Shown: piece after piece, positions 1 to 64,000 of the stretch
Position numbering within the stretch: position 1 is the first letter of the stretch
Layout: each line of letters opens with the position of its first letter
DNA from: Spirochaetaceae bacterium
GTDB taxonomy: Bacteria; Spirochaetota; Spirochaetia; B11-G9
Assembly (NCBI GenBank): GCA_015493635.1
Contig: WGCU01000038.1
Span: 1-64,000 of the forward strand
Reading direction: 5' to 3'
DNA: 64,000 bases
Position numbers and translations under genes: made by a program
Notes under the pieces: generated by a model
What the model was told of the DNA's origin: nothing
Seen by the model: only the letters and a program-made list of their open reading frames with translations
Databases searched by the model: none

Positions 1-198
1 CAGGAGCCTAAAATCACAAAAAAAGTACTGATTTTACCTTTGAGAAGAGGAAATTCAATAAAATAGAGGTCATCTTGATACAACGGACATTCTATTATAA
101 ATATTGTCATGTATTATTTCGCTAAAATGGGGTACTTCGCAAAAAGCTCAATATTATTAGTACTTTACTAATATAATAAATATTCGTATACTTACGGT
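1..198. other. AT-rich upstream region, possible tail of a truncated gene
   Basis: No complete gene is visible here. A plus-strand frame is open from base 1 and ends at a TAG at 64-66, so it could be the last 21 codons of a gene cut off by the window edge. The residues are not recognisable and the call is weak. The rest is AT-rich and leads into the promoter and inverted repeat in front of the gene at 199. Confidence 0.3.
155..192 (+). promoter_or_regulatory. Promoter overlapped by an 8-bp inverted repeat; leaderless geometry
   Basis: A -35-like TTTACT (164-169), a 17-base spacer and a -10 TATACT (187-192) place the expected transcription start on the A of the ATG at 199. No Shine-Dalgarno sequence precedes that ATG. 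The inverted repeat TATTAGTACTTTACTAATA (155-173) covers the -35 box and is a plausible operator. Its half-sites TTAGT/ACTAA match those of the sites beside the TetR gene at 12019, but they are separated by 5 rather than 8 bases. A second -10-like TATAAT lies at 172-177 without a clear -35. Confidence 0.5.
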
Positions 199-630
199 AT
201 GAAAACTATTATTGCAGTATGTATGCTTGTTTCTTTGGGAAGTATTGGTTTGTCCGCTGAAGATACCTCACCATTTAATCTTGATCTTAACTATGCGCAG
301 GTTGTATTTGTAAAAGCTGTGCAGAATTCAAATGACAGCTGGACTTTTTATGTTACCGTCAGGCACAACGATGAGGGATGGAACCATTACGCGGATGCGT
401 GGGAAGTGGTTGATCCGGACAGCAGAAAGGTGTTTGCCACACGGATTCTTGCACACCCCCATGAAACAGAACAGCCTTTTACGAGAAGTCAATCAGGAAT
501 TGTTATACCGAAGGGGCAGCAGTTTGTTGAAGTTAAAGCGAAATGTACACTCCATGGATACGAAGGGAAAACCGTCCTTATTGATCTGGGAGTGGATAAG
601 GGTAATGATTATCAACTTGTAAAAAAATGA
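199..630 (+). CDS. Conserved secreted protein of unknown function
   Basis: A 143-residue protein with a signal peptide (about residues 1-20, cleavage after LSA), so probably periplasmic. The mature part has conserved-looking polar and aromatic blocks: GWNHYADAW (60-68), ILAHPHETEQPFTRS (83-97) and CTLHGYEG (116-123). The paired histidines and single cysteine could bind a metal, but this is only a guess. I recognise the overall pattern as a recurring family of small uncharacterised secreted proteins and cannot name a function. It stands alone, converges on the outer-membrane protein operon, and appears to start without a Shine-Dalgarno sequence. Confidence 0.8.
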   Translation: MKTIIAVCMLVSLGSIGLSAEDTSPFNLDLNYAQVVFVKAVQNSNDSWTFYVTVRHNDEGWNHYADAWEVVDPDSRKVFATRILAHPHETEQPFTRSQSGIVIPKGQQFVEVKAKCTLHGYEGKTVLIDLGVDKGNDYQLVKK

Positions 631-635
631 AAGAA

Positions 636-669
636 GGTATGGATACAAAACAGTGTCTGTATCCATACC
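636..669. terminator. Bidirectional hairpin terminator
   Basis: A perfect 12-bp inverted repeat GGTATGGATACA / TGTATCCATACC with a 10-base loop lies between two convergent genes. Read on the minus strand the stem is followed by a T-rich tract (the complement of the A run at 621-635), so it best terminates the OMP operon. On the plus strand no strong T run follows. Confidence 0.75.
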
Positions 670-681
670 GGCTGATACACC

Positions 682-2025
682 TTAGAACGAATACTGAAAG
701 ATAACTTCCAGCATGTCGTTATTTTTAAACTGTCCAAACAGAGTACCGCTGTCTCCCCGGTAGAGGGTGTACCGGATTTTAACCGCTGCATCGTCCTTGA
801 TGGTATATTCAATGCCGGGTGCAAGCATGTAGCTTTTTGAGCCGGCTGAATATGCTCCGCTCATCTTTACGGTAAGGGTATCGTTGAAGAAGGTATCCCG
901 CAGATCCGCCGCAATAATGTTTGAGATGTAGGAACCGCTGTCAGAATATTCTATGTCAGCTGCTTCGTTGTCTTTTATGCCGTCAGATCCGAGAATAATT
1001 TCTCCTCTGTCCTGTATATTTATGCTCATGTTGTGAACAGGGATGTTTTTGTCAAATCCGGCAAGGTACTGTATCTTGTTGTTGTGTACCAGTGGATCTG
1101 TCCCTGCTGTGTCACCGGTCAGGTAGTATGCCCCTTCCCCCCGGAAGTTGAAACCGCCGAGAGCCGCTGCCGCTTCAATGCCAAAAAGATGCAGCCGGTC
1201 CCATGTAACCTTGATTTTTTTAGTTGGATCGGTCATGAAAGCACTCATATTCACAACAGGTTCCCGTAAGAAGGTGTATTCGTAGGCAGCACCGAAATCA
1301 ACTCCGCCCAGACTGTTGGTTATGTGGATTCCGCCCTGGCCATGGGAGAGGGTCTTCATGTCCTCCGTATCCATTTTATTAGTAGTAATGCCCATTGCTG
1401 TCATGGCTGTGTAGTCGCTCTGGACCCAGGGGCCGGTTGTCGGAAAGGTATCGGGAGTAAAAACGGGGGTGTAGAGAGCTTCAATAAGCCCCTGCTGACC
1501 AAAGGGTACATCGAGTTTAATCATTGCTTCAGCCTTTTTCCGGTCAAGGTAGCTGTTGTTCATAAAATCACTGTAGTCAACAGCGTTTATATTATCGAAA
1601 GTGAAAATTTCGTCACCTTTCCCCCAGACAATTTTCATAAAGCCGGCAGACAGATTGAAACCGGAGAAAAACGTACGGTAGTATGCTTCATCAATCATGC
1701 TGCTCAAATACTCTGCGATATCGCTGCTGTTTGTAAAATCATGATTTCCTGACAGGGTAAAACTGCCGGTAAAGCCGGATGATTCTCCCTTGTAATGCAG
1801 ACCTATATGCAGTTCCGGGTAGAGGATTACTGTGCTGGCTGCAATATCATCATAGTCCGTCATGTACCGTGTGTGGACGCTTCCGGTTCCTGACCAGGTC
1901 AGCGGTGATACTGCGGAAGTATCATTAAAGGTGGTAAACCCGGTGTCATCCGCAAAAAGAACAGCGGATACTGTCATAAGCAGTCCAACAACAATCAATA
2001 AAAAAAATTCTTTGTTTTTGTTCAT
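682..2025 (-). CDS. Outer-membrane beta-barrel protein of MMPL module A (DUF1302-like)
   Basis: A 447-residue protein with a signal peptide (about 1-26, ending VLFADD), alternating amphipathic strands, and a C-terminal aromatic residue (FQYSF), as in outer-membrane barrels. It is paralogous to the protein at 15728-16993: both contain an I-WGKGD block, an (L/W)xPVFTP block and a C-terminus beginning FGQ(F/Y)xNND. It is the last gene of a minus-strand operon, 15 bases after the LolA-like gene, with a good ribosome site (aggagaaacga). By context it probably supplies the outer-membrane part of an export system. The substrate is not evident, and whether the barrel is a channel or a receptor is unknown. 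Confidence 0.8.
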   Translation of the reverse strand: MNKNKEFFLLIVVGLLMTVSAVLFADDTGFTTFNDTSAVSPLTWSGTGSVHTRYMTDYDDIAASTVILYPELHIGLHYKGESSGFTGSFTLSGNHDFTNSSDIAEYLSSMIDEAYYRTFFSGFNLSAGFMKIVWGKGDEIFTFDNINAVDYSDFMNNSYLDRKKAEAMIKLDVPFGQQGLIEALYTPVFTPDTFPTTGPWVQSDYTAMTAMGITTNKMDTEDMKTLSHGQGGIHITNSLGGVDFGAAYEYTFLREPVVNMSAFMTDPTKKIKVTWDRLHLFGIEAAAALGGFNFRGEGAYYLTGDTAGTDPLVHNNKIQYLAGFDKNIPVHNMSINIQDRGEIILGSDGIKDNEAADIEYSDSGSYISNIIAADLRDTFFNDTLTVKMSGAYSAGSKSYMLAPGIEYTIKDDAAVKIRYTLYRGDSGTLFGQFKNNDMLEVIFQYSF

Positions 2026-2040
2026 TCGTTTCTCCTGTTT

Positions 2041-2817
2041 CTATAATCTTCCGGTTTGCAGAAACCGTGTAGTAAATATGCCGTTTGGTAATTTTTCGTT
2101 GTATACAAGTTTTGTTATGGTTATAACTGTCTTGTGCCTGGTTTGAACGTTTTCCATGGATGTTGCCAGGGGCGTCCATATCCCCTGTATCTTTTTTATG
2201 TTTTCCATCCTCATTATTTTTATGAGCTTACCCTCTTTGTCGTACATCTCCATTTTAAGGGGTATCATTCGCTCCTTGTCTATCCAGCTGATCCGCCGGG
2301 AGTACTGGCCGGCACCAAGGTCTTTCGGAATCGATTGCACCAGGTAGCATGGCCTTTCGTCCAGGACCTTTTCTCCTTTCAGAGTATGAGTATCGGCATC
2401 AACATTTCTGGCACCCATATCATTGTAGGTAAGGTCGGTTCCCATGAAGGATTTGTTCCCTTCACTTGCCGCTATGCGCCTCACCCGTTTTAATGCGGGA
2501 AGATAGATCCATTGATCATTGTCCCGTCCCTTGTTTTCGATGGAAAGAAACCGTGTATTTTTGACAGAAGCCGGGGAGTGGAAGATGATGAGAGAACGGG
2601 ATTCGTTCTTGCTGTTTTTCTGGACAAACATTTCAATTATCCGCATGCTGACCGCATTGTTTTTATCAATGAGTTTCAGATTAACGAGGGAGTGGGTAGA
2701 TTCCGCCGTATTGACGTCTGATACCTTCTCCATGATATCTCTGCCTGTAAGGGCAAAGAGGGAAGTTGATGACAGCATAAGCAGGCTTAATAGTAAAATA
2801 AAAGTCTTTTTTATCAT
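2041..2817 (-). CDS. LolA-like outer-membrane lipoprotein-sorting family protein (module A)
   Basis: A 258-residue periplasmic protein with a signal peptide (about 1-22, ending LFA). It carries the blocks usual in the LolA-like family found beside MMPL transporters: QWIYLPALKRVRRI, then FMGTDLTYNDMG, then a sheet-rich C-terminus ending FTTRFLQTGRL. The paralog at 14946-15731 has WIYLPALKKVKRI and FMGSDFTYDDMG at the same places. It overlaps the RND gene by ATGA, so translation is coupled. By family it likely carries a hydrophobic ligand across the periplasm between the inner-membrane RND protein and the outer-membrane partner. The cargo cannot be read from sequence. Confidence 0.85.
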   Translation of the reverse strand: MIKKTFILLLSLLMLSSTSLFALTGRDIMEKVSDVNTAESTHSLVNLKLIDKNNAVSMRIIEMFVQKNSKNESRSLIIFHSPASVKNTRFLSIENKGRDNDQWIYLPALKRVRRIAASEGNKSFMGTDLTYNDMGARNVDADTHTLKGEKVLDERPCYLVQSIPKDLGAGQYSRRISWIDKERMIPLKMEMYDKEGKLIKIMRMENIKKIQGIWTPLATSMENVQTRHKTVITITKLVYNEKLPNGIFTTRFLQTGRL

Positions 2818-5435
2818 GCTTTTTTCTCCTTGTAGATAAATCGTGGTTTTATTATTTCCAGTAGAATGGGAAGCAGGGTTAAAGATGCGGTACTTGAGGT
2901 AATCATGGTCAACGCGACAAGAAGCCCAAAGTAGTTCAAAGGGGTAAAGTTCGAAAGCAGCATAACAAGAAAACCCCCTGCAACAGCTACTGCGTTAAAA
3001 ATTATGGCTTTGCCGACTCCCTGAAGTGTGTTTCTGGCAACCTGTTCGAGGTCGTCCGATCTCAGCCGTTCATAGCGGTAGTAGCTCAGGTAGTGGATGG
3101 TATAATCAATACCAATCCCGATGGAAACTGCCGAAACCATGGCCGTAGAAATATCAAGTCTTATTTTTAAGAGTCCCATAACTCCGAAATTGATAAGGAC
3201 GGTAAGCCCGATGGGTATTATACCTATTATACCGGCGAAAAGGGACCGGTAGTTGATTGTCAGAATAATAAAGACGAGGAGCAGTGATATAAGGATGCTT
3301 CTTGTCTGTGAAGCGGTAATAAGTTGGGTAAGGGCATACATTATTTTTGATGTTCCCACCGTTTCTACCGTGTATCCTTTGGGAAAATGGGCGGTAGCGT
3401 ACTTCTCCGCATCGAGGGCAATCCGGTGGGGAACGATTGTTCCGGGAGTATTTATCTGGACAAACATCTTTGCCATGGACGGTTCAAGATTGTCATCTGT
3501 CCAGTCAGAGAGTTCTCCGGAAAACAGGAGAAGATACTGGGAAACAAGATTCTGCAGTTCTTTCATGCCTGCGGCAGAGTATTTTCCAGGATCAGAGGGG
3601 ATCTCATAGTATGCTGCACCCTGGTAGTTGAGCTGCTTATTGATTGCCTGTACCAGTTCCGCCGCGGTCATGTTTTTTTGCTGGGCCTGTACGTATGCTT
3701 TATTAAGAACAGTGAGGAATTCACCGTATGTAAAGTTTTTCCCTATGGTATCCCACAGCGGTTTGTAACGTGATGCAGAGGACTTTTTTTCAGAAATCTG
3801 TTTTGATTTTACCGTTGGTTTGCTGGTATCGGTAAAGAAACTTGTAAACCCTCCGGAGCTTCCGCTGCTCTCTGGTTCCGGTGCGGTTGTTTCCGTGTTT
3901 TGCGGGGTGCTGTTCATCACCTGGTTCATTTTTTTTACGAAATCAGTAAAAGAAAGAACGTTCGTTACTTCCGGATATTTCTCTTTTAAATACGTACTGA
4001 GATTATCCATGGCAAGAAGTATTTCAGGATTAGTGAGTGACCCTTTTTTATTCCCTTTAACAATTATGTCGAAGGTTGTTGTTCCGTTGAATTTCTTCCG
4101 TAGAAACCTGTCTGCTCTGCTTATTTCAGTATCCTTTTTGAAATAGTTTATGAGAATGTTGTCTTTAACAACCTTTGTTGTTCCGAATATTCCAGCAGCA
4201 ATAATGATAAGTGTTATAAATATGATTTTACCTTTGTTCCGGTGAAATATCCCGTAGAGATAGTTCATAAAACGCTCTGTTGCCTCCGCATTTTTGTTGT
4301 TCTTTGCCGATGGTTTCAGAGCTTTATGACGAAGGAGAAGAACCGAAGGGATAAAAACAAGGGCAACGGCAAGGGATGTAACAACACCGGCTGCGGTAAA
4401 AATGCCGAAAGTTTTCATGGGTATAACAGTGCTGGAGATGAGTGATCCAAACCCGATCAGGGTTGTAAGTCCTGCCAGAAAAACCGGCATACCGATACGT
4501 TTCAGTGTACCGAATACAATTTCCCTGTGTTTTTCTTCTGTAAGGGATCCTGATGCTTTTTTTATTTCATCGTAGTAGTGGCTTACAATATGGATTCCAT
4601 AAGCACTGCCGACAGCAACGAGAATAACAGGAATTACCGTATCAAGGAGGCTTAAAGGTACTCCCAGCATAGCCATAAGCCCAATGGTCCATATTCCGCT
4701 TATGACCACTGTTGCAAGAGGAAGAATAACGCCTCCCAGGCGTCTGAAAGAAAGATAGAGGGTGCCTATAACGACGAGAACAACAAGGGGAATAAGAAAT
4801 ACGATATCCTTTTTCATCTTGCTTGTAATAAGGACAGTAATGGCAGGCATTCCCGCAACATAATATTTTACGTCAGGGCTGCTTGTTTTTTTAAGTTCTT
4901 TTTCAATGGCAAAGTAAACCGAATCCATCTTTGCTGACTCTATGTCAGGGTCTATCTTTACTCCGATCTGTGTTGAACTGAAGTCTTTAGAATAGAGAAG
5001 TCCCTTGTAAATATTCCAGGAAAGCAGTTTTGTTTTGAGATTTGTTATATCCCTGGCAGACCCTGTAAAGTTTTCCAGAAGAGGGTGCACCTCCATTCCT
5101 TCCGGGGTGCCGGTAATAATATCAGTACTGCTGATGGAATCTACACTTACCACTCCGGGAATGGTCTCGAAACTGTCTGTTAGCGTTTTTACAAGATTTA
5201 AGAAATCCTTCTGAAATATTGTTCCATGGGCAGCTTCCACTGCAACATCTATCACAAGATCACTCCCGAACTGATTCTTAACCTTGTCGTAGTTAATGAC
5301 CTCTTTATGGTTTTTTGGTATAAAGGTCAAAACGTCATTGCTTAAGCGGATTTTAGGAAGTTCAGCAGCAAAAAAGAGGGTAATAAGGAGAATAATACCC
5401 AGCAGAATCTTCGGATGCTTAAAAAAGGTTTTCAT
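2814..5435 (-). CDS. MMPL/RND-family transporter (module A)
   Basis: An 873-residue inner-membrane protein built as two repeats. Each has one transmembrane segment, a large periplasmic loop and a cluster of five membrane segments (first helix about 9-25, second cluster from about 210, second repeat from about residue 400). The family exports hydrophobic or amphiphilic molecules such as lipids, using the proton gradient. Compared with the 765-residue paralog at 12652, it has an extra Ser/Thr/Pro-rich stretch in the second periplasmic loop (roughly residues 510-560, containing PEPESSGSSGG), probably a flexible linker. It is the first gene of operon A. A short reading frame ends in a TGA overlapping its ATG. 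Confidence 0.9.
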   Translation of the reverse strand: MKTFFKHPKILLGIILLITLFFAAELPKIRLSNDVLTFIPKNHKEVINYDKVKNQFGSDLVIDVAVEAAHGTIFQKDFLNLVKTLTDSFETIPGVVSVDSISSTDIITGTPEGMEVHPLLENFTGSARDITNLKTKLLSWNIYKGLLYSKDFSSTQIGVKIDPDIESAKMDSVYFAIEKELKKTSSPDVKYYVAGMPAITVLITSKMKKDIVFLIPLVVLVVIGTLYLSFRRLGGVILPLATVVISGIWTIGLMAMLGVPLSLLDTVIPVILVAVGSAYGIHIVSHYYDEIKKASGSLTEEKHREIVFGTLKRIGMPVFLAGLTTLIGFGSLISSTVIPMKTFGIFTAAGVVTSLAVALVFIPSVLLLRHKALKPSAKNNKNAEATERFMNYLYGIFHRNKGKIIFITLIIIAAGIFGTTKVVKDNILINYFKKDTEISRADRFLRKKFNGTTTFDIIVKGNKKGSLTNPEILLAMDNLSTYLKEKYPEVTNVLSFTDFVKKMNQVMNSTPQNTETTAPEPESSGSSGGFTSFFTDTSKPTVKSKQISEKKSSASRYKPLWDTIGKNFTYGEFLTVLNKAYVQAQQKNMTAAELVQAINKQLNYQGAAYYEIPSDPGKYSAAGMKELQNLVSQYLLLFSGELSDWTDDNLEPSMAKMFVQINTPGTIVPHRIALDAEKYATAHFPKGYTVETVGTSKIMYALTQLITASQTRSILISLLLVFIILTINYRSLFAGIIGIIPIGLTVLINFGVMGLLKIRLDISTAMVSAVSIGIGIDYTIHYLSYYRYERLRSDDLEQVARNTLQGVGKAIIFNAVAVAGGFLVMLLSNFTPLNYFGLLVALTMITSSTASLTLLPILLEIIKPRFIYKEKKA

Positions 5436-5538
5436 GCGGCAGTCTCCCTTGCTTCAAGCATTTTAATAATCATTTTAAACATGCTTTCAATCCCGGGTTT
5501 ATCGGTATCTGCCGCTTTGAGTATTGTTTTACGCCCAT
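5432..5538 (-). other. Possible short leader reading frame with apparent frame shift
   Basis: On the minus strand a GGAGG motif precedes an ATG at 5538. In that frame translation stops after 22 codons (stop at 5470-5472). A second frame, entered two bases after that ATG at the GGG run, is open for 34 codons of ordinary-looking protein (KAADTDKPGIESMFK within it). It ends in a TGA (5432-5434) that overlaps the ATG of the RND gene. One extra G in the GGG run would join ATG and this frame into a 35-codon gene coupled to the transporter. It could be a leader peptide, a programmed shift, a sequence error or chance. Confidence 0.3.
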
Positions 5539-5564
5539 GGTACCTCCCTAAAATTTGTTTTGTG

Positions 5565-5593
5565 ACTATAAGTCAATAAGTAACCGGTGTTCA
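5565..5593 (-). promoter_or_regulatory. Candidate promoter of MMPL module A
   Basis: Read on the minus strand: TGAACA (5588-5593), a 17-base spacer, then TATAGT (5565-5570). The -10 matches five of six consensus bases and the -35 four. It sits about 130 bases upstream of the RND gene and just upstream of the short reading frame. Confidence 0.35.
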
Positions 5594-5596
5594 GTG

Positions 5597-5661
5597 TCCG
5601 GTCAATCACACCGGAGAGTGAATCGGGAAGTACTCCCGGCGGGTGATGGGTTAAACCCCGC
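5597..5661. other. GC-rich inverted repeats between divergent promoters
   Basis: The spacer between operon A and tRNA-Val holds several short self-complementary elements: CGGGA/TCCCG (5624-5638), GCGGG/CCCGC (5639-5661) and the inner GGGT-TAA-ACCC (5648-5658). No gene is visible. They could be an insulating hairpin or protein sites; nothing decides between these. Confidence 0.3.
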
Positions 5662-5668
5662 AAATGAG

Positions 5669-5696
5669 TTGACAGACTGATGTTTTTTCATATACT
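5669..5696 (+). promoter_or_regulatory. Promoter of tRNA-Val
   Basis: A perfect -35 TTGACA (5669-5674), a 16-base spacer and TATACT (5691-5696) put transcription start near 5703, about 15 bases before the mature tRNA. Confidence 0.85.
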
Positions 5697-5717
5697 TGAA
5701 CAGAGAGTACGGGTTTC

Positions 5718-5789
5718 GGGCGATTAACTCAGTGGGAGAGTGCTACCTTCACACGGTAGAAGTCACTGGTTCAAATCCAGTATCGCCTA
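5718..5789 (+). tRNA. tRNA-Val(CAC)
   Basis: A 72-base cloverleaf. The acceptor stem is GGGCGAT/ATCGCCT with a G-T pair at the first position. The anticodon stem is CTACC/GGTAG around the loop TTCACAC, giving anticodon CAC (5750-5752), which reads GUG valine codons. The T arm is ACTGG-TTCAAAT-CCAGT and the discriminator base is A. CCA is not encoded and must be added afterwards. A short T run follows. It is a single tRNA, convergent with the phosphatase-like gene. Confidence 0.95.
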
Positions 5790-5798
5790 TAGAGCTTT

Positions 5799-7283
5799 TT
5801 ACAAGGTCCTTTTCTTTTTATTTAAAGTGAAAATCTGCGGTGATGTTCCGTCTTTCCCCTGTAGAAGGGATCCGTCGGGGTAGTGGATGGAAACAGTACA
5901 TGCCGTGCTGTTTATGTGTATTTTTGCGTAATGCAGCGTTATTTCTCCATAACGGTATCCGAACCACTTATTTATGGTGGAATAGGAAACCTGCGGATCT
6001 GATTCATATACACCTTCTTCTGTAAAGGGGTACTGGCAGTACTGATGCGAAGAGCGGGAAACAGCATGTTTGTTCCATGGGTACTGAACATGCTGCATAA
6101 TTTCTGATTTCTCGGTTTTTAGATTGTACCATCTCTCTTTTTTAAGCCTGTAGGGTTTATGCGTAAATACTTTATAGCTGCTTTCCAGACGTGCTCCTGA
6201 ACTTCCTACACAGAAGAAATGGATATCATTTCTCCCGGGAATATCGTTCCTGTTCAGGACATATCCGTTTGCTCCGTACCGGTACACCCAATGTTCGTAA
6301 AGATGCGAATGTCCAAAAAATACTGCGTCAATGTCAAAACGGGAAAGAACAGGAAGAAGCCAGTTCCTCATCTGTACATCGTTCGCATACTCTCCTGTGG
6401 TAAAAACGGGCTGGTGGAGTACAAGAAAGATCCATTCTGCATTATCTAGAACAGCTTTTTCAAGATCATACTCCAGCCAGGCTTTCTGCCAGGCGGTTAT
6501 TTTCGCGTTCATGCCGTTAAATCCCCCGTCGTAGGGGTCCAGAAAGGTGATGTGTATATTTCCGGTATCTACTGAATGGCAGCCGCAATTTTTAGCAGGG
6601 TAGGCGTAGGGGAAAACTTTCCGGAAGTTTCTGGCACTGTGGATAATATAATGTTCGTGGTTGCCAATTGCTGCCAAAAACGGACGGGTTGATGCCATGA
6701 TGGGAAGAAGCTTTAAAAAGTAATGCCAGTATTTTGCCCGGGTCCCAAGCTGGACAGTATCACCCATCTGTACAATAAAATCCGGGTTTTCCCTGTTTAT
6801 CCGGGTATAAAGCTGAAGATTTGACCGGAATGTCGGATAGTCTCTCGGCTGAAGGTCCCCTGCTGCAATAAACATGGCGGGACAGCTGCTGGTTTTCCCG
6901 GAAGCAGTATGAAAGGAGAACACGGTTCCCCGCTTATACCGGGACAGATCTTCTTCAATAGCGTAGTAGTATTTTCTGTCCAGCGAGAGGTTTTCCAGGG
7001 TGACAGTATGAAACCTGGATGTGGAGCTTACCATTGTATGCGGCAGGCTGTCTCTGCTTTCTCCCCAGGAGAGACGGGAAGCTTTTCTTTTTGCCGTAAT
7101 CCAGCAGATGGTAATGGACCGTGCCGGATCTTTGCGCCAGATCAGGTAAGGGCCGTCATTCCACGGATAAACCCCTAAGAAAAACAGAAGCTTTCCAAGG
7201 ATAATGAGTATCCCCGTCAGACAGATTAAACCTATCAAGATATTTATCACATACCCGCTCATCAGCTGAGAATGGTACTGCAA
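5799..7283 (-). CDS. Membrane-anchored purple-acid-phosphatase-like metallophosphoesterase
   Basis: A 494-residue protein with one N-terminal membrane helix (about 13-36), then a fibronectin-like N-domain typical of purple acid phosphatases (about 45-127), then a calcineurin-like phosphoesterase domain. Metal-site motifs appear in order: AAGD (140-143), MGDTVQ (about 173), GNHE (207-210), VLHQP (about 290) and GHSH (about 325). This is an expected dinuclear metal site outside the membrane. The natural substrate is unknown. The start is a TTG with a poor ribosome site; an in-frame ATG lies seven codons later (at 7262). It is divergent from galT. Confidence 0.85.
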   Translation of the reverse strand: MQYHSQLMSGYVINILIGLICLTGILIILGKLLFFLGVYPWNDGPYLIWRKDPARSITICWITAKRKASRLSWGESRDSLPHTMVSSTSRFHTVTLENLSLDRKYYYAIEEDLSRYKRGTVFSFHTASGKTSSCPAMFIAAGDLQPRDYPTFRSNLQLYTRINRENPDFIVQMGDTVQLGTRAKYWHYFLKLLPIMASTRPFLAAIGNHEHYIIHSARNFRKVFPYAYPAKNCGCHSVDTGNIHITFLDPYDGGFNGMNAKITAWQKAWLEYDLEKAVLDNAEWIFLVLHQPVFTTGEYANDVQMRNWLLPVLSRFDIDAVFFGHSHLYEHWVYRYGANGYVLNRNDIPGRNDIHFFCVGSSGARLESSYKVFTHKPYRLKKERWYNLKTEKSEIMQHVQYPWNKHAVSRSSHQYCQYPFTEEGVYESDPQVSYSTINKWFGYRYGEITLHYAKIHINSTACTVSIHYPDGSLLQGKDGTSPQIFTLNKKKRTL

Positions 7284-7316
7284 AAACCATCATAAGGCAA
7301 CAATGGCAAGCATGCG

Positions 7317-7345
7317 TTGACAGGTAAAAAAAAGAAAAATATAAT
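7317..7345 (+). promoter_or_regulatory. Consensus promoter of galTK
   Basis: TTGACA (7317-7322), a 17-base spacer and TATAAT (7340-7345): both hexamers match the housekeeping consensus exactly. The galT start follows about 30 bases later behind a GTGGAG ribosome site. No operator-like repeat is obvious. Confidence 0.9.
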
Positions 7346-7375
7346 TACCTATCCTGACTGCAAGTGGAGTAAAAC

Positions 7376-8413
7376 GTGAAATTTTTTGAAACCCCCCATC
7401 GACGCTATAATCCTCTTACCGGCGAGTGGGTTCTTGTTTCTCCGCACCGGACAAAACGGCCATGGCAGGGACAGGTTGAACCGGAAACCTCTTTGAACTC
7501 TGCGGAATGTGATGCTTCTTGTTATCTCTGCCCGGGTAACCAGCGTGCCGGCGGTAAGAAGACCCCCCGGTATGAGAGTACGTATGTGTTTGTAAATGAT
7601 TACTCCGCCCTGCTTCCGGATAGTGCACAGGAGGAAAAGATCGGCAGTGAACTGTTCAAGGCAGAAAGTGAACGGGGCCTCTGCAAAGTTATCTGTTTTT
7701 CACCCCGGCATGATCTTACCATTGCTCTGATGGAGAGAAACGCAATCCGTAAGGTTGTAGATACCTGGATAGAGCAGTATCTTGAAATCGGCAATAAAGA
7801 CTTTATCAGTTATGTACAGATCTTTGAAAACAGAGGTAGTGTTATGGGGGCCTCGAACCCCCATCCCCATGGACAGATATGGGCCAATGAACATATACCC
7901 GACATTCCAGCTACAGAAGACAGAATGCAGAAAGATTATTTTAATAACCACGGAACGGCCCTTTTGGAAGACTACGTAAAAGAAGAACGTGAAAAAAAAG
8001 ACCGGATTATCTTTGAAAATACCAGTTTTGCGGCGGTGGTTCCCTACTGGGCTGTATGGCCTTATGAGACAATGATTCTTCCCAAACGCCATGTTACAGG
8101 AATTGATGAACTGGTCGAAGAGGAGAAAGATGATCTTGCGGATGCCTTAAAAAGAATGACCGTGCGGTTTGATAATATTTTTAAAACAAGCTTTCCCTAT
8201 TCCATGGGGATTCATCAACGGCCGGTTGATGGTAAGGATTATCAGCACTGGCAGTTTCACATACATTATCTTCCACCGCTGCTCCGTTCGGCAACGGTGA
8301 AGAAGTTTATGGTTGGGTACGAGCTCCTTGCCAATCCTCAGCGGGATATTACTGCTGAAACAAGCGCGGGAATTCTCCGGGATCAGTCGGAAATACACTA
8401 TACAAAGAAATAA
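7376..8413 (+). CDS. galT: Galactose-1-phosphate uridylyltransferase
   Basis: A 345-residue enzyme of the Leloir pathway that swaps the glucose-1-phosphate of UDP-glucose for galactose-1-phosphate. The active-site block is SNPHPHGQIW (160-169); the second histidine of HPH is the family's uridylylated nucleophile. A CYLC pair (residues 49 and 52) matches the structural metal site. The length is normal for the family. The start is GTG, preceded by a GTGGAG ribosome site. It forms an operon with galK, 14 bases downstream. No galE or sugar transporter is in this window. Confidence 0.95.
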   Translation: MKFFETPHRRYNPLTGEWVLVSPHRTKRPWQGQVEPETSLNSAECDASCYLCPGNQRAGGKKTPRYESTYVFVNDYSALLPDSAQEEKIGSELFKAESERGLCKVICFSPRHDLTIALMERNAIRKVVDTWIEQYLEIGNKDFISYVQIFENRGSVMGASNPHPHGQIWANEHIPDIPATEDRMQKDYFNNHGTALLEDYVKEEREKKDRIIFENTSFAAVVPYWAVWPYETMILPKRHVTGIDELVEEEKDDLADALKRMTVRFDNIFKTSFPYSMGIHQRPVDGKDYQHWQFHIHYLPPLLRSATVKKFMVGYELLANPQRDITAETSAGILRDQSEIHYTKK

Positions 8414-8427
8414 TATAAGGGGCTCCC

Positions 8428-9708
8428 ATGAACAGAATCAAGCAGTTTATACAGTCCTCAGAGGGTAAACATTTTTTCTATGAGATCTACGGTACAGAGG
8501 AAAACAGATTAAGGGTTCAGGAAGAAAGATACCTTGCCCTTTCCTCTGTTTTTAACCGGGAATTCGGAGATGTTGATTGTTCTCTTGTCAGTGTTCCGGG
8601 AAGAGTTGAAATAGGTGGAAATCATACAGATCATAATCATGGCAAGGTAATTGCCGGCAGTGTATCTCTTGATGCTGCGGCTCTGTGTTCCGGAAATGGG
8701 GATATGGAAGTAGTTCTCCATGATCTGCAGTATAATGAGGAAATACGGGTAAATCTTTCTTCTCTGGATAAAAAAGAATCCGAGAAGGGCAGCCCCCAGG
8801 CACTTATACGCGGTGTTGCTGCCGGTTTAAAACAGAGAGGTTTTATCATAGGCGGTTTTAACGGCGTTATCCAGAATGACGTTATGTCCGGTTCCGGTTT
8901 GAGCTCATCCGCTGTCTTTGAGGTAGCGGTCGGTGCAATGTTCAATGCACTGTACAACAAGGGGAAAATAGAGAATATTGAGCTGGCAAAAATAGGGAAA
9001 TATGCCGAAAATGAGTACTTCGGGAAGCCCTGCGGATTGATGGATCAGACCGCCTGTGCTGTCGGGGGAATGATTTTAATCGATTTTAAAAACCCTGAAG
9101 ATCCGTCTATTGAAGAAATCAGGGGAGACCTTGAAGATTATGTCCTTACCATAGTAAAAACCGGCGGTAATCATGCCGGGTTAACCGATCAGTATGCGGC
9201 CATTCCGGCGGAGATGAAATGCTCTGCTTCCCTTTTCGGTCAGGAAGTTCTGGCAGGAGTAACCTTTCCCCTGCTTGTATCCAAAGGACCGGAGATAAGA
9301 AAAAAGTGCGGTGACCGTGCTTTTCTCAGGGCCCTTCATTTTATTGCGGAGAACGAGCGGGTTGAACAACAGAAAACTGCGTTGGGGAAAAATGACAGAG
9401 ACACCTTTTTCAGGCTGGTGAATGAATCGGGAGCCTCCTCCTGGAAAAACCTGCAGAATGTAAGCGTCGACGGAGACCCTCTTCATCAGGAGATGGGGGT
9501 TGCCCTTGCTGTTTCAGAATATTTTATCAAAGACAGAGGAAGGGGAGCGGTGCGTGTCCACGGCGGAGGCTTCGGGGGCACCATTCTCGCATTTATCCAC
9601 CGGGACGATGAAGATGCCTACCGCAGCGTTATTGAGCAGATTACCGGAAAGGGGAGTACTTCAGTGCTTGCCGTTCGCGGAAAAGGGGCGGTGAGTATCA
9701 GATGGTAA
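8428..9708 (+). CDS. galK: Galactokinase
   Basis: A 426-residue GHMP kinase that makes galactose-1-phosphate for GalT. Motif 1 is VPGRVEIGGNHTDHNHG (about 57-72), a variant of the usual GRVNLIGEHTDYN seen in spirochaetes and some Firmicutes. The ATP loop SGSGLSSSA is at about 154-162, and motif 3 is VHGGGFGGTI near the C-terminus. It is about 40 residues longer than the E. coli enzyme. Its last codons overlap the 3' end of the convergent chemoreceptor gene by 11 bases, so no terminator fits between them. Confidence 0.94.
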   Translation: MNRIKQFIQSSEGKHFFYEIYGTEENRLRVQEERYLALSSVFNREFGDVDCSLVSVPGRVEIGGNHTDHNHGKVIAGSVSLDAAALCSGNGDMEVVLHDLQYNEEIRVNLSSLDKKESEKGSPQALIRGVAAGLKQRGFIIGGFNGVIQNDVMSGSGLSSSAVFEVAVGAMFNALYNKGKIENIELAKIGKYAENEYFGKPCGLMDQTACAVGGMILIDFKNPEDPSIEEIRGDLEDYVLTIVKTGGNHAGLTDQYAAIPAEMKCSASLFGQEVLAGVTFPLLVSKGPEIRKKCGDRAFLRALHFIAENERVEQQKTALGKNDRDTFFRLVNESGASSWKNLQNVSVDGDPLHQEMGVALAVSEYFIKDRGRGAVRVHGGGFGGTILAFIHRDDEDAYRSVIEQITGKGSTSVLAVRGKGAVSIRW

Positions 9709-11869
9709 ATCTGAATACCGAGTCCTTCAATTCTTCGAGTATGGTACTTAGTTTATCGGACTGTTCTACAATCAGCATCATGGCCTGAACAATCTCCCGA
9801 ATGCCGGTATTATTTTCAGCCATCCCGCTTGCTACTATTTCTGATATTTCCTTGATATGCTCAAACGTAGTAAGCATTGCCTGTATCCCGGTTTTTATCT
9901 CTACAGAACCGTCACGTATTGACAACGAAGTATTCTCAATAGCCTGGGATGCTTCGAGTATCTGCTGACCTCCGGCGTTCAGTTCGAGAACACTTGCTTC
10001 AATCTCCTGAAATGCACCTACCGTATCACTGATTTCCCTGTTAATCGTGTTAAATGAATCAGCGGAGTTTTTAACATTGATATCGGTTGTTTGTACACTC
10101 TCAACTATTTTATTTATTGCTTCGGTAATATTAACAGATGATTGGGCGGCAGATTCAGCGAGCTTTCTGATTTCATCCGCGACAACGGCAAAGCCTTTCC
10201 CGGCATCCCCTGCATGAGCTGCTTCAATAGCTGCATTCATGGAGAGTAAATTGGTCTGGGATGCAATACCATTGATCAACTCTGCCATTTCTTTTATCTC
10301 ATGTACCCTCGAAACCACTTCCTTGAAACCTGTGCTCGTCTCATCCATCTTTGTTATACCGTCAGCTGCAATTTCTTTCAAATTTTCAGTTGTTTTCCGT
10401 TTGTTCTGTGTAATTGCTGCAACTGACTGAATTGAGGCCATCATTTCAGTAATTGCTGAAGTTGATTGTTCCACCATCCCTGTCTGTTTTGCAATCTGGA
10501 TATCAAAGCTTTCAATATTTGAGGATATCTCTTCAATTGATGTTGCATTTGTTCCAATATTTTCATCGAGAGAATTCATCTGTTTAAGCATGGAGGATAT
10601 ATTTGCGCTTATCTCATGTGTTGCTGAAGATGTCTCTTCGGAAGACGAAACGATACTTTCCTTATGTTCTTCAGCCTTCCGGGCTGAGGTCCGGATATCA
10701 TTGATAAGAAGGCGGAGTTTCTCGATAAAAGCGTTGAAATTATCTGCCAGTCTTCCAATATCATCGTTGGTTTTTACGTCCATTATCATGGTAAGGTCGG
10801 CGTCTTTTTCAGCGAGTTCTCCAAGCATATCAGACGCGGTATTCAGCGGTTTTACGATGGTCAGGATTGTCAGAATAAAGCTTACAACAAGTGCTGCAAA
10901 AAACAGGATAACCACAAATATAATGGCAGGAGTAAAAATGGATGCAATGACAGATGTCCGGATATATTTAACTGGTCTTCCTATCAAAATGCCCCAGGGA
11001 GTCCCGGCTATGGGAAGAGAAGCGATGAGCTGTTTCCCGTATATTGAGTTTCCGGTGAAAGAAAAGGGTTCTCCCGAAGTAAATTTACCGATGAGTTTCT
11101 TTGCTCCTGCTTCATCATATCCCAGTTTTGCAGCCATGGCCGCAAGAGGAATAATTTTACCTTCAGTTTTCTTTGACCATAGAATTTCGGCACGTCTCGA
11201 TGAGTAGAGGGTTATGGTAACACCTTTTTTCTCCATCTCACGGGCAAGATACGCGTTTATGGAGCTCATGGAATAGTCCATGGCAGTTACCCCTACAACC
11301 GATCCCTTATCAAGAATAGGATATGAAAAACTGATGGTTATCTGCTTTGCCGCGTCCTTTTCCGCGGTCACATACGGATCAGTAATATAGAATCCTCTGG
11401 AATCAACGGCACCGGTATACCAAGACCGTGTGCGTGCATCGTAATCCGGGGGAAGTTCCGGTTCTCTATTGGCAAAAATGGCGGGACTTTTACTGCTGGC
11501 AAAGTAGAGAAGATCAATATCCCCCTCTTTCATCAATCCCTGCAGGGGTTTTATTATATTATTATAGGCTTCAACTTTGTGAAGTTTATTCCAGTCGAGG
11601 GTACCTGGTGCTGTTTCAGCAAGTACTATTGTAGCAGGCAGCCGGGAAAGATCCTCCAGTATCTGCTGTTTCTGTGAAAGAATGCCTTTTAATGATTCAC
11701 TGATATACTGACCAATGTACTGCTGGGTTATGAGCTGGTTCTTATAGAATGCTCCATAGTATGTTTTAGCGGTAAAAAGTACTACCAGCATAAAGAGAAT
11801 TACCGGGATGCCCAGATTTATAAGAAGGGATTTTAGAAAAAGTCTTCCTTTTTTTCTTTTGTCTGCCAT
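9698..11869 (-). CDS. Methyl-accepting chemotaxis protein with dCache-type sensor
   Basis: A 723-residue receptor. A transmembrane helix (about 12-31) is followed by a large periplasmic dCache-type domain (about 35-300), a second helix (about 312-337), HAMP, and a long coiled-coil signalling domain. The hairpin tip that contacts CheA/CheW is clear: [20 protein letters not shown], then GKGFAVVADEIRKLAE. The ligand is unknown. Position beside galTK does not prove a sugar ligand, because the genes converge and do not share a transcript. A ribosome site (aaggag) precedes the ATG. Confidence 0.93.
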   Translation of the reverse strand: MADKRKKGRLFLKSLLINLGIPVILFMLVVLFTAKTYYGAFYKNQLITQQYIGQYISESLKGILSQKQQILEDLSRLPATIVLAETAPGTLDWNKLHKVEAYNNIIKPLQGLMKEGDIDLLYFASSKSPAIFANREPELPPDYDARTRSWYTGAVDSRGFYITDPYVTAEKDAAKQITISFSYPILDKGSVVGVTAMDYSMSSINAYLAREMEKKGVTITLYSSRRAEILWSKKTEGKIIPLAAMAAKLGYDEAGAKKLIGKFTSGEPFSFTGNSIYGKQLIASLPIAGTPWGILIGRPVKYIRTSVIASIFTPAIIFVVILFFAALVVSFILTILTIVKPLNTASDMLGELAEKDADLTMIMDVKTNDDIGRLADNFNAFIEKLRLLINDIRTSARKAEEHKESIVSSSEETSSATHEISANISSMLKQMNSLDENIGTNATSIEEISSNIESFDIQIAKQTGMVEQSTSAITEMMASIQSVAAITQNKRKTTENLKEIAADGITKMDETSTGFKEVVSRVHEIKEMAELINGIASQTNLLSMNAAIEAAHAGDAGKGFAVVADEIRKLAESAAQSSVNITEAINKIVESVQTTDINVKNSADSFNTINREISDTVGAFQEIEASVLELNAGGQQILEASQAIENTSLSIRDGSVEIKTGIQAMLTTFEHIKEISEIVASGMAENNTGIREIVQAMMLIVEQSDKLSTILEELKDSVFRFTI

Positions 11870-11894
11870 GGAAACTCCTTTTTGTTCTTTATAC

Positions 11895-11923
11895 AGTTTA
11901 TGGCATCAAAAATGTCCTGTCAA
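11895..11923 (-). promoter_or_regulatory. Candidate promoter of the chemoreceptor gene
   Basis: On the minus strand: TTGACA (11918-11923), 17 bases, TAAACT (11895-11900). The sequence GCCATAAA just before and across the -10 partly resembles a flagellar sigma-28 box, but the matching -35 is poor, so a housekeeping promoter is the better reading. Confidence 0.5.
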
Positions 11924-11954
11924 ATATGTTTTGTAAAAATTCTAAATGATCTCC

Positions 11955-11983
11955 TTGACTTGTCTTTCGGATTGTTTTATATT
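11955..11983 (+). promoter_or_regulatory. Promoter of the tetR gene
   Basis: TTGACT (11955-11960), a 17-base spacer and TATATT (11978-11983). The -10 runs directly into the inverted repeat at 11982-11999, so a bound repressor would block initiation. Confidence 0.75.
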
Positions 11984-11999
11984 AGTTATCATTCACTAA
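11982..11999. promoter_or_regulatory. Putative TetR operator, site 1
   Basis: TTAGTTATCATTCACTAA: half-sites TTAGT and ACTAA with 8 bases between, overlapping the end of the tetR -10 box and the expected start of transcription. The same TTAGTTAT...ACTAA pattern with identical spacing recurs in front of the RND gene (12620-12637). This suggests autoregulation plus control of the transporter. Confidence 0.65.
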
Positions 12000-12018
12000 C
12001 TTAAAGAGGAAGGACCTG

Positions 12019-12600
12019 GTGTTTACAACCCGGCAGAAAGAAATTATTGATGCTGCGATACATCTCATTGCCCGGAAAGGGATTCAGGAAGTTACCATGA
12101 AAAATCTTTCCCGTGAGGTCGGTATCACGGAACCGGCTCTGTACAGGCATTTCTCAAGCAAACACGATATTTTGAAAGGTGTTCTCGATTCTTTTCAATA
12201 CCATAATAAGCTTATTTATAACCGCTCGTTTGATTCCGGTACCACTGCTCTGGAAAACCTTCAGAATACCGTGTTGCAGGTATTTAAAAGGTTTACTGAA
12301 TATCCCGAACTATCAAGTGTCATCTTTTCAGAGGAGATATTTCAGAATGAAGAAGATCTGACAGCACAGGTAGCGGACCTTATGGTTCTCAATAGAGAAG
12401 TATTTAAAGAGATGATTTCCGCGGGAATAAAAGACGAAAGTATTCGTGATGATATTAATAAGGACGATATAAGCCTCATCATTATTGGTGTAATGCGGCT
12501 GCTTGTTATCCGGTGGCGTATGTCCCGGTATTCTTTTGACCTTGTAGAAAGAGGAGACCAGCTTTTCCGAAGAACGATTCAGATTCTTCTTGAAAGATAA
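12019..12600 (+). CDS. TetR-family transcriptional regulator
   Basis: A 193-residue repressor-type protein. The N-terminal helix-turn-helix spans about residues 26-46 (MKNLSREVGITEPALYRHF, a textbook TetR recognition region). The rest is the variable helical ligand and dimer domain. The start is GTG after an AGAGGAAGGA ribosome site. It lies 51 bases before the MMPL module B genes, and matching inverted repeats flank it at its own promoter and before the RND gene. It probably represses itself and the efflux-type operon until a hydrophobic inducer binds; the inducer is unknown. Confidence 0.9.
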   Translation: MFTTRQKEIIDAAIHLIARKGIQEVTMKNLSREVGITEPALYRHFSSKHDILKGVLDSFQYHNKLIYNRSFDSGTTALENLQNTVLQVFKRFTEYPELSSVIFSEEIFQNEEDLTAQVADLMVLNREVFKEMISAGIKDESIRDDINKDDISLIIIGVMRLLVIRWRMSRYSFDLVERGDQLFRRTIQILLER

Positions 12601-12618
12601 ACAAAATTTATACATGAA

Positions 12619-12638
12619 GTTAGTTATTTATAACTAAC
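12619..12638. promoter_or_regulatory. Putative TetR operator, site 2
   Basis: GTTAGTTATTTATAACTAAC is a perfect 9-bp inverted repeat with a 2-base centre, in the gap between tetR and the RND gene and just before its ribosome site (AAGGAG, 12640-12645). The core TTAGT-N8-ACTAA matches site 1 exactly in spacing. A TATACA -10-like hexamer at 12609-12614 lies beside it, but no -35 fits well. The RND gene may therefore use the tetR promoter, an undetected one, or both. Confidence 0.7.
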
Positions 12639-12651
12639 GAAGGAGCTACGC

Positions 12652-14949
12652 GTGAATGCATTTGGGAAACTGCTGAAATTTTCATGGCTGATTATTCTGG
12701 TCGTTTTGGTTATTACCGGCGGATTTTTATATATGATCAAAACCGGTACGCATCTGGAAACAAACCTTGATAAGTACATGCCGGCTAAAAACCCCGCGTT
12801 TGTGTACAGTAATTATGCTGAAGATCTTTTTAATATAAGAGACGGAATTATCGTTGCTGTTGAAAACCCCGATGGTATATTCAACCCGGGGACATTACAG
12901 AAAATAAAGGACCTGACAAAGGATCTGCAAAAACTTGATGGAATTGATAAATCTGATGTTACGTCTCTCTATACCGCGGACAATATTGTCGGTTCGGAAT
13001 TTGGAATGGAAGTAAACCCTTTTTATAGCAGGGTTCCGAAAAGTCCTGAAAAATTAAACAGGCTCAAAAAGGAAGTTGAATCAAACGACATGGTCTTCGG
13101 CCGGGTTGTCTCAAAAGATGAACATTCCGCTGTTGTTATTGCAAGAATCAAAAAGGATGTATTTGATAGTACCTTTTACAACAAAATTCTGAAAATTGCC
13201 CACAGCTATGAAGGACCGGAAAAAATCTATGTGGCTGGAAGGCCTATCGTGGAAGGGACGCTTGGAAAGCTTATGCCTCAGGATATGAAGCTCATGGCAC
13301 CCCTTGTCATTCTTGTTATCATCATTGTTCTCCTTATCATTCTGCGGAGTATCAAAGGAATGATCCTTAATCTTACCGTTGTCCTTCTCAGTACCATCTG
13401 GACTTTCGGACTGATGGCATTGTTTAAAATACCGGTATATTCGGTATCGACACTTATACCCATAATGCTCATTGCCATCGGTGTCGCGTATGGAATCCAT
13501 CTGTTTAATCACCTTGAGCTCTTTCTTGAAAAAAATCCCGGTGCGGACAAGAAAGATGCCATCCTGGATATGATAAAGAACATGTGGAAACCGGTAATGA
13601 TGGCAGCAATAACGACTGCGGTCGGGTTCTTATCATTACTGACATCACAGGTGTATCCGGTAAAGTATTTTGGTATATTTACCGCTTTTGGAGTAATGGG
13701 TGCCATGGCTTTTGCCCTTGTTCTCATTCCCGCAGGGCTCAGTATATTCGGTCTTCCCAAGACAGGAAAGTTTCTTGGACAAAGGAAGCTTGATCTCGGC
13801 AGGAAACCCTTCTCCCACAGATTTGCTGAAGGAATTCTGAATCATAAACTCATGGTAATTGTAACAGTCTCTGCCGTTGCAGGTATATCGCTGTTCGGTT
13901 TGACACGGGTATGGATTGATTCGAGTTTTCTGTCCAATTTTGAAGCGTCAAGTTCTATCCGTCAGACGGACAAATTTATCAATGATCACTTCGCGGGAAC
14001 ATCGAGTTTTAATGTTATTCTCGGAAGTCAAAAAGATGACAGTTTTAAAAATCCCGCTGTTTTACGGTTAACCGACGATCTGCAGAAGAGTCTTGGAACG
14101 TTGAAGGTTGTAGGGGACAGCTTTTCTCTTACTGACTTTTTGAAACGGATGAATATGGTAATGAATGCGGATAATGAAAAATTCAATACCATTCCTGATT
14201 CGAGGGATGCTATTGCCCAATATCTCCTCCTGTATGAAATGTCAGGTGATCCTGAAACGCTGAATTCGGTTATTGATTACCGTTACAAGACAATGAACCT
14301 GACGGTTCAGTTAAAATCGGATGATTCCCGGTCTATTAAAAGTGTTATATCGGTTATTAACGGTTACCGCAGCAGGTTTGCCGATCTTGGTATTTCCATA
14401 AACTTCGCCGGGTCAGGATACAAGGCCCTTGTTTTTTCCGAGCTTATCTTGAAAGGTCAGGTTACGAGTCTTCTTCTTTCCATTGTTATTGTCATCATGT
14501 TACTTACCATCATGTTTAGAAAAATCCGTATCGGCCTTATCGGGTCTATTCCGATTCTTCTGACATCCATCGTTAACTTCGGTGTTATGGGGCTTTTAAA
14601 GATACCTTTAGGACCTACAACGGCACTTATTTCAAGTATCGCGGTAGGCATAGGGGTTGATTACGCAATCCATTTTATTGAGCGTTACAAAGAATATTCG
14701 CTGTTTTCGTCTGATAAGATGGAAGTTTCCAGAAAAGCCATGTTCCATTCCGGGCGGGCAATTCTTTTTAATGCTGTTGTTGTTATATCAGGGTTTCTTG
14801 TGTTTCTCTTTTCAATATTTCCTCCAAACCGTGAATTGGGTGCGCTTGTTTCTCTGAATATGTTTACGAGTTTCGCGGGGACATTAACCATTATGTTTCT
14901 GCTTCTCTATATGTCAAATATTTATTTTTCGAAAGGAGACAAAAAATGA
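12652..14949 (+). CDS. MMPL/RND-family transporter (module B)
   Basis: A 765-residue inner-membrane exporter with two repeats of one helix, a periplasmic loop and a five-helix cluster. The first helix is at about 10-29, the first cluster from about 215, and the second repeat from about 395. The conserved GVAYGIHLFNHLE and GVGVDYAIHFIERY segments at equivalent positions of the two halves mark the MMPL fold. It is paralogous to 2814-5435 but lacks that protein's Ser/Thr-rich loop insert. The start is GTG with AAGGAG upstream. It overlaps the LolA-like gene by ATGA. It is likely a proton-driven exporter of a lipid-like compound, under TetR control by context. Confidence 0.92.
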   Translation: MNAFGKLLKFSWLIILVVLVITGGFLYMIKTGTHLETNLDKYMPAKNPAFVYSNYAEDLFNIRDGIIVAVENPDGIFNPGTLQKIKDLTKDLQKLDGIDKSDVTSLYTADNIVGSEFGMEVNPFYSRVPKSPEKLNRLKKEVESNDMVFGRVVSKDEHSAVVIARIKKDVFDSTFYNKILKIAHSYEGPEKIYVAGRPIVEGTLGKLMPQDMKLMAPLVILVIIIVLLIILRSIKGMILNLTVVLLSTIWTFGLMALFKIPVYSVSTLIPIMLIAIGVAYGIHLFNHLELFLEKNPGADKKDAILDMIKNMWKPVMMAAITTAVGFLSLLTSQVYPVKYFGIFTAFGVMGAMAFALVLIPAGLSIFGLPKTGKFLGQRKLDLGRKPFSHRFAEGILNHKLMVIVTVSAVAGISLFGLTRVWIDSSFLSNFEASSSIRQTDKFINDHFAGTSSFNVILGSQKDDSFKNPAVLRLTDDLQKSLGTLKVVGDSFSLTDFLKRMNMVMNADNEKFNTIPDSRDAIAQYLLLYEMSGDPETLNSVIDYRYKTMNLTVQLKSDDSRSIKSVISVINGYRSRFADLGISINFAGSGYKALVFSELILKGQVTSLLLSIVIVIMLLTIMFRKIRIGLIGSIPILLTSIVNFGVMGLLKIPLGPTTALISSIAVGIGVDYAIHFIERYKEYSLFSSDKMEVSRKAMFHSGRAILFNAVVVISGFLVFLFSIFPPNRELGALVSLNMFTSFAGTLTIMFLLLYMSNIYFSKGDKK

Positions 14950-15731
14950 AGAAAATCCACAGTGCGATACTTATGCTTGTTCTGCTGGCAGCTGCGGCAG
15001 GTACTGCGGGAGCCGAAACCTTATCCGGTTTACAGATTATGGAAAAGGTGTATGCACGGCCAAAGGGGCCGGATATCCAATCAGAGTTAACCATGACCCT
15101 TATTAATTCCAGGGGTTCAAAGAGAGTACGGACTATACGTCAGTTCATAAAGGATTACGGAGCTGATGAAAAGAAAATAATGTTCTTTGTTGCCCCTGCT
15201 GATGTGAAGAATACATCCTTCATGACATGGTCCTATGGGAACTCTTCAAAAGCGGACGATATGTGGATATACCTTCCCGCCTTAAAAAAGGTAAAGAGAA
15301 TTTCCAGTGAAAGTAAAAGTGATTATTTCATGGGATCGGATTTTACCTACGATGATATGGGAAACAGACTCCCCAAGGATGATACCCATAAAATTATCGG
15401 CGAAGAAAAGATAAACGGTGAAGATTGTTATGTTGTGGAAAGTACCCCCAAAAATCCGGACTACTTTTATTCAAGAACGGTCAGCTGGATTGTCAAAGGG
15501 GAGTGGATCGGTATGAAAAAGGAATTTTATGATGAAGATGGTGAGCTGTTAAAAACATTAACCATTAATTCTTATAAAAAAGTAAACGGATACTGGGTTA
15601 TAACTTCCATGGAAATGGACAATGTCCAGAAAAATCATAAAACAATTATGGAATTAAAGGATGTAAAGATAGGCCGGGGGATACGCGACAGCTTCTTTAC
15701 TGAAAGGATGATGAAAAGGGGGATAAAATGA
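14946..15731 (+). CDS. LolA-like outer-membrane lipoprotein-sorting family protein (module B)
   Basis: A 261-residue periplasmic protein with a signal peptide (about 1-23, ending GAE). Family blocks WIYLPALKKVKRI and YFMGSDFTYDDMG match the paralog at 2041-2817. It overlaps the upstream RND gene (ATGA) and the downstream barrel gene (ATGA), so the three proteins are made together. It probably shuttles a hydrophobic ligand between the two membranes. Its actual cargo, lipoprotein or otherwise, is not shown by sequence. Confidence 0.87.
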   Translation: MKKIHSAILMLVLLAAAAGTAGAETLSGLQIMEKVYARPKGPDIQSELTMTLINSRGSKRVRTIRQFIKDYGADEKKIMFFVAPADVKNTSFMTWSYGNSSKADDMWIYLPALKKVKRISSESKSDYFMGSDFTYDDMGNRLPKDDTHKIIGEEKINGEDCYVVESTPKNPDYFYSRTVSWIVKGEWIGMKKEFYDEDGELLKTLTINSYKKVNGYWVITSMEMDNVQKNHKTIMELKDVKIGRGIRDSFFTERMMKRGIK

Positions 15732-16993
15732 GACAAAATAGATTGATAACAGCTGGATTGGCATTACTGCTCATGTTTACCGGTGTGTCTGCTGTTTCTG
15801 CCGGGAATATTTCATTCAGCGGTTATGTACGTAATTACACAGGGATTCTTGTAGACAGCGACCCGTTGGATTATTCACAGGTTCAAAATACTTTCGATAT
15901 CAAAGCTGACTATTCGGGAGATATGGGGGATCTGCATACCGAAGGATTCGTGTATTTAGATGCAGACAACAATCTTACTGCCGGGATCCGGGAGTTGTAT
16001 GCTGACATATATTTTAATTCCCTTGATCTTAGAATAGGGAAGCAGCAGATTATATGGGGGAAAGGCGACGGCGTTTTTATTACCGATGTTGTCTCTCCAA
16101 AAGACATGAGTAACTTTATTCTGCCTGATTTCGATGAGATCCGCATCGGGGTTACCGCCGCCAAGGCTGACTGGTATGTTGGGGATTTTACGCTTGAGGG
16201 AGTCTGGATACCTGTTTTTACCCCCAGCGTTCTTCCTGATTCTCATTCAATCTGGGCTGTGTCGATGGATTTCCCTGCGGGGATGACCCCGTCCATTAAG
16301 AGTGCGGGGCTTCCTGATCCCACGTTTAAAAACAGTGAGGGATTCGCAAAACTGTCTTATATGGGGTCATCGTTTGATGTTGAACTCATAGGCGGATACA
16401 TGTGGGATGATACTCCTGTTCCTCATGTCACAAAATTTGTACCCGGTATGCCTCCCGATGTTACTGTAACTCCGGAGTATCACCGCCTTTCCATGGCAGG
16501 AGGAAGTTTCAGTACCGAAATTCTCGGTGTTATTTTTAGAGGTGAAGGAGCGTACTATGACGGGAACTACTTTTCCATTGATCCTGATAATCTCCAGACG
16601 GATCTTATAGCAGGAGGCGACGGAACACTTCAGAAGAATTATCTGCATTACATGGCGGGTATGGATTATTCCGTTTTCGGTATAAATCTAAGTGCCCAGT
16701 TTGTACAGCAGGTCATTCTGGATTATGATTCCCGTTTGAAAAATGATGAGTATGAATCAACGGCTACCTTTCTTGCCGCAAAAACGTTTCTGAATGAGAC
16801 CTTAAAGGTCCAGTTTTTCGGTTATTACGGTATTAACAATGGCGACGCACTGCTGAGACCTTCCGTTTCCTACAGCATAGCAGACGGCCTGGATGTTACT
16901 GCCGGTTCTGATATCTTTATGGGCGACAGCGGAATCTTTGGTCAGTATAATAATAACGATATGGTATATATAAAGATAAAATATAGTTTTTAA
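15728..16993 (+). CDS. Outer-membrane beta-barrel protein of MMPL module B
   Basis: A 421-residue protein with a signal peptide (about 1-25, ending VSAG), many short amphipathic strands and the C-terminal KYSF expected of a barrel inserted by BamA. It shares the IIWGKGD, WIPVFTP and FGQYNNNDM blocks with the module A barrel at 682-2025. It is the third gene of the tetR operon, coupled by ATGA. No strong terminator follows; the rubrerythrin-like gene 70 bases downstream has its own promoter. Confidence 0.82.
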   Translation: MRQNRLITAGLALLLMFTGVSAVSAGNISFSGYVRNYTGILVDSDPLDYSQVQNTFDIKADYSGDMGDLHTEGFVYLDADNNLTAGIRELYADIYFNSLDLRIGKQQIIWGKGDGVFITDVVSPKDMSNFILPDFDEIRIGVTAAKADWYVGDFTLEGVWIPVFTPSVLPDSHSIWAVSMDFPAGMTPSIKSAGLPDPTFKNSEGFAKLSYMGSSFDVELIGGYMWDDTPVPHVTKFVPGMPPDVTVTPEYHRLSMAGGSFSTEILGVIFRGEGAYYDGNYFSIDPDNLQTDLIAGGDGTLQKNYLHYMAGMDYSVFGINLSAQFVQQVILDYDSRLKNDEYESTATFLAAKTFLNETLKVQFFGYYGINNGDALLRPSVSYSIADGLDVTAGSDIFMGDSGIFGQYNNNDMVYIKIKYSF

Positions 16994-17007
16994 AGTGCGC
17001 TTTTATC

Positions 17008-17036
17008 TTGCAAAGGTCTCCGGTAGTAAGTATTAT
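17008..17036 (+). promoter_or_regulatory. Promoter of the rubrerythrin-like gene
   Basis: TTGCAA (17008-17013), a 17-base spacer and TATTAT (17031-17036), about 27 bases before the ATG with a strong AAAGGAG ribosome site. Confidence 0.6.
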
Positions 17037-17063
17037 CAGTATAGACCATGAAAGGAGTTTTAG

Positions 17064-17519
17064 ATGAAAGAATTTACTGTTTCGCAGGTTTTGGAGTATT
17101 CCAAGAATATAGAGCAGGAATCTTATGACTTTTATAAGAGTGCGTCCGCTGTTTTAGAGGATGCAGAGCTGAAAGAGCTGGTTTTAGGGCTTGCGGATGA
17201 GGAATTGAAGCATTATAACAGAATTAATAAACTTTTGGAAAAAGCGGCACTCACTGCTGAAATGCTTGATAAAAGGATCGGTATAAAAGAGGAAGATTAT
17301 GAGCACCTCGTTGGTTCGAGAGAACTTCCTGAAAATCCAACGGCTCTTTCCATTCTGGAAACTGCCTATCAGCGAGAGGTGAAAACAGAGAGTGTTTACA
17401 GAACCCTTCTGTCTTTTACTGATCTTGCGGATAGTGTTGTGGATACCTTTACCGAACTGGTTGCCCAGGAAAAAGGGCATGCGAGCCGGATAAAATCCAT
17501 AATGGAAAAGTATACATAA
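17064..17519 (+). CDS. Rubrerythrin-like ferritin-family diiron protein
   Basis: A 151-residue four-helix protein. Candidate diiron ligands fall in the rubrerythrin pattern: Glu17 or Glu19 in IEQES, E47xxH50 in DEELKH, Glu105 or Glu109 in QREVKTES, and E136xxH139 in QEKGH. The C-terminal rubredoxin domain of classical rubrerythrin is missing, so it would need another electron donor if it reduces peroxide. It is a single gene with its own promoter and terminator. Peroxide or iron handling is the usual role in anaerobes; the exact reaction is unproven. Confidence 0.85.
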   Translation: MKEFTVSQVLEYSKNIEQESYDFYKSASAVLEDAELKELVLGLADEELKHYNRINKLLEKAALTAEMLDKRIGIKEEDYEHLVGSRELPENPTALSILETAYQREVKTESVYRTLLSFTDLADSVVDTFTELVAQEKGHASRIKSIMEKYT

Positions 17520-17533
17520 AAAGATAAGCAGAT

Positions 17534-17567
17534 GCTCTGCGGGTTTCATTGTCTGCAGAGCGTTTTT
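17534..17567 (+). terminator. Rho-independent terminator
   Basis: The stem GCTCTGC (17534-17540) / GCAGAGC (17555-17561) with a 14-base loop, then GTTTTTA. It closes the rubrerythrin-like gene just before the convergent deoD stop. Confidence 0.85.
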
Positions 17568-18267
17568 ATAAAATGGTATTCAGTGCTACTTCCATCATAC
17601 CGGTAAAGGTTTGTTCTCTCTCTGCAGATGTGGTTGTAGCTCCGGTGATAATGTCGTCGCTTACGGTTAACAGAGCGAGCGCCTGAACTTTGAACTTCGC
17701 CGCAATGGTGTAGAGAGCGGCAGTCTCCATTTCTTCAGCAAGAATACCGTAATCCGCCCATAGTTTCCAGTCTTCCGGATCATCCTGATAAAAGGTATCC
17801 GACGTGAGTATTTTACCCACATGAAACGGTGTATGAATCTTTTTTGCCTGCTGAACAGCCTTTTCAAGAAGCTCATAATCAGCTGTTGCTGCATAATCTC
17901 TCCCGCTGAACCGTAGTTTGTTGAAGGATGCATCGGTGGATGCCGACATGGCGATAATTATATCTCTCAGTTGTATTTCCGGGCTTGTGGAGCCGCAGGA
18001 TCCAATACGGATAAGTTTTTTTGCCCCATACTGCTCAATAAGCTCTGTTACATAGATTGATATGGAGGGTATCCCCATACCTGTTCCCTGAACGGAAACT
18101 TTTTCCCCTTTATACGTTCCGGTAAAACCGTACATTCCTCTGACACGGGAATATTCAACCGGATTCTCAAGAAAATTTTCCGCAATAAACCTGGCCCGCA
18201 GGGGATCTCCGGGAAGCAGTACCGCCTCCGCAATATCTCCCCTCTTTGCACCTATGTGGATACTCAT
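17566..18267 (-). CDS. deoD: Purine-nucleoside phosphorylase DeoD type
   Basis: A 233-residue hexameric-type phosphorylase that splits adenosine, inosine or guanosine and their deoxy forms with phosphate to base and (deoxy)ribose-1-phosphate. Family landmarks are the N-terminal [30 protein letters not shown], the phosphate-site GSCGST near residue 90, EMETAALY, and a LLTVSDD catalytic region. It is the last gene of a minus-strand operon, overlapping the mutase-like gene by ATGA. With the two SAM-hydrolase-type genes upstream, adenosine is the likely physiological substrate here (inference). Confidence 0.95.
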
Positions 18268-20168
18268 TTTACCTCTCCTTTATCTGCTCTTTCTATGATG
18301 GAACGGTGCCAGTTTAAAAACCACTCTTCCCGCTCTTTATCCGTTCCTTTGCAATCTGCCAGAACTCGGAATACCGGTTCCGTTCCCGAACCGCGCATCC
18401 AGATGTAGTCAGTTTCCACACCGTTTCTGTTCATGAAAACGATTTTTAATCCGCCCCGTTCCTCTCCTGATCTGAAGGTACTTCCTGTTCCTTCACGGGC
18501 ATTGGTACCTTCGTAATTAATCTCCCTCCAACTGACAATTCCAAAGTGTTCCAGAAGGTATGCTTTCTTTTTGTCCCATTCTTTCAGAAACAGCTTTTCA
18601 TACCTCTGTTTAAGCAGTGCATGATCGGCCGTTGTAATGTTCATAATGGCCCTGTTTTCATAGGCACTGGTTGTTATAAAAGAGGGGAGGGTAGCAATAA
18701 TGTCGGATAGGGTATAGCTGCTTTTGTACGCATTCTCTTGTCTGCTTTTCCGGCACCAAATTTTAAAGAGGTCATCACCCGGTTCATTTCCTCTAACAAG
18801 AAGAAGCTTTAACAGTGCAAAGAGGGTATTGATGGGATCCCGGACCATGGCAGGATGGGTAATATTACCGCCGTTAGAGCCTTCTCCCAGAATGCGTACA
18901 GTGTATCCTTTTCTCCTGAGTTCCGATGCCAGAGATACAACGTTGGCTTCTCCTACCTCGGCACGGAAGACCTCTGCATCAAAGGCATCAGCTATCCGGT
19001 CTATCCTCATGGATGTCGGGCCGTTTACTGCTACTGCAAGCTTTTTTTCTTTTTTTACCGCTGCTTCTGTTGAAAGAAAAGCAAGTTCACCAAGAACAGC
19101 CAGGGCAAAAACCTCCTGGGCCTCCAGTATTTCTGCTTTTCCGCTGTGGTGGTTAATGTACACGATATTTCCCCGGTCACCGTCATTATCCGGTACGTAT
19201 CCCAGTACAAAAGCTGAATTCTTGGAGTGTTCTTCTTCAAGCAGTCCCCTGCAGGTGTCAAGGCTGAACCCTTCCGGTACAATACGGTGCACTATTTCCC
19301 GGGGCTTGTTGTTAAAGGAAAGATATGTGATCCCCGCGGATGAAAGAATATCACCGTCAATGGACAGTGTTCTTGCAGAACCGTTTAATTCAGCTATAAC
19401 TCCCATGGGTTTTTGTGCGGTACTGGCTGCCAGGGTTGTAAAAAAGGCCCTTTGAATCTCAGAATCCGGTGAATCAGCGATTGTTCTCCGGGATAAAGAA
19501 AGGTACGCCGAATAGGCCCGTGCTTTACAGGAAGCAGATGCAGCAAGTACCTTTTCGTAGATTTTTGTGTCTATGCCGGCTGATTTTCCGGCTATAATTT
19601 TAACAATTTCAGGGTTTTGCAGCAGCGATTTAAAACTTTCAATAAGCACTTTTGAATCATTGCCCCCGGAAACACCCCCCCCTATACCGAATTTAAGGCC
19701 GTTATGTCCTACAGGGTTGTGGCTGGCAGAAATATAAGCGAATCCATCTATATCCGGTGATAAGGCGGAGTAGGCCATAATCTCCGGTGCCGCTGTAATA
19801 AAAAGGCTGTCCAGTTCAAGCCCCTCGGCAAGGAATATTCTGCTCATTATATTACAGATAGCAGGTCCTGTATGTCTTGAATCCATACCGACAGCTATAC
19901 GGGGATTATTGATCTCTTTGTACTCTTTCAGGAACTTTGAAAAGGACAGGGCCGTTATGCCTGCAATAACCGTATCCGCTGCTGTTATAGTGTCAGTGGT
20001 ACTTTCTTCATTCCCGTCCGTGGCAAAGATCTTTCTCCATCCTGAAGCGGACAGAATCATCGATTCTGCTGATGCAAGGACGTCTCTGTAATCAGGTACG
20101 GCCTCTGCCAAGGGATCTGTTTCCGGGTCTGCAATAAAAAATCCGGTTGTTTTATCATACATCTTCAT
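18264..20168 (-). CDS. Alpha-D-phosphohexomutase-family phosphomutase
   Basis: A 634-residue phosphomutase with the full set of family sites: catalytic serine loop ASHNP (148-152), metal loop PDNDGDRGN (about 340), sugar loop GEGSNGG (about 430) and C-terminal phosphate loop [17 protein letters not shown]. The N-terminal part includes [10 protein letters not shown]. Members interconvert hexose-1- and hexose-6-phosphates, and some act on pentose phosphates. Coupled by ATGA to deoD, which releases ribose-1-phosphate, a phosphopentomutase role is attractive but unproven; phosphoglucomutase remains the default. It is longer than typical bacterial PGM/PMM proteins (450-580 residues). Confidence 0.88.
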
Positions 20169-20191
20169 TAAAGGGTCCTCCGGGGAAAAAG

Positions 20192-21037
20192 TTACTGTTC
20201 GGCCTTTCGGAATTCAATTTCCCACTGCCGGCCGGTACCTATGTTGTATGCTTTCGCGAAGTTTCCCTGATTGATGGCAACAGCCATATTGTACACTGAA
20301 TTTACGTAGATAATCTGTTCACTAACCCGGACATCCGCAAAGGACTTTCCGTAAAAAATCCTGTTGTCATAGGCTAATACAGAGCCGTTTCGAATAATAA
20401 CTTCTATCCGTTCCCCCAGGGTAAATCCGACACCGAGAAACGTATCCCGCGGGATGTTAGTCCAGAGACTGCCGAACCGTATATCGAGGATATCGATCGT
20501 TCCCTGTACAGACGTTTCTCCCACGGTAATTTTTCCGGTTTCAAGTTCCACAACCGATGCTGTATCCACCAGGGGGCCGACATCAGCAAAGGAGATGGTT
20601 CCGGAAGCAAGTTTTGCCCCTGTTAATGCGTACACATCTCTGCCGTGAAAGGTATAGGAGTGCTCGGTGTTTTCCCTTCTATGAAGTGTTTCATCAATTT
20701 CCCGCACTTCTTCGATGCCGGTAAACTTCTTTATATGGGTAAGAGTGCCGTTGTCGGGAGTTACAATAAATTTTCCGTTGCGTGTTTTAGCAACAACGCT
20801 CTTTCTGTTGGAACCGACTCCCGGATCGACAACGGAAACAAAAACTGTTCCCTTCGGCCAGTATTCGATGGTTTGAAAAAGTCTGTAGGATGCGTCCCAG
20901 ATGTTGTACGGAGGAATATCGTGAGTTATATCCTGAATTTTCAGGGTATCGTCAATACTGTTGGCAACCCCGTACATAGCTGCTACCGCTCCGTCGACGA
21001 GGCCAAAATCACTCTGGAATACCAGTAATCGTTTCAT
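20192..21037 (-). CDS. DUF62-family SAM hydroxide adenosyltransferase-like protein, copy 2
   Basis: A 281-residue member of the fluorinase/DUF62 fold. Characterised DUF62 enzymes use water or hydroxide to break S-adenosylmethionine into adenosine and methionine with an Asp-Arg-His set. All three are visible: D71 and R78 in VVDPGVGSNR and H131 in FHGRD. The N-terminal LVFQSDFG and the C-terminal adenine-binding region (YDNRIFYGKSFADV) are also present. It is a tandem paralog of the gene immediately upstream, overlapping it by ATGA and with equal length. It lies 23 bases before the phosphomutase gene. Confidence 0.88.
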   Translation of the reverse strand: MKRLLVFQSDFGLVDGAVAAMYGVANSIDDTLKIQDITHDIPPYNIWDASYRLFQTIEYWPKGTVFVSVVDPGVGSNRKSVVAKTRNGKFIVTPDNGTLTHIKKFTGIEEVREIDETLHRRENTEHSYTFHGRDVYALTGAKLASGTISFADVGPLVDTASVVELETGKITVGETSVQGTIDILDIRFGSLWTNIPRDTFLGVGFTLGERIEVIIRNGSVLAYDNRIFYGKSFADVRVSEQIIYVNSVYNMAVAINQGNFAKAYNIGTGRQWEIEFRKAEQ

Positions 21038-21879
21038 TTAAAAATCTCCACTTTCCATTCCGGGCCGTGCCCGGTATTATATTTTTTGCTGAAATTACCC
21101 TGTGATACCGCAAAGCCGATGTTCATAAGTTCGTTGTTGTAGATAACAGGATTTCCCTTTTCTGCAAACCCGAAAGACCGGTGGAATAGAATCATTCCGG
21201 AAAAGACGGTTTCGTTATTTTTCCGAATAACAGCGTTAAGATGATCTCCGTAGTGCATTCCTTCGGCCTCCATAAGTTCCAACGGAATATTTGTCCATGC
21301 GTTACCGAAATTGGGATCTCTTATTTCAATAATTCCGGAAACTCTGCCATTCTTTGCTTCAGGTTTAAATATCGGATGTGTTACAATTGATTCTACCGGA
21401 TAGGAGTCTCCAACCTCCCTGAAGGTAATAATACCAGAGGCAAGTCTGGCCGCACAGTACGAGAAAAGATCTCTGCCGTGGAAGATGCTTACCTCATCTG
21501 TTCCTTTCCCTCTCAGCCTGTTTATGCTTTCATCTATTTCACGTATCTCTTCAATTCCCATCTGGTCTTTAAGATGAGTCAGCGATCCGTTATCCGGGGT
21601 TACAATGTAATACCCCCCCTTAATCAGGGCTACTGAAGCCTTCCGTTTTGTTCCCACACCGGGATCAACGACAGAAACAAATACGGTACCTTTGGGCCAG
21701 AACCGGACGTACTGCCATAACCGATAGGAGGCGCTCCATGTATCGTACTGGGGAATTTCATGGGTGGCGGTAATTATTTCAAGTTCCCGGTCAACACTTT
21801 TTACGACACCGTACATTGACGCAACGGCACCTTCCTTGTATGTAAAATCGGTTTGAAAGACAAGCATCATCTTCTGCAA
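21034..21879 (-). CDS. DUF62-family SAM hydroxide adenosyltransferase-like protein, copy 1
   Basis: A 281-residue paralog of the next gene. The Asp-Arg-His set is conserved: D72 and R79 in VVDPGVGTKR and H134 in FHGRD. The start is chosen as TTG because GGAG lies seven bases before it; an ATG three codons later would give the same N-terminal alignment as copy 2. It is the first gene of the operon DUF62-DUF62-phosphomutase-deoD. The family is expected to turn SAM into adenosine and methionine. Halogenase activity is unlikely, because the lineage and motifs are those of the hydrolase group. The two copies are clearly diverged (SDFGLVDGAVAAMYG against TDFTYKEGAVASMYG). Confidence 0.87.
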   Translation of the reverse strand: MQKMMLVFQTDFTYKEGAVASMYGVVKSVDRELEIITATHEIPQYDTWSASYRLWQYVRFWPKGTVFVSVVDPGVGTKRKASVALIKGGYYIVTPDNGSLTHLKDQMGIEEIREIDESINRLRGKGTDEVSIFHGRDLFSYCAARLASGIITFREVGDSYPVESIVTHPIFKPEAKNGRVSGIIEIRDPNFGNAWTNIPLELMEAEGMHYGDHLNAVIRKNNETVFSGMILFHRSFGFAEKGNPVIYNNELMNIGFAVSQGNFSKKYNTGHGPEWKVEIFK

Positions 21880-21922
21880 TGATTTACTCCTGTAAACGCT
21901 TTTCCCTGTAGGAACGTATTGA

Positions 21923-21952
21923 AGTATGACACAGAGATTGGAGGTATGTCAA
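21923..21952 (-). promoter_or_regulatory. Promoter of the SAM-hydrolase/deoD operon
   Basis: On the minus strand: TTGACA (21947-21952), an 18-base spacer and CATACT (21923-21928) with an upstream TG that could extend the -10. Only about 40 bases separate it from the first start codon, too little for a known SAM riboswitch. Confidence 0.55.
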
Positions 21953-21962
21953 ATAGAGCAGT

Positions 21963-21982
21963 TTTCAATTACAAAATTGAAA
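21963..21982. promoter_or_regulatory. Inverted repeat in the divergent promoter region
   Basis: TTTCAATT-ACAA-AATTGAAA is a perfect 8-bp inverted repeat lying between the minus-strand promoter of the SAM-hydrolase operon and the plus-strand promoter of the ABC transporter. It could be a site for a shared regulator; no regulator gene is adjacent. Confidence 0.4.
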
Positions 21983-22001
21983 CATCTTCATCTTTTGTAC
22001 C

Positions 22002-22030
22002 TTGACCCCGCGGGACATTTTTCCTATCAT
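22002..22030 (+). promoter_or_regulatory. Promoter of the amino-acid-type ABC transporter
   Basis: TTGACC (22002-22007), a 17-base spacer and TATCAT (22025-22030). It supports translation starting at the ATG at 22050, since the in-frame TTG at 22002 lies inside the -35 box. Confidence 0.65.
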
Positions 22031-22049
22031 TCTCCGCAAGGAGTTTAAT

Positions 22050-22922
22050 ATGGTTAAAAGAGTTTTATTGGTCTTTCTAGCCTGTCTGATTGCACTTCCT
22101 GTATTTGCAAACGGTCAGAAGGAAGCACCGAAAGGGAACACTGCTGCTGCCGGCACCAGTACTACTTCCCTGGAGCGTACTGTAAATGATCCGCGGCTTT
22201 TCCATCCTGGAAAACTCACGGTAGCAACGGGAGATCCCGTTTATCCGCCATGGATGATGGACAATGACCCTGCCAGCGGAAAGGGATTTGAAAGTGCACT
22301 TGTCTACGCACTTGCTGCGAAGCTTGGGTTTAAAAAAGATGATGTTGTTTGGGTTCGCCAGACTTTTGACGAAGGTATTGCTCCGGGTCCAAAACCGTAT
22401 GATTTTAATATCCAGCAGTATTCGGTAACTGAAGCCAGACGGAAGTTTGTTGATTTCTCCATTGTTTATTACCAGCCGGAGAAAGCAGTTGTAGCACTGC
22501 CGTCAAGTAACTTCTCAACAGCCAAAACCTTTGCGGATCTCAGAAAAGCAAAATGGGGAGCTACCATAGGAACATCGGACCTTGATTATATTGAAAATGT
22601 CATCGGGTACAAAAATGCCGCAGTTTTCAATGATCAGGCAGCGACTTTTCAGGCATTGCTGGCTAAACAGATAGATGCCACCGTTATTTCACTTCCTACA
22701 GCTTTGTATGTAACGGCTGTACAGGTTCCTGAAGCCAAAATAGCAGCTATTCTTCCTTCCGATCCGAATGATCAGGGATTCGGCCTCGTATTTGAAAAGG
22801 GGAATCCCATTGTCCCATGGATTAATGAAGGTTTGAAAGCTGTTATTAAAGATGGTGTTGTTGCAAAATTGACAAAACAGTACCTTATTGGAGACAAGAA
22901 TATTCCGGAGATATCCAAGTGA
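22050..22922 (+). CDS. Amino-acid-type ABC transporter substrate-binding protein
   Basis: A 290-residue periplasmic protein of the bacterial extracellular solute-binding family 3. It has a signal peptide of about 20 residues ending VFA before NGQKE, the spirochaete-like FANGxKE junction without a lipobox cysteine. The core starts with KLTVATGDPVYPPWMMD and contains KGFESALVYALAAKLGF and DFNIQQYSVTEARRKFVDFS, typical of polar amino-acid binders. The start at 22050 is supported by GCAAGGAG. The ligand is unknown. It overlaps the permease by GTGA and is divergent from the SAM-hydrolase operon. Confidence 0.9.
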   Translation: MVKRVLLVFLACLIALPVFANGQKEAPKGNTAAAGTSTTSLERTVNDPRLFHPGKLTVATGDPVYPPWMMDNDPASGKGFESALVYALAAKLGFKKDDVVWVRQTFDEGIAPGPKPYDFNIQQYSVTEARRKFVDFSIVYYQPEKAVVALPSSNFSTAKTFADLRKAKWGATIGTSDLDYIENVIGYKNAAVFNDQAATFQALLAKQIDATVISLPTALYVTAVQVPEAKIAAILPSDPNDQGFGLVFEKGNPIVPWINEGLKAVIKDGVVAKLTKQYLIGDKNIPEISK

Positions 22923-23767
22923 GTTCAAAGCGTCCCGCGCCGTTAAAACGTGCGGGGCGTACGTTAAAGGTGAGGGATAAATACGGCCCCGCTGTAATAA
23001 GTGTTACCAGTGTATTGATAGTGACATTGATTATCCGGGCTGCCGTTGTTCATGCTCAGCAATGGCCCAGAATTAAAGCCCAATTTTTCAGTATGAAAGC
23101 AATCATTGAGGTTTTCCCCAATGTGCTCAAAGGGTTCGGGATCAATATGTCAATATGGGCGGTCTCCCTTGTTGTGATTGCACTGTGGGCGTTGCTGCTG
23201 GCTGTTTTCCGTTCCCTCCATGGACCGTGGTTTGCCCCCTTGCGGGTTTTCTCCATCGTCTATATTGATCTGTTCAGGGGGCTGCCCTCACTTTTACTTG
23301 TACTCCTCTTCGGGTTTGGTGTCCCTGCTCTCCAGATTCCCGGTCTGCCGAGGACCAGTCTGTTCTGGGGATCTGCGGCATTGATCATGAGCTATTCCGC
23401 GTATGCTGCAGAGGTATACCGGTCGGGAATTGATGCGGTACATACCGGGCAGCGTACTGCAGCAAAGGCTCTTGGCCTTTCCCAGTGGCAGACCCTCTAC
23501 TACTGTATTCTGCCCCAGGCGGTCCGCAATGTTATTCCGTCGCTTTTGAATCTTGCCGTTGCACTGCAGAAAGATGTTGCCCTTTTGAGTGTACTGGGAA
23601 TACGTGATGCGGTCCGTGAAGCGCAGATATATACCGCTCGTACCTTCAACTATTCATCGCTTATTGCCGCTGCTGCACTCTTCCTGGCGGCAACCATTCC
23701 TATGGCCCGGTTAACAGACTACATTGCCAAAAAAGACCGCGAACGGCGGCTGCAGGGGGCAGTATAG
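22919..23767 (+). CDS. Amino-acid-type ABC transporter permease
   Basis: A 282-residue membrane protein of the His/Glu/Gln/Arg permease class, with about five helices (the first at about 24-43). The conserved ATPase-contact loop reads EVYRSGIDAVHTGQRTAAKALGLSQ. The start is GTG, overlapping the binding-protein stop, with CCGGAG upstream. The N-terminus is unusually basic (KRPAPLKRAGR). As the only permease in the operon it probably forms a homodimer. Its partners are the genes on both sides. Confidence 0.9.
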   Translation: MSSKRPAPLKRAGRTLKVRDKYGPAVISVTSVLIVTLIIRAAVVHAQQWPRIKAQFFSMKAIIEVFPNVLKGFGINMSIWAVSLVVIALWALLLAVFRSLHGPWFAPLRVFSIVYIDLFRGLPSLLLVLLFGFGVPALQIPGLPRTSLFWGSAALIMSYSAYAAEVYRSGIDAVHTGQRTAAKALGLSQWQTLYYCILPQAVRNVIPSLLNLAVALQKDVALLSVLGIRDAVREAQIYTARTFNYSSLIAAAALFLAATIPMARLTDYIAKKDRERRLQGAV

Positions 23768-24511
23768 ATGCCGAAAATAGAAATTAGCCACCTTACCAAA
23801 TATTACGGCAGGAAACTTGTCCTTAAGGATATAAGCCTGAATGTAGAAGAGCATGAAGTTGTCTGTCTCATAGGTTCTTCCGGATCCGGTAAATCTACGC
23901 TTTTACGCTGTATCAATGACCTTGTTCCTTTTGAGTACGGGAGTATCAAACTTGACGGTGTATCAATTTATGATTCCGGGTTTGACGTACGGGATCTATA
24001 CAAGCGGATAGGAATTGTTTTTCAGGCATACAATCTGTTCCCCCATATGACCGTTCTTGATAATATAACCCTTGCTCCCCGGAAGGTGCACCATACAGCA
24101 AAAAGGAAAAGCGAAGCCTATGCCCGGGAGCTCCTGTCCCTCTTTGCACTGGGTGACTTTGCTGATTCCTATCCTGAACAGCTTTCCGGCGGTCAGCAGC
24201 AGAGGGTCGCTATTGTCCGGGCTATGGTTAACCGTCCTGAGGTGCTGCTCCTTGACGAAGTGACAGCCGCCCTTGATCCTGAACTCATTGGGGATGTGCT
24301 GGCGGTTATAAAGGATTTGCGGAAAAAGGGGATGACCATGCTCATCGTAACTCATGAAATGGGCTTTGCCCGGGATGTAGCAGACAGAGTTTGTTTTCTC
24401 GATGGTGGTAAAATCCTTGAGGAAGCACCTCCTGATCAACTGTTTCAAAATCCCCGAAATCCCCGCACACGACAATTTCTGCAGCGGATTATAGAAGCCG
24501 GACGGCTGTAA
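23768..24511 (+). CDS. Amino-acid-type ABC transporter ATP-binding protein
   Basis: A 247-residue ATPase with Walker A GSSGSGKST (about 36-44), Q-loop VFQAYNLFPH, signature LSGGQQQR and Walker B VLLLDEVTAAL. The D-loop and an H-loop (VTHEMG) are present. It closely follows the GlnQ/HisP pattern and is directly adjacent to the permease stop. One oddity is Val rather than Pro in the usual DEPTS/A context (DEVTAALD), which is common in this subfamily. Confidence 0.92.
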   Translation: MPKIEISHLTKYYGRKLVLKDISLNVEEHEVVCLIGSSGSGKSTLLRCINDLVPFEYGSIKLDGVSIYDSGFDVRDLYKRIGIVFQAYNLFPHMTVLDNITLAPRKVHHTAKRKSEAYARELLSLFALGDFADSYPEQLSGGQQQRVAIVRAMVNRPEVLLLDEVTAALDPELIGDVLAVIKDLRKKGMTMLIVTHEMGFARDVADRVCFLDGGKILEEAPPDQLFQNPRNPRTRQFLQRIIEAGRL

Positions 24512-24542
24512 AACTACGTCGGTAACACAAGGAGAAAATGTA

Positions 24543-25571
24543 ATGTATACGGCTGATGAACACCGGTATGATACTATGGTCTATAACAGATGCGGCCGGA
24601 GCGGTCTTAAACTGCCGGCTGTTTCTCTCGGTTTGTGGCATAACTTCGGCGGTGTAGATGTATTTGAAAATGCCCGGAAAATAATTCACAGGGCTTTTGA
24701 TCTTGGGGTTACTCACTTTGACCTTGCTAATAATTATGGTCCTCCCTATGGATCGGCGGAGGAGAACTTCGGAAAAATCCTGAAGCAGGATCTCTCTTCT
24801 TATAGGGACGAACTTCTTATCTCTACAAAAGCAGGCTATGATATGTGGCCCGGACCCTATGGAATCTGGGGTTCACGCAAGTACCTTCTTGCGAGCCTGG
24901 ATCAGAGTCTGAAACGGATGGGTCTGGAGTATGTTGATATTTTCTACAGTCACCGGTTTGATCCGGATACTCCTCTGGAAGAAACCATGGGGGCTCTTGA
25001 TACAGCAGTCAGGCAGGGGAAAGCTCTTTACGCGGGAATATCCTCATATTCAGCTGAAAAGACAAAGGCTGCTGCTGCCATTTTAAGATCGATGGGTACT
25101 CCGGTACTTATTCATCAACCGTCATATTCGATGCTGAACCGCTGGGTTGAGGCCAAACTTCTCGATACCCTGGCAGAAGAGGGAATCGGCTGTATAACCT
25201 TTTCTCCGCTGGCTCAGGGTATGCTCACTGACAGGTATCTGAAAGGTATTCCTGATGGTTCGAGAGCCGCAAAAGAGGGATCCTCGTTACATAAGAACAT
25301 GCTCAGCAAAAAGAATCTTGAGAATATAAGAAGTCTGAACGAAATAGCAAAGCGAAGGGGGCAAACCCTGGCACAGATGGCTCTTGCATGGAATCTGCAT
25401 CATCCTCAGGTAACATCCGTACTGGTTGGAGCAAGCAGCGTACAGCAGATTGAACAGAACATCGGAGCGCTTGATAATCTGAGATTTTCTCAGGAAGAAT
25501 TAATGGAAATTGACAAGTATGCCCTTGAGGGGGATATCAATCTGTGGGCTGCCTCAAGTTCTGCAGGTTAG
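24543..25571 (+). CDS. gpr: Aldo/keto reductase, YghZ/Gpr type
   Basis: A 342-residue NADPH-dependent reductase of the AKR14/Kv-beta-like group, very like E. coli YghZ (L-glyceraldehyde-3-phosphate reductase). It shares LSLGLWHNFG-type, THFDLANNYGPP, STKAGYDMWPGPYG and SRKYLLASLDQSLKRMGLEY blocks. The catalytic Asp-Tyr-Lys-His set maps to D (FDLANNY), Y, K (STKAG) and H (YSHR). It lies 31 bases after the ABC ATPase and may be cotranscribed. It likely detoxifies small aldehydes such as methylglyoxal. Its 3' end overlaps the convergent transglutaminase-like gene by 35 bases. Confidence 0.93.
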   Translation: MYTADEHRYDTMVYNRCGRSGLKLPAVSLGLWHNFGGVDVFENARKIIHRAFDLGVTHFDLANNYGPPYGSAEENFGKILKQDLSSYRDELLISTKAGYDMWPGPYGIWGSRKYLLASLDQSLKRMGLEYVDIFYSHRFDPDTPLEETMGALDTAVRQGKALYAGISSYSAEKTKAAAAILRSMGTPVLIHQPSYSMLNRWVEAKLLDTLAEEGIGCITFSPLAQGMLTDRYLKGIPDGSRAAKEGSSLHKNMLSKKNLENIRSLNEIAKRRGQTLAQMALAWNLHHPQVTSVLVGASSVQQIEQNIGALDNLRFSQEELMEIDKYALEGDINLWAASSSAG

Positions 25572-26973
25572 TACGGTCCTCCCTGAAAACAGTGTTTTCA
25601 GGATCTTTTATAAGCCCTTCTTTAAGAATCTTTTCTGCTGATAAAAAGTCTTTTTTACGGACAGCTTCCACGAAGGTGTTATGAATTCCCGCTGTCCAGT
25701 TGTGGTACATGACGGCAGTTATCTTCTTCATACCGGGCAGGCTTTTTATGTTGTCCGGCAGTCCGGTAAGGAATATCCAAGCAGGGAAATATCCTCTTGA
25801 ATCTGCTGTTTCCGCGGCCTTTTTCTGATACAGATAGACCATATAGTCTGCCCATTCTTTCTGTGTCAGCATACCGGATTCATACGCTTTTTGTACCTGC
25901 GGTATGCTCCCGCCTGAGGAGAGGGATCTCCGGAGGGCTATCTTTTCAAGTTTATCAAGATCTTCGGCAGGAAGATTATTCTTTTCCGCAGCAAGAAAGG
26001 TTTCAGCTCTGGTAAAATCCTTTTGATTCAAAAACATGATAAGGTTGTTGTATGCCAGCCCGTAGACAAGTTTCCGGTTCTCCTGCTGCAGATTATAGGT
26101 TTTGGAAACCTTTATAAGGAAGTGAAGAGCCCCGGAATAGTCCTTTTTATCGTTCAGTACTGCAGCCCAGTTTCTGAACGCATTGTTCATCTCTGTAAAA
26201 TGATTGGAATCTCCTGTTAACGTCCACCTGTCCACAGCAAGACCCGCTGTTTCCGCGTGTCGATTATGTTTTTGCAGAAGTGCCATTCTGTTTTGGAGAA
26301 TGAGGGCCGTAACCTCTTTGTCGTTCAGTACTTTTCGGTATGCATAATTACCCGGCGGAACATAGGTAAAACCGGTCTGTTTGAAATCGTTTACAAACTC
26401 TTTCTTTACACCGGGATTGAAGCCGAAAGGTGATGTTGTTTCAACATCTATCCATCCCTTTCCCGTATTGACTTTACAGAAAACATGGTCTTTTGTTTCC
26501 ACTCCCCGGGTGGTAAGATCAGCTTCCCGGGCCAGAATAAGATAGAGTATGCTTGATGAGACACAGTTGAATGTTCCCCTGTCAATAAGAACATTCATGA
26601 AGGTTTGTTCCAGGGAGTACTGTTTCAGCAGCTGTTTATGCATCCAAACAAGCAGTTTATCTCCCCGCTGTTCTTTACTTAGCTTTAAAAGATACGGGAG
26701 TTCTGTCTTATTGAATGTATGTACAAGGCTGCTGTATTTCATTTCATAAGTTTTTAAACCGGCACCGGAGAGTCCCGAAGCGGCAAGGGATGCTGTAATA
26801 AATCTGCCGGTTTCAAAAGGAGTTGTCCACCCCGATGCTTCTTTCCAGAAAGCGAGAGGAGCCGTCCGCACAGCAGGATCAGCAGTTTTACTGTATACAG
26901 ATACTGCAGCAAGGAGGAGGAAAATCCATACAGCCGGAATTCTGATTACAAGATGTTTTGATCCCTTACACAC
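25537..26973 (-). CDS. Secreted transglutaminase-like protein with helical repeats
   Basis: The chosen start is the GTG at 26973, giving 478 residues. A signal or anchor helix (about 10-27) is followed by a transglutaminase-like cysteine protease fold with Cys137 (GTFNCVSSS), His163 (KDHVFCKV) and Asp176 (GWIDVETTS) in the Cys-His-Asp order. The long C-terminal part is alpha-helical and TPR-like. The frame is open upstream to 27180, but that stretch covers the divergent promoters and the pdxY start and is probably untranslated. No Shine-Dalgarno sequence precedes the GTG, and the -10 box ends 7 bases before it. Substrate unknown; a peptidase or amidase acting in the periplasm is the family expectation. 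Confidence 0.7.
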   Translation of the reverse strand: MCKGSKHLVIRIPAVWIFLLLAAVSVYSKTADPAVRTAPLAFWKEASGWTTPFETGRFITASLAASGLSGAGLKTYEMKYSSLVHTFNKTELPYLLKLSKEQRGDKLLVWMHKQLLKQYSLEQTFMNVLIDRGTFNCVSSSILYLILAREADLTTRGVETKDHVFCKVNTGKGWIDVETTSPFGFNPGVKKEFVNDFKQTGFTYVPPGNYAYRKVLNDKEVTALILQNRMALLQKHNRHAETAGLAVDRWTLTGDSNHFTEMNNAFRNWAAVLNDKKDYSGALHFLIKVSKTYNLQQENRKLVYGLAYNNLIMFLNQKDFTRAETFLAAEKNNLPAEDLDKLEKIALRRSLSSGGSIPQVQKAYESGMLTQKEWADYMVYLYQKKAAETADSRGYFPAWIFLTGLPDNIKSLPGMKKITAVMYHNWTAGIHNTFVEAVRKKDFLSAEKILKEGLIKDPENTVFREDRTNLQNLRQPTD

Positions 26974-26980
26974 TATCTTC

Positions 26981-27009
26981 AGTATAGTTGAAGTATTACT
27001 GAAAGACAA
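26981..27009 (-). promoter_or_regulatory. Promoter of the transglutaminase-like gene (leaderless geometry)
   Basis: On the minus strand: TTGTCT (27004-27009), a 17-base spacer and TATACT (26981-26986). The expected start of transcription falls on or one base before the GTG at 26973. It overlaps the divergent pdxY promoter. Confidence 0.6.
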
Positions 27010-27017
27010 TGTATAAT
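26988..27017 (+). promoter_or_regulatory. Promoter of the pdxY operon
   Basis: TTGAAG (26988-26993), an 18-base spacer and TATAAT (27012-27017). It is interleaved with the minus-strand promoter at 26981-27009, so the two cannot both be occupied by polymerase at once. Confidence 0.55.
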
Positions 27018-27043
27018 AGAATAATTTCAACAGGGGGGCATCA

Positions 27044-27919
27044 ATGACAAATCCCGTTCCGCGAGTAGCTGCCATCCACGATCTTTCAGGATTCGGAAGG
27101 GCATCGCTTACCATTGTTTCTCCGGTTCTTTCTTCCATGGGAATACAGGTTTGTCCGCTTCCTACATCCCTGTTATCCACTCATACATCCGGATTTGCCG
27201 GCTATACGTTCCTGGATTTGACTGAAGAAATGCGTAAGGTTATACGGCATTGGAAGGAGCTGAATATTGAGTTTGATGCAGTCTATTCCGGATTTCTCGG
27301 GTCAAGTGATCAAGTTGGCATTGTCTCAGACTTTATCGATTCTTTCCGGAATAAGGAACAGCTTGTTGTTGTTGATCCGGTAATGGGAGATGACGGGACG
27401 ACCTACGGTCCCTACGGTCCGGATATGGTATCCGCAATGAAAGAACTAGTTCAGAAAGCGGATATTATTACCCCAAATTATACTGAAAGCTGCTTTCTTC
27501 TTGATGAACCATACCGGGAGGAAATAACGGAACGTGATGTAAAAATGCACCTGCAGAGGCTGTCTGAAAGGGGACCCGGGAAAGTTGTTATAACAAGTGT
27601 TCCCCTAAAAGGCCGTAAAGGGCATTCCTACGTGTATGCCTATGACAAAGCATTCAATACTTTCTGGAGGGTGAGCTGCAGTTACATCCCTGCAAGTTAT
27701 CCCGGCACCGGAGATATGTTTACCAGTGTTCTTGTCGGTTCCCTGCTGCAGGGAGACAGCCTCCCCATTGCTCTTGACAGAGCTGTTCAGTTTGTCTCTC
27801 TGGCAATCCGGTCTACCTTCGGATACGGTACTCCCCGGAGGGAAGGTGTCCTCTTTGAGAAAGTACTCTACAGCCTTATGACTCCGGTTACGGTAAGTAA
27901 CTACGAAGTGGTGGATTAA
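27044..27919 (+). CDS. pdxY: Pyridoxal/pyridoxamine kinase
   Basis: A 291-residue ribokinase-fold kinase that phosphorylates pyridoxal, pyridoxine or pyridoxamine to make the PLP coenzyme form. It shows AAIHDLSGFGRASL at the N-terminus, VVVDPVMGDDGTTYG, DIITPNYTE and the catalytic YPGTGDMFTSVL near residue 220. An AGGGGGG ribosome site precedes the ATG. It heads an operon with a HAD phosphatase, an MTA/SAH nucleosidase and a CPBP-family membrane protein. Hydroxymethylpyrimidine kinase is a less likely alternative. Confidence 0.9.
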   Translation: MTNPVPRVAAIHDLSGFGRASLTIVSPVLSSMGIQVCPLPTSLLSTHTSGFAGYTFLDLTEEMRKVIRHWKELNIEFDAVYSGFLGSSDQVGIVSDFIDSFRNKEQLVVVDPVMGDDGTTYGPYGPDMVSAMKELVQKADIITPNYTESCFLLDEPYREEITERDVKMHLQRLSERGPGKVVITSVPLKGRKGHSYVYAYDKAFNTFWRVSCSYIPASYPGTGDMFTSVLVGSLLQGDSLPIALDRAVQFVSLAIRSTFGYGTPRREGVLFEKVLYSLMTPVTVSNYEVVD

Positions 27920-27923
27920 CGGT

Positions 27924-28766
27924 TTGGCTGACAGTACTATAAAGGCAATTGCAGCTACTGATTTTGATGGAACACTGTACCGGACTGATTGGTCCGTCTC
28001 CCAAAGAAACATTGAAACGCTTAAGATGCTCGAGCGCAGACATATCCTCAGGGTTATTGTTACCGGCAGATCGTTCTATTCGTTAACCAGTGCTATTGAT
28101 GAAAAATTTCCTGTTGACTACTATATCCTTTCTTCCGGATCAGGAGTGTATTCAAAAAAACAGAGAGCGCTTATATACAAAACGTCCATGCCCCGGGTGG
28201 AAGCACGGAAAATAGGAGAACTGCTTCTATCCCTGAATTGTGATTTCATGGTGCATGAAGTTCTTCCTGACAATCATCTTTTTTCCTACCGGCGGAGCGG
28301 AAAACCGAACAGGGACTTTGAAGCCAGAATCAGGTACTATGAAGAACACGGCCGGGAGATCAATGATCTTCTTTCTTTGAACGAAGATGTTTCCCAGTTC
28401 CTTGTTATTGAAAAACAGGGAAGTACTCTCTTTGAAACATTAAGGGAGAGGCTTAAGGACTGTACCGTTATACGTACAACATCTCCTCTTGATCATGAGT
28501 CATCATGGATTGAGATCTTTCCGAAGGGTACCAACAAAGGCAGCACGCTGCAATGGCTTACAGGCAGATACGGACTGACCCGTGACAATGTATTTTCCAT
28601 AGGGAACGATTTTAACGATCTGCACATGCTCTACTGGGCCCGTTCCTCTTTTGTTGTAGCCAATGCCTCCGCTCCTCTTCTAGATGAGTTCCGGGTTGTT
28701 TCAAGTAACGACAATGACGGGTTCAGTGAAGCGATAGCAATATGGATGAAGGAAACCGGATTATGA
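27924..28766 (+). CDS. Cof-type HAD-superfamily phosphatase
   Basis: A 280-residue HAD IIB (Cof) hydrolase. Motif I is DFDGTLYRTD (about 12-21), motif II is VTGRS, motif III is a Lys in PKGTNKG, and motif IV is GNDFNDLHML. The start is TTG four bases after the pdxY stop, with a GTGG ribosome site in the pdxY end. Members dephosphorylate sugar phosphates, FMN or PLP. Its place next to a pyridoxal kinase makes a B6 phosphate a reasonable but untested substrate. Confidence 0.87.
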   Translation: MADSTIKAIAATDFDGTLYRTDWSVSQRNIETLKMLERRHILRVIVTGRSFYSLTSAIDEKFPVDYYILSSGSGVYSKKQRALIYKTSMPRVEARKIGELLLSLNCDFMVHEVLPDNHLFSYRRSGKPNRDFEARIRYYEEHGREINDLLSLNEDVSQFLVIEKQGSTLFETLRERLKDCTVIRTTSPLDHESSWIEIFPKGTNKGSTLQWLTGRYGLTRDNVFSIGNDFNDLHMLYWARSSFVVANASAPLLDEFRVVSSNDNDGFSEAIAIWMKETGL

Positions 28767-29482
28767 TTGCTGTTATCAGTGCTCTTGAAGGTGAAACAAG
28801 CAGCATCCGCATAAAGATGAAGGACATTGTTTCTGAGAAATGGAAGGAAAGAATAATTACACGGGGCTCCTTCTCGGGAGAGGATATTATCCTTGCCTGC
28901 AGCGGAGCAGGAAAGGTGAATGCTGCACTGTGTGTGCAGTTTATTATAGACCGGTACGAGATTGAAACCATCTTTTTTGTCGGAATTGCGGGGGCATTAA
29001 ACCCTTCTCTGAGCATCGGGGATATTGTTGCGGCAAAGGAGTGTATCCAGTGGGATGTTGATATAAGCGCCTTCGGATTTAAGCGGGGTACCATTCCGCA
29101 GCCGGACAGCAAGGGAGAAGTACGGATATTTGAAAGTGATGAATCTCTGTTGAAGAAGGTTCTGGCCTGGAAATTACCCGGAGGAAAGGTCGTTCCCGGC
29201 CGGATTCTTACGGGAGACAGTTTTATAACCGGGGAAATTATCCGTGAAAGGCCCTGGCTTGATGCTGCTTTTAAAGAGCTCCACGGGGACGCGGTAGAGA
29301 TGGAAGGGGCGGCAGCTGCCCAGGTGTGTTATGAAAACGGGATATCTTTTCTCCTTGTGCGGGTTATATCCGATACGCTTTCCGGCGGAAAAGTAAAACA
29401 TTTCGGGCGTTTTCTATCCTCCAGTTCCGAAAAACTATCCAGCCTCATTGCCTTTATTCTGAAAGGACAGAACGATGTATAA
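28763..29482 (+). CDS. mtnN: 5'-Methylthioadenosine/S-adenosylhomocysteine nucleosidase
   Basis: The start is taken as the ATG at 28763, which overlaps the HAD stop (ATGA) and gives 239 residues beginning MIAVISALEGE, the usual MTAN N-terminus. An in-frame ATG at 28742 would add seven unconserved residues. Family sites are ALEGE (catalytic Glu region), SGAGKVNAA, GIAGALN, VEMEGAAAAQVC and RVISD (catalytic Asp). The enzyme releases adenine from MTA and SAH. It is a second adenine-releasing step in this window besides DeoD. Confidence 0.92.
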   Translation: MIAVISALEGETSSIRIKMKDIVSEKWKERIITRGSFSGEDIILACSGAGKVNAALCVQFIIDRYEIETIFFVGIAGALNPSLSIGDIVAAKECIQWDVDISAFGFKRGTIPQPDSKGEVRIFESDESLLKKVLAWKLPGGKVVPGRILTGDSFITGEIIRERPWLDAAFKELHGDAVEMEGAAAAQVCYENGISFLLVRVISDTLSGGKVKHFGRFLSSSSEKLSSLIAFILKGQNDV

Positions 29483-30173
29483 CAATATTTTTACCATGAC
29501 CGGGCCTGAGAGAGCAGCTGTGTACGCCCTTGTTATTTCCTTTATCTGTTACCTTGTCTATGAGGGAATTTACCATGCTGCAGGAGAAAAACCGGCGGTT
29601 TTGATTAAAATCAGATTTCTTGGATTTTTACTGCTGGGAATTATTCCTGCTGCAGGTATTATTCTTTTGACAGATTTTGTTCCTGTTTCTCTCGGTTTCG
29701 GATATAAAACCGGTACCATTGTCTTTATGCTCAGGTGGACAGCCGGATTGAGTCTCTTTGCTCTTATGGTTACCTGGATACGTTCACACAGTAAAGAGCA
29801 TCAGGAACAGCATCCAGGAATACGTGATTCGCTGCGGACAAGAAAAGCGGTTATGTTCAATATTTTATCCTGGGTACTGTATGCGGCAGGATATGAAGGA
29901 ATGTTCATGGGTGTTATTCTTTTTACAGCCTCAGGAGCTTTCGGCCTCTGGCCCGGTGTAATAATAAGCAGTGTACTGTACTCTGCGGTTCATCTCCCCG
30001 AAGGGATGTGGGCAGCAGCCGGTACCCTCCTCTTAGGTCCGGTACTGGGTGTGGTAACCATCCTTACCGGAAGTATCTGGATTGCGGTTGTCGTTCATTC
30101 TGTGTTTGCTGTGACAAACTTTCTTTTTCCCCTGTACACTACTACTAAGGAAATGCCTGTACAAAAAAAATAG
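29475..30173 (+). CDS. CPBP/CAAX-like membrane protein with degenerate active site
   Basis: A 232-residue protein with about six to seven membrane helices, matching the CPBP (Abi/CAAX protease-like) fold. The second motif (SSVLYSAVH, xxxH) and third motif (VVVHSVFAVTN, HxxxN type) are recognisable. The first motif, normally EExxxRG, reads YEGMFMG here, losing the first Glu and the Arg. This may mean an inactive or divergent protease. It overlaps mtnN by 8 bases and is the last gene of the pdxY operon. Confidence 0.72.
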   Translation: MYNNIFTMTGPERAAVYALVISFICYLVYEGIYHAAGEKPAVLIKIRFLGFLLLGIIPAAGIILLTDFVPVSLGFGYKTGTIVFMLRWTAGLSLFALMVTWIRSHSKEHQEQHPGIRDSLRTRKAVMFNILSWVLYAAGYEGMFMGVILFTASGAFGLWPGVIISSVLYSAVHLPEGMWAAAGTLLLGPVLGVVTILTGSIWIAVVVHSVFAVTNFLFPLYTTTKEMPVQKK

Positions 30174-30193
30174 CCGGAGATTCCTCCCCGGCT
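30163..30193 (-). terminator. Hairpin terminator, mainly for the minus strand
   Basis: The stem AGCCGG (30172-30177) / CCGGCT (30188-30193) becomes, on the minus strand, a hairpin followed by ATTTTTTTT (complement of 30163-30171). It ends the small barrel gene. On the plus strand only TTCTTC follows, so termination of the pdxY operon would be weaker. Confidence 0.75.
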
Positions 30194-30216
30194 TCTTCAA
30201 AAGTATCAGAAAGCCT

Positions 30217-30720
30217 TTACAGCCTGAAAGTCAGTGTTGCGCCAAGAAATCCGTAGGGTTTTTTAAATGCTTCTGCTATACTTGCTTTGTTGAATTCGAC
30301 CATGCTGAACCATGAAAGACCCGCCGCAATACGTCCAAGTTTTAGTTCTGCTGTTGCCCGGAGATTACCTCCAAGAGCTCCTTTCCCGCCGTTAAGGTCT
30401 ATGCCGAAGTTTGGTCCTATACCCAGCCCGAAACGGAAAATAAGCAGATTCAGATTGAGACCGGCATCAGTAAGAATGATAATTTTCTTGCTTCCAAGGT
30501 ATTCCGCACTTACACTTCCTGCCAGGGGGCCAAGGTACAAACGGCCTTCGGCACCGAAAGCAAGATCTTCAAGTTTAACATTTGGAACGCTGGATGCCGT
30601 TACACTGTCAGGGGTTATGGCTTTCCCGTAGTATGCATTGGGTCCTACCCACACGCTGAGCGCCGACGCGCTGACTGCGATACCCGCAAGGATCAGTATC
30701 ATAATGGTAATTTTCTTCAT
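30217..30720 (-). CDS. Small outer-membrane beta-barrel-like protein
   Basis: A 167-residue protein with a clear signal peptide (about 1-20, ending SASA). The rest is glycine-rich with alternating hydrophobic strands (RLYLGPLAGSVSAEYLG, FRFGLGIGPNFGIDLNGG) and ends TLTFRL. This suggests a small eight-strand-type barrel. I do not recognise a named family. GGAGGA ribosome site; own promoter. Confidence 0.7.
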   Translation of the reverse strand: MKKITIMILILAGIAVSASALSVWVGPNAYYGKAITPDSVTASSVPNVKLEDLAFGAEGRLYLGPLAGSVSAEYLGSKKIIILTDAGLNLNLLIFRFGLGIGPNFGIDLNGGKGALGGNLRATAELKLGRIAAGLSWFSMVEFNKASIAEAFKKPYGFLGATLTFRL

Positions 30721-30739
30721 AGTAGTTCCTCCGTGGAGT

Positions 30740-30767
30740 AATATAGCTCATTACTCAAATTAATCAA
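30740..30767 (-). promoter_or_regulatory. Promoter of the small barrel gene
   Basis: On the minus strand: TTGATT (30762-30767), a 16-base spacer and TATATT (30740-30745), about 20 bases before the ATG. Confidence 0.55.
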
Positions 30768-30782
30768 GTTATTACCGAAAAA

Positions 30783-31307
30783 TTAAACGGTATTTCTTTT
30801 CCCCTGTGAGGTATGCAAGATATTTGCAGCCCGTTTCAGGTATGCTCCCTCAGTAAGAATGCCGTGCAGATAGCGGTCAAGTGAGTCTACATCTTTCAGA
30901 AGCTCGGTGTACGGCTCCCCTGAGTTGATCTCCTTTTCACTGTGGTGCAGCACAGCATACGTGATAGTTGCCCTTTCTTCAGAAGTGATTATTCCTCGTT
31001 TACCCCCGAAAATGGTGTTGTAGGAATCAATGAAACCGCCTATAAGGGCAGCACCCGTTTTTGCATGGTTTTCCTTCTTGCCGGTTAAAAGCAGTCCGTA
31101 ATCATGCAGTGCTGCTGTTATGGCGGCCAGCTCCATGGAGAGCCCCCTTTCCCCTGCTTCCGGTTTTATCAGCTGGGAACAGCTCATGATGTGCATGTAG
31201 TGCCATTCTTTTGAGACGTCAGCTGTGGAAAAATCAGACTGTTCTATCTGTGTTATAAGCATGGAGAGAATCTTGTTAAGCCTTCTGAAATCAAGCCGTG
31301 TTGTCAT
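30783..31307 (-). CDS. HD-domain protein, putative phosphohydrolase
   Basis: A 174-residue protein with an HD-type metal-binding pattern: His in HYMHIMSCSQL (about 38), HD in ALHDYG (about 68), His in NHAKTG (about 80), HH in VLHHSEK (about 119) and Asp in LLKDVDSLDRYLHG. The substrate is unknown; cyclic dinucleotides or nucleotides are common for this fold, and a GGDEF protein is encoded a few kb away. It lies 12 bases after the chemoreceptor stop on the same strand with no obvious ribosome site, so translational coupling is likely. Confidence 0.75.
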   Translation of the reverse strand: MTTRLDFRRLNKILSMLITQIEQSDFSTADVSKEWHYMHIMSCSQLIKPEAGERGLSMELAAITAALHDYGLLLTGKKENHAKTGAALIGGFIDSYNTIFGGKRGIITSEERATITYAVLHHSEKEINSGEPYTELLKDVDSLDRYLHGILTEGAYLKRAANILHTSQGKRNTV

Positions 31308-31319
31308 TGTTTAGGGTGA

Positions 31320-33128
31320 CTAAAGGCTGACTTTGAATTTTTTAACATTTTCATCAAGAATAATAATACTTTCCTTGTTCTTCATCGATACATCCTGAAG
31401 CATATCCAGTGCGACAAGTAGTTCGTTTCCGCCTATTTTCTGCTCATTGGAAGCATTAAGAATCTCCATGGAAAGATTTTCCAGATCCCGGATGGAACTC
31501 ATAAGATTCTCACTTGAGATATCTTCCTTTTCCGTTGTCTCTTTTATCTTCCTGGTTAATTCAACAAGATCACTCATTGTAAACATGATTTCCTTGGAAG
31601 CATTGCTTTGTTCATCCATGGCATTTGCTATATTCATGATAATCTCAACAGTATCCTGAATGTTGGAAAGTATATTCTTAAAGGCATTTCCTACTTCACC
31701 TGAAAGATGGGTACCGCTGTTGATAAAAGACATGGTTTCTCCCATCTGATGTTTTATCATGTTGACCTCTTCCGCAGAGCTTTCCGCAAGTTTATTTATC
31801 TCTTCCGCAACAACAGCAAATCCTCTGCCAGCATCTCCCGCGTGAGCTGCTTCAATGGAGGCATTCATGGAAAGCAAATTTGTAGTAGCTGCAATTTTAC
31901 GTATACCGACAACCGATTCCTCGATATGTTCTGCGGCAGTACGTATGTCTTCCATGGCCTTGATGACAGCTTTTACTTTCTCCCATCCTGAATTTGCCGT
32001 TGTTGAAAGTTCGTTGCCCAGGGTTTTCGCTTTTTCGGTGCTTTTTGTAACTTCTCCTATGGAAGCGCTCATCTCTTCGATACTTGCAGAACTGTGTTCG
32101 ATAGCTCCCGTCTGTTCCTCGACAAGGTTCACAATTGTTTTTGTCCCTTCCCTCTGTTCTTCCACGGTTGTTACATTCTTTTCTATAACATTCTTTTCTT
32201 TTTCCAGTGAACTATTGACGCTGTCAATAGAAGCAACCATCTCGCGGACTGCAGAAACTGATTCTTCTACGGCGGAACTGAGGTCGTTGTTTGTATCGTC
32301 TACGTTCCGGGATGTTTTTCTTATCTCGGCAAGCAGAGTATCAAACTCCTCAGCCATGGAATCAAGAGCGTGAGAAAGTTTGCTGACCTCCGTTTTCCCT
32401 TTTATTTCAGAGCGGATCGTTAAATCACGGTTTTCAAGGGCCTGCATAACAATAAGCAATTTTTTTATGGGAAGCAAATTTTTTCTTATGGCTACGATCA
32501 TGATAGTTCCCATTAGAATAAGGGCTCCAACAATGCCGAATATAAGTTCTTTGGCTTTATTTAATAATTTATTCGATTCGTGAGTGTAGGCAACAACAAC
32601 CTTATGCACAACATTCTTCAAGTTTACTGCCTCTTTTACCTCAATGGTATGCAGAACTCCTTTTTTTGTTTCGAGGGAGACTCCCTTATCCATAATAGTC
32701 TGAAGCGAAGTATCGAATACGGTCCATGTTGTTTTCCATTTTTCTATAAGGCTGAGGATACCGGGATTTGTTGTTTTTACAAGGCCGAGTTCTTTATCCC
32801 CATTGATAAGGCCCTCCAGGATCTTCGTATAAACGCTGTATTCCTTTGTAAGCTGTTTTTGAAGATCCGCAGCTTTTTTCAGGTTATTATCCGAAAGGGC
32901 CTGCACGTACGAAGAGCCCAGGTATCCGAGCAGAATCGTTCTCATCCGTTCGCTTCCTGAATAATTTATGGCATTTGCCAGCCCGTCCATCGATGAAAAC
33001 GAGCGGGAAATAAAGGTAAGAAGAATGAAAAAAACAATAACTGCCAGTACTGTCATCCCTATGATACGTCTGAGAATGACCAGTTTCACCTGCGGGATGT
33101 TGTCTGTGTCTGTTGCTTTTTGTTTCAT
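31320..33128 (-). CDS. Methyl-accepting chemotaxis protein with PilJ-like sensor
   Basis: A 602-residue receptor. The first helix is at about 18-38, then a helical periplasmic sensor with [20 protein letters not shown], the NxSGxxRM pattern of PilJ/NarX-type four-helix sensors. A second helix at about 197-217, HAMP, and a signalling domain follow, with tip [19 protein letters not shown], then [16 protein letters not shown]. The tip is slightly unlike the other receptor here (NASIEAA against NAAIEAA). The ligand is unknown; small anions or surface signals are usual for this sensor. It heads a two-gene operon with the HD protein. Confidence 0.92.
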
Positions 33129-33231
33129 GGTTCTCTCCTGTTCAATGGATTCCTTTTTATCCTACCCCATATTAAAAAAAATGCAAAGAGAAAATTAAAA
33201 AATGGTACCTGCGGTAAGCGCCCCGGTTTCC

Positions 33232-33260
33232 TTGACTTTTTCTTTTCCAAATACTATGAT
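33232..33260 (+). promoter_or_regulatory. Promoter of the zinc-ribbon peptide gene
   Basis: TTGACT (33232-33237), a 17-base spacer and TATGAT (33255-33260), with the GAGGAG ribosome site about 30 bases further on. Confidence 0.65.
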
Positions 33261-33301
33261 GGCCATCTAAATTAAAAACAGCGATGCTTAGAGGAGTATA
33301 T

Positions 33302-33496
33302 ATGTCAAAAGCGCATAGGGGAAGCGGTATCCGTGAAATACCGAAACTTGGAAGGGGTACCTGTCCGGTTTGCAAAAGGACGGGGATAAAACTTCTGTAT
33401 GAAAATGAAATTAATGGGAAAAAAGTAAAGATTTGCAAGGAATGCAACAAAGCTATTGCCCATGGAAAGAAACAGGAAGAACTCGCAGCGGTCTGA
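33302..33496 (+). CDS. Small zinc-ribbon protein
   Basis: A 64-residue basic protein with two CxxC knuckles (CPVC at about 22-25 and CKEC at about 47-50), so it probably binds one zinc. The N-terminus SKAHRGSGIREIP is rich in Arg and Lys, as in ribosome- or nucleic-acid-binding peptides. The start at 33302 follows GAGGAG (33291-33296); an upstream in-frame ATG at 33284 lies before that site and is rejected. Function unknown. It is transcribed toward the M48 protease gene 34 bases downstream. Confidence 0.8.
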   Translation: MSKAHRGSGIREIPKLGRGTCPVCKRTGIKLLYENEINGKKVKICKECNKAIAHGKKQEELAAV

Positions 33497-33530
33497 CAGG
33501 CTTTTTTCTGTAATCAGGCTGTAATCAGAA

Positions 33531-34781
33531 ATGACATCCGGACAAATATTTATACTTTTTATAACGTTCTTTGTACTTCAGTTTTGTGTTACGATAGTTC
33601 TTATTCTTCTTAATATGCATGAAGTGAAAAAGAATATCAGTGCTGTTCCGGATGATTTTAAATCGTTTATCACTCCTGAAACGTACCGCACCTCCGCCCG
33701 TTATACCCTGGATAAAAGCAAATACACGCTGGTTTCCGAGACTCTGCATGCGCTTCTTCTCTTCTGCCTTGTTGTGACTGGTTCGTTTGGAAGAATTGAC
33801 AACTACATCTATACACTGCATCTTCCTTTCTATGGCGGTGGTATACTCTTTGTTGGTGTCATTATTCTTTTTTTCTACTTTCTCGATCTTCCGCTACAAA
33901 TCTACAGCCAGTTTATCCTTGAAAACAGATATGGTTTCAATAAAATGACACCGGTGCTTTTTATTAAAGATCAGCTTAAAAGTATTGTTATCTCAGGGGT
34001 TCTGTTGGCCGCTGTCTTGCTGGCTCTTTTTTTCTTTATGGATTCAGCCGGATATCTGTGGTGGATCATTGCAGCGGGGGCGCTTATCATATTTCAGCTG
34101 CTTTTGACCGTTCTGTATCCTCTTGTTATTGCTCCTCTTTTTAATACCTTTACTCCGTTGGAGGAGGGGGAACTAAAAACTACTTTGGAGTTACTTGCTT
34201 CTGAGAATGATTTTAAAACAAAGGGTATCTTTGTTGTAGATGGGAGTAAACGCAGCTCTCATTCAAATGCCTACTTTACAGGATTCGGGCGGGCTAGAAG
34301 GATTGTCCTGTTTGACACGCTTATTTCACGTTTATCGCCCCGTCAGCTTGCCAGTGTCCTTGCTCACGAAATAGGACATGCAAAAAAACACCATCTTGTA
34401 AGAGGATTTTTCCTGTCATCTTTTCTTATCTTTACGGTTTTTTTTATTATCAATCTATTGCTTCCGTATCTTTCACTCTATCAAGCCTTCGGATTCAACA
34501 GGATTTCTTATGAGGGAATACTTGTCATCCTTGCTTTTTGTTCCGGCCCCTTTACCTTTTTTCTTACCCCGCTCTTTACCATGTGGTCCCGCAGACATGA
34601 ATACGAGGCGGATGCCTATGCCGTCAAGGCCACGGGTAATAAACAGGATCTTAAAGAAGGGCTTATCATTCTTGCGAAAGAGAATCTTTCCAATCTTACC
34701 CCGCATCCGCTGTACAGTTTTTTTCATTATTCCCATCCTGCTTTGGCGGAAAGACTGAAAGCGATTGAGGCCGTTCAGTGA
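33531..34781 (+). CDS. M48-family (Ste24-like) membrane zinc metalloprotease
   Basis: A 416-residue protein with several N-terminal membrane helices, like CAAX prenyl protease 1. The zinc site is LAHEIGHAKKHH (HExxH, about residue 283), with the third ligand in HEYEADAYA (about 360). The segment DGSKRSSHSNAYFTGFG is typical of the family. No clear ribosome site precedes the ATG; a 10-base direct repeat (CTGTAATCAG at 33508 and 33519) does. Bacterial members take part in membrane protein quality control. It overlaps the GGDEF gene by GTGA. Confidence 0.92.
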   Translation: MTSGQIFILFITFFVLQFCVTIVLILLNMHEVKKNISAVPDDFKSFITPETYRTSARYTLDKSKYTLVSETLHALLLFCLVVTGSFGRIDNYIYTLHLPFYGGGILFVGVIILFFYFLDLPLQIYSQFILENRYGFNKMTPVLFIKDQLKSIVISGVLLAAVLLALFFFMDSAGYLWWIIAAGALIIFQLLLTVLYPLVIAPLFNTFTPLEEGELKTTLELLASENDFKTKGIFVVDGSKRSSHSNAYFTGFGRARRIVLFDTLISRLSPRQLASVLAHEIGHAKKHHLVRGFFLSSFLIFTVFFIINLLLPYLSLYQAFGFNRISYEGILVILAFCSGPFTFFLTPLFTMWSRRHEYEADAYAVKATGNKQDLKEGLIILAKENLSNLTPHPLYSFFHYSHPALAERLKAIEAVQ

Positions 34782-35899
34782 AAATAAGAAAACTCTTCCG
34801 TTTAAAGAATATTTATCCGTATTTGAGTAATGAAAGTGCTTACTTATACGGGCAAATTCAAGGTACTTATATTGGACTCCTTTTGGTGAGTATTACCTGG
34901 TTTATCTATTTTATGTCCTATCTACTGATAGGAGATAGATTTTTAATGTATATAAGCGGTGTTAATATTTTATTTTTTTGTCTGCTTTTTATATATTTTA
35001 TGAGAGAACCGGTACAGCGGAAAGTAATTGCGGCAAATGCTATGCTTGCTTTTTTATTTCTAAATGCATATCCTATTTCCTTTTTAACGGGAGGTTTGAA
35101 TTCCTCAACGGTAATATGGATTGCCCTGTTCCCTGCTATTATGGTTTTGATGAATGGTATCAAGAACGCAGTAGTATGGTTTGTTCTTACAGTAATTTTA
35201 TTTATTTCATTGCTTCTCTTCAAAAGTACAGGGATTATTAAAGCTCTTGTCAGCAGAGGGACAGAAACTGATAGATTTCTTGATATAATCATGATGACCT
35301 TTACAACAACATTTATTATCAGTTCTATTGAAATATCCAGAAAAAAGACAATTCAAAAGCTTGAAAACGTTCAAGAGGAACTACGGGTATTAGCAACAAC
35401 TGATCCGCTAACTGGCCTGTTAAACAGAAGATTTTTTATCGAGCTTGCTGAAGCTGAAATTAAAAGATCGGTGCGGTACAAAAACCCTCTTTCTATTTTG
35501 ATGATTGATATTGATCATTTTAAAGCCGTAAATGACAACTATGGTCATAAAGCGGGAGATCTTGCGCTTATGGAGCTATCTTCAATTTTAAAGTCTTCTC
35601 TCAGAGACATAGATCTTGTCGGCAGATACGGGGGAGAGGAATTTATTATACTTTTACCTGAATCTGATAAACGGAACTCCTTGTTAGTTGCAGAACGGAT
35701 ACGAAAAAAAATAGAGAATACAGAGATTAATATAAAAAATAGTGAAATACTACATCAAACGGTGAGTATTGGAATGGCAGAATCAAATCCAAAACAACAG
35801 TATACTCTTGATACATTAACCCTTCAGGCGGATAAGGCTCTTTATTGTTCAAAAAATACCGGGAGAAATAAATCCACAGCATGGAAGGAAGTACTATAA
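34778..35899 (+). CDS. Membrane diguanylate cyclase (GGDEF)
   Basis: A 373-residue protein. About six membrane helices (roughly 30-185) form an uncharacterised sensor, then a GGDEF domain begins at LATTDPLTGLLNRR (about 208). The active site reads GRYGGEEF and the product-inhibition site RDID lies five residues before it, so c-di-GMP synthesis with feedback control is expected. The gene is noticeably richer in A and T than its neighbours. The start is GTG, coupled to the protease stop. Confidence 0.93.
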   Translation: MKIRKLFRLKNIYPYLSNESAYLYGQIQGTYIGLLLVSITWFIYFMSYLLIGDRFLMYISGVNILFFCLLFIYFMREPVQRKVIAANAMLAFLFLNAYPISFLTGGLNSSTVIWIALFPAIMVLMNGIKNAVVWFVLTVILFISLLLFKSTGIIKALVSRGTETDRFLDIIMMTFTTTFIISSIEISRKKTIQKLENVQEELRVLATTDPLTGLLNRRFFIELAEAEIKRSVRYKNPLSILMIDIDHFKAVNDNYGHKAGDLALMELSSILKSSLRDIDLVGRYGGEEFIILLPESDKRNSLLVAERIRKKIENTEINIKNSEILHQTVSIGMAESNPKQQYTLDTLTLQADKALYCSKNTGRNKSTAWKEVL

Positions 35900-35902
35900 A
35901 GT

Positions 35903-37387
35903 TCAGTTATTCAGTTCTTCTGTAAGTTCCATGTAGCGGATGAGAGGCCGGTTGTTTTTTGCGAGAGCGATTGTCCTGTTATGAATTGCGACCGGGATGG
36001 GGACAACGTATTTTATCATGCCATGGACAATGCCAAGGGAAAGAATCATGGAATCTTCTCCGTAGCGCATCCCCCCCATCCCCGGAAAGATAAAGTTTCC
36101 CAGTGAATAGGCTATAAGCTTGCTTTTCCGAGCTTCAAGACCCTGCAGAACATGAGGATGACTGCCCAGGATGAGATCCGCCCCCATGTCTATGTATTTT
36201 CTGTAAAGTTCCTCCTGATATTTTACCGGTCTGGAATGCCACTCTCTTCCTCCATGTATGAATATAATGTCAAAGGTATTTTTTGAAACCATGTTCTTCA
36301 CAGCCGCATCCGCTGCCGGACCTGCGAAGAGAATTCCCGGCCGTGAAGGGGTAACAGAAGCCTGGGTTTTACCGTCAAACCCGTTGTTTTCCCGTGGAAA
36401 GGCTCCTATGGAAAGAACCCGGATCGTTAGTCCTTTTATGGTAGTTTCCCAGTATTTTTGAGCCTCTTTTACGGTTAAACCGGCACCGGAAGTTGCGATG
36501 GATGATTTTTTCAGATAGGTAAGGGAGTCGATGAAACCGGCCTTACCATAATCGTAGATATGATTGTTTGTCTGGGAAAGGTAATCAAACCCTGCCTGAT
36601 GGAGAAAAGGGAGCACTCCCGGATTGAATTTAAAATTGTAGGATTTAGGAGTTTTTACGCTTCTCCGGGTAATACTCCCCTCAAGGTTCCCCAGAAGCAG
36701 ATCCTGTTTCCGGAGGACAGGAAGTGTATTGGTGAAAATGGTGGTAAGACCGTTTTTTGAACCCATCAGTATGTTTTCAACTCCCCTCTGTACCATAAGA
36801 TCACCAACTCCCGCTATCCAGATAATTTCAGGTTTTATGTTTATAGAGTCCGCGGAATGACGTGTTATTTTCTTTATCCACGCAACAAGCTGTTCCTCTG
36901 TTGAACCTGCCGGCTGAGAGAGCGATAGGGTAGTGGTTTTTATCTCCGGATACTCAGTATTATCGGGATAGATTCCGTTTATCGAGAGAGCTTTCATAGG
37001 CAGATGAATTTGATTGAGGGGCACAAGATGGGGGAGTGCTTTTTTATCGGCTTTTTCATTAATATCCGTATTCCACAGTTCCGCTTCAGGAGCATACCAT
37101 TCCCTGCTGATAATACTGCTGTATATGGTAAAATTCTTCGAAGACTGTACCGGGGGAGTATTTTGAATACGTGAGAAAGAGCTTTTTAGTTCAATATTGT
37201 ATCTGTTCCCTGTTTGTGTGCCTTCCTCCACTATGATATTCTCCGGCAGCGGAAAGTGTGCAATGAGAGAAGCCCATTCTTTTTCAGTTCCCGGTTGAAG
37301 TTTCAAAGCCACGTGCAGGGGTTCTGCCGGGCAGCCGGTAATAAAAAGAACTATTCCTGCCAGAATGAGCGACAGTTGTTTTGTCAT
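35903..37387 (-). CDS. CapA-family poly-gamma-glutamate/capsule-type lipoprotein
   Basis: A 494-residue protein with a lipoprotein signal (LFITGC, Cys19). It has an extra N-terminal domain of about 170 residues followed by the CapA metallophosphatase-like domain: IAGVGDLM (about 190), LLLGNLEGSI, SQTNNHIYDYG, FIHGGREWHSRP and ILGSHPHVLQG. CapA proteins belong to the calcineurin-like fold and are tied to polyglutamate or capsule assembly; many homologues have no known substrate. It lies 3 bases after the YihY-like gene. Confidence 0.88.
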   Translation of the reverse strand: MTKQLSLILAGIVLFITGCPAEPLHVALKLQPGTEKEWASLIAHFPLPENIIVEEGTQTGNRYNIELKSSFSRIQNTPPVQSSKNFTIYSSIISREWYAPEAELWNTDINEKADKKALPHLVPLNQIHLPMKALSINGIYPDNTEYPEIKTTTLSLSQPAGSTEEQLVAWIKKITRHSADSINIKPEIIWIAGVGDLMVQRGVENILMGSKNGLTTIFTNTLPVLRKQDLLLGNLEGSITRRSVKTPKSYNFKFNPGVLPFLHQAGFDYLSQTNNHIYDYGKAGFIDSLTYLKKSSIATSGAGLTVKEAQKYWETTIKGLTIRVLSIGAFPRENNGFDGKTQASVTPSRPGILFAGPAADAAVKNMVSKNTFDIIFIHGGREWHSRPVKYQEELYRKYIDMGADLILGSHPHVLQGLEARKSKLIAYSLGNFIFPGMGGMRYGEDSMILSLGIVHGMIKYVVPIPVAIHNRTIALAKNNRPLIRYMELTEELNN

Positions 37388-37390
37388 GTG

Positions 37391-38578
37391 TTACCTCTGT
37401 ACAAGATCGTTGATGGTGATCTTTTCTATGGAAGTATATCCTGCGGCAAGAAACATTTCTACTATTTCCGCAGGTTGTTCGGCAGTTCCTATGAGAGCTT
37501 CCAAAACTGTTTTTGCGGATACAGTATGAAAATCTTTCAGGGGAAGAATCCGCTTTTTATCAGGAGACATGTAGAGAATCCCTTTATTCGTAAACTTGCC
37601 AAGATAATCAAGGCATTGATTTACGGAAAGAGCATTTACGTAAGCAAGTTTTGCGAGGGAGAACGGACTTTTCCCCCGGTTAAAATTCTCTCCTATTGAA
37701 GTAATGAGAGCGATACCCTTAAGGATCTGATTGATGGGTGTATCCCTTACTTCTGCGGCTTTTAGACTTCCTCGTTTTACGTACTGGTGGACATAGGTAA
37801 TTTCAAGAGATCCCAGCATGATAATCCAAATTATGTACAGCCAGAGCAGGAATATGGGGATAGCTGCCAGAGATCCGTAAATAATAGACATTTTCATAAC
37901 GTAGTTTGTCCCGTTAACAAAGATCCAGCGGGACAAATCCCACAGTACGGTACCGCAGAACGCTCCTGTAAGAGCGCTTTTCATATTAACTTTTCCCGCC
38001 GGAATTGCAGAAATCATCAACAAAAAGGTGATAAAGATAAAGAGAGAAGGGAGCAGCTGTATAAACCAGCCTACAATAAAAAGCCCCTTTGGAAATTTGA
38101 GAAGTGCAGCGTGGAGGGGACTTGTTATTGCGAAGCTTGCACCGATAAAAAGCGTGCCGAAAACAATGACCGATGAGTATGATGTAAACTTTGCAATGAA
38201 GTTTCTCCGGTTACTGCTTCCCCATACGGCATTAAAGGTTTCACTGATGCTGTCAAGAAGGAGGATGGATGTAAAGGCAAAAATGAGCAGCCCCGCAATT
38301 CCAAGTGCTTTGGAATTTGCAATAAAAGTATTTAAATAGCGGAGAAACTCATCATGCATAGTGGGGATGAGCATCTGAACAATGAAATTCTGTATATGGA
38401 TTTTTACCGGCTCAAAAGCACCGAAAGCCGTAAAAAGGGCAAAAATCAAACCGGAAAGAGGCACAATTGCAAGGAGTGTTGAATATGACAGGCTGGATGC
38501 CCTTAAAAGACATCTGTCCCGGGTAAACTCTTTTCCCACGAGAAAAGTAAATGTCAGCAGGTTTTTCCCTTTTTTCAT
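37391..38578 (-). CDS. YihY/BrkB-family inner-membrane protein
   Basis: A 395-residue protein with about six membrane helices in the first 280 residues, matching the YihY/BrkB family: DRCLLRASSLSYSTLLAIVPL and IPIFLLWLYIIWIIMLG. The C-terminal 100 residues are soluble. Older databases call this family ribonuclease BN; that name is wrong and should not be used. Function is unknown; a role in envelope integrity or lipid transport is proposed for relatives. It is divergent from murC and cotranscribed with the CapA-like gene. Confidence 0.88.
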   Translation of the reverse strand: MKKGKNLLTFTFLVGKEFTRDRCLLRASSLSYSTLLAIVPLSGLIFALFTAFGAFEPVKIHIQNFIVQMLIPTMHDEFLRYLNTFIANSKALGIAGLLIFAFTSILLLDSISETFNAVWGSSNRRNFIAKFTSYSSVIVFGTLFIGASFAITSPLHAALLKFPKGLFIVGWFIQLLPSLFIFITFLLMISAIPAGKVNMKSALTGAFCGTVLWDLSRWIFVNGTNYVMKMSIIYGSLAAIPIFLLWLYIIWIIMLGSLEITYVHQYVKRGSLKAAEVRDTPINQILKGIALITSIGENFNRGKSPFSLAKLAYVNALSVNQCLDYLGKFTNKGILYMSPDKKRILPLKDFHTVSAKTVLEALIGTAEQPAEIVEMFLAAGYTSIEKITINDLVQR

Positions 38579-38630
38579 TTCTTTACAAGCATGGAGAAAA
38601 AATCTTTATTTTGCAAGAGGGTATTAATCA

Positions 38631-38659
38631 TTGAACAATTATTTTTTTGCAGGTACTAT
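38631..38659 (+). promoter_or_regulatory. Promoter of the murC operon (leaderless geometry)
   Basis: TTGAAC (38631-38636), a 17-base spacer and TACTAT (38654-38659). Six bases (TCACCA) separate the -10 from the ATG at 38666, so transcription should start on or next to the start codon. Confidence 0.55.
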
Positions 38660-38665
38660 TCACCA

Positions 38666-40114
38666 ATGACAGAACTGGATTTTCCTTCTGATTTTTCGGG
38701 AGTTACTATTTTTTTTGTCGGTATAAAGGGTACCGGTATGGCGGCACTTGCTGAACTGCTGTTCCGTAAAAGCGCTGTTATTTCAGGTTCCGATGTCTCT
38801 GAAGTGTTTTATACCGATGAGATTCTCAGCAGGCTGGGAATCCCCGTTATTGAAAGTTTTGATGCTGTCTTACTGCCTTCCGGGACCCGGCTTGTTATTT
38901 ATTCAGCAGCATATCAAAAAAATACAAATCCCCAGCTTATCGAGGCAGCCAAACGGAAGATCCCCCTCATTGAATATACTGAGGCTCTCGGACTGCTTTC
39001 GAAAAATATGAACTCCTGCGGAATCGCAGGAGTTCATGGGAAAACGACAACAACAGCATTGGCAGGAACGCTGCTGCAGAAATTGAAACTTCCGGTATCC
39101 GTTCTCGTAGGATCGGGGGTATCAAACTTCGGAGGCAGCTCTGTCCTTGTTTTGGGTAATACCTATTTTGTTGCAGAAACCTGTGAGTACCGGAGGCATT
39201 TTCTGCACTTTAATCCTGATGTTGTTGTTATAACGAGTATTGAACCGGATCATCTCGACTATTTCAAAGATATGAAAGATATTGTAAGCGCTTTTGTATC
39301 CTATGGTTTAAAACTGCCTGAAGGGGGGCGTCTTATCTATTGTGCCGATGACCCGGGAGCGGCCGGTGCCGTTAGGATAATTCAGGAACAACGTTCCGAC
39401 ATCAAATGTATCGGGTATGGGAAAAAAGCAGAAGGAAGGTTTAAACTTCTTTCATACGAAAGTTCATCCGGCCGTACAAACTTTACTCTGAAAGGATTTT
39501 CCGGTACCTTTTCCTTACGGATTCCCGGATATCACATCATCCTTGATGCTCTGGCGGCTCTTGCTGTTTCTCTGTCAATTATTGAGGAAGAGGGGAATCC
39601 GGTAACTCCCCGGCAGCTGCAGCTTCTTGCAGATGCCATGGAAGAGTTTACAGGGTGTAAAAGGCGATCGGAAATAATCGGTGAGTGGAACAATATCCTT
39701 ATCATGGATGATTACGGACATCATCCAACTGAAATAAAAACAACCCTTGAAGGGCTCCGTGCATTTTATCCCGGCCGGAGACTTATTGTTGATTTTATGT
39801 CCCACACCTATTCACGGACGGAAGCTCTCCTTGATGATTTCGCAGGAGCTTTCGGAGCAGCTGATATGGTTATCCTTCATAAAATATACGCTTCAGCCCG
39901 GGAAGAAAAGGGAACCATTTCAGGGAAAACCCTGTTTGAAAGGATGAAAGAAAAACATCCCCGGGTATTTTATTTTGAAGAGGTTCTTGATGCTCTGCCG
40001 TTCTGTAAGGAACAATTGAAATCCGGGGATCTCTTTATTACCCTTGGGGCAGGAGATAACTGGATTCTCGGCAGAGAAGTAGCATCATTTTTAAAAGAAG
40101 GAACAGTACAATGA
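38666..40114 (+). CDS. murC: UDP-N-acetylmuramate--L-alanine ligase
   Basis: A 482-residue cytoplasmic ligase that adds L-alanine to UDP-MurNAc in peptidoglycan synthesis. It shows GIKGTGM (19-25) for nucleotide-sugar binding, ATP loop GVHGKTTTT (122-130; Val where Thr is usual), EPDHLDYF and DDYGHHPTEI. The start at 38666 begins MTELDF; an in-frame upstream ATG at 38591 would add 25 unconserved residues covering the promoter. There is no Shine-Dalgarno sequence. It overlaps yicC by ATGA. Mpl is an alternative, but the length and DYGHHP context favour MurC. Confidence 0.92.
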   Translation: MTELDFPSDFSGVTIFFVGIKGTGMAALAELLFRKSAVISGSDVSEVFYTDEILSRLGIPVIESFDAVLLPSGTRLVIYSAAYQKNTNPQLIEAAKRKIPLIEYTEALGLLSKNMNSCGIAGVHGKTTTTALAGTLLQKLKLPVSVLVGSGVSNFGGSSVLVLGNTYFVAETCEYRRHFLHFNPDVVVITSIEPDHLDYFKDMKDIVSAFVSYGLKLPEGGRLIYCADDPGAAGAVRIIQEQRSDIKCIGYGKKAEGRFKLLSYESSSGRTNFTLKGFSGTFSLRIPGYHIILDALAALAVSLSIIEEEGNPVTPRQLQLLADAMEEFTGCKRRSEIIGEWNNILIMDDYGHHPTEIKTTLEGLRAFYPGRRLIVDFMSHTYSRTEALLDDFAGAFGAADMVILHKIYASAREEKGTISGKTLFERMKEKHPRVFYFEEVLDALPFCKEQLKSGDLFITLGAGDNWILGREVASFLKEGTVQ

Positions 40115-40977
40115 AAAGTATGACCGGCTATGGTATCAGTGAATTTCAGAATGAAGTAATTCGCGTTGTAACAGAGATAAAATCGTACAACAACAAGTAT
40201 CTTGATTTGAGTCTTAACCTTCCCCCTTTTCTGGGACCCCTGGATCAGCAGCTAAGGAAACTACTTAAAAACCGTGTGAGAAGGGGACGGGTGGAACTTA
40301 CTTTCAGAATAAAGGAACTGGAGGAAGATCTGGAGGTTGTTGTTGATAAAGGAGCTGTAAAAGCATATACCACCGCTCTTGCTTCTATTGCAAAAGCAGC
40401 GGGTATTAATGAGTCCCCCCATATCTCCCATTTTTTAAAACTCGAAGGAGTCATGAATACCATAAAAAACAGAGATATTGATCAATATAAGAAAATACTT
40501 TTTGCTGAATTGGAAACGGTGCTTACAGAATACGACAACGGGAGGAAGGTGGAAGGGGAGGAGACTCTTAAAGACATACTTTCCAACATGCAGATCCTTC
40601 AGTCTTCCCTGGATATAATCAAACTCCATGAGGGTAAGCTTGAAGATGTCCTGCAGAATAATATACGGATCCGTTTTAAGGAGATGATCCATGAAGAACT
40701 TGATGAGAACAGACTCCTGTCTGAAACAGCTCTGCTTCTTATGAAATACGGTATAGCGGAAGAGATCAGCAGGCTTGAGGGGCATTTTAAACAGTTCCAC
40801 CGGATAACTGCAGAAGACGGCCCAGTTGGTAAAAAACTTGATTTTCTCTGTCAGGAGATAAACAGGGAGATAAATACTATTGGTTCAAAAAATGTTCTTA
40901 TAGAGATAAGCAGGGCTGTTGTCGATGCGAAAGATTCACTGGAAAAAATAAGGGAGCAGCTTCGTAATGTCGAATAA
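40111..40977 (+). CDS. yicC: YicC-family endoribonuclease-like protein
   Basis: A 288-residue protein of the YicC family: MKSMTGYG at the start, EIKSYNNKYLDLSLNLP, and the C-terminal HFKQFHRI...GKKLDFLCQEINREINTIGSK. Relatives have endoribonuclease activity on small RNAs, and the gene usually sits with a nucleotide kinase and rpoZ, as here. It overlaps murC by ATGA and the CMP kinase gene by 11 bases. Confidence 0.93.
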   Translation: MKSMTGYGISEFQNEVIRVVTEIKSYNNKYLDLSLNLPPFLGPLDQQLRKLLKNRVRRGRVELTFRIKELEEDLEVVVDKGAVKAYTTALASIAKAAGINESPHISHFLKLEGVMNTIKNRDIDQYKKILFAELETVLTEYDNGRKVEGEETLKDILSNMQILQSSLDIIKLHEGKLEDVLQNNIRIRFKEMIHEELDENRLLSETALLLMKYGIAEEISRLEGHFKQFHRITAEDGPVGKKLDFLCQEINREINTIGSKNVLIEISRAVVDAKDSLEKIREQLRNVE

Positions 40978-41503
40978 TCTAAAAATTGCGATATCAGGGA
41001 AAAGCGGGTGCGGGAATTCAACAGTCAGCAGGATGACAGCTGAAAGACTTGGCCTGACTGTTATAAACTACACTTTCAGAAATATGGCTGAAGAAAGGGG
41101 AGTAACCTTTTCCGCGCTCCGGGAAATGGCGGAGCAAGATGATACTCTTGACAGGGAGCTTGACAGGAAGCAGGTAGAACGTGCAAAGGAAGGGAACTGT
41201 GTCCTCGGATCACGTCTGGCTGTCTGGATGCTTAAGGATGCCGATCTGAAGGTTTTTCTTACTGCGTCACTAGCGGTACGGGCGGAGCGTATTGCGAAAA
41301 GAGAGAAACGGGACTTCAAAGAAGTTTTACAGGAAACGGAAGAACGGGATAAACTGGACCATGACCGTTATTTACGTATCTATGGTATAGATAATGATGA
41401 CCTTTCATCGGTTGATCTTATTATTGATACAGATGTCAACAATCAGCAGGAGACAACAGATCTCATTGTAAAGGCTGTTGAATCTTTACAAAAGAACCGA
41501 TAG
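40967..41503 (+). CDS. cmk: Cytidylate kinase, archaeal/spirochaete type
   Basis: A 178-residue P-loop kinase with ISGKSGCGNSTVSR (8-21), where GNS replaces the usual GKS/T pattern, as in archaeal-type CMP kinases. Further features are SRLAVWML, an Arg-rich lid (RAERIAKREKRDF) and DHDRYLRIYGID. It phosphorylates CMP or dCMP to the diphosphate. It is shorter than E. coli Cmk (227 residues). It takes the place that gmk occupies beside yicC in many bacteria. Confidence 0.88.
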   Translation: MSNNLKIAISGKSGCGNSTVSRMTAERLGLTVINYTFRNMAEERGVTFSALREMAEQDDTLDRELDRKQVERAKEGNCVLGSRLAVWMLKDADLKVFLTASLAVRAERIAKREKRDFKEVLQETEERDKLDHDRYLRIYGIDNDDLSSVDLIIDTDVNNQQETTDLIVKAVESLQKNR

Positions 41504-41513
41504 TCTGTATACT
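41485..41513 (+). promoter_or_regulatory. Internal promoter before rpoZ
   Basis: TTTACA (41485-41490), a 17-base spacer and TATACT (41508-41513) at the end of cmk, giving rpoZ-miaA their own transcript in addition to readthrough from murC. A GGAG ribosome site follows. Confidence 0.65.
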
Positions 41514-41541
41514 CTGTGATAACAGGAAAACAGGAGAATAT

Positions 41542-41736
41542 ATGGGAATCCCACTAAAACCACTTATAGCTAAAGATTCAAATGCGTATGAGATGACATG
41601 TGCGGTTATTAAACGGGCAGAGCTTCTTACCCTTTCCGGTGAGAGTGAAGAACTAGCTGAGCACGGAGAAAAAGTTGTGTCCAGGGCAATTGAAGATATT
41701 CTCACCAAAAAAATTGAGTACGAGATCGAAGATTAA
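41542..41736 (+). CDS. rpoZ: RNA polymerase omega subunit, divergent
   Basis: A 64-residue protein with NAYEMTCAVIKRAELL followed by EHGEKVVSRAIEDILTKKIEYEIED, matching the omega pattern (N-x-[FY]-E...A..RA..L, then KxV..A..[ED]I) in the short form seen in spirochaetes. Synteny with yicC, a nucleotide kinase and miaA supports it. It stabilises and helps assemble the beta' subunit. GGAG ribosome site. Its end overlaps the likely miaA start. Confidence 0.78.
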   Translation: MGIPLKPLIAKDSNAYEMTCAVIKRAELLTLSGESEELAEHGEKVVSRAIEDILTKKIEYEIED

Positions 41737-42649
41737 GTTTCCGGTTATCCTTCTTTTCGGTCCCACCGGGGTTGGAAAGACAGATCTTATTTTTTCATTA
41801 TTTAAAGACAGTTTTGAAATCATCAATGCAGACTCGATGCAGGTTTATCAGGGGCTCGATATCGGGTCCGCAAAACCCTCCCCCTCGTTCCGTTCGCTTA
41901 TTCCCCATCACCTTTTTGATATCAGGACTCCTGACTGCCAGTTTAATGCCGGTGATTTTGTAACCCTGGCTGATAAACATGTTAAAGAGACAGCATCGAG
42001 AGGTAATATACCGGTAATTTCAGGAGGAACAGCGTTCTATTTCCGTAACTATCTTTTCGGTCTGCCTGAGAGCCCGAGGGTTAATGCAGAGGTTCGGAAA
42101 GATCTGCAGCGTGACCTGCATCAGAAAGGGCTCGCTCTGCTTTATGAGGAATTAAAACGTACTGATCCACTGCGGGCAGGACAGATAAATTCACGGGACA
42201 GCTACCGTATTTTGAGAGCTCTTGAAGTGTTCCGTTCCACAGGGATATCTCTTTCTTCTTATACGGTCCCTGCAGCAGTCAGGTCTGACATTCAGCCGCT
42301 TGTTATAGGGCTGCAGAGAGACCGTAAAGAGTTATACACACGTATTAACAAACGGGTGGATATCATGTTCCGTGATGGACTTGTCGAAGAAGTGAAGCAT
42401 CTTATTGCTGAAGGGTATTCTCAGGCAGATCCGGGAATGCGGGGGATAGGTTATAAAGAGTTTTTTCTTCAAAGGAGAACAGGAGAACTTACCCGTACCG
42501 GTGTTTCTGCTTTAATAAAACAGAATAGCCGCAGGTATGCTAAGCGGCAGATGACGTTCTTTAAAAAGATGCCAGGTGTTCTTTGGTTTCACCCTGATGA
42601 GAGAAAAAAGATAAAAGAAGTTGTTGAACGTTTTCTCATCCATACATAA
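41717..42649 (+). CDS. miaA: tRNA dimethylallyltransferase
   Basis: The start is taken as the TTG at 41717, overlapping rpoZ by 20 bases and giving 310 residues, normal for the family. TTG codons at 41675 and 41690 are alternatives, and no start has a good ribosome site. The enzyme transfers dimethylallyl to A37 of tRNAs reading codons that start with U. Motifs are P-loop LLFGPTGVGKT, NADSMQVYQGLDIGSAKP, PHHLFDI, ISGGTAFY and GYKEF. A conserved RRYAKRQMTFFKK block near the C-terminus fits. Confidence 0.92.
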   Translation, partial: STRSKIKFPVILLFGPTGVGKTDLIFSLFKDSFEIINADSMQVYQGLDIGSAKPSPSFRSLIPHHLFDIRTPDCQFNAGDFVTLADKHVKETASRGNIPVISGGTAFYFRNYLFGLPESPRVNAEVRKDLQRDLHQKGLALLYEELKRTDPLRAGQINSRDSYRILRALEVFRSTGISLSSYTVPAAVRSDIQPLVIGLQRDRKELYTRINKRVDIMFRDGLVEEVKHLIAEGYSQADPGMRGIGYKEFFLQRRTGELTRTGVSALIKQNSRRYAKRQMTFFKKMPGVLWFHPDERKKIKEVVERFLIHT

Positions 42650-42652
42650 AGA

Positions 42653-42681
42653 GTGACACATAACCCTTTATACGGTATACT
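42653..42681 (+). promoter_or_regulatory. Promoter of the FecR-domain gene (leaderless geometry)
   Basis: GTGACA (42653-42658), a 17-base spacer and TATACT (42676-42681), with six bases (CAAGGT) between the -10 and the ATG at 42688. Confidence 0.65.
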
Positions 42682-42687
42682 CAAGGT

Positions 42688-43674
42688 ATGAAAAAAATAA
42701 TGTGCACGGTTCTGTTTTTCTTTATGACATTTTCCCTCTTTGCCCAAAGTACACAGGTGAAGGCTTCTGCTGTTATTATTTTTGCAGATGGAGACAGTTT
42801 TGATGTTATACACGAAGGGGAAAGTACCTCCTATGATATTGCAGGTGGTGATGCAGTAGAAGGTGTTGAACTGTACACCGGTGATATACTGAATACCTAC
42901 GGCGGAACCTTTCTGGAACTGCAGTTAACCCCATCGGAAAATATTGTGAAAATTTCCGAAAATACAAGCTTTACAGTGGAAAGCACCGATGCTTCCGGCG
43001 GCGGATCATTCTCCATCAATTATGGACGGGTCAGGGCAAAAGTAACAAAATTATTCGGGCTGGAAAAGTTTAGAATCACCGGTCCTTCCATGGTCGCTGG
43101 AGTACGGGGTACCGATTTCGGGTTTGACAGTATTATAAGCAAAGATTCTCCCGGAAATCTTGTTTCCCGGGTTTATTGTTTTAAAGGTACTGTTTCAGTA
43201 GAGAATACTGCAGAAGGAAACGGGAAAGGTGAAGTTTCAGAACCTGCCCTTATTCATCAGGGGGAGATGGCCGTTGAAACATCGGTACAACAGAAGGGCG
43301 TACAAACTCCGTCCTTGAAGGTCCTGCCGATATTACCGGAGATTAAGAACTTCTGGAAGATAAATGACTTCCAAGGCAGTGTGATAAAGGAAGAAACAAC
43401 GGAAGTACTCCCAAAAGAGAAAATTTCTGTTGTATCCAGCATCAGGAAAGATAATTTTGGCCATGCCGCAGTTTGGACAGGAACAGCAGGCCTTTTACTG
43501 GAAGCTGCCGGTGCAGTTTTATACTTCAGTAGTGACTTATTCCCGCAGGTAATTACGTTTGATACTGGATCATTTGCCAACGCTTTCTTCATTTCAGGAG
43601 GTATCATGTTTGGAGGATCTCTTTTGAGCCTTATCGGATATCTAACGTCACCGGGCGGTTCTTCAGGAAATTAG
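42688..43674 (+). CDS. FecR-domain exported protein with C-terminal membrane helices
   Basis: A 328-residue protein with a signal peptide (about 1-19, ending LFA) and a FecR-type domain (about 55-165), including GDILNTYGGTFLELQL and MVAGVRGTDFGFD, the best-conserved FecR motif. After a linker, two hydrophobic segments (about 265-285 and 298-320) may anchor it in the membrane. No FecI sigma factor or TonB receptor gene is near, so this is not the iron-citrate regulator. FecR domains of this stand-alone kind are common in spirochaetes with unknown roles. Its stop overlaps the convergent AMMECR1-family gene by 4 bases. Confidence 0.83.
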   Translation: MKKIMCTVLFFFMTFSLFAQSTQVKASAVIIFADGDSFDVIHEGESTSYDIAGGDAVEGVELYTGDILNTYGGTFLELQLTPSENIVKISENTSFTVESTDASGGGSFSINYGRVRAKVTKLFGLEKFRITGPSMVAGVRGTDFGFDSIISKDSPGNLVSRVYCFKGTVSVENTAEGNGKGEVSEPALIHQGEMAVETSVQQKGVQTPSLKVLPILPEIKNFWKINDFQGSVIKEETTEVLPKEKISVVSSIRKDNFGHAAVWTGTAGLLLEAAGAVLYFSSDLFPQVITFDTGSFANAFFISGGIMFGGSLLSLIGYLTSPGGSSGN

Positions 43675-44222
43675 TTTTTTTCACCGAATACGACAGCAGA
43701 GAAGATCTCAATTTCAGTAGCCGAATCTTTCCAGCAATCTCCGGGAAGTCCTGCTTTGTAGCAGGTGTTGGTAAGGAATTCATCACGGTTCCATCCCTGC
43801 TCGAGAGGTACCTGGGGGAGCAGTACTCCGGAGCGCCCGCTGTTATGCATAAGTATTCCATGAGTACCGACTTTGATGTTTTCGATGGAATATATCCGTT
43901 CAAGAGGTGAAAGAACGGATATTTCAATGTCTATATGGGGTAATTCTTCAAGGGTAAGGGGAGGAAACCGCGGATCCCGGAAAGCACTTTCCAGGGCCAG
44001 GTGCTGGATGGCAGAAAAAAGTGGATATACCGGCATCATATGGCCTATACAGCCCCGCAGCTTACCGTTGATGTGAAGGGTGACAAAAGCTCCCAGGGGT
44101 GTTTTTAGTTTTTCAGTAGGCTGTCCGTATCTTTTTTTTCTATTTTCCAAATGTCCGGCGATACTCTCTCTTGCTGTTTCCAGAAGCAGTTTTTTCTCAA
44201 ATTCTGTCAGGTTAAAATCCAT
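43671..44222 (-). CDS. amrA: AmmeMemoRadiSam system protein A (AMMECR1 family)
   Basis: A 183-residue AMMECR1-domain protein with the diagnostic LRGCIGHM, then LALESAFRDPRFPPLTLEEL and IDIEISVLSP. AMMECR1, Memo and a radical SAM protein (AmrS) form a recurring three-gene system whose reaction is not settled. Here Memo is immediately upstream (21 bases), but no radical SAM gene is in the window. GGAGG ribosome site. Confidence 0.92.
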   Translation of the reverse strand: MDFNLTEFEKKLLLETARESIAGHLENRKKRYGQPTEKLKTPLGAFVTLHINGKLRGCIGHMMPVYPLFSAIQHLALESAFRDPRFPPLTLEELPHIDIEISVLSPLERIYSIENIKVGTHGILMHNSGRSGVLLPQVPLEQGWNRDEFLTNTCYKAGLPGDCWKDSATEIEIFSAVVFGEKN

Positions 44223-44243
44223 AATCTTTTCCTCCTGAAAATA

Positions 44244-45083
44244 TTACCTAAAGGCAAGTGAGCCGAAACAAACTCTCTTTTCATACGGTTTCTTTGAAAG
44301 CTCATCATTGCCTTTGAAATCGCACTCTTTGGCAAGTAAGGTATGATGCAGATTGCCCTTAAAGAGAATGTAGAGAGCGGTAAGACAATCAGCACTGCAG
44401 GCGTTAATTTTCCTTTCCCTCAGAAGATCAGGAAATTGTTCCCATTTCCCCTGATCGAGAAGACTGAGAAAGTATTCTGTATCCTTTTTTGCGTCTTCCG
44501 GATGGTCGTAGGCTGACAGGTTTGAAGAAACAACAAAAAGAGTCTCTTTCAGTTTTTTCTCAAACAACCCCCGCAGACTTTCCGCACAGATGCGCATCAG
44601 CGCGAGAGAAGGTATCCCTGAAAGTATCGGTACAATTTTTGCGTGGGGCCAAAGATACTGGATAAAAGGAAGCTGAACTTCTATGGCATGTTCTTCAGTA
44701 TGGGGTATCTCATCTTTTTTGAAAAGAGGATGGGAGGAAAGCAGAAAATCAAGAGCTTCCGAGTCAACAGATGCTTTACCAAGGGGTGTCTGGAATTCCG
44801 TACTTTCCGGCAGAAACAATGCTTTTTCAGGTTCCCGGTGAACCCGTGACATAATAACAACCCGGGAAAATTTACCTTTTGCCGCGGCTTTATATGCCGT
44901 TCCCATTATATCCCCCGAGTAATGATATCCCGCATGGGGAGAAAGAATGATATGAGCATCCCCTTCCGGATTGTCCGCATGACTCAGATATTCCGATACT
45001 GCCTGTAAAAGTGCTTCCTGTTTCCCGGGATAGAAAATATGGTCAACAGTTGCTTTACGAACGGTATCTTTGCTGTTATTCAT
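44244..45083 (-). CDS. amrB: AmmeMemoRadiSam system protein B (Memo family)
   Basis: The start is the ATG at 45083 (279 residues), after GAGGGAA; it overlaps the NFACT stop by 8 bases. Family sites: SPHAGYHYSGD (metal-site His), RVHREP at the second His position, EEHAIEVQLPF and FVVSSNLSAYDHP, where the usual SSDLSHY is altered to SSNLSAY. A Cys near the C-terminus (NACSADC) could be the third ligand. Related to extradiol dioxygenases; human MEMO1 binds metals. The reaction is unknown. Confidence 0.9.
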   Translation of the reverse strand: MNNSKDTVRKATVDHIFYPGKQEALLQAVSEYLSHADNPEGDAHIILSPHAGYHYSGDIMGTAYKAAAKGKFSRVVIMSRVHREPEKALFLPESTEFQTPLGKASVDSEALDFLLSSHPLFKKDEIPHTEEHAIEVQLPFIQYLWPHAKIVPILSGIPSLALMRICAESLRGLFEKKLKETLFVVSSNLSAYDHPEDAKKDTEYFLSLLDQGKWEQFPDLLRERKINACSADCLTALYILFKGNLHHTLLAKECDFKGNDELSKKPYEKRVCFGSLAFR

Positions 45084-46521
45084 GATAAGTTTCCCTCTGC
45101 AGCAGTCTATCCAGACGCCTCTCATCCATTTTTATAGAGAGATTTTTTTCCTGGGTAGGAAGAACAAGGCCTTTTTTGCCGTTTTTTGCTCTTCGTAAAT
45201 ATTTTACCTGTGTATAGTATAATTCTCCATGTCCGTTTTTTCTACCCTTTGAAAAATAGAGTGCCAGATTTCCTGCATCGATAAGTGTTTCCAGAGGAAC
45301 TGATTTTCCCCTGATCTGTTTTATAAAAACGTATCCTCCGGGAAAGTCACGGGTATGAAGCCAGTAATCATTTCCTTTTACATGGTGTCTGAGCAGTGCA
45401 TCATTCTCAGCTGCTGTCCGTCCTACAAGAATCATAAAGTTTCCTGAGATGAACTGAAGCCCCGGAATTTTTTCTCCCGTCTTTTTTACTCTGTGCTGAC
45501 GTAATGATGCTGTAAAGCTTCTGAAAAGTTCCAGCGTTTCAATGTCCTCTTCATGGTCTGCAAAAAGGTGTTCTCTGGTAGAACGAATCTGCTGCAGCTG
45601 TGATGCGGTATTTTTAAGTTCAGATGTTAGATTACTTAATGCGGTTTTCTCCTTTTTGTACTTTCCAAAAAGCAATTCTACGTTTTCCGAAGGTGACAGG
45701 GTAGGATCAAGAGTAATGATGACTGTTTCTCCGTTAGAAAAATAGTTTTCTACTGAAATATCTGTCATCCCCCGGGAAACCCGGTAAAGGTTTGCTTTTA
45801 GGAGCTCGGCCTGCTGTTGATAGATGCCGAATTGGCTCACGGAAGTTTTTTTTGATTCGAGAATTTCAAGGGCGGAGAGCAGCTGTGACTCTTTTGCATC
45901 CAGGTACCGTTTTGCGCGCTGTTTAAGTTCCTTTAATTCCAGCGAGATCTCGATACCACGGTAATAACTTTCAATAAAAGCATTGAAGGATCTGTGTCCG
46001 CTCCAGGAGCGGATTGAGAAATCTTTCTTGTATTTCTCTGGTGATCTCTTTGTTTGTACTGCCGCTTCGGGAAGGAACTTTTCTCCTGATATCTCTTTTT
46101 TCCGGGGACGGCGGAAAAAGGCATCAAGAATTGTTCCGTTTCTGTCTACCGCTATAATATTGGGGTTACCTCCCCAGAGCCGGATGTAGAGAGTTGTTGT
46201 CTCCTCTGTCCGTAAGATGGTTATTTTTACAATACGTTCCTGCTCTATCTGTTCCGCTGAGATAATTCTCCCTCCTTGAATAACGGAACGGAGCAGCTGG
46301 GCAAAACGCTGCAGGGAAACCTTGTTGGGAACTTTATCTGACAGGGTATGCATCCGGACTCGTCCCTGGTTCATGGATACAAGCAGGGAATACCGGCTGC
46401 CGGGGCTGTACAGATCGAGTATCAATGATTTGTAGTCAGGCTGCCTGACTTTTTGAATAAGTGAACCCTTAAGGGGCAGTTCGGACAGGATAAGGTCTAT
46501 CTCTTTCCAGTTGAGAGACAA
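45076..46521 (-). CDS. NFACT-family protein (RqcH/FbpA-like)
   Basis: A 481-residue protein with an N-terminal NFACT-N domain (LNWKEIDLILSEL), a central coiled coil (about 195-330) and the NFACT-R domain with NDYWLHTRDFPGGYVFIK (about 385-402). Bacterial RqcH adds alanine tails to stalled nascent chains on split 50S subunits. The protein is somewhat shorter than the usual 550-580 residues. The start is TTG. It lies in an operon with macrodomain and Memo genes. The older name fibronectin-binding protein is probably secondary. Confidence 0.88.
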   Translation of the reverse strand: MSLNWKEIDLILSELPLKGSLIQKVRQPDYKSLILDLYSPGSRYSLLVSMNQGRVRMHTLSDKVPNKVSLQRFAQLLRSVIQGGRIISAEQIEQERIVKITILRTEETTTLYIRLWGGNPNIIAVDRNGTILDAFFRRPRKKEISGEKFLPEAAVQTKRSPEKYKKDFSIRSWSGHRSFNAFIESYYRGIEISLELKELKQRAKRYLDAKESQLLSALEILESKKTSVSQFGIYQQQAELLKANLYRVSRGMTDISVENYFSNGETVIITLDPTLSPSENVELLFGKYKKEKTALSNLTSELKNTASQLQQIRSTREHLFADHEEDIETLELFRSFTASLRQHRVKKTGEKIPGLQFISGNFMILVGRTAAENDALLRHHVKGNDYWLHTRDFPGGYVFIKQIRGKSVPLETLIDAGNLALYFSKGRKNGHGELYYTQVKYLRRAKNGKKGLVLPTQEKNLSIKMDERRLDRLLQRETYHE

Positions 46522-46524
46522 AAT

Positions 46525-47079
46525 CTAATCTTCCGTAATGATCTTTGCAAGTATGGAAATGCAGAGCTCTTCATCTGCAGGTGAGTAAAAAACAAACAAA
46601 ATTTTCCGGGGTATTTCTCTGGCAGATATATAATCCTTGACTGCCTTAAAGGCGGTTGTAACAGCCAGATCTTTTGGAAATCCGTACACACCGGTGGATA
46701 TCGCAGGAAAAGCAATAGAGGAAAGATTCTTTTCCCCTGCCAGAACAAGACTGTTGTAGTACGCGTTATAGAGAATTGACGGTTCGTTCCGTTCCCCTCC
46801 GTGCCAGACAGGCCCGACGGTGTGTATTACGTGCGGTGCGGGAAGGCTGCCCCCTGTTGTCATAACAGCTTCTCCCGGGGGTAACCCGTCAGGATATTCA
46901 TGTTCCCTGATCTTTCTGCACTCAGCTAAAATAGACGGTCCGCCTGCGGCATGAATGGCACCGTCCACTCCTCCGCCTCCCATGAGTGATGAGTTTGCTG
47001 CATTAACTATTGCATCTACAGAAATTCGGGTAATATCCCCTGATGTAATTTCCAGCCTTCCATCTAAATAGGTAGTCAT
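46525..47079 (-). CDS. Macrodomain protein, O-acetyl-ADP-ribose deacetylase type
   Basis: A 184-residue macrodomain of the MacroD/YmdB class: EITSGDITRISVDAIVNAAN, MGGGGVDGAIHAAGG, VIHTVGPVW and FPAISTGVYGFP. Such enzymes hydrolyse O-acetyl-ADP-ribose or remove ADP-ribose from proteins. The start at 47079 follows AGGAGG with eight bases between; an upstream ATG at 47103 would include that site and is rejected. It lies four bases after the hisC stop. Confidence 0.93.
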   Translation of the reverse strand: MTTYLDGRLEITSGDITRISVDAIVNAANSSLMGGGGVDGAIHAAGGPSILAECRKIREHEYPDGLPPGEAVMTTGGSLPAPHVIHTVGPVWHGGERNEPSILYNAYYNSLVLAGEKNLSSIAFPAISTGVYGFPKDLAVTTAFKAVKDYISAREIPRKILFVFYSPADEELCISILAKIITED

Positions 47080-47083
47080 TTGT

Positions 47084-48136
47084 TCAGCCTCCTGCATGCT
47101 CAATTAATGTATCCATGTCACTTTTTTTCCCAATGGTAATACGTATAAAGTCTTCTATTCCCGGATGATCAAAATGACGTACGAGAATTCCCTTTTCTTT
47201 CAATGACCGGTAGATTTCTTTTCCGGCTCTTCCCTTTTTCCGAGCAAAGATAAAGTTTGCCGTGCTTGGAAGAACCTCCCAATCCCGCTTTTTCAGTGCC
47301 AGGGATGTGTATTCTCTGTTCTCAATAATTCTTGCGGTTATCATGTTGAAGTAATCTCTATCTGCTAAAGCTATCTCTCCTATTGACTGAGAGAGAATAT
47401 CAAGAGGATAGGAATTAAATGCATCCTTCACTGTCATAAGGGCCTTGATAAGTTCGGTGTTTCCTACGGCGAATCCAATACGTGCTCCGGCGAGAGACCG
47501 GCTTTTCGAAAAGGTTTGAACAACGAGTAAATTATGGTACTTCTCTGTCAGCGGTATAACTGTTTTTCCTCCAAAATCTATATATGCCTCATCGATGATA
47601 ACAACAATATTCTCCGGAATGTTTTTCATGAGCTTTTCAATTCCCTGTTTATCTGTTAAAATTCCGGTAGGAGCATTCGGGTTTGGAAATATAATACCGG
47701 AATAACGGTCCTTTGCTAAATACGCATCGACAGACAGGGAAAAATCTTTCCTCAGCGGAACTTTTTCATAGGAGATATCATAGTAACTGCAGTATACAGG
47801 GTAGAAGCTGTACGTATGCTCCGGGAAAAGAACCGGACCGTAGGCACTGTCAAAAAATGCATAAAAACAGAAAGAAAGTACTTCATCTGAACCATTTCCT
47901 GTAAAAATATGTGCAGGAGAAATACCGTAGTAGGATCCTATGGCATCTCTGAGACGGGTTGATGACGGGTCGGGGTAGAGCCGTAATTTCTCAATATCCG
48001 CGGAATCCAAGAACTCTTTTATTTTAGGAGAAGGAGGGAAGGGATTCTCATTGGTATTAAGTTTAATGTATTCTCTATTCTGCGGCTGCTCTCCCGGAGT
48101 GTAGGGGGTTAGTTCTTTATATCTTTGTGAAAACAT
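47084..48136 (-). CDS. hisC: Histidinol-phosphate aminotransferase-like enzyme
   Basis: A 350-residue fold-type I PLP aminotransferase. NTNENPFPPSP at the N-terminus, TGNGSDEVL, NPNAPTG, IDEAYIDF and the PLP lysine in SKSRSLAGARIGFAVG fit HisC. No other histidine genes are in the window, so it may instead act on aromatic amino acids or another substrate, as orphan HisC homologues often do. It sits between folC and the macrodomain gene in one operon. Confidence 0.88.
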   Translation of the reverse strand: MFSQRYKELTPYTPGEQPQNREYIKLNTNENPFPPSPKIKEFLDSADIEKLRLYPDPSSTRLRDAIGSYYGISPAHIFTGNGSDEVLSFCFYAFFDSAYGPVLFPEHTYSFYPVYCSYYDISYEKVPLRKDFSLSVDAYLAKDRYSGIIFPNPNAPTGILTDKQGIEKLMKNIPENIVVIIDEAYIDFGGKTVIPLTEKYHNLLVVQTFSKSRSLAGARIGFAVGNTELIKALMTVKDAFNSYPLDILSQSIGEIALADRDYFNMITARIIENREYTSLALKKRDWEVLPSTANFIFARKKGRAGKEIYRSLKEKGILVRHFDHPGIEDFIRITIGKKSDMDTLIEHAGG

Positions 48137-48163
48137 GGGTGCAGTGTACCTCTCTCATCTGTC

Positions 48164-49474
48164 TTATACAACCATCTTCCGAATTTCTCCTGCCATATAG
48201 AAGGATCCTGTTACAAGAATAGGGAGATTCCCATGGGAAAGTTGTAAAGCGGTCTGTAATGCTTCAGTGCTGTTTTCTATTAAGAGCGTATCATTTCTTA
48301 GATTCCTGAAGACGGCATAAACTTCTTTCGGGTTATTCTCTTTAAAAGTTCCCGGTGTAGAGATAAGGATGTGATCAAAAAGAGAAGAAAGCAGCTGAGC
48401 CATTGTTCCAATATCTTTACCAGCCACAGCACCAAAAATGAGAATACCCTTTTCTCCAAAGAGTTCCCTATAGGATTCAATAACCTGTTTTATGGACTGA
48501 GGCGTATGTGCTCCGTCAAAGATATATACAGGATCGGTTCCTGTAATTTCAAAGCGTCCAGGTAAAACAGCTCTGGAAAAACCTTCGGCAGCTGCAGAGA
48601 ACGGTATCTCCAGATGGTCCAGACACATCCAGGCAAGAGCAGCATTTTCTGCCTGTACAGATCCAATCATCTTGAGCCTGCATGAAAGCTTTCGTCCTGT
48701 TTTATCAATGCAGGTAACACTATTTTCAGAAAAGGACGGGATTGATTGAATGACGGTATAGCAGGTTTCAAGAGTGTAGAGCGGACCTGAATTTGCTTCC
48801 GCCCTCTCCTGTAGTACTTGGAGTACTTCTTTCTTTTGATATCCGCTGAATACCGGAACATTTTTTTTGATAATTCCTGCTTTCTCCAGAGCTATTTCAT
48901 GAAGCGTGTCTCCGAGGATATCGGTGTGTTCTCTTTCCACCGGTGTTATAATGACAGCCTCCGGGAGAATAACGTTTGTCGCATCCAGTCTTCCTCCAAT
49001 ACCGGTTTCAATGACAGCCCAGGAGCAGTTATTCTTTTGAAACATCATAAAAGCTGTAAGTGTCAGAAGCTCAAATGTTGTGGCTTCACTGCTTCCGGTA
49101 GTATCGTCAACAGAGAAAGATTGTATTCTGTCCGCGATTTCTTCAATGGTGCTGATGTAGGATTCTTCACTGAAAAAAGATCCGGCAAGGGTAATACGTT
49201 CTTTGTATGTAGAAATATGCGGTGAAGTATAGAGCCCTGTTTTGAATCCTGCGGCATTGAGCGCCGAAGCGGTTAATATTCCGGTAGATCCCTTGCCCTT
49301 TGAACCTGCTATGTGTATTAATTTTAAACCCTTCTCGGGATTACCGAAATGTTGCAGAAGTTTCTCCATCCTGTCCAGACGGTAGTCGCGTATTGTTTGT
49401 TTACGGGATCGTTCAAAGTTCATAAAGGAACCTAAGTACTCGAATGCGCGTTCAGCAGTGGTGAATTGTATCAA
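48164..49474 (-). CDS. folC: Folylpolyglutamate/dihydrofolate synthase
   Basis: A 436-residue Mur-ligase-like enzyme that adds glutamate to folates and may make dihydrofolate. Its P-loop is HIAGSKGKGSTG (about 54-65), followed by TSPHISTYKERI, ETGIGGRLDATN and FDGAHTP. The start is TTG with a very strong AAAGGAGG ribosome site. It lies 14 bases after the MFS gene and 27 before hisC. Confidence 0.92.
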   Translation of the reverse strand: MIQFTTAERAFEYLGSFMNFERSRKQTIRDYRLDRMEKLLQHFGNPEKGLKLIHIAGSKGKGSTGILTASALNAAGFKTGLYTSPHISTYKERITLAGSFFSEESYISTIEEIADRIQSFSVDDTTGSSEATTFELLTLTAFMMFQKNNCSWAVIETGIGGRLDATNVILPEAVIITPVEREHTDILGDTLHEIALEKAGIIKKNVPVFSGYQKKEVLQVLQERAEANSGPLYTLETCYTVIQSIPSFSENSVTCIDKTGRKLSCRLKMIGSVQAENAALAWMCLDHLEIPFSAAAEGFSRAVLPGRFEITGTDPVYIFDGAHTPQSIKQVIESYRELFGEKGILIFGAVAGKDIGTMAQLLSSLFDHILISTPGTFKENNPKEVYAVFRNLRNDTLLIENSTEALQTALQLSHGNLPILVTGSFYMAGEIRKMVV

Positions 49475-49488
49475 AGAATAGCCTCCTT

Positions 49489-50691
49489 TCAGGAATGACG
49501 TATTGTATCGTTCCTGTCTGTAAGCCGCAAGATCAGAGCGAAAAAAATGGTGACCAAAAGGTATCCTGCAGCAAGCAGTATAATACCGTTGAGACCCCAG
49601 TACGGTTCAGCTTTCTTTACAATAAAAACAGAAAGTGAACCAATTCCGAATGTCAGGGTAAACTTGATACCGTACCCGACAGACCGCCATCGGGAAGGGG
49701 TCAGCATGGCGTACAGACTGTTTTCGATAGGCTGCATTCCCATGACAAAAAAAATAAAAATACCGGCAAACAGGAGTGTAAACCATCCTTTCATCACCAG
49801 TGCAAGGATAAGTGCAGGGAAAGCCATGGCGTAGAAAAACAGATATGCCGTCCGGAGTTCCATCCTGTCAGCAGTCCTGCCTCCGGTAAACTGCCCGAAC
49901 ATCCCTACAACATACGCGGCACTTGTTATAAGAGCTGCAATAAGGGTATCCGTTTTTGAACTAAGAGATAATATTCCTGTGAAAAAACTGCTGAGTCTCA
50001 TTTCCATCCATGCAGGGAAAATAAGGGTGTATGTCCGGTACATCAGCCCGGAAAAAATAACAACACTGCAGAGAACAAGAAACAGTTTCAGAATCTTGCC
50101 TCCCTCTACCCCGGTACCTTCCTGTAGATCGCCATGACGGGGAACAGAAAAGGGAACAGCAAAACTGGCAATGCCGGCCAGTATACCGGACAGACCGAGG
50201 ATAATAAGCGTCAGTCTCCATCCCAGCAGATAATTAAGGATTCCTGCTGCAAAAGGTGCCGCTGCCATTCCCAGGTTACCGAAAATACCGTTTATACCAA
50301 GCCCTTTCCCCCTCTTTTTCAGCCCCTTTGATACAAGGGCAAGACCTGAAGGATGATAAGCACCGCAGCCCAGGCCGGTTAATGCCAGGGTGTAGGGTAG
50401 TGCTGCGGGGTTGGAAATGGATCCTGAAAGAATAAGGCCGCTGCCGGCAAGAATAATACCGGTGCTCATTACTCCCCGAGGGCTGGTATTGTCTGCAATA
50501 AATCCCCATGGAACAGCTGCCAGTCCATAGAGAAGATACATGAGAAAGCTTAAACCAATAACAGTATCCAGCGGGATGTTGAGGGCTCTGCTTAACGGGA
50601 TAACAAGAACGGGGAAAATGAGTATATAAAAGTGGGTAAAAAAATGACTCATACTAGAAAAAATCAGAATTCGTTTTTCGTTTGTATTCAT
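49489..50691 (-). CDS. Major facilitator superfamily transporter
   Basis: A 400-residue protein with about 12 membrane helices. A signature-like loop PWGFIADNTSPRGVMSTG lies after helix 2, and a second in the C-terminal half (GGRTADRMELRT). It resembles the fosmidomycin-resistance/FsrR-like drug:H+ antiporter branch (SHFFTHFYILIFPVL, GLGCGAYHPSGLA), where the ...HPSG... motif is common. The substrate is not predictable. It heads the long minus-strand operon and is divergent from the branched-chain-type transporter. Confidence 0.87.
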   Translation of the reverse strand: MNTNEKRILIFSSMSHFFTHFYILIFPVLVIPLSRALNIPLDTVIGLSFLMYLLYGLAAVPWGFIADNTSPRGVMSTGIILAGSGLILSGSISNPAALPYTLALTGLGCGAYHPSGLALVSKGLKKRGKGLGINGIFGNLGMAAAPFAAGILNYLLGWRLTLIILGLSGILAGIASFAVPFSVPRHGDLQEGTGVEGGKILKLFLVLCSVVIFSGLMYRTYTLIFPAWMEMRLSSFFTGILSLSSKTDTLIAALITSAAYVVGMFGQFTGGRTADRMELRTAYLFFYAMAFPALILALVMKGWFTLLFAGIFIFFVMGMQPIENSLYAMLTPSRWRSVGYGIKFTLTFGIGSLSVFIVKKAEPYWGLNGIILLAAGYLLVTIFFALILRLTDRNDTIRHS

Positions 50692-50791
50692 AGTACCATC
50701 CTTTCCGAATATTATTCATTTTTTAGCTAAAAATACTATATTTTCATAAAATAAATATCGTATATCATATAAAAAAGTGAATATAATTTTC

Positions 50792-50820
50792 TTGACATAT
50801 TGGACAAGGTATCTTACAGT
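50792..50820 (+). promoter_or_regulatory. Promoter with AT-rich upstream region for the liv-type operon
   Basis: TTGACA (50792-50797), a 17-base spacer and TACAGT (50815-50820). The 80 bases before it are almost all A and T, consistent with an UP element or a bent-DNA regulator site. An AAAGGA ribosome site precedes the ATG at 50851. Confidence 0.7.
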
Positions 50821-50850
50821 AATAAATCTAAAATAGACAAAGGATAATTA

Positions 50851-51606
50851 ATGCTCTCTATTCAGGATGTCAGTAAGCATTTCGGAGGATTGAAAGCTCT
50901 TGATAAGGTAAGCTTTACCATTGAGGAGGGGCGGATACATGGTATTATCGGCCCAAACGGTTCAGGTAAAACAACACTCTTCAATTGTATAACCGGGCTC
51001 CTCCCTCTTACGGGAGGGAAAATATTTTTAGATGGTGAAGAACTATCCGGACTAAAACCAAGCATTATTGCAAACAAAGGGATCCGAAGGACCTTTCAGG
51101 CAGGCAAACTGGTTCCTTCCCTTACGGTACTTGAGAATGTCATGAGCGGTGTATACGATTTTTCACGGAAAGATATCGCAGATACTTTTTTCAGGCTTCC
51201 TTTCAAACATTCAAAAAAAGAGAATGAACTAAGAAAGCAGTCCCTTGAAATCTTAAAAATGGTTGATATGGATAAAGCTGCAGACCGTTGGGCAAGTGAC
51301 CTTGTATGGGCTGAACGACAGTTTGTTCAGATAGCGAGGGCCGCTGTCTATACCCCGAAAATACTGCTTTTGGATGAACCTGCTTCTGGAATGGGTCCTG
51401 TGGAAACTGAGCAGGTCGGCTTTCTTATTAAAAAGATGCGGGACCGGGGAATTACTCCTGTTGTTGTCAGCCATGATATGAAAATGCTTATGAATATAGC
51501 GGAATGGGTTACGGTACTGAATTTCGGGGCTAAAATATGCGAAGGGACACCTGAAACCATTCAGAAAGATCCACGTGTACTGGAGGCCTACCTTGGAGAT
51601 GAATAA
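50851..51606 (+). CDS. livG: Branched-chain amino-acid-type ABC transporter ATPase, LivG
   Basis: A 251-residue ATPase with Walker A GPNGSGKTT (about 34-42), an Arg-rich GIRRTFQAGKLVPSLTVLENV Q-loop region, a degenerate signature (WASDLVWAERQFVQIAR in place of LSGGQ) and Walker B ILLLDEPASGM. The altered signature is the main oddity: LVWAERQ where LivG has LSYGQQR. It overlaps livF by 8 bases. Confidence 0.88.
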   Translation: MLSIQDVSKHFGGLKALDKVSFTIEEGRIHGIIGPNGSGKTTLFNCITGLLPLTGGKIFLDGEELSGLKPSIIANKGIRRTFQAGKLVPSLTVLENVMSGVYDFSRKDIADTFFRLPFKHSKKENELRKQSLEILKMVDMDKAADRWASDLVWAERQFVQIARAAVYTPKILLLDEPASGMGPVETEQVGFLIKKMRDRGITPVVVSHDMKMLMNIAEWVTVLNFGAKICEGTPETIQKDPRVLEAYLGDE

Positions 51607-52318
51607 ATCAGGTGAAACGATTCTCTCCGTTGAAAATCTGTTTGTTTCTTACGGGCATGTAGAAGCTCTTAAGGGCGTAAGTCTTGAAGTCAAGCGGGGA
51701 GAAATTGTCGTTCTTGTCGGTTCCAACGGAGCTGGTAAAACCTCCATTATGGAAACAATTCTCGGTGTTAATCAGACACGAAAGGGACGCATCATCTTCG
51801 AAGGAAGGGAAATTACGAATCTCTCTTCTGATAAAATTGTGCGGTCCGGAATTTTCCTTGTACCTGAGGGGAGAGGGGTGTTCTCATCTATGTCTGTTCT
51901 GGATAATTTACTTCTCGGTGCGCATCATAACCTTAAGAATGCAAAAGAAAAAACAGCGTATGTATATGAGCTATTCCCGGTACTCGGGCAGCGGAGAAAT
52001 CAGATAGCCGGAACCTTAAGCGGCGGCGAAAGGCAGATGCTTTCCATAGCAAGGGCGCTTATGTCCAATCCGAAGATGATTATGGTGGATGAACCCTCCA
52101 TAGGGTTGGCACCAAAAATAGTGAATGACATATTTAAAATACTTCAGAATTTAAATAAAGAAGGATATGCAATTCTCCTTTCGGAACAGAATGTCTATAA
52201 AGCGTTAAAACTTGCTGATAGAGGATATGTTTTGGAGACAGGCTCCGTTGTTCTGGATGGTACTTCAGAAGGATTACTGCATAATACAGACATCAGAAAA
52301 GCATATCTGGGAGCATAG
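51599..52318 (+). CDS. livF: Branched-chain amino-acid-type ABC transporter ATPase, LivF
   Basis: A 239-residue ATPase. Walker A is GSNGAGKTS, then LVPEGRGVFSSMSVLDNL (the LivF-type Q-loop block), signature LSGGERQMLSIARAL and Walker B MIMVDEPSIGLAP. The start is the ATG at 51599; an in-frame ATG at 51575 lies inside livG and adds eight unconserved residues. It pairs with LivG, and its intact signature may compensate for LivG's unusual one. Confidence 0.92.
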   Translation: MNKSGETILSVENLFVSYGHVEALKGVSLEVKRGEIVVLVGSNGAGKTSIMETILGVNQTRKGRIIFEGREITNLSSDKIVRSGIFLVPEGRGVFSSMSVLDNLLLGAHHNLKNAKEKTAYVYELFPVLGQRRNQIAGTLSGGERQMLSIARALMSNPKMIMVDEPSIGLAPKIVNDIFKILQNLNKEGYAILLSEQNVYKALKLADRGYVLETGSVVLDGTSEGLLHNTDIRKAYLGA

Positions 52319-52319
52319 A

Positions 52320-53210
52320 ATGGCAGTTTTTTTAGCACAGATCGTAAACGGCATTTCCCTGGGGAGTGTCTATGTTCTCCTTGTAACGGGATTTAATCTT
52401 TTACTTCTCGTCGCTATGATTATTCATTATTCTTTTCCCATTGTTGTCGTCTTTTCGATGTATATTTCCTGGATTGTTCTTGGTTTGACAGGGGGCAATA
52501 TGTTCCTTGGTTTAAGCGCAGGAATAGTATCTGCCGTTCTCATAAACATACTTACTGCACCCATGTTTCAGCATATTATGAAGAAACGGGGAGATGTTGA
52601 TATAAACTCAACAATGGTACTTTCCATGGGGATCGGTATGATCATAACTGATTTTCTCTCTCACAGCGTGAACAGCGGGTTTCCTATTGCATTTCCAGAC
52701 AGCCTTACCGGCAGGGGAGAGCCGGCTTTTATTCGTCTTGGAGTAATAAGTATGTCACGGGGGGATATGCTGTCTTTAACGCTGGGAATTATTTTTGTTC
52801 TTGGATTATTCTGGATTCTGTATAAGACAAGAGCGGGAAGGGCTTTCAGGGCAATAGCGGAAGATCCGAACGGTGCAAAACTTGTCGGTATACCTATTTT
52901 AAAAACTGGTCTTCAGAGTTACGCTTTGACTGGACTTCTCGGCGGTGTTTCCGCGGTAGCAATGTCCATTCTCCTCGGTTCGGCATCCCCCGGTCTTGGA
53001 GATCAACTGGGCCGTAAAGTTCTTGCGGTATCAATTATTGCGGGACTTGGAAATCTTAAAGGAGGGCTTATTGTCGGAATTTCTCTCGGAATTCTAGAGG
53101 CTCTCGTCCAGGGATACTGGTCCGGGACATGGTCCAACTCAATTGCTTTTGTTGTCATGCTCATTGCTATTCTTGTTAAACCAAAGGGAATCTTTGGGAT
53201 GAAACTCTAA
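52320..53210 (+). CDS. livH: Branched-chain amino-acid-type ABC permease, LivH
   Basis: A 296-residue membrane protein with about eight helices. It has the LivH start (LAQIVNGISLGSVYVLLVTGFNLL) and the ATPase-contact segment RAGRAFRAIAEDPNGAKLVGI. The start is the ATG at 52320, two bases after livF, with GGGAG. Homologous permeases also serve urea or amide uptake. Confidence 0.91.
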   Translation: MAVFLAQIVNGISLGSVYVLLVTGFNLLLLVAMIIHYSFPIVVVFSMYISWIVLGLTGGNMFLGLSAGIVSAVLINILTAPMFQHIMKKRGDVDINSTMVLSMGIGMIITDFLSHSVNSGFPIAFPDSLTGRGEPAFIRLGVISMSRGDMLSLTLGIIFVLGLFWILYKTRAGRAFRAIAEDPNGAKLVGIPILKTGLQSYALTGLLGGVSAVAMSILLGSASPGLGDQLGRKVLAVSIIAGLGNLKGGLIVGISLGILEALVQGYWSGTWSNSIAFVVMLIAILVKPKGIFGMKL

Positions 53211-53236
53211 GATACGTTCAATCAGGAGGATAAAGA

Positions 53237-54100
53237 TTGTCTTTACCATTATATTATTATCTGGCTATTACGGCAGTGTACATACTAATGACATGGGCGC
53301 TTTATCTGCCGTACCGGGTCGCGCATCTCCATTTTATGGTTGTAGCCAATATGGCGATAAGCGGTTATTTTGGGGGATATGCAGCAATTAACTGGCACTG
53401 GTCTTTTCTTGCTGTTTTTGCAGCTGGATTTCTCATTGGTGCTGTCGTGTCATTTGTTGTATCAATTGCTATTGGAGATGCTCCCACGTTCGCAGTCGTT
53501 ATTGTTGGGTTTACCTTTATCTATATTACTAAAACGGTTATAGAAAACTGGCCTGCCATGGGCAGTACCATGGGGATGTTTGGGATACCGCTCGTTAATC
53601 ACATTCTGCTGTATGCTTACTTATTTGTTCTTGTTACCGGGTTCTTTATTTACCGGTTTGATCATTCCCGGCTGGGAAGAGCCGCATCAGCTATATTTAT
53701 ACATCGGGAACTGGCCACTTCTTTCGGAGTGAATACAAAGTATCTGGGAATGTTTCTTCAAACATGGGCCGGAGCAATAGGCGGAGCAACCGGAGTCCTG
53801 TACGGGTTTATCATGAACAGTCTGTTCCCTAATTTTTTTACTTTTCCCATTATCGGTGCAACCATGACAATGCTTTTTCTCGGCGGATATACAACGATGT
53901 GGGGACCGCTTCTTGCTGCACCGGTTCTATGGGGAGCGCCTCTTCTTCTTCCTACAGCGGTAGCATCCTGGCGGCAGATCATTTATGGAGTTCTTCTTAT
54001 TGTAATCCTGCTGCTTCGGCCGGAGGGGGCCATAACGAGGCCGTTCATTGTAAAGGTGCAGACCACCATATTTCAGTGGATGAGAATAAAAAAGGTTTGA
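53237..54100 (+). CDS. livM: Branched-chain amino-acid-type ABC permease, LivM
   Basis: A 287-residue membrane protein with about eight helices. The segment DHSRLGRAASAIFIHRELATSFGVNTKYLGMFLQ (residues roughly 145-178) is the coupling loop of LivM, though the usual RDDE following the first part is IHRE here. The start is TTG with an AGGAGG site eight bases before. It is shorter than E. coli LivM (about 425), lacking N-terminal helices. Confidence 0.88.
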   Translation: MSLPLYYYLAITAVYILMTWALYLPYRVAHLHFMVVANMAISGYFGGYAAINWHWSFLAVFAAGFLIGAVVSFVVSIAIGDAPTFAVVIVGFTFIYITKTVIENWPAMGSTMGMFGIPLVNHILLYAYLFVLVTGFFIYRFDHSRLGRAASAIFIHRELATSFGVNTKYLGMFLQTWAGAIGGATGVLYGFIMNSLFPNFFTFPIIGATMTMLFLGGYTTMWGPLLAAPVLWGAPLLLPTAVASWRQIIYGVLLIVILLLRPEGAITRPFIVKVQTTIFQWMRIKKV

Positions 54101-54141
54101 AAATCTCCTGTCAGGGAGAAAAATATATTAAAGGAGCGCAT

Positions 54142-55356
54142 ATGAAAAGAGTAACAGTAATTGCAATGGCTCTTCTACTTGCTATTGGTACTTTTACGTT
54201 TGCAAACGGCAAAAAAGAGGAACCGGCAAAAAAAGCAGAACCAGCTAAAAGCAGTTTTAAAATGACAGAATGGGAAATCCCTTTTCTTAACTGTTTAACT
54301 GGTCCTATAGCAAGTATCGGTGAATATCTTGAATGGGGAGCGGAACGGGCAGCGCTGGAAATAAACCAGGCTGGCGGAATAAATGGTATACCTGTAAAAG
54401 TAACGGGGATTGATACAGCCATGAGTCCTGAAACAGGAACGGTTGAAATGGCAAAACTTACCAAGAGTGCTCTTGTGGTGATGGGGCCTGTACCGGAACC
54501 TGTCATTCTGGCAGCTGTTCCCATTGCAGTAAGAGCGGGACTGTATTCTTTTACCGCGACAACCTCTTATGAATACGCGGCAAAATTTTTCCCATGGGCT
54601 ATATCATGGTTTTCTCCAACAGAAGAAAAACTTCCTCCAGTTGTAACTGCCTGGGCAAAAAAGAATCCGGGGATGAAGAATGTTGTACAGTTTGTTGAGA
54701 ATTACGGTGCCTGGCCTGGTATGGCAAAAGCCCATGTCATTGGTTTAAAGAAAGCCGGAGTTAACGTCCTGAAGCAGGTTGATGTGCCCACTGATGCAGT
54801 AACATTTGGACCCCTTGTCGTTAAGGCGCTTTCTGAGAATCCTGACGGAATCGTTTTTGCCTGTAACGCGGAGAAAGTAGCTAAATTGATACTGGAACTG
54901 CAGAGCAGAGGCTGGAAAGATAATGGAAGACTTCTTGTGTTTTCAAGTGCTGATGACGGTGCATTGTATACAACCGGAGGAAAGAATATTGACGGGGTTA
55001 TGATTTATAATTATGTTGATCCAAACCTTAATACACCGCGATGGCAGGCATTCCGCAAGGCTTTTAAAGCTGACCATAACGGAATGGAACCATTCAGCCT
55101 GTCTCCGAACTATTACGATGCAGTATACATGATCAAACGGGCAATTGAGGAAACCGGTATAACCGGGGATCCTTCCAAGCTCAAGGAAGAAAGAATCAAG
55201 ATACGGGATTACTGTAACAACATCAAAGACTTTAAAGGGCTCATGTTTAATTGGACAAATAAAAACGGTGTACCCCAGGATAAGCCTCTTTTCCTTTTCA
55301 AAATTGAAAACGGTAAAAAAGTTCTTGTAGAAAAGGTTATTCCAAGCAACAAATAA
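54142..55356 (+). CDS. livK: Branched-chain amino-acid-type substrate-binding protein
   Basis: A 404-residue periplasmic binding protein (family 6). Its signal peptide (about 1-20) ends in TFA before NGKKEEP, the spirochaete-like FANGxKE pattern, followed by a Lys/Ala/Pro-rich linker. The core begins IPFLNCLTGPIASIGEYLEWGAERAALEINQ and has GGINGIPVKV. The start at 54142 follows AAGGAG; the long upstream open frame overlapping livM is not translated. It is last in the operon, whereas livK is often first. The ligand is not certain. Confidence 0.9.
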   Translation: MKRVTVIAMALLLAIGTFTFANGKKEEPAKKAEPAKSSFKMTEWEIPFLNCLTGPIASIGEYLEWGAERAALEINQAGGINGIPVKVTGIDTAMSPETGTVEMAKLTKSALVVMGPVPEPVILAAVPIAVRAGLYSFTATTSYEYAAKFFPWAISWFSPTEEKLPPVVTAWAKKNPGMKNVVQFVENYGAWPGMAKAHVIGLKKAGVNVLKQVDVPTDAVTFGPLVVKALSENPDGIVFACNAEKVAKLILELQSRGWKDNGRLLVFSSADDGALYTTGGKNIDGVMIYNYVDPNLNTPRWQAFRKAFKADHNGMEPFSLSPNYYDAVYMIKRAIEETGITGDPSKLKEERIKIRDYCNNIKDFKGLMFNWTNKNGVPQDKPLFLFKIENGKKVLVEKVIPSNK

Positions 55357-55367
55357 ATAGTATACAG

Positions 55368-55403
55368 CCATAGGGGCGGATTCAATTGGATCTGTCTCTA
55401 TGG
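55368..55403. terminator. Long hairpin terminator between convergent genes
   Basis: A 16-bp stem allowing G-T pairs: CCATAG...ATTC (55368-55383) against GGAT...CTATGG (55388-55403), loop AATT, followed by TTTCC on the plus strand. It ends the liv-type operon and reaches into the stop codon of the deaminase gene. Confidence 0.7.
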
Positions 55404-55886
55404 TTTCCAGAAACCCTCATGTACCGCCTCTGCTTCTTCTTCAAGCATTGGCCCTATTACTTCAATAGTACGTCGGCTATGTTTAAAGACTTCTCTGCAG
55501 GGAAGCTGTAATGTTTCATTGGCTGGATCATCACCAGTCAACGCAAACAGTGTTGTTTCACTGAGGCCGTAGACAAGCCGTTTTACTCCTGTCCAGTAGA
55601 TTGCGCCTGAACACATAACGCAGGGTTCCGCGCTTGAATAGATGGTACAGGTTTCTAAAAAATCCTTGTCGTAAAGCCGGGAGGCCTTTCTCATTAGATT
55701 TGTTTCGGCGTGTCCTGTAGCATCATCCTCTGTAACAACGGTGTTTTGGGCGTGTAACAGGATGTTCCCTTCTTTATCAGCCAGTACAGCGCCAAAGGGA
55801 TGGTTTCCATTTCTAACAGATTGCCTGGATTCTTCTATTGCCGCGGTCAGGCACATACTATCAAAATCTTTCAGGTTTTCAGTCAA
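55398..55886 (-). CDS. Nucleoside/guanine deaminase (CDA fold)
   Basis: A 162-residue zinc deaminase with HAETNLMRKA (His and catalytic Glu) and PCVMCSGAIYWTG (two Cys), the CDA-fold zinc site. The segment NHPFGAVLADKEGNILLHAQNTV and the length resemble guanine deaminase GuaD and the related nucleoside deaminases more than tRNA adenosine deaminase TadA. It probably converts a purine base or nucleoside, feeding purine salvage. It may be transcribed alone. Confidence 0.87.
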   Translation of the reverse strand: MTENLKDFDSMCLTAAIEESRQSVRNGNHPFGAVLADKEGNILLHAQNTVVTEDDATGHAETNLMRKASRLYDKDFLETCTIYSSAEPCVMCSGAIYWTGVKRLVYGLSETTLFALTGDDPANETLQLPCREVFKHSRRTIEVIGPMLEEEAEAVHEGFWKP

Positions 55887-55905
55887 AACAGACTCCTTTT
55901 CGTTA

Positions 55906-56727
55906 CTAATCTATCTCGATAATCTTTACCGCTTTAGGAATTTCTTCTCCGGGGTCATCATTATCTGACCATTCAGCGGTATACCCGAGGCAGCTGCAGA
56001 TAAAGTTTGTATCCCGCTGCTTTACCTCTTTCCTGTAATGGACATGACCGCAGATTGCATATTTGATTCTGGGGTATTTCTCGGCAAGTTTTCCGTAATC
56101 AGGACTTCCCATAAACGCGTTGAAATACTCCCACAGGGGAGGAGGATTTTGAACGGTGAAGGCGGTTATGGGAAGAACGTGGGTTACAAGAATAATATTT
56201 TTATCTTTCTGCTCTTTTAGCTGATTTTCCAGTTTTTCCAAAAAGAATGTATGCATTTCTATTGTTGATCTGTCCCACTTGGCCTGTATGCTGTCCTGCC
56301 AGACTCTGCCGTCGTACTGCATTCTGTCAAAATCCTTTACTGTGTAAGTATTACTGCCGAAGCGGTAATCATACCAGCCGATATCTCCAATTGCTGTCCA
56401 GTTATCATTTATCCTGTAAGAAGCAGATGCAAGGTTGTGGGGGTGCTTCTGCAGTGCGTGATAAATATCCCATGACGTCATGTCAGGATGATATTCTGTC
56501 CAGATATCATGATTTCCGGGGACAAACAGACAGGGTATACCTGTTTGTTTTTCAATGGTTGTAATTGTTTCAAGGGTTAAAAGATAATTACTCGCTATAT
56601 CTCCCGCAATAATAAAGAGGTCCACGGTACTGTTGTTGATGTAAGAACATAATGCCGGAGTTACCGTGTCTTTTCCCTGGGAGGCATTGATATCAACATG
56701 TATATCTGAAAGGATACCGATTTTCAT
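55906..56727 (-). CDS. Calcineurin-like metallophosphoesterase
   Basis: A 273-residue soluble phosphoesterase with the five usual motifs: SDIHVD (7-12), IAGDIAS (about 40), VPGNHDIW (about 69), VTHVLP (about 180) and CGHVHYR (about 225). The residues fit a two-metal site. Substrate unknown. It lies three bases after the peptide permease gene and is probably the last gene of that operon. An insert around 115-165 distinguishes it from short YfcE-type enzymes. Confidence 0.88.
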   Translation of the reverse strand: MKIGILSDIHVDINASQGKDTVTPALCSYINNSTVDLFIIAGDIASNYLLTLETITTIEKQTGIPCLFVPGNHDIWTEYHPDMTSWDIYHALQKHPHNLASASYRINDNWTAIGDIGWYDYRFGSNTYTVKDFDRMQYDGRVWQDSIQAKWDRSTIEMHTFFLEKLENQLKEQKDKNIILVTHVLPITAFTVQNPPPLWEYFNAFMGSPDYGKLAEKYPRIKYAICGHVHYRKEVKQRDTNFICSCLGYTAEWSDNDDPGEEIPKAVKIIEID

Positions 56728-56730
56728 AGA

Positions 56731-57552
56731 TTACTTCAGAACTCTGGGGTTTAGTTTTTCAGATAAAACATCTCCTATGATGTTAAAAGAGAATACAGTG
56801 AATGCAAGGGCAAGTCCCGGATACACTGCCATCCAGGGAGCCTGTATAAGATAATCCTTTGCGTCCTTAAGCATAAGCCCCCAGCTGGGAGTCGGCGGCT
56901 GTGTACCTAGACCAAGATAGGAAAGGGACGCTTCAATAACAATGGCCAGAGCAAAAGTGATAGTCCCCTGTACAATTACCTTTGCGAGAAGGTTGGGGAT
57001 GATATGGATGAAGATTCTCTTAAGCACCGGTGTCCCTAAAGACCGTGAGGCCTCAACAAAACTTTCTGTTTTAATAATAAGCGCTTCCGCTCTGACAATA
57101 CGTGCAAAAACAGGGCTGAAAATGACACCGATGGCAATCATTACCTGAACAAGACCGTACCCAAAAAAGGAAACAACAGTTATTGCAAGAAGTATAGTCG
57201 GAAATGATAGCAGACTGTCCATAAGAAGCATCAGTACACTGTCTGTAAGGGGACTTCCCAGCCCGGCCCAGAGTCCTATAATCATGCCAAGAAAAACAGC
57301 TATGGAAGTTGATACAATACCGACAATCAGTGCCGCCTTTGTCCCAAAAATTATTCTACTGAAAAGATCCCTGCCGAAATTATCCGTACCAAGAAGATGA
57401 TGTAAACCGGGAGCTGTAAACCGGATACTGATATCCTGAGCCGTCGGATTGTAGGGGGCAATAAGGGGTGCCGCGAGAGCGGTCACCCCCAGCAGAATAA
57501 CAAACAAAACAGCTGCTTTGAAAAACAGGTTTTGTATTGTTCCTTTGTTCAT
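56731..57552 (-). CDS. dppC: Oligopeptide-type ABC transporter permease, DppC
   Basis: A 273-residue permease with six helices. It has GTDNFGRDLFSRIIFGTKAAL and the coupling loop EALIIKTESFVEASRSLGTPVLKRIFIHIIPN, both typical of DppC/OppC. It begins directly after the binding-protein stop (TAG-ATG). With DppB at 60980-61906 it forms the membrane channel. Confidence 0.93.
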   Translation of the reverse strand: MNKGTIQNLFFKAAVLFVILLGVTALAAPLIAPYNPTAQDISIRFTAPGLHHLLGTDNFGRDLFSRIIFGTKAALIVGIVSTSIAVFLGMIIGLWAGLGSPLTDSVLMLLMDSLLSFPTILLAITVVSFFGYGLVQVMIAIGVIFSPVFARIVRAEALIIKTESFVEASRSLGTPVLKRIFIHIIPNLLAKVIVQGTITFALAIVIEASLSYLGLGTQPPTPSWGLMLKDAKDYLIQAPWMAVYPGLALAFTVFSFNIIGDVLSEKLNPRVLK

Positions 57553-59058
57553 CTATTTAAATTCAGTCCAGCGGAAATCGAAGGTATCAAGATTCGGTGT
57601 CATTCTGAACCCCGTGACATTTTTGCGGATACCTGAAGTCCGGTACGAAGATCCTACATACACAAAGGGAACCTGTTCCGCCATTATGCCGAGAACCTTA
57701 TCATAGATGGCTTTCCTTTTTTTATATCCCATTGTTTCGGCAGCTTTTTCTATGAGAGACGCAGCTTCATCGTTGTACCATTGTACATACTTCCCTTTCC
57801 CGTATCCGCTTAGAGTACCGTTGGGATCAAGTTTTCCTGTGTGGCCGATAACGGTAAGATCGAATTTTGAACCTCTGTATACATCACTTATCCATGTTGA
57901 CCAGTCAACCATCTGTATTTTGACATTGAGTCCTACTTTTGAAAGCATGTCCTGATACATCTCTCCGGCTTTTACATGAGGGGGATAGTTCTGAGGGAGA
58001 TACATCTTTATAACAGTGTCTTTTCCCACGCCTGCTTCCTTAAGAAGTTGTTTTGCTTTTTCAGGATTGTAGGGATAGAGGCTTGTAAAATCCTTGTAGT
58101 AAGCATTACCGTAGTCCATAAACGTTCCGATTACCTTGCCTCCGCTGTACGCGGTATCAAGTACTTTCTGTTTGTCAATTGCGTAGTTCAGCGCCTGACG
58201 GACTTTTACATTATTAAAGGGAGGTCTGCTGCAGTTTATCGCCATAACCATTATGAGGGAAGTAAGATTCTTTGTAAGAGTTATGTCGGGTGATTTTTGC
58301 AGGAGGGGAACATTGTCCTTACTGACCATGTATACAATATCCAGCTGTCCTGAAAGCAGTCCCTGAATCTGGACTGATGATTCAGGAATAATATTCATGA
58401 TTATCTGATTGATTTTAGGATACCCTTTCATCCAGTAATCATTGTTCTTTGTGAGAACAATCTTGCTGTCTCTTACCCATTCAGTCATTTTATACGGTCC
58501 GGTTCCAACAGGCTCGGATGCAAAATCGTGTCCGGTATCAATAAGACTCTTGGGGAGAATGGCTCCCCACCCGGATGAAATGGAAGCAAGAAACGGTGCG
58601 TAAGGTTTTCCCAGCGTAAAAACAACGGTAAGATCATCAGGTGTTTCAATAGACTTTATAACATCGAAAGCCTTTTTATTCGGTGAACCAGTTTTTTTAT
58701 CAACGATTCTTTCAAAGGTTGCTTTAACATCCGCCGATGTCAAAGGATCGCCATTATGGAATTTAACACCCTTCCTCAGATGAAATGTCCAGACGAGAGA
58801 GTTTTTTGAAACATCCCAGCTTTCGGCAAGGGCAGGGACAATGACCCCTTTCTCGTTAGGTTCTGTAAGGGTATCATAGATACTTTTATCAACCTGAAAG
58901 GTAAGGGTTCCTGAGGTTCCCTGGGGGTCGAGAGTATCGGGATTCCCTGAGAGTGCGAAATTCAACGGTTTGGATTCCGTTTTCCCACTTGCAAAAATAC
59001 CTCCTGCTGCAGCAAGCAGAAACAAGAGAATAAATCCTGCTTTCATAAAAATTTTCAT
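57553..59058 (-). CDS. Oligopeptide-type ABC transporter substrate-binding protein
   Basis: A 501-residue family 5 binding protein with a signal peptide (about 1-24, ending FASG before KTESK). The core starts NFALSGNPDTLDPQGTSGT and has the signature WTFHLRKGVKFHNGDPLTSADVKATFERI. Typical ligands are peptides, but nickel, haem or glutathione binders share the fold. GGAG ribosome site. It lies between the ATPase and DppC genes rather than first in the operon. Confidence 0.92.
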   Translation of the reverse strand: MKIFMKAGFILLFLLAAAGGIFASGKTESKPLNFALSGNPDTLDPQGTSGTLTFQVDKSIYDTLTEPNEKGVIVPALAESWDVSKNSLVWTFHLRKGVKFHNGDPLTSADVKATFERIVDKKTGSPNKKAFDVIKSIETPDDLTVVFTLGKPYAPFLASISSGWGAILPKSLIDTGHDFASEPVGTGPYKMTEWVRDSKIVLTKNNDYWMKGYPKINQIIMNIIPESSVQIQGLLSGQLDIVYMVSKDNVPLLQKSPDITLTKNLTSLIMVMAINCSRPPFNNVKVRQALNYAIDKQKVLDTAYSGGKVIGTFMDYGNAYYKDFTSLYPYNPEKAKQLLKEAGVGKDTVIKMYLPQNYPPHVKAGEMYQDMLSKVGLNVKIQMVDWSTWISDVYRGSKFDLTVIGHTGKLDPNGTLSGYGKGKYVQWYNDEAASLIEKAAETMGYKKRKAIYDKVLGIMAEQVPFVYVGSSYRTSGIRKNVTGFRMTPNLDTFDFRWTEFK

Positions 59059-59088
59059 AGTGCGCTCCTTTTTTGCGGAAAACTTCCG

Positions 59089-60009
59089 CTATTTTTCATA
59101 ACAACCAACCATGTGGCTGTTTTTAAATGATACCAGAGAAAATGTATCTTTTCCTGTGTTCCTGGTTTCTGAAAAGGAATATCCCTCAGGAGGGTTTACA
59201 GGATGTCCCTTTCTGCCTGTATCTGTTCCCATTTTACCAGGTGATGAAGAAAAAAGTTTCAGCGTATAGGGGTGTACGGGATTGCTCATAATGTCTTCCG
59301 TGTCAGCAAGTTCAACAACTCTTCCGCGGGACATGACGCCGATACGGTCACAGAGATAGGATACCAGATTAAGATCATGAGAAATAAAAAGATACGTAAG
59401 AGAAATTTTGCCTTTCAGGTCAAGAAGTAAATTGATGATCTGAGCCTGGATGGATACATCAAGGTTTGATACCGGTTCGTCAAGTACAAGTAATTCAGGT
59501 TCCATGGATAATGCCCGTGCAATAACAATACGCTGTTTCTGACCACCTGAAAATTCATGAGGGAATCTATGCATGTGTGAAGGTGTAATACCCACCAGTT
59601 CCAGCAGTTCTTCAATCCGTTCTTTGATGCGTGCTTTTGGATAGTGTCTGTTGACAAGTCCTTCCCTCATGCTTTTGTAGATAGACATCTTCGGATTAAG
59701 GGCACTGTGTGGATCCTGAAAGACAATCTGCATTTTCATGCGGTATGGGAGAAGCTTTTTCCGTGAAAGTCCTGTAAGAGGAATATTGTTGTAGAGAATT
59801 TCACCTTCAGTTGGAGGATCGAGAAGAAGAATTGACCGTGCGAGGGTTGTTTTCCCGCATCCAGATTCACCTACAAGTCCGAATATTGTATCTTTCTGAA
59901 TGGTAAAACTGACATTGTTCACCGCTTTGTAAACAGTACGTTTGGAAGGAAGAATACCGTGACCAGCAAATGATTTTGTAACATTCCGAAGCTCAAGAAT
60001 ATCTCTCAT
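59089..60009 (-). CDS. dppF: Oligopeptide-type ABC transporter ATPase, DppF
   Basis: A 306-residue ATPase starting at the ATG at 60009, which overlaps the dppD stop (ATGA). Walker A is GESGCGKTT, then VFQDPHSALNPKMSI, signature FSGGQKQRIVIARAL and Walker B LLVLDEPVSNLDVS. The C-terminal oligopeptide extension is short (NPVHPYTLKLFSSSPG) and lacks the usual Cys cluster found in DppD. An upstream ATG at 60039 adds ten residues and is less likely. Confidence 0.92.
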   Translation of the reverse strand: MRDILELRNVTKSFAGHGILPSKRTVYKAVNNVSFTIQKDTIFGLVGESGCGKTTLARSILLLDPPTEGEILYNNIPLTGLSRKKLLPYRMKMQIVFQDPHSALNPKMSIYKSMREGLVNRHYPKARIKERIEELLELVGITPSHMHRFPHEFSGGQKQRIVIARALSMEPELLVLDEPVSNLDVSIQAQIINLLLDLKGKISLTYLFISHDLNLVSYLCDRIGVMSRGRVVELADTEDIMSNPVHPYTLKLFSSSPGKMGTDTGRKGHPVNPPEGYSFSETRNTGKDTFSLVSFKNSHMVGCYEK

Positions 60010-60980
60010 TGTATTTTTCCTGTTCCGCAGAAATGGCATGCGGCGGAATGTCCTTCCTGGTATTCCTTCATCTCCGGCTCCTCTATTTTACATATATCTT
60101 CTGCGAAGGGGCACCGGGGATGGAATGCACATCCCGGAGGGATGTTTTCTGCATCCGGTACCTTCCCCGGAATGGTAACAAGCCGCGTTCCCCGTTTTTC
60201 CGCATCCGGAATTGATTTAAGCAGAAGCCGGGAGTATGGATGCATGGGATGGGCAAAAAGTTCTGTTTTGGAGGAGTTTTCAACAATTTTACCGGCATAG
60301 ATAACCGAAATCCTGTCAGAAATATCGTGAACCACCCGGAGATCATGAGAAATAAAGAGTGTTCCCATGGAAAGTTTATTACGCAGATCCATGATGAGTT
60401 CAAGGATCTGTTCCTGAAGGGTAACGTCAAGGGCTGTTGTCGGCTCATCAGCAATGAGGAAGAGCGGGTTGCAGCTGATAGCAATAGCAATCATGGCCCG
60501 CTGTTTCATTCCTCCTGATAACTCGTGGGGATAACTGTGAAGAATACGCTTACCTCCGCCAAGTCCTACCGTCGTTAATATGTCAAGAGCTTTCTCTTCT
60601 GCGGCTGTTTTACTCATCCCAAGGTGGAGTATGAGGGATTCCGTTATCTGGACCCCTATTTTAAGGGTTGGATTCAGATATTTTGCTGGTTCCTGGAAGA
60701 CCATTGCGATTTTCATTCCCCGGATTTTTCTCTGGTCCTCTTCTGAGAGCGACAGTAAGTTTATATCATCCAGAAAAATCTCTCCCTTATTTATCCGTAC
60801 CGGAGGGGAGGGCAGCAGCCCCATTATACACGTGGAGGTGACTGTTTTCCCGGAACCTGATTCACCGACAAGAGAATGGATTTCTCCCTTGCCGACGGTA
60901 AGATTTATCCCCCGTAAAGCGTGAGCTTCCCGGTCTCCCTGAATAAAACTGACATCAAGATCTTTTATGGTAAGTTCCAT
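60006..60980 (-). CDS. dppD: Oligopeptide-type ABC transporter ATPase, DppD
   Basis: A 324-residue ATPase. Walker A is GESGSGKTV, then MVFQEPAKYLNPTL, signature LSGGMKQRAMIAIAI and Walker B LFLIADEPTTALDVT. The C-terminal oligopeptide domain has the CAFHPRCPFAEDICKIEEPEM Cys pattern, which in relatives can hold an iron-sulfur cluster. Its start shares an A with the dppB stop (TGATG). Confidence 0.93.
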   Translation of the reverse strand: MELTIKDLDVSFIQGDREAHALRGINLTVGKGEIHSLVGESGSGKTVTSTCIMGLLPSPPVRINKGEIFLDDINLLSLSEEDQRKIRGMKIAMVFQEPAKYLNPTLKIGVQITESLILHLGMSKTAAEEKALDILTTVGLGGGKRILHSYPHELSGGMKQRAMIAIAISCNPLFLIADEPTTALDVTLQEQILELIMDLRNKLSMGTLFISHDLRVVHDISDRISVIYAGKIVENSSKTELFAHPMHPYSRLLLKSIPDAEKRGTRLVTIPGKVPDAENIPPGCAFHPRCPFAEDICKIEEPEMKEYQEGHSAACHFCGTGKIQ

Positions 60981-61906
60981 CAGGAGATCCTTATCTTCGG
61001 GTTGAGAAAACTGTAGAACATATCAACAAGGAAGTTGGTAAAGGAAAAGATAACCGCAATAAATACCACACCGCCCTGAATAAGGGGGAAATCCCTCTGG
61101 TAAATAGCAAAAAGGAAAAGTCTTCCGAGCCCCGGTAAAGAAAAAACCTGTTCAATGATGATAGCACCCCCAAGCATGTATCCGAACTGTATTCCCGTTA
61201 CGGTTACAACAGGGATAAGGGCATTCTTTAATGCGTGTTTGTAATGAATCATTTTCTCTGTCAAACCCTTTGCCCGGGCGGTTATTATATATTCCTTGCT
61301 GAGTTCATCAACCATGGAAGCCCTGGTCAGCCGTAAAATGACCGCTGCCCGCGCAAAACCGAGGGCTATAGCCGGAAGGAAAAGGTTCTTAATACTTCCC
61401 GAACCGAAAAGAGGAAAGATGGGAAACTTAACCGAGAACAGGAGAAGCAGTATTATCCCCAGCCAGAAACTGGGGATAGCCATGCCTAGCTGGGAATAAA
61501 CCATGCCGAAGTAGTCCCACAGTGACCACCGGTGAACGGCGGACAGAACTCCCAGGGGAATGGCAATGAGTATGCCCAGGAAAATCCCGAGCAGCGCAAG
61601 AGAAAAGGTAAGGGGAAACCGTTGTTTTATAAGGGTCATAACCGGCTGATTTGAGATAAGGGACGTACCAAAATCAAAACGTACGAGCTTTTTCATCCAT
61701 CTGACATACTGAACTGCCACCGGTACATCAGTTCCCAGTTTTACTCTGATAGCCTGTATTTCCGCGTTTGAAGCGTCTATTCCCGCTACCACAAGAGCCG
61801 GGTCTCCGGGAATAACCCGGATGACGAAAAAGATAATGGTAGAGATAATCAGGATCGTCAGTACAAGACGGAAAAACCGTTTAAGAATGAAAAGAAACAA
61901 TTTCAT
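60980..61906 (-). CDS. dppB: Oligopeptide-type ABC transporter permease, DppB
   Basis: A 308-residue permease with six helices: FILKRFFRLVLTILIISTIIFFVIRVIPGDPA at the start (residues about 5-37) and the coupling loop TARAKGLTEKMIHYKHALKNALIP. I prefer the ATG at 61906. The in-frame TTG at 61942 coincides with a -35 TTGACA and adds 12 unconserved residues. No Shine-Dalgarno sequence lies before the ATG. It is first in the B-D-F-binding protein-C operon. Confidence 0.9.
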   Translation of the reverse strand: MKLFLFILKRFFRLVLTILIISTIIFFVIRVIPGDPALVVAGIDASNAEIQAIRVKLGTDVPVAVQYVRWMKKLVRFDFGTSLISNQPVMTLIKQRFPLTFSLALLGIFLGILIAIPLGVLSAVHRWSLWDYFGMVYSQLGMAIPSFWLGIILLLLFSVKFPIFPLFGSGSIKNLFLPAIALGFARAAVILRLTRASMVDELSKEYIITARAKGLTEKMIHYKHALKNALIPVVTVTGIQFGYMLGGAIIIEQVFSLPGLGRLFLFAIYQRDFPLIQGGVVFIAVIFSFTNFLVDMFYSFLNPKIRIS

Positions 61907-61913
61907 GTGCTTA

Positions 61914-61942
61914 ATTTTTACATAGTGAAAGCCGGATGTCAA
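61914..61942 (-). promoter_or_regulatory. Candidate promoter of the oligopeptide transporter operon
   Basis: On the minus strand: TTGACA (61937-61942), a 16-base spacer and TAAAAA (about 61915-61920). The -10 lies about 8 bases before the ATG at 61906, so the mRNA would have almost no leader. The -10 match is only fair. Confidence 0.4.
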
Positions 61943-61953
61943 TAAAAGTTTTA

Positions 61954-62649
61954 TTAAAAATATGTTTCCAGTTGTGTCAGATTCTCAATAACAGGTATCT
62001 CCGGAATTTCTTCAATCCCCTTTTTCCCGAACCGGTTGATAATAACCGCATCCATTCCCACTGTTGTACTTCCCAGAGCGTCATCGTAGTAATTGTCCCC
62101 TATGTACAGTGATTCCTGTGGAGATACACCCGCTTTGTCCAGGGCAATGGTAAATATTTTCTTTGAAGGTTTTTCACAGCCTACTTCGGATGAGATAACG
62201 ACAACCTCAAAAAAATCAAGAATACCCAGATGTTTTAGCAGGGAACGCGCGCTTTTATCCCAGTTAGAAATAATTCCCAGCCGGAGCCCGTTGTTTTTTA
62301 AATATTTAAGGGTATCCATGGCTCCCGGACAGAGATGCCAGGCGTACAGAGGATCGCCGATATTCTCTTTCCATAGATCAAAGAAAGAGCATATATCCAT
62401 CCTGATGCCGAGAGAATGGAAAAGATTCCCAAAATACCAGGGCATGTAGGTGTTTTTATCTTTGCCCAATACACCCCGGTATTCCCTCATAAAAAGCTTA
62501 TCAGTAAGGTGGAACGCCTCCCGGACGGTATCGTAGGTAAAAGTAGTTTTTCTCTCTTTCATAAGATTGATAAACAGCTCTTCCCGTTTTAAATAGAGGA
62601 GTGTGTATCCGATATCAAACCAGAGGAATGTTTTCTGTAATGTATTCAC
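61954..62649 (-). CDS. HAD-superfamily hydrolase
   Basis: A 231-residue HAD subfamily IA-like enzyme. Motif I is FDIGYTLL, where the usual second Asp (DxD) is Gly, as in DxG-type members. Motif II is ISNWDKS, the Lys is in CEKPSKKIF and motif IV is GDNYYDDALG. The second-Asp change suggests altered acid/base chemistry or a non-phosphatase role. It overlaps the M20 peptidase stop by ATGA. Confidence 0.85.
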   Translation of the reverse strand: MNTLQKTFLWFDIGYTLLYLKREELFINLMKERKTTFTYDTVREAFHLTDKLFMREYRGVLGKDKNTYMPWYFGNLFHSLGIRMDICSFFDLWKENIGDPLYAWHLCPGAMDTLKYLKNNGLRLGIISNWDKSARSLLKHLGILDFFEVVVISSEVGCEKPSKKIFTIALDKAGVSPQESLYIGDNYYDDALGSTTVGMDAVIINRFGKKGIEEIPEIPVIENLTQLETYF

Positions 62650-63881
62650 TCCTTGTCTCCATTGAGGAATCTGTACATCGTAAGCAGGTATATTTCTGCG
62701 GATTCTTCAAGCTCAGGGATATCCACATATTCATCCGTTTGATGCGGAATATGCCGGGGGCCGGGACCGTTGACAAGGCAGGGGATCCCCTTCAGAGCCC
62801 GCAGGTAGGTTCCGTCGGTCGCACCGGGAACACCGTTATACACTGGTTCTTTCCCGGTGATATCGGTATATGCCCGGGCGGAAACGGCTGCAATCGGTTC
62901 ATCCTTTTTCATATATACAACCGGTTTATCAGCAAGATACTCAATGTCCGTATCAAAATCCTTATCCCTTTTTTGTAAGTCTTCAAGAATGGCTGCAAGA
63001 TCTTCTTTTATCTTTTCATGATTCTGACCGGGTACCGTCCTGATATCGATGTAGGCTACCGCTTTCCCGGGCATTACGTTAAGCTGAGGGGGTTCCGGCG
63101 GGGGAGGCGACTGAATAACCGTGAAGGTTACAGAGGGCCAGCCCAGGTATTCATCTTCACCGAATGCTTCTTTCAAACTGGTTTCATACGTTTCAAAAGC
63201 AGTAATGATCTTTGCCAGACGGGTGTTCGGGTTTATACCGGTCAACGGCATTGCTCCGTGAGCCATCTTTCCGTTAACGGTAAGTTTAATCCGGAGGGCT
63301 CCCTTCATGCTTATGCAGAGCTGATTTTCTTCCGGTTCTGATACAAGACAGGCATCGACATCATCCGCGTGTCCCCTCTTTATAAAATCCTGAATTCCAA
63401 GCATAAGGTCTTCTTCATCACAGATAATACCTAGGACCAGTTTCCCCTTAAAGGATACTCCTGATGTCAGCAGGGTTTTAGCGGTTATAAGGTTTACCGC
63501 CACCCCGGCTTTCATGTCGCAGGAACCTCTCCCGTATATTTTATTGTTGTCTATTTCAGCGCCAAAAGGGGCATGCTTCCATCGTTCCCGAATTCCTTCG
63601 GAAACAACATCGGTATGCCCCTCCAGCATCAATACGGGACCTTCTTTCCCGGAATCTATGGTAAGAATAATATTCTCTCTACCCGGAAGTACTTCATCTA
63701 TTTCAGGTTCCATTCCAAGTTCCCGGCGGATCCAGTCTGCTATAAATAGTACAGCTTTATGCTCGGTATTTCCTGTTTCCGGTCTGATAACAGAATCTAT
63801 CTGTACGAGACTGCGGGTGAGTTCTACAAGCTCAGACTTGTCAATCAGGGATATAAGATGTTTTTCTTCACTGTTAAGCAT
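62646..63881 (-). CDS. M20-family zinc peptidase/deacylase (ArgE/DapE-like)
   Basis: A 411-residue di-zinc hydrolase with LEGHTDVV (His and Asp), YGRGSCDMKAG (bridging Asp), CDEEDLM (catalytic Glu and metal Glu) and a dimerisation domain from about 185 to 300. GVPGATDGTYLRA and GPRHIPHQTDEYVDI (last His ligand) follow. Members cleave N-acyl amino acids or dipeptides. Neighbouring peptide transporter genes suggest peptides or acyl-amino acids as substrates. A conserved-looking proline run (SPPPPEPPQ) is unusual. It overlaps the panE end by 8 bases. Confidence 0.9.
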   Translation of the reverse strand: MLNSEEKHLISLIDKSELVELTRSLVQIDSVIRPETGNTEHKAVLFIADWIRRELGMEPEIDEVLPGRENIILTIDSGKEGPVLMLEGHTDVVSEGIRERWKHAPFGAEIDNNKIYGRGSCDMKAGVAVNLITAKTLLTSGVSFKGKLVLGIICDEEDLMLGIQDFIKRGHADDVDACLVSEPEENQLCISMKGALRIKLTVNGKMAHGAMPLTGINPNTRLAKIITAFETYETSLKEAFGEDEYLGWPSVTFTVIQSPPPPEPPQLNVMPGKAVAYIDIRTVPGQNHEKIKEDLAAILEDLQKRDKDFDTDIEYLADKPVVYMKKDEPIAAVSARAYTDITGKEPVYNGVPGATDGTYLRALKGIPCLVNGPGPRHIPHQTDEYVDIPELEESAEIYLLTMYRFLNGDKE

Positions 63882-64000
63882 GATTCAACTTCTCCATGGT
63901 TTTTATTATGTTTGTTACTGTTCTGTTAACCGGAGCTTGCAGTCCAATATCGGCAGCTTCCCTCACAATTGCATTATTAATGAAATCTATTTCTGTCCTG
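63874..64000 (-). CDS. panE: 2-Dehydropantoate 2-reductase, C-terminal fragment
   Basis: This gene is cut by the window edge. The last 41 codons read RTEIDFINNAIVREAADIGL followed by QAPVNRTVTNIIKTMEKL and a TAA stop. That is the usual end of ketopantoate reductases (TEIDFINGAIV...G...PVN..L..L[IV]K..E). The enzyme makes pantoate for coenzyme A. Other members of the family act on related keto acids, so the symbol is provisional. Confidence 0.75.
   Translation of the reverse strand, partial: RTEIDFINNAIVREAADIGLQAPVNRTVTNIIKTMEKLNHA

Follow-up and report, generated by a model that had tools for sequence, protein, structure and literature searches.

An ancient, constrained and transporter-linked variant of the DUF62 enzyme family, found as a tandem gene pair in a Spirochaetaceae genome

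The closest described enzymes are the DUF62 (R)-SAM hydrolases and the related fluorinase and chlorinases. The hydrolases carry a catalytic triad, Asp68-Arg75-His127 (PMC4859513), which activates water (PMC10491745; PMC4859513) and is described as confined to DUF62 proteins and absent from the halogenases (PMC10491745). Ligand contacts have been assigned in the fluorinase, where Asp16 meets the ribose hydroxyls, the amino groups of methionine and adenine are bound by Asp21 and Asn215, respectively, and Ser269 and Arg270 bind the methionine carboxylate, to which Thr155 is connected by a water network (PMC1282579); the adenine contact of Asn215 is described as conserved (PMC4859513). Published DUF62 structures have the active site at protomer boundaries (PMC12120602), as do SalL and FlA (PMC2515338), and the fluorinase work raised the speculation that in relatives a single chain might hold SAM (PMC1282579). 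At least some DUF62 enzymes have been suggested to do something besides (R,S)-SAM removal (PMC12120602). Here we compare with these enzymes two adjacent DUF62 genes that are an ancient, constrained and transporter-linked variant of the family.

Gene pair, fold and catalytic triad

The window analyzed here, a stretch of 64,000 nucleotides, contains the two genes on its minus strand, with copy B first and copy A second:

21034..21879, minus strand: DUF62 copy B, first gene of the pair, TTG start, 281 aa, identified as an open reading frame with Pfam SAM_HAT_N and SAM_HAT_C
20192..21037, minus strand: DUF62 copy A, second gene of the pair, ATG start, 281 aa, identified as an open reading frame with Pfam SAM_HAT_N and SAM_HAT_C
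21034..21037, minus strand: ATGA overlap of the B stop and the A start, read directly from the sequence
21887..21891, minus strand: AGGAG, read directly from the sequence, probable ribosome-binding site of B
21046..21049, minus strand: GGAG within the 3' end of B, read directly from the sequence, probable ribosome-binding site of A

Both open reading frames, which the initial annotation had placed here as DUF62 paralogs, matched the two family domains far over the cut-offs (SAM_HAT_N and SAM_HAT_C at 169 and 69 bits for A, 151 and 60 bits for B), and they were the only PF01887 genes found in a search of their own genome. That annotation had further described the copies as differing at many positions, as keeping the Asp-Arg-His set and as joined by an ATGA overlap, and our analysis bears it out on each count: the two proteins are 46% identical (127 of 279 aligned positions), the triad is D71/R78/H131 in A and D72/R79/H134 in B, and the overlap is present at 21037-21034. 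The identical length that it also pointed out holds, at 281 aa each, if B starts at TTG 21879, a start supported by the AGGAG at 21891-21887 and by the same start position in relatives such as that of genome G011; it means little, since A, B and C relatives (C being a third group, described below) span 275-298 aa with script-chosen starts.

AlphaFold2 single-chain models had a mean pLDDT of 92.9 for A and likewise 92.9 for B. Each model had 40 Foldseek matches with E <= 0.001, all of them to chains of DUF62 proteins, fluorinases or chlorinases; 2zbu was the best match in both cases (target-normalised TM 0.94), and VIA-align superposed the B model on 2zbu_A with a Z of 32.6 and an rmsd of 1.7 over 262 residues. 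With both domains, the catalytic triad and the fold of solved members, A and B belong to the DUF62 / SAM hydroxide adenosyltransferase family. Judged by these sequence features, both copies are probably hydrolytic, and halogenation by either is unlikely because the hydrolase triad is present in both and missing from halogenases.

Neither protein approached the more specific models. Against the (R)-SAM hydrolase equivalogs NF058624 and NF053629, with cut-offs of 350 and 470 bits, A scored 132 and 99 bits and B 98 and 92 bits; against the fluorinase model TIGR04507, with a cut-off of 400 bits, A scored 92.5 and B 61.9 bits. Among aligned relatives the catalytic His was present in 64 of 70 A-group rows (missing in 6), in 30 of 31 B rows (missing in 1) and in 16 of 18 classical rows, this last count not being independent, since the motif filter used to obtain these rows includes the catalytic His and adjoining residues. 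The 18 classical rows came from 23 stretches, five of which gave no reading frame under that filter.

Age, constraint and substrate-contact positions

A search with B found matches in 15 of 59 genomes (own included), three of them with distant matches only. The A search, at E <= 1e-15, matched 97 of 392 genomes of the phylum (own included), with distant classical DUF62 genes among the matches, and scans centered on two Firmicutes genomes found 14 matching genomes out of 341 and 16 out of 296 (centers included). Part of the A matches was fetched; a genus with 24 genomes (g102) was represented by two of them, and a sister genus by one. The B lineage spans same-class relatives, Treponema assemblies and Firmicutes, the named records carrying B being Treponema, Clostridia, Oscillospiraceae, Family XIII and Erysipelotrichaceae.

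A tree built from 111 rows placed the B sequences in one group (28 rows, SH-aLRT 94), the A sequences in another (69 rows, 97) and those of C in a third (9 rows, 99), with the branching order of the three not settled by this tree; in a reduced tree from which the diagnostic columns had been removed, B plus C received a support of 99 and B alone 63. The pair is not a local duplication, B is an old lineage, and the A/B split predates the sampled bacterial classes or predates the spread of the genes among them. Because the A partners of B are not monophyletic, the pairing has arisen, broken up or moved on more than one occasion. Nei-Gojobori dN/dS ranged from 0.030 to 0.119 for A (computable for 8 of 12 pairs) and from 0.040 to 0.103 for B (7 of 12), values that are rough because most dS were high and frames were taken from stop to stop, including a few pre-start codons; saturation left four of the 12 pairs without dS for either gene and one further pair without dS for B. 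By this measure both genes are under purifying selection. A phylogeny had been proposed with the initial annotation as a check on whether the duplication is old and both lineages are under constraint, and both hold.

This history bears on the simplest account of the pair, that A and B are two copies of one SAM hydrolase kept for dosage. The triad and fold are indeed kept in both; the lineages nevertheless split before the sampled classes (or before their spread) and carry different fixed residues at substrate contacts, which makes plain redundancy highly improbable.

Contact roles were transferred from the fluorinase by alignment, over 132 aligned rows. Thr155, Asn215 and Ser269 occurred in all 22 classical and solved sequences (18 classical, 4 solved). 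Every one of the 31 B rows carried Glu at 21 and either Ile or Val at 155; at 215 and 269, which one truncated B row does not reach, the other 30 all carried Asn and Glu, respectively. Leaving aside one odd copy from genome G031, all 69 A rows had Thr at 155 and Ser at 269, 68 of them had Asp at 21, and position 215 was Ser in 61 of 69, Asn in 5 and His in 3. An acidic residue at 21 is not universal, being Asp in two of the four solved enzymes, Ser in one and Gly in one. In the window, the adenine contact (Asn215) corresponds to Asn193 in B and Ser190 in A, and the carboxylate contacts (Ser269, Thr155) to Ser247 and Thr129 in A and to Glu250 and Ile132 in B.

The two glutamates of B are strictly associated: Glu21, in the N-domain, and Glu269, in the C-domain of the same chain, occurred together in 31 rows, neither occurred in 100, and never did one occur alone. 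Since B is largely one lineage, this association may count as one event, or as two if the G031 copy is independent. That copy, the second of a different DUF62 tandem (L137:8274-9134), has Glu at the D21 and S269 positions and Asn215, with Thr155 kept, and a near-identical copy is found in G051. If of independent origin, its Glu pair would be a possible case of convergence; a second origin was not established, as grouping the copy with B costs 17 log-likelihood units yet the AU test gives p 0.052. Three A-type copies that directly follow SBP-type transporter genes (L119:956-1789, L153:2892-3734 and L154:1337-2179) have His at the adenine-contact position.

Pairing of A and B and linkage to transporters

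The neighborhood loci were picked from search matches rather than at random. A lay directly after B in 23 of the 31 B genomes, always in the order B then A; in G144 and G329 the two share one cassette with transporter genes between them, and both were in the same locus in 25 of 31 B genomes. Five of the 31 (G426-G429 and G431, falling at two places in the B tree) had B with no detected A and keep the diagnostic residues; all five are metagenome assemblies and could be incomplete. In G505 the B locus is cut by a contig end. A without B was seen at 33 loci in 31 genomes, some of these incomplete. The pairing is thus not obligate, each gene occurring without the other.

From the coupled genes, the initial annotation had suggested either a mixed trimer or two substrate specificities. 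An A-B mixed trimer would form its active sites from an N-domain of one copy and a C-domain of the other copy, and neither homotrimer would have such a site. Family sites do lie between subunits, in the fluorinase (PMC1282579) as in DUF62 (PMC12120602), and the frequent B-A adjacency with B always first would suit such an assembly, as would the ATGA overlap of the window pair; that overlap is not general, however, occurring in 5 of 23 tandem B-A pairs (script-chosen starts). A heteromer also predicts the co-occurrence in 25 of 31 B genomes and the correlation of A and B distances (r 0.83 over 25 genomes, 0 of 5000 permutations as high). Each copy is moreover canonical where the other is not, most A proteins being without the Asn215 side chain and B without Ser269; yet Ser at position 215 is common in A proteins without B, and the diagnostic residues are kept in the five genomes with B and no A and the 31 with A and no B. 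A mixed site also gives no reason for the tie between Glu21 and Glu269 within one chain, found in 31 of 31 rows with either residue. A 2:1 mixed trimer would retain like-like interfaces. Taken together, these observations make the mixed trimer unlikely, and that part of the suggestion is not supported. The related idea of complementary degeneration, with each copy needing the contacts of the other, was rejected as the leading explanation, as B-less A proteins mostly have the same Ser and A-less B proteins the same Glu residues.

Because the two glutamates, in different domains of one chain, are always together, B sites are more readily understood as built from B subunits; with the occurrence of each gene without the other, residues kept, sites of like subunits are favored. 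The other half of the suggestion, two specificities, is favored by the old split, the constraint and the lineage-fixed contact changes. Read from the sequences, A and B would be two self-sufficient enzymes with different specificities, and on balance we think it probable that they are old, separately maintained SAM-hydrolase-type enzymes acting downstream of a dedicated importer.

The genes around the window pair include a candidate for such an importer:

17566..18267, minus strand: DeoD-type purine-nucleoside phosphorylase (NCBIfam NF004489 at 362.8 bits and TIGR00107 at 318 bits, both over cut-off)
18264..20168, minus strand: divergent phosphosugar-mutase-like protein of 634 aa with PGM_PMM_I and III, next downstream of A
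22044..22922, plus strand: divergent solute-binding protein of the SBP_bac_3 family (PF00497)
22919..23767, plus strand: ABC transporter permease (PF00528)
23768..24511, plus strand: ABC transporter ATPase, amino-acid type (PF00005)
27044-27919: putative pyridoxal kinase, labeled by sequence reading
27924-28766: putative HAD phosphatase, labeled by sequence reading

At 28 of the 31 B loci, ECF genes lay <= 6 kb from B, typically in the order S component, fused ATPases, T component, B, A; these components were named by Pfam for L028 and by sequence clustering at the other loci. The B loci without ECF genes are those of the window, G003 and L029, the last on a contig that starts just before B. 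In the window and G003 a divergently oriented SBP-type ABC transporter takes the place of the ECF genes. Members of this transporter family also adjoin the A genes of G001, G002 and G004, and in five more loci (L151, L163, L166, L169 and L171) A has the permease cluster of that family beside it. Proteins 65-77% identical to the window solute-binding protein stand beside DUF62 genes in G001, G003 and G004, and the best NCBIfam models for the window ATPase were ectoine and amino-acid ATPases, below their cut-offs.

C follows the T component in four cassettes (L141, L142, L156 and L157), the position held by B elsewhere, with two C genes each in L156 and L157, and it occurs without ECF genes in L143 and L144. 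Among the 33 B-less A loci, 13 (L137, L138, L139, L141, L142, L148, L150, L157, L164, L165, L167, L172 and L174) had an ECF S component plus ATPases or a T component in the same direction. The general picture, as far as gene order and domain matches define it, is of an importer accompanied by between one and three DUF62 genes.

The S component of L028 belongs to PF07155 and exceeds the cut-off of PRK13661, both of which carry riboflavin-type names, and the PF07155 member with a verified substrate is PdxU2/HmpT, a B6 transporter (PMC9997740). A search of the window genome, run without a positive control, detected no PF07155-type S component. The ECF S component did not help to identify the substrate, as five high-scoring PF07155 loci (L177-L181, in five genomes) carry an S-AA'-T cassette without adjoining DUF62, with an S component 62-67% identical to that of L174, and L184 carries a more distant S-AA'-T cassette without DUF62. 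With a close cassette of this kind lacking DUF62 in 5 of the 10 loci fetched, the transporter does not need the hydrolases.

Several further genes accompany these cassettes. A putative M20 dipeptidase of ~450-490 residues, labeled by sequence reading, lies between the ECF T component and B in L122, L127, L128, L129 and L152. Downstream of the ABC transporter, window positions 24543-29482 hold an aldo-keto reductase, the pyridoxal-kinase-like and HAD phosphatase-like proteins and an MTA/SAH nucleosidase, of which the reductase, putative kinase and putative phosphatase resemble vitamin B6 salvage genes described in PMC9997740. A relative of the window kinase-like protein (46% identical) lies upstream of an ECF-B-A cassette at L129:298-1146, the only case among the matches listed. 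Near the pair in the window and at L028, L030 and L033, no riboswitch or other known RNA reached the gathering score, bar one tRNA (window 5718-5789).

Candidate substrates and comparison with known enzymes

In both proteins the Asp-Arg-His triad would activate water to expel the leaving group attached to C5' of an adenosyl compound. The contacts to the methionine tail are intact in A, whose substrate probably carries a tail resembling that of methionine; in B two carboxylate contacts are gone and glutamates occupy the tail site, so that the B substrate probably bears a different or differently placed tail. In the window genome, the adenosine released could pass through the purine-nucleoside phosphorylase and the phosphosugar mutase to adenine and pentose phosphate. 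The phosphorylase gene overlaps the mutase gene by 4 bases, and a protein 63% identical to the mutase-like protein directly follows A in G003, whose contig then ends; linkage to the phosphorylase was found in the window genome only. The mutase-like protein is long (634 aa), with Pfam matches to domains I and III only, and it has weak matches to solved phosphosugar mutases.

metK was found in the window genome as well as in 20 of the 22 others tested, which means that SAM is synthesized in most of these cells and does not have to be imported. In G871 (L134) and G919 (L133) the ECF-B-A cassette is present and metK was not found, which may reflect incomplete assemblies. Endogenous SAM is relevant to the proposal that A and B split the sulfonium epimers, each hydrolyzing one of (S,S)- and (R,S)-SAM. 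The superfamily does differ in this preference, fluorinase FlA1 preferring (S,S) and StDUF62 preferring (R,S) (PMC12120602), and with metK widespread, most of these cells generate SAM, and with it the epimer, internally. The B-specific changes, however, map to methionine amino and carboxylate contacts and not obviously to the sulfonium, and the importer linkage is left unexplained. We regard an epimer split as distinctly unlikely for A and B, although SAM epimers remain, with an imported adenosyl compound, among the candidate substrates.

The lost carboxylate contacts of B also prompted us to consider internally made decarboxylated SAM. SAM decarboxylase (PF02675) was found in 2 of the 20 B genomes tested (of 31, the window genome not among them) against 8 of 14 control genomes in the same search. 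With the enzyme undetectable in 18 of 20, we rejected endogenous decarboxylated SAM, which is unlikely as a general B substrate; decarboxylated SAM remains a candidate if imported or made by another enzyme.

Two old enzymes of different specificity, our preferred reading, could be taken further, to a so far unrecognized import-and-salvage system of which the pair is the enzymatic half: an ECF or ABC importer would bring in adenosyl compounds other than ordinary SAM, A taking those with methionine-like tails and B, through its paired glutamates, those with cationic or carboxylate-free tails. In this detail the proposal is tentative, and we would sooner doubt it than accept it. If true, B would be a member of DUF62 that has given up SAM as its substrate. 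The association with two unrelated kinds of importer and the rebuilt tail-binding site of the second lineage point to adenosyl-compound uptake and salvage, and the subfamily offers specific residues for testing. No paper linking DUF62 to ECF transporters was among the literature matches listed, a coverage that mostly excludes subscription papers.

The pair can now be set beside the systems it most resembles. With the DUF62 (R)-SAM hydrolases (PH0463, MJ1651, T. maritima 2zbu and StDUF62) it shares the two-domain SAM_HAT_N/SAM_HAT_C architecture, the fold and the Asp-Arg-His triad, although A and B are only 21-33% identical to solved DUF62 relatives. It differs from these hydrolases in that A mostly has Ser for Asn215, while Asp21 and Ser269 are both replaced by Glu in B and Thr155 by Ile/Val, in being paired and transporter-linked, and in scoring far under the cut-offs of the NCBIfam models. 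With the fluorinase FlA and the chlorinases SalL, ClA1 and ClA2 it has in common the fold (VIA-align Z 28.4-30.4 for the B model) and the Asp16 ribose contact, whereas the window copies keep the hydrolase triad and score far under the cut-off of the fluorinase model. Among ECF transporters, the closest are those with a PF07155 S component (PdxU/HmpT type), the family to which the L028 S component belongs, the other S components having been assigned by clustering.
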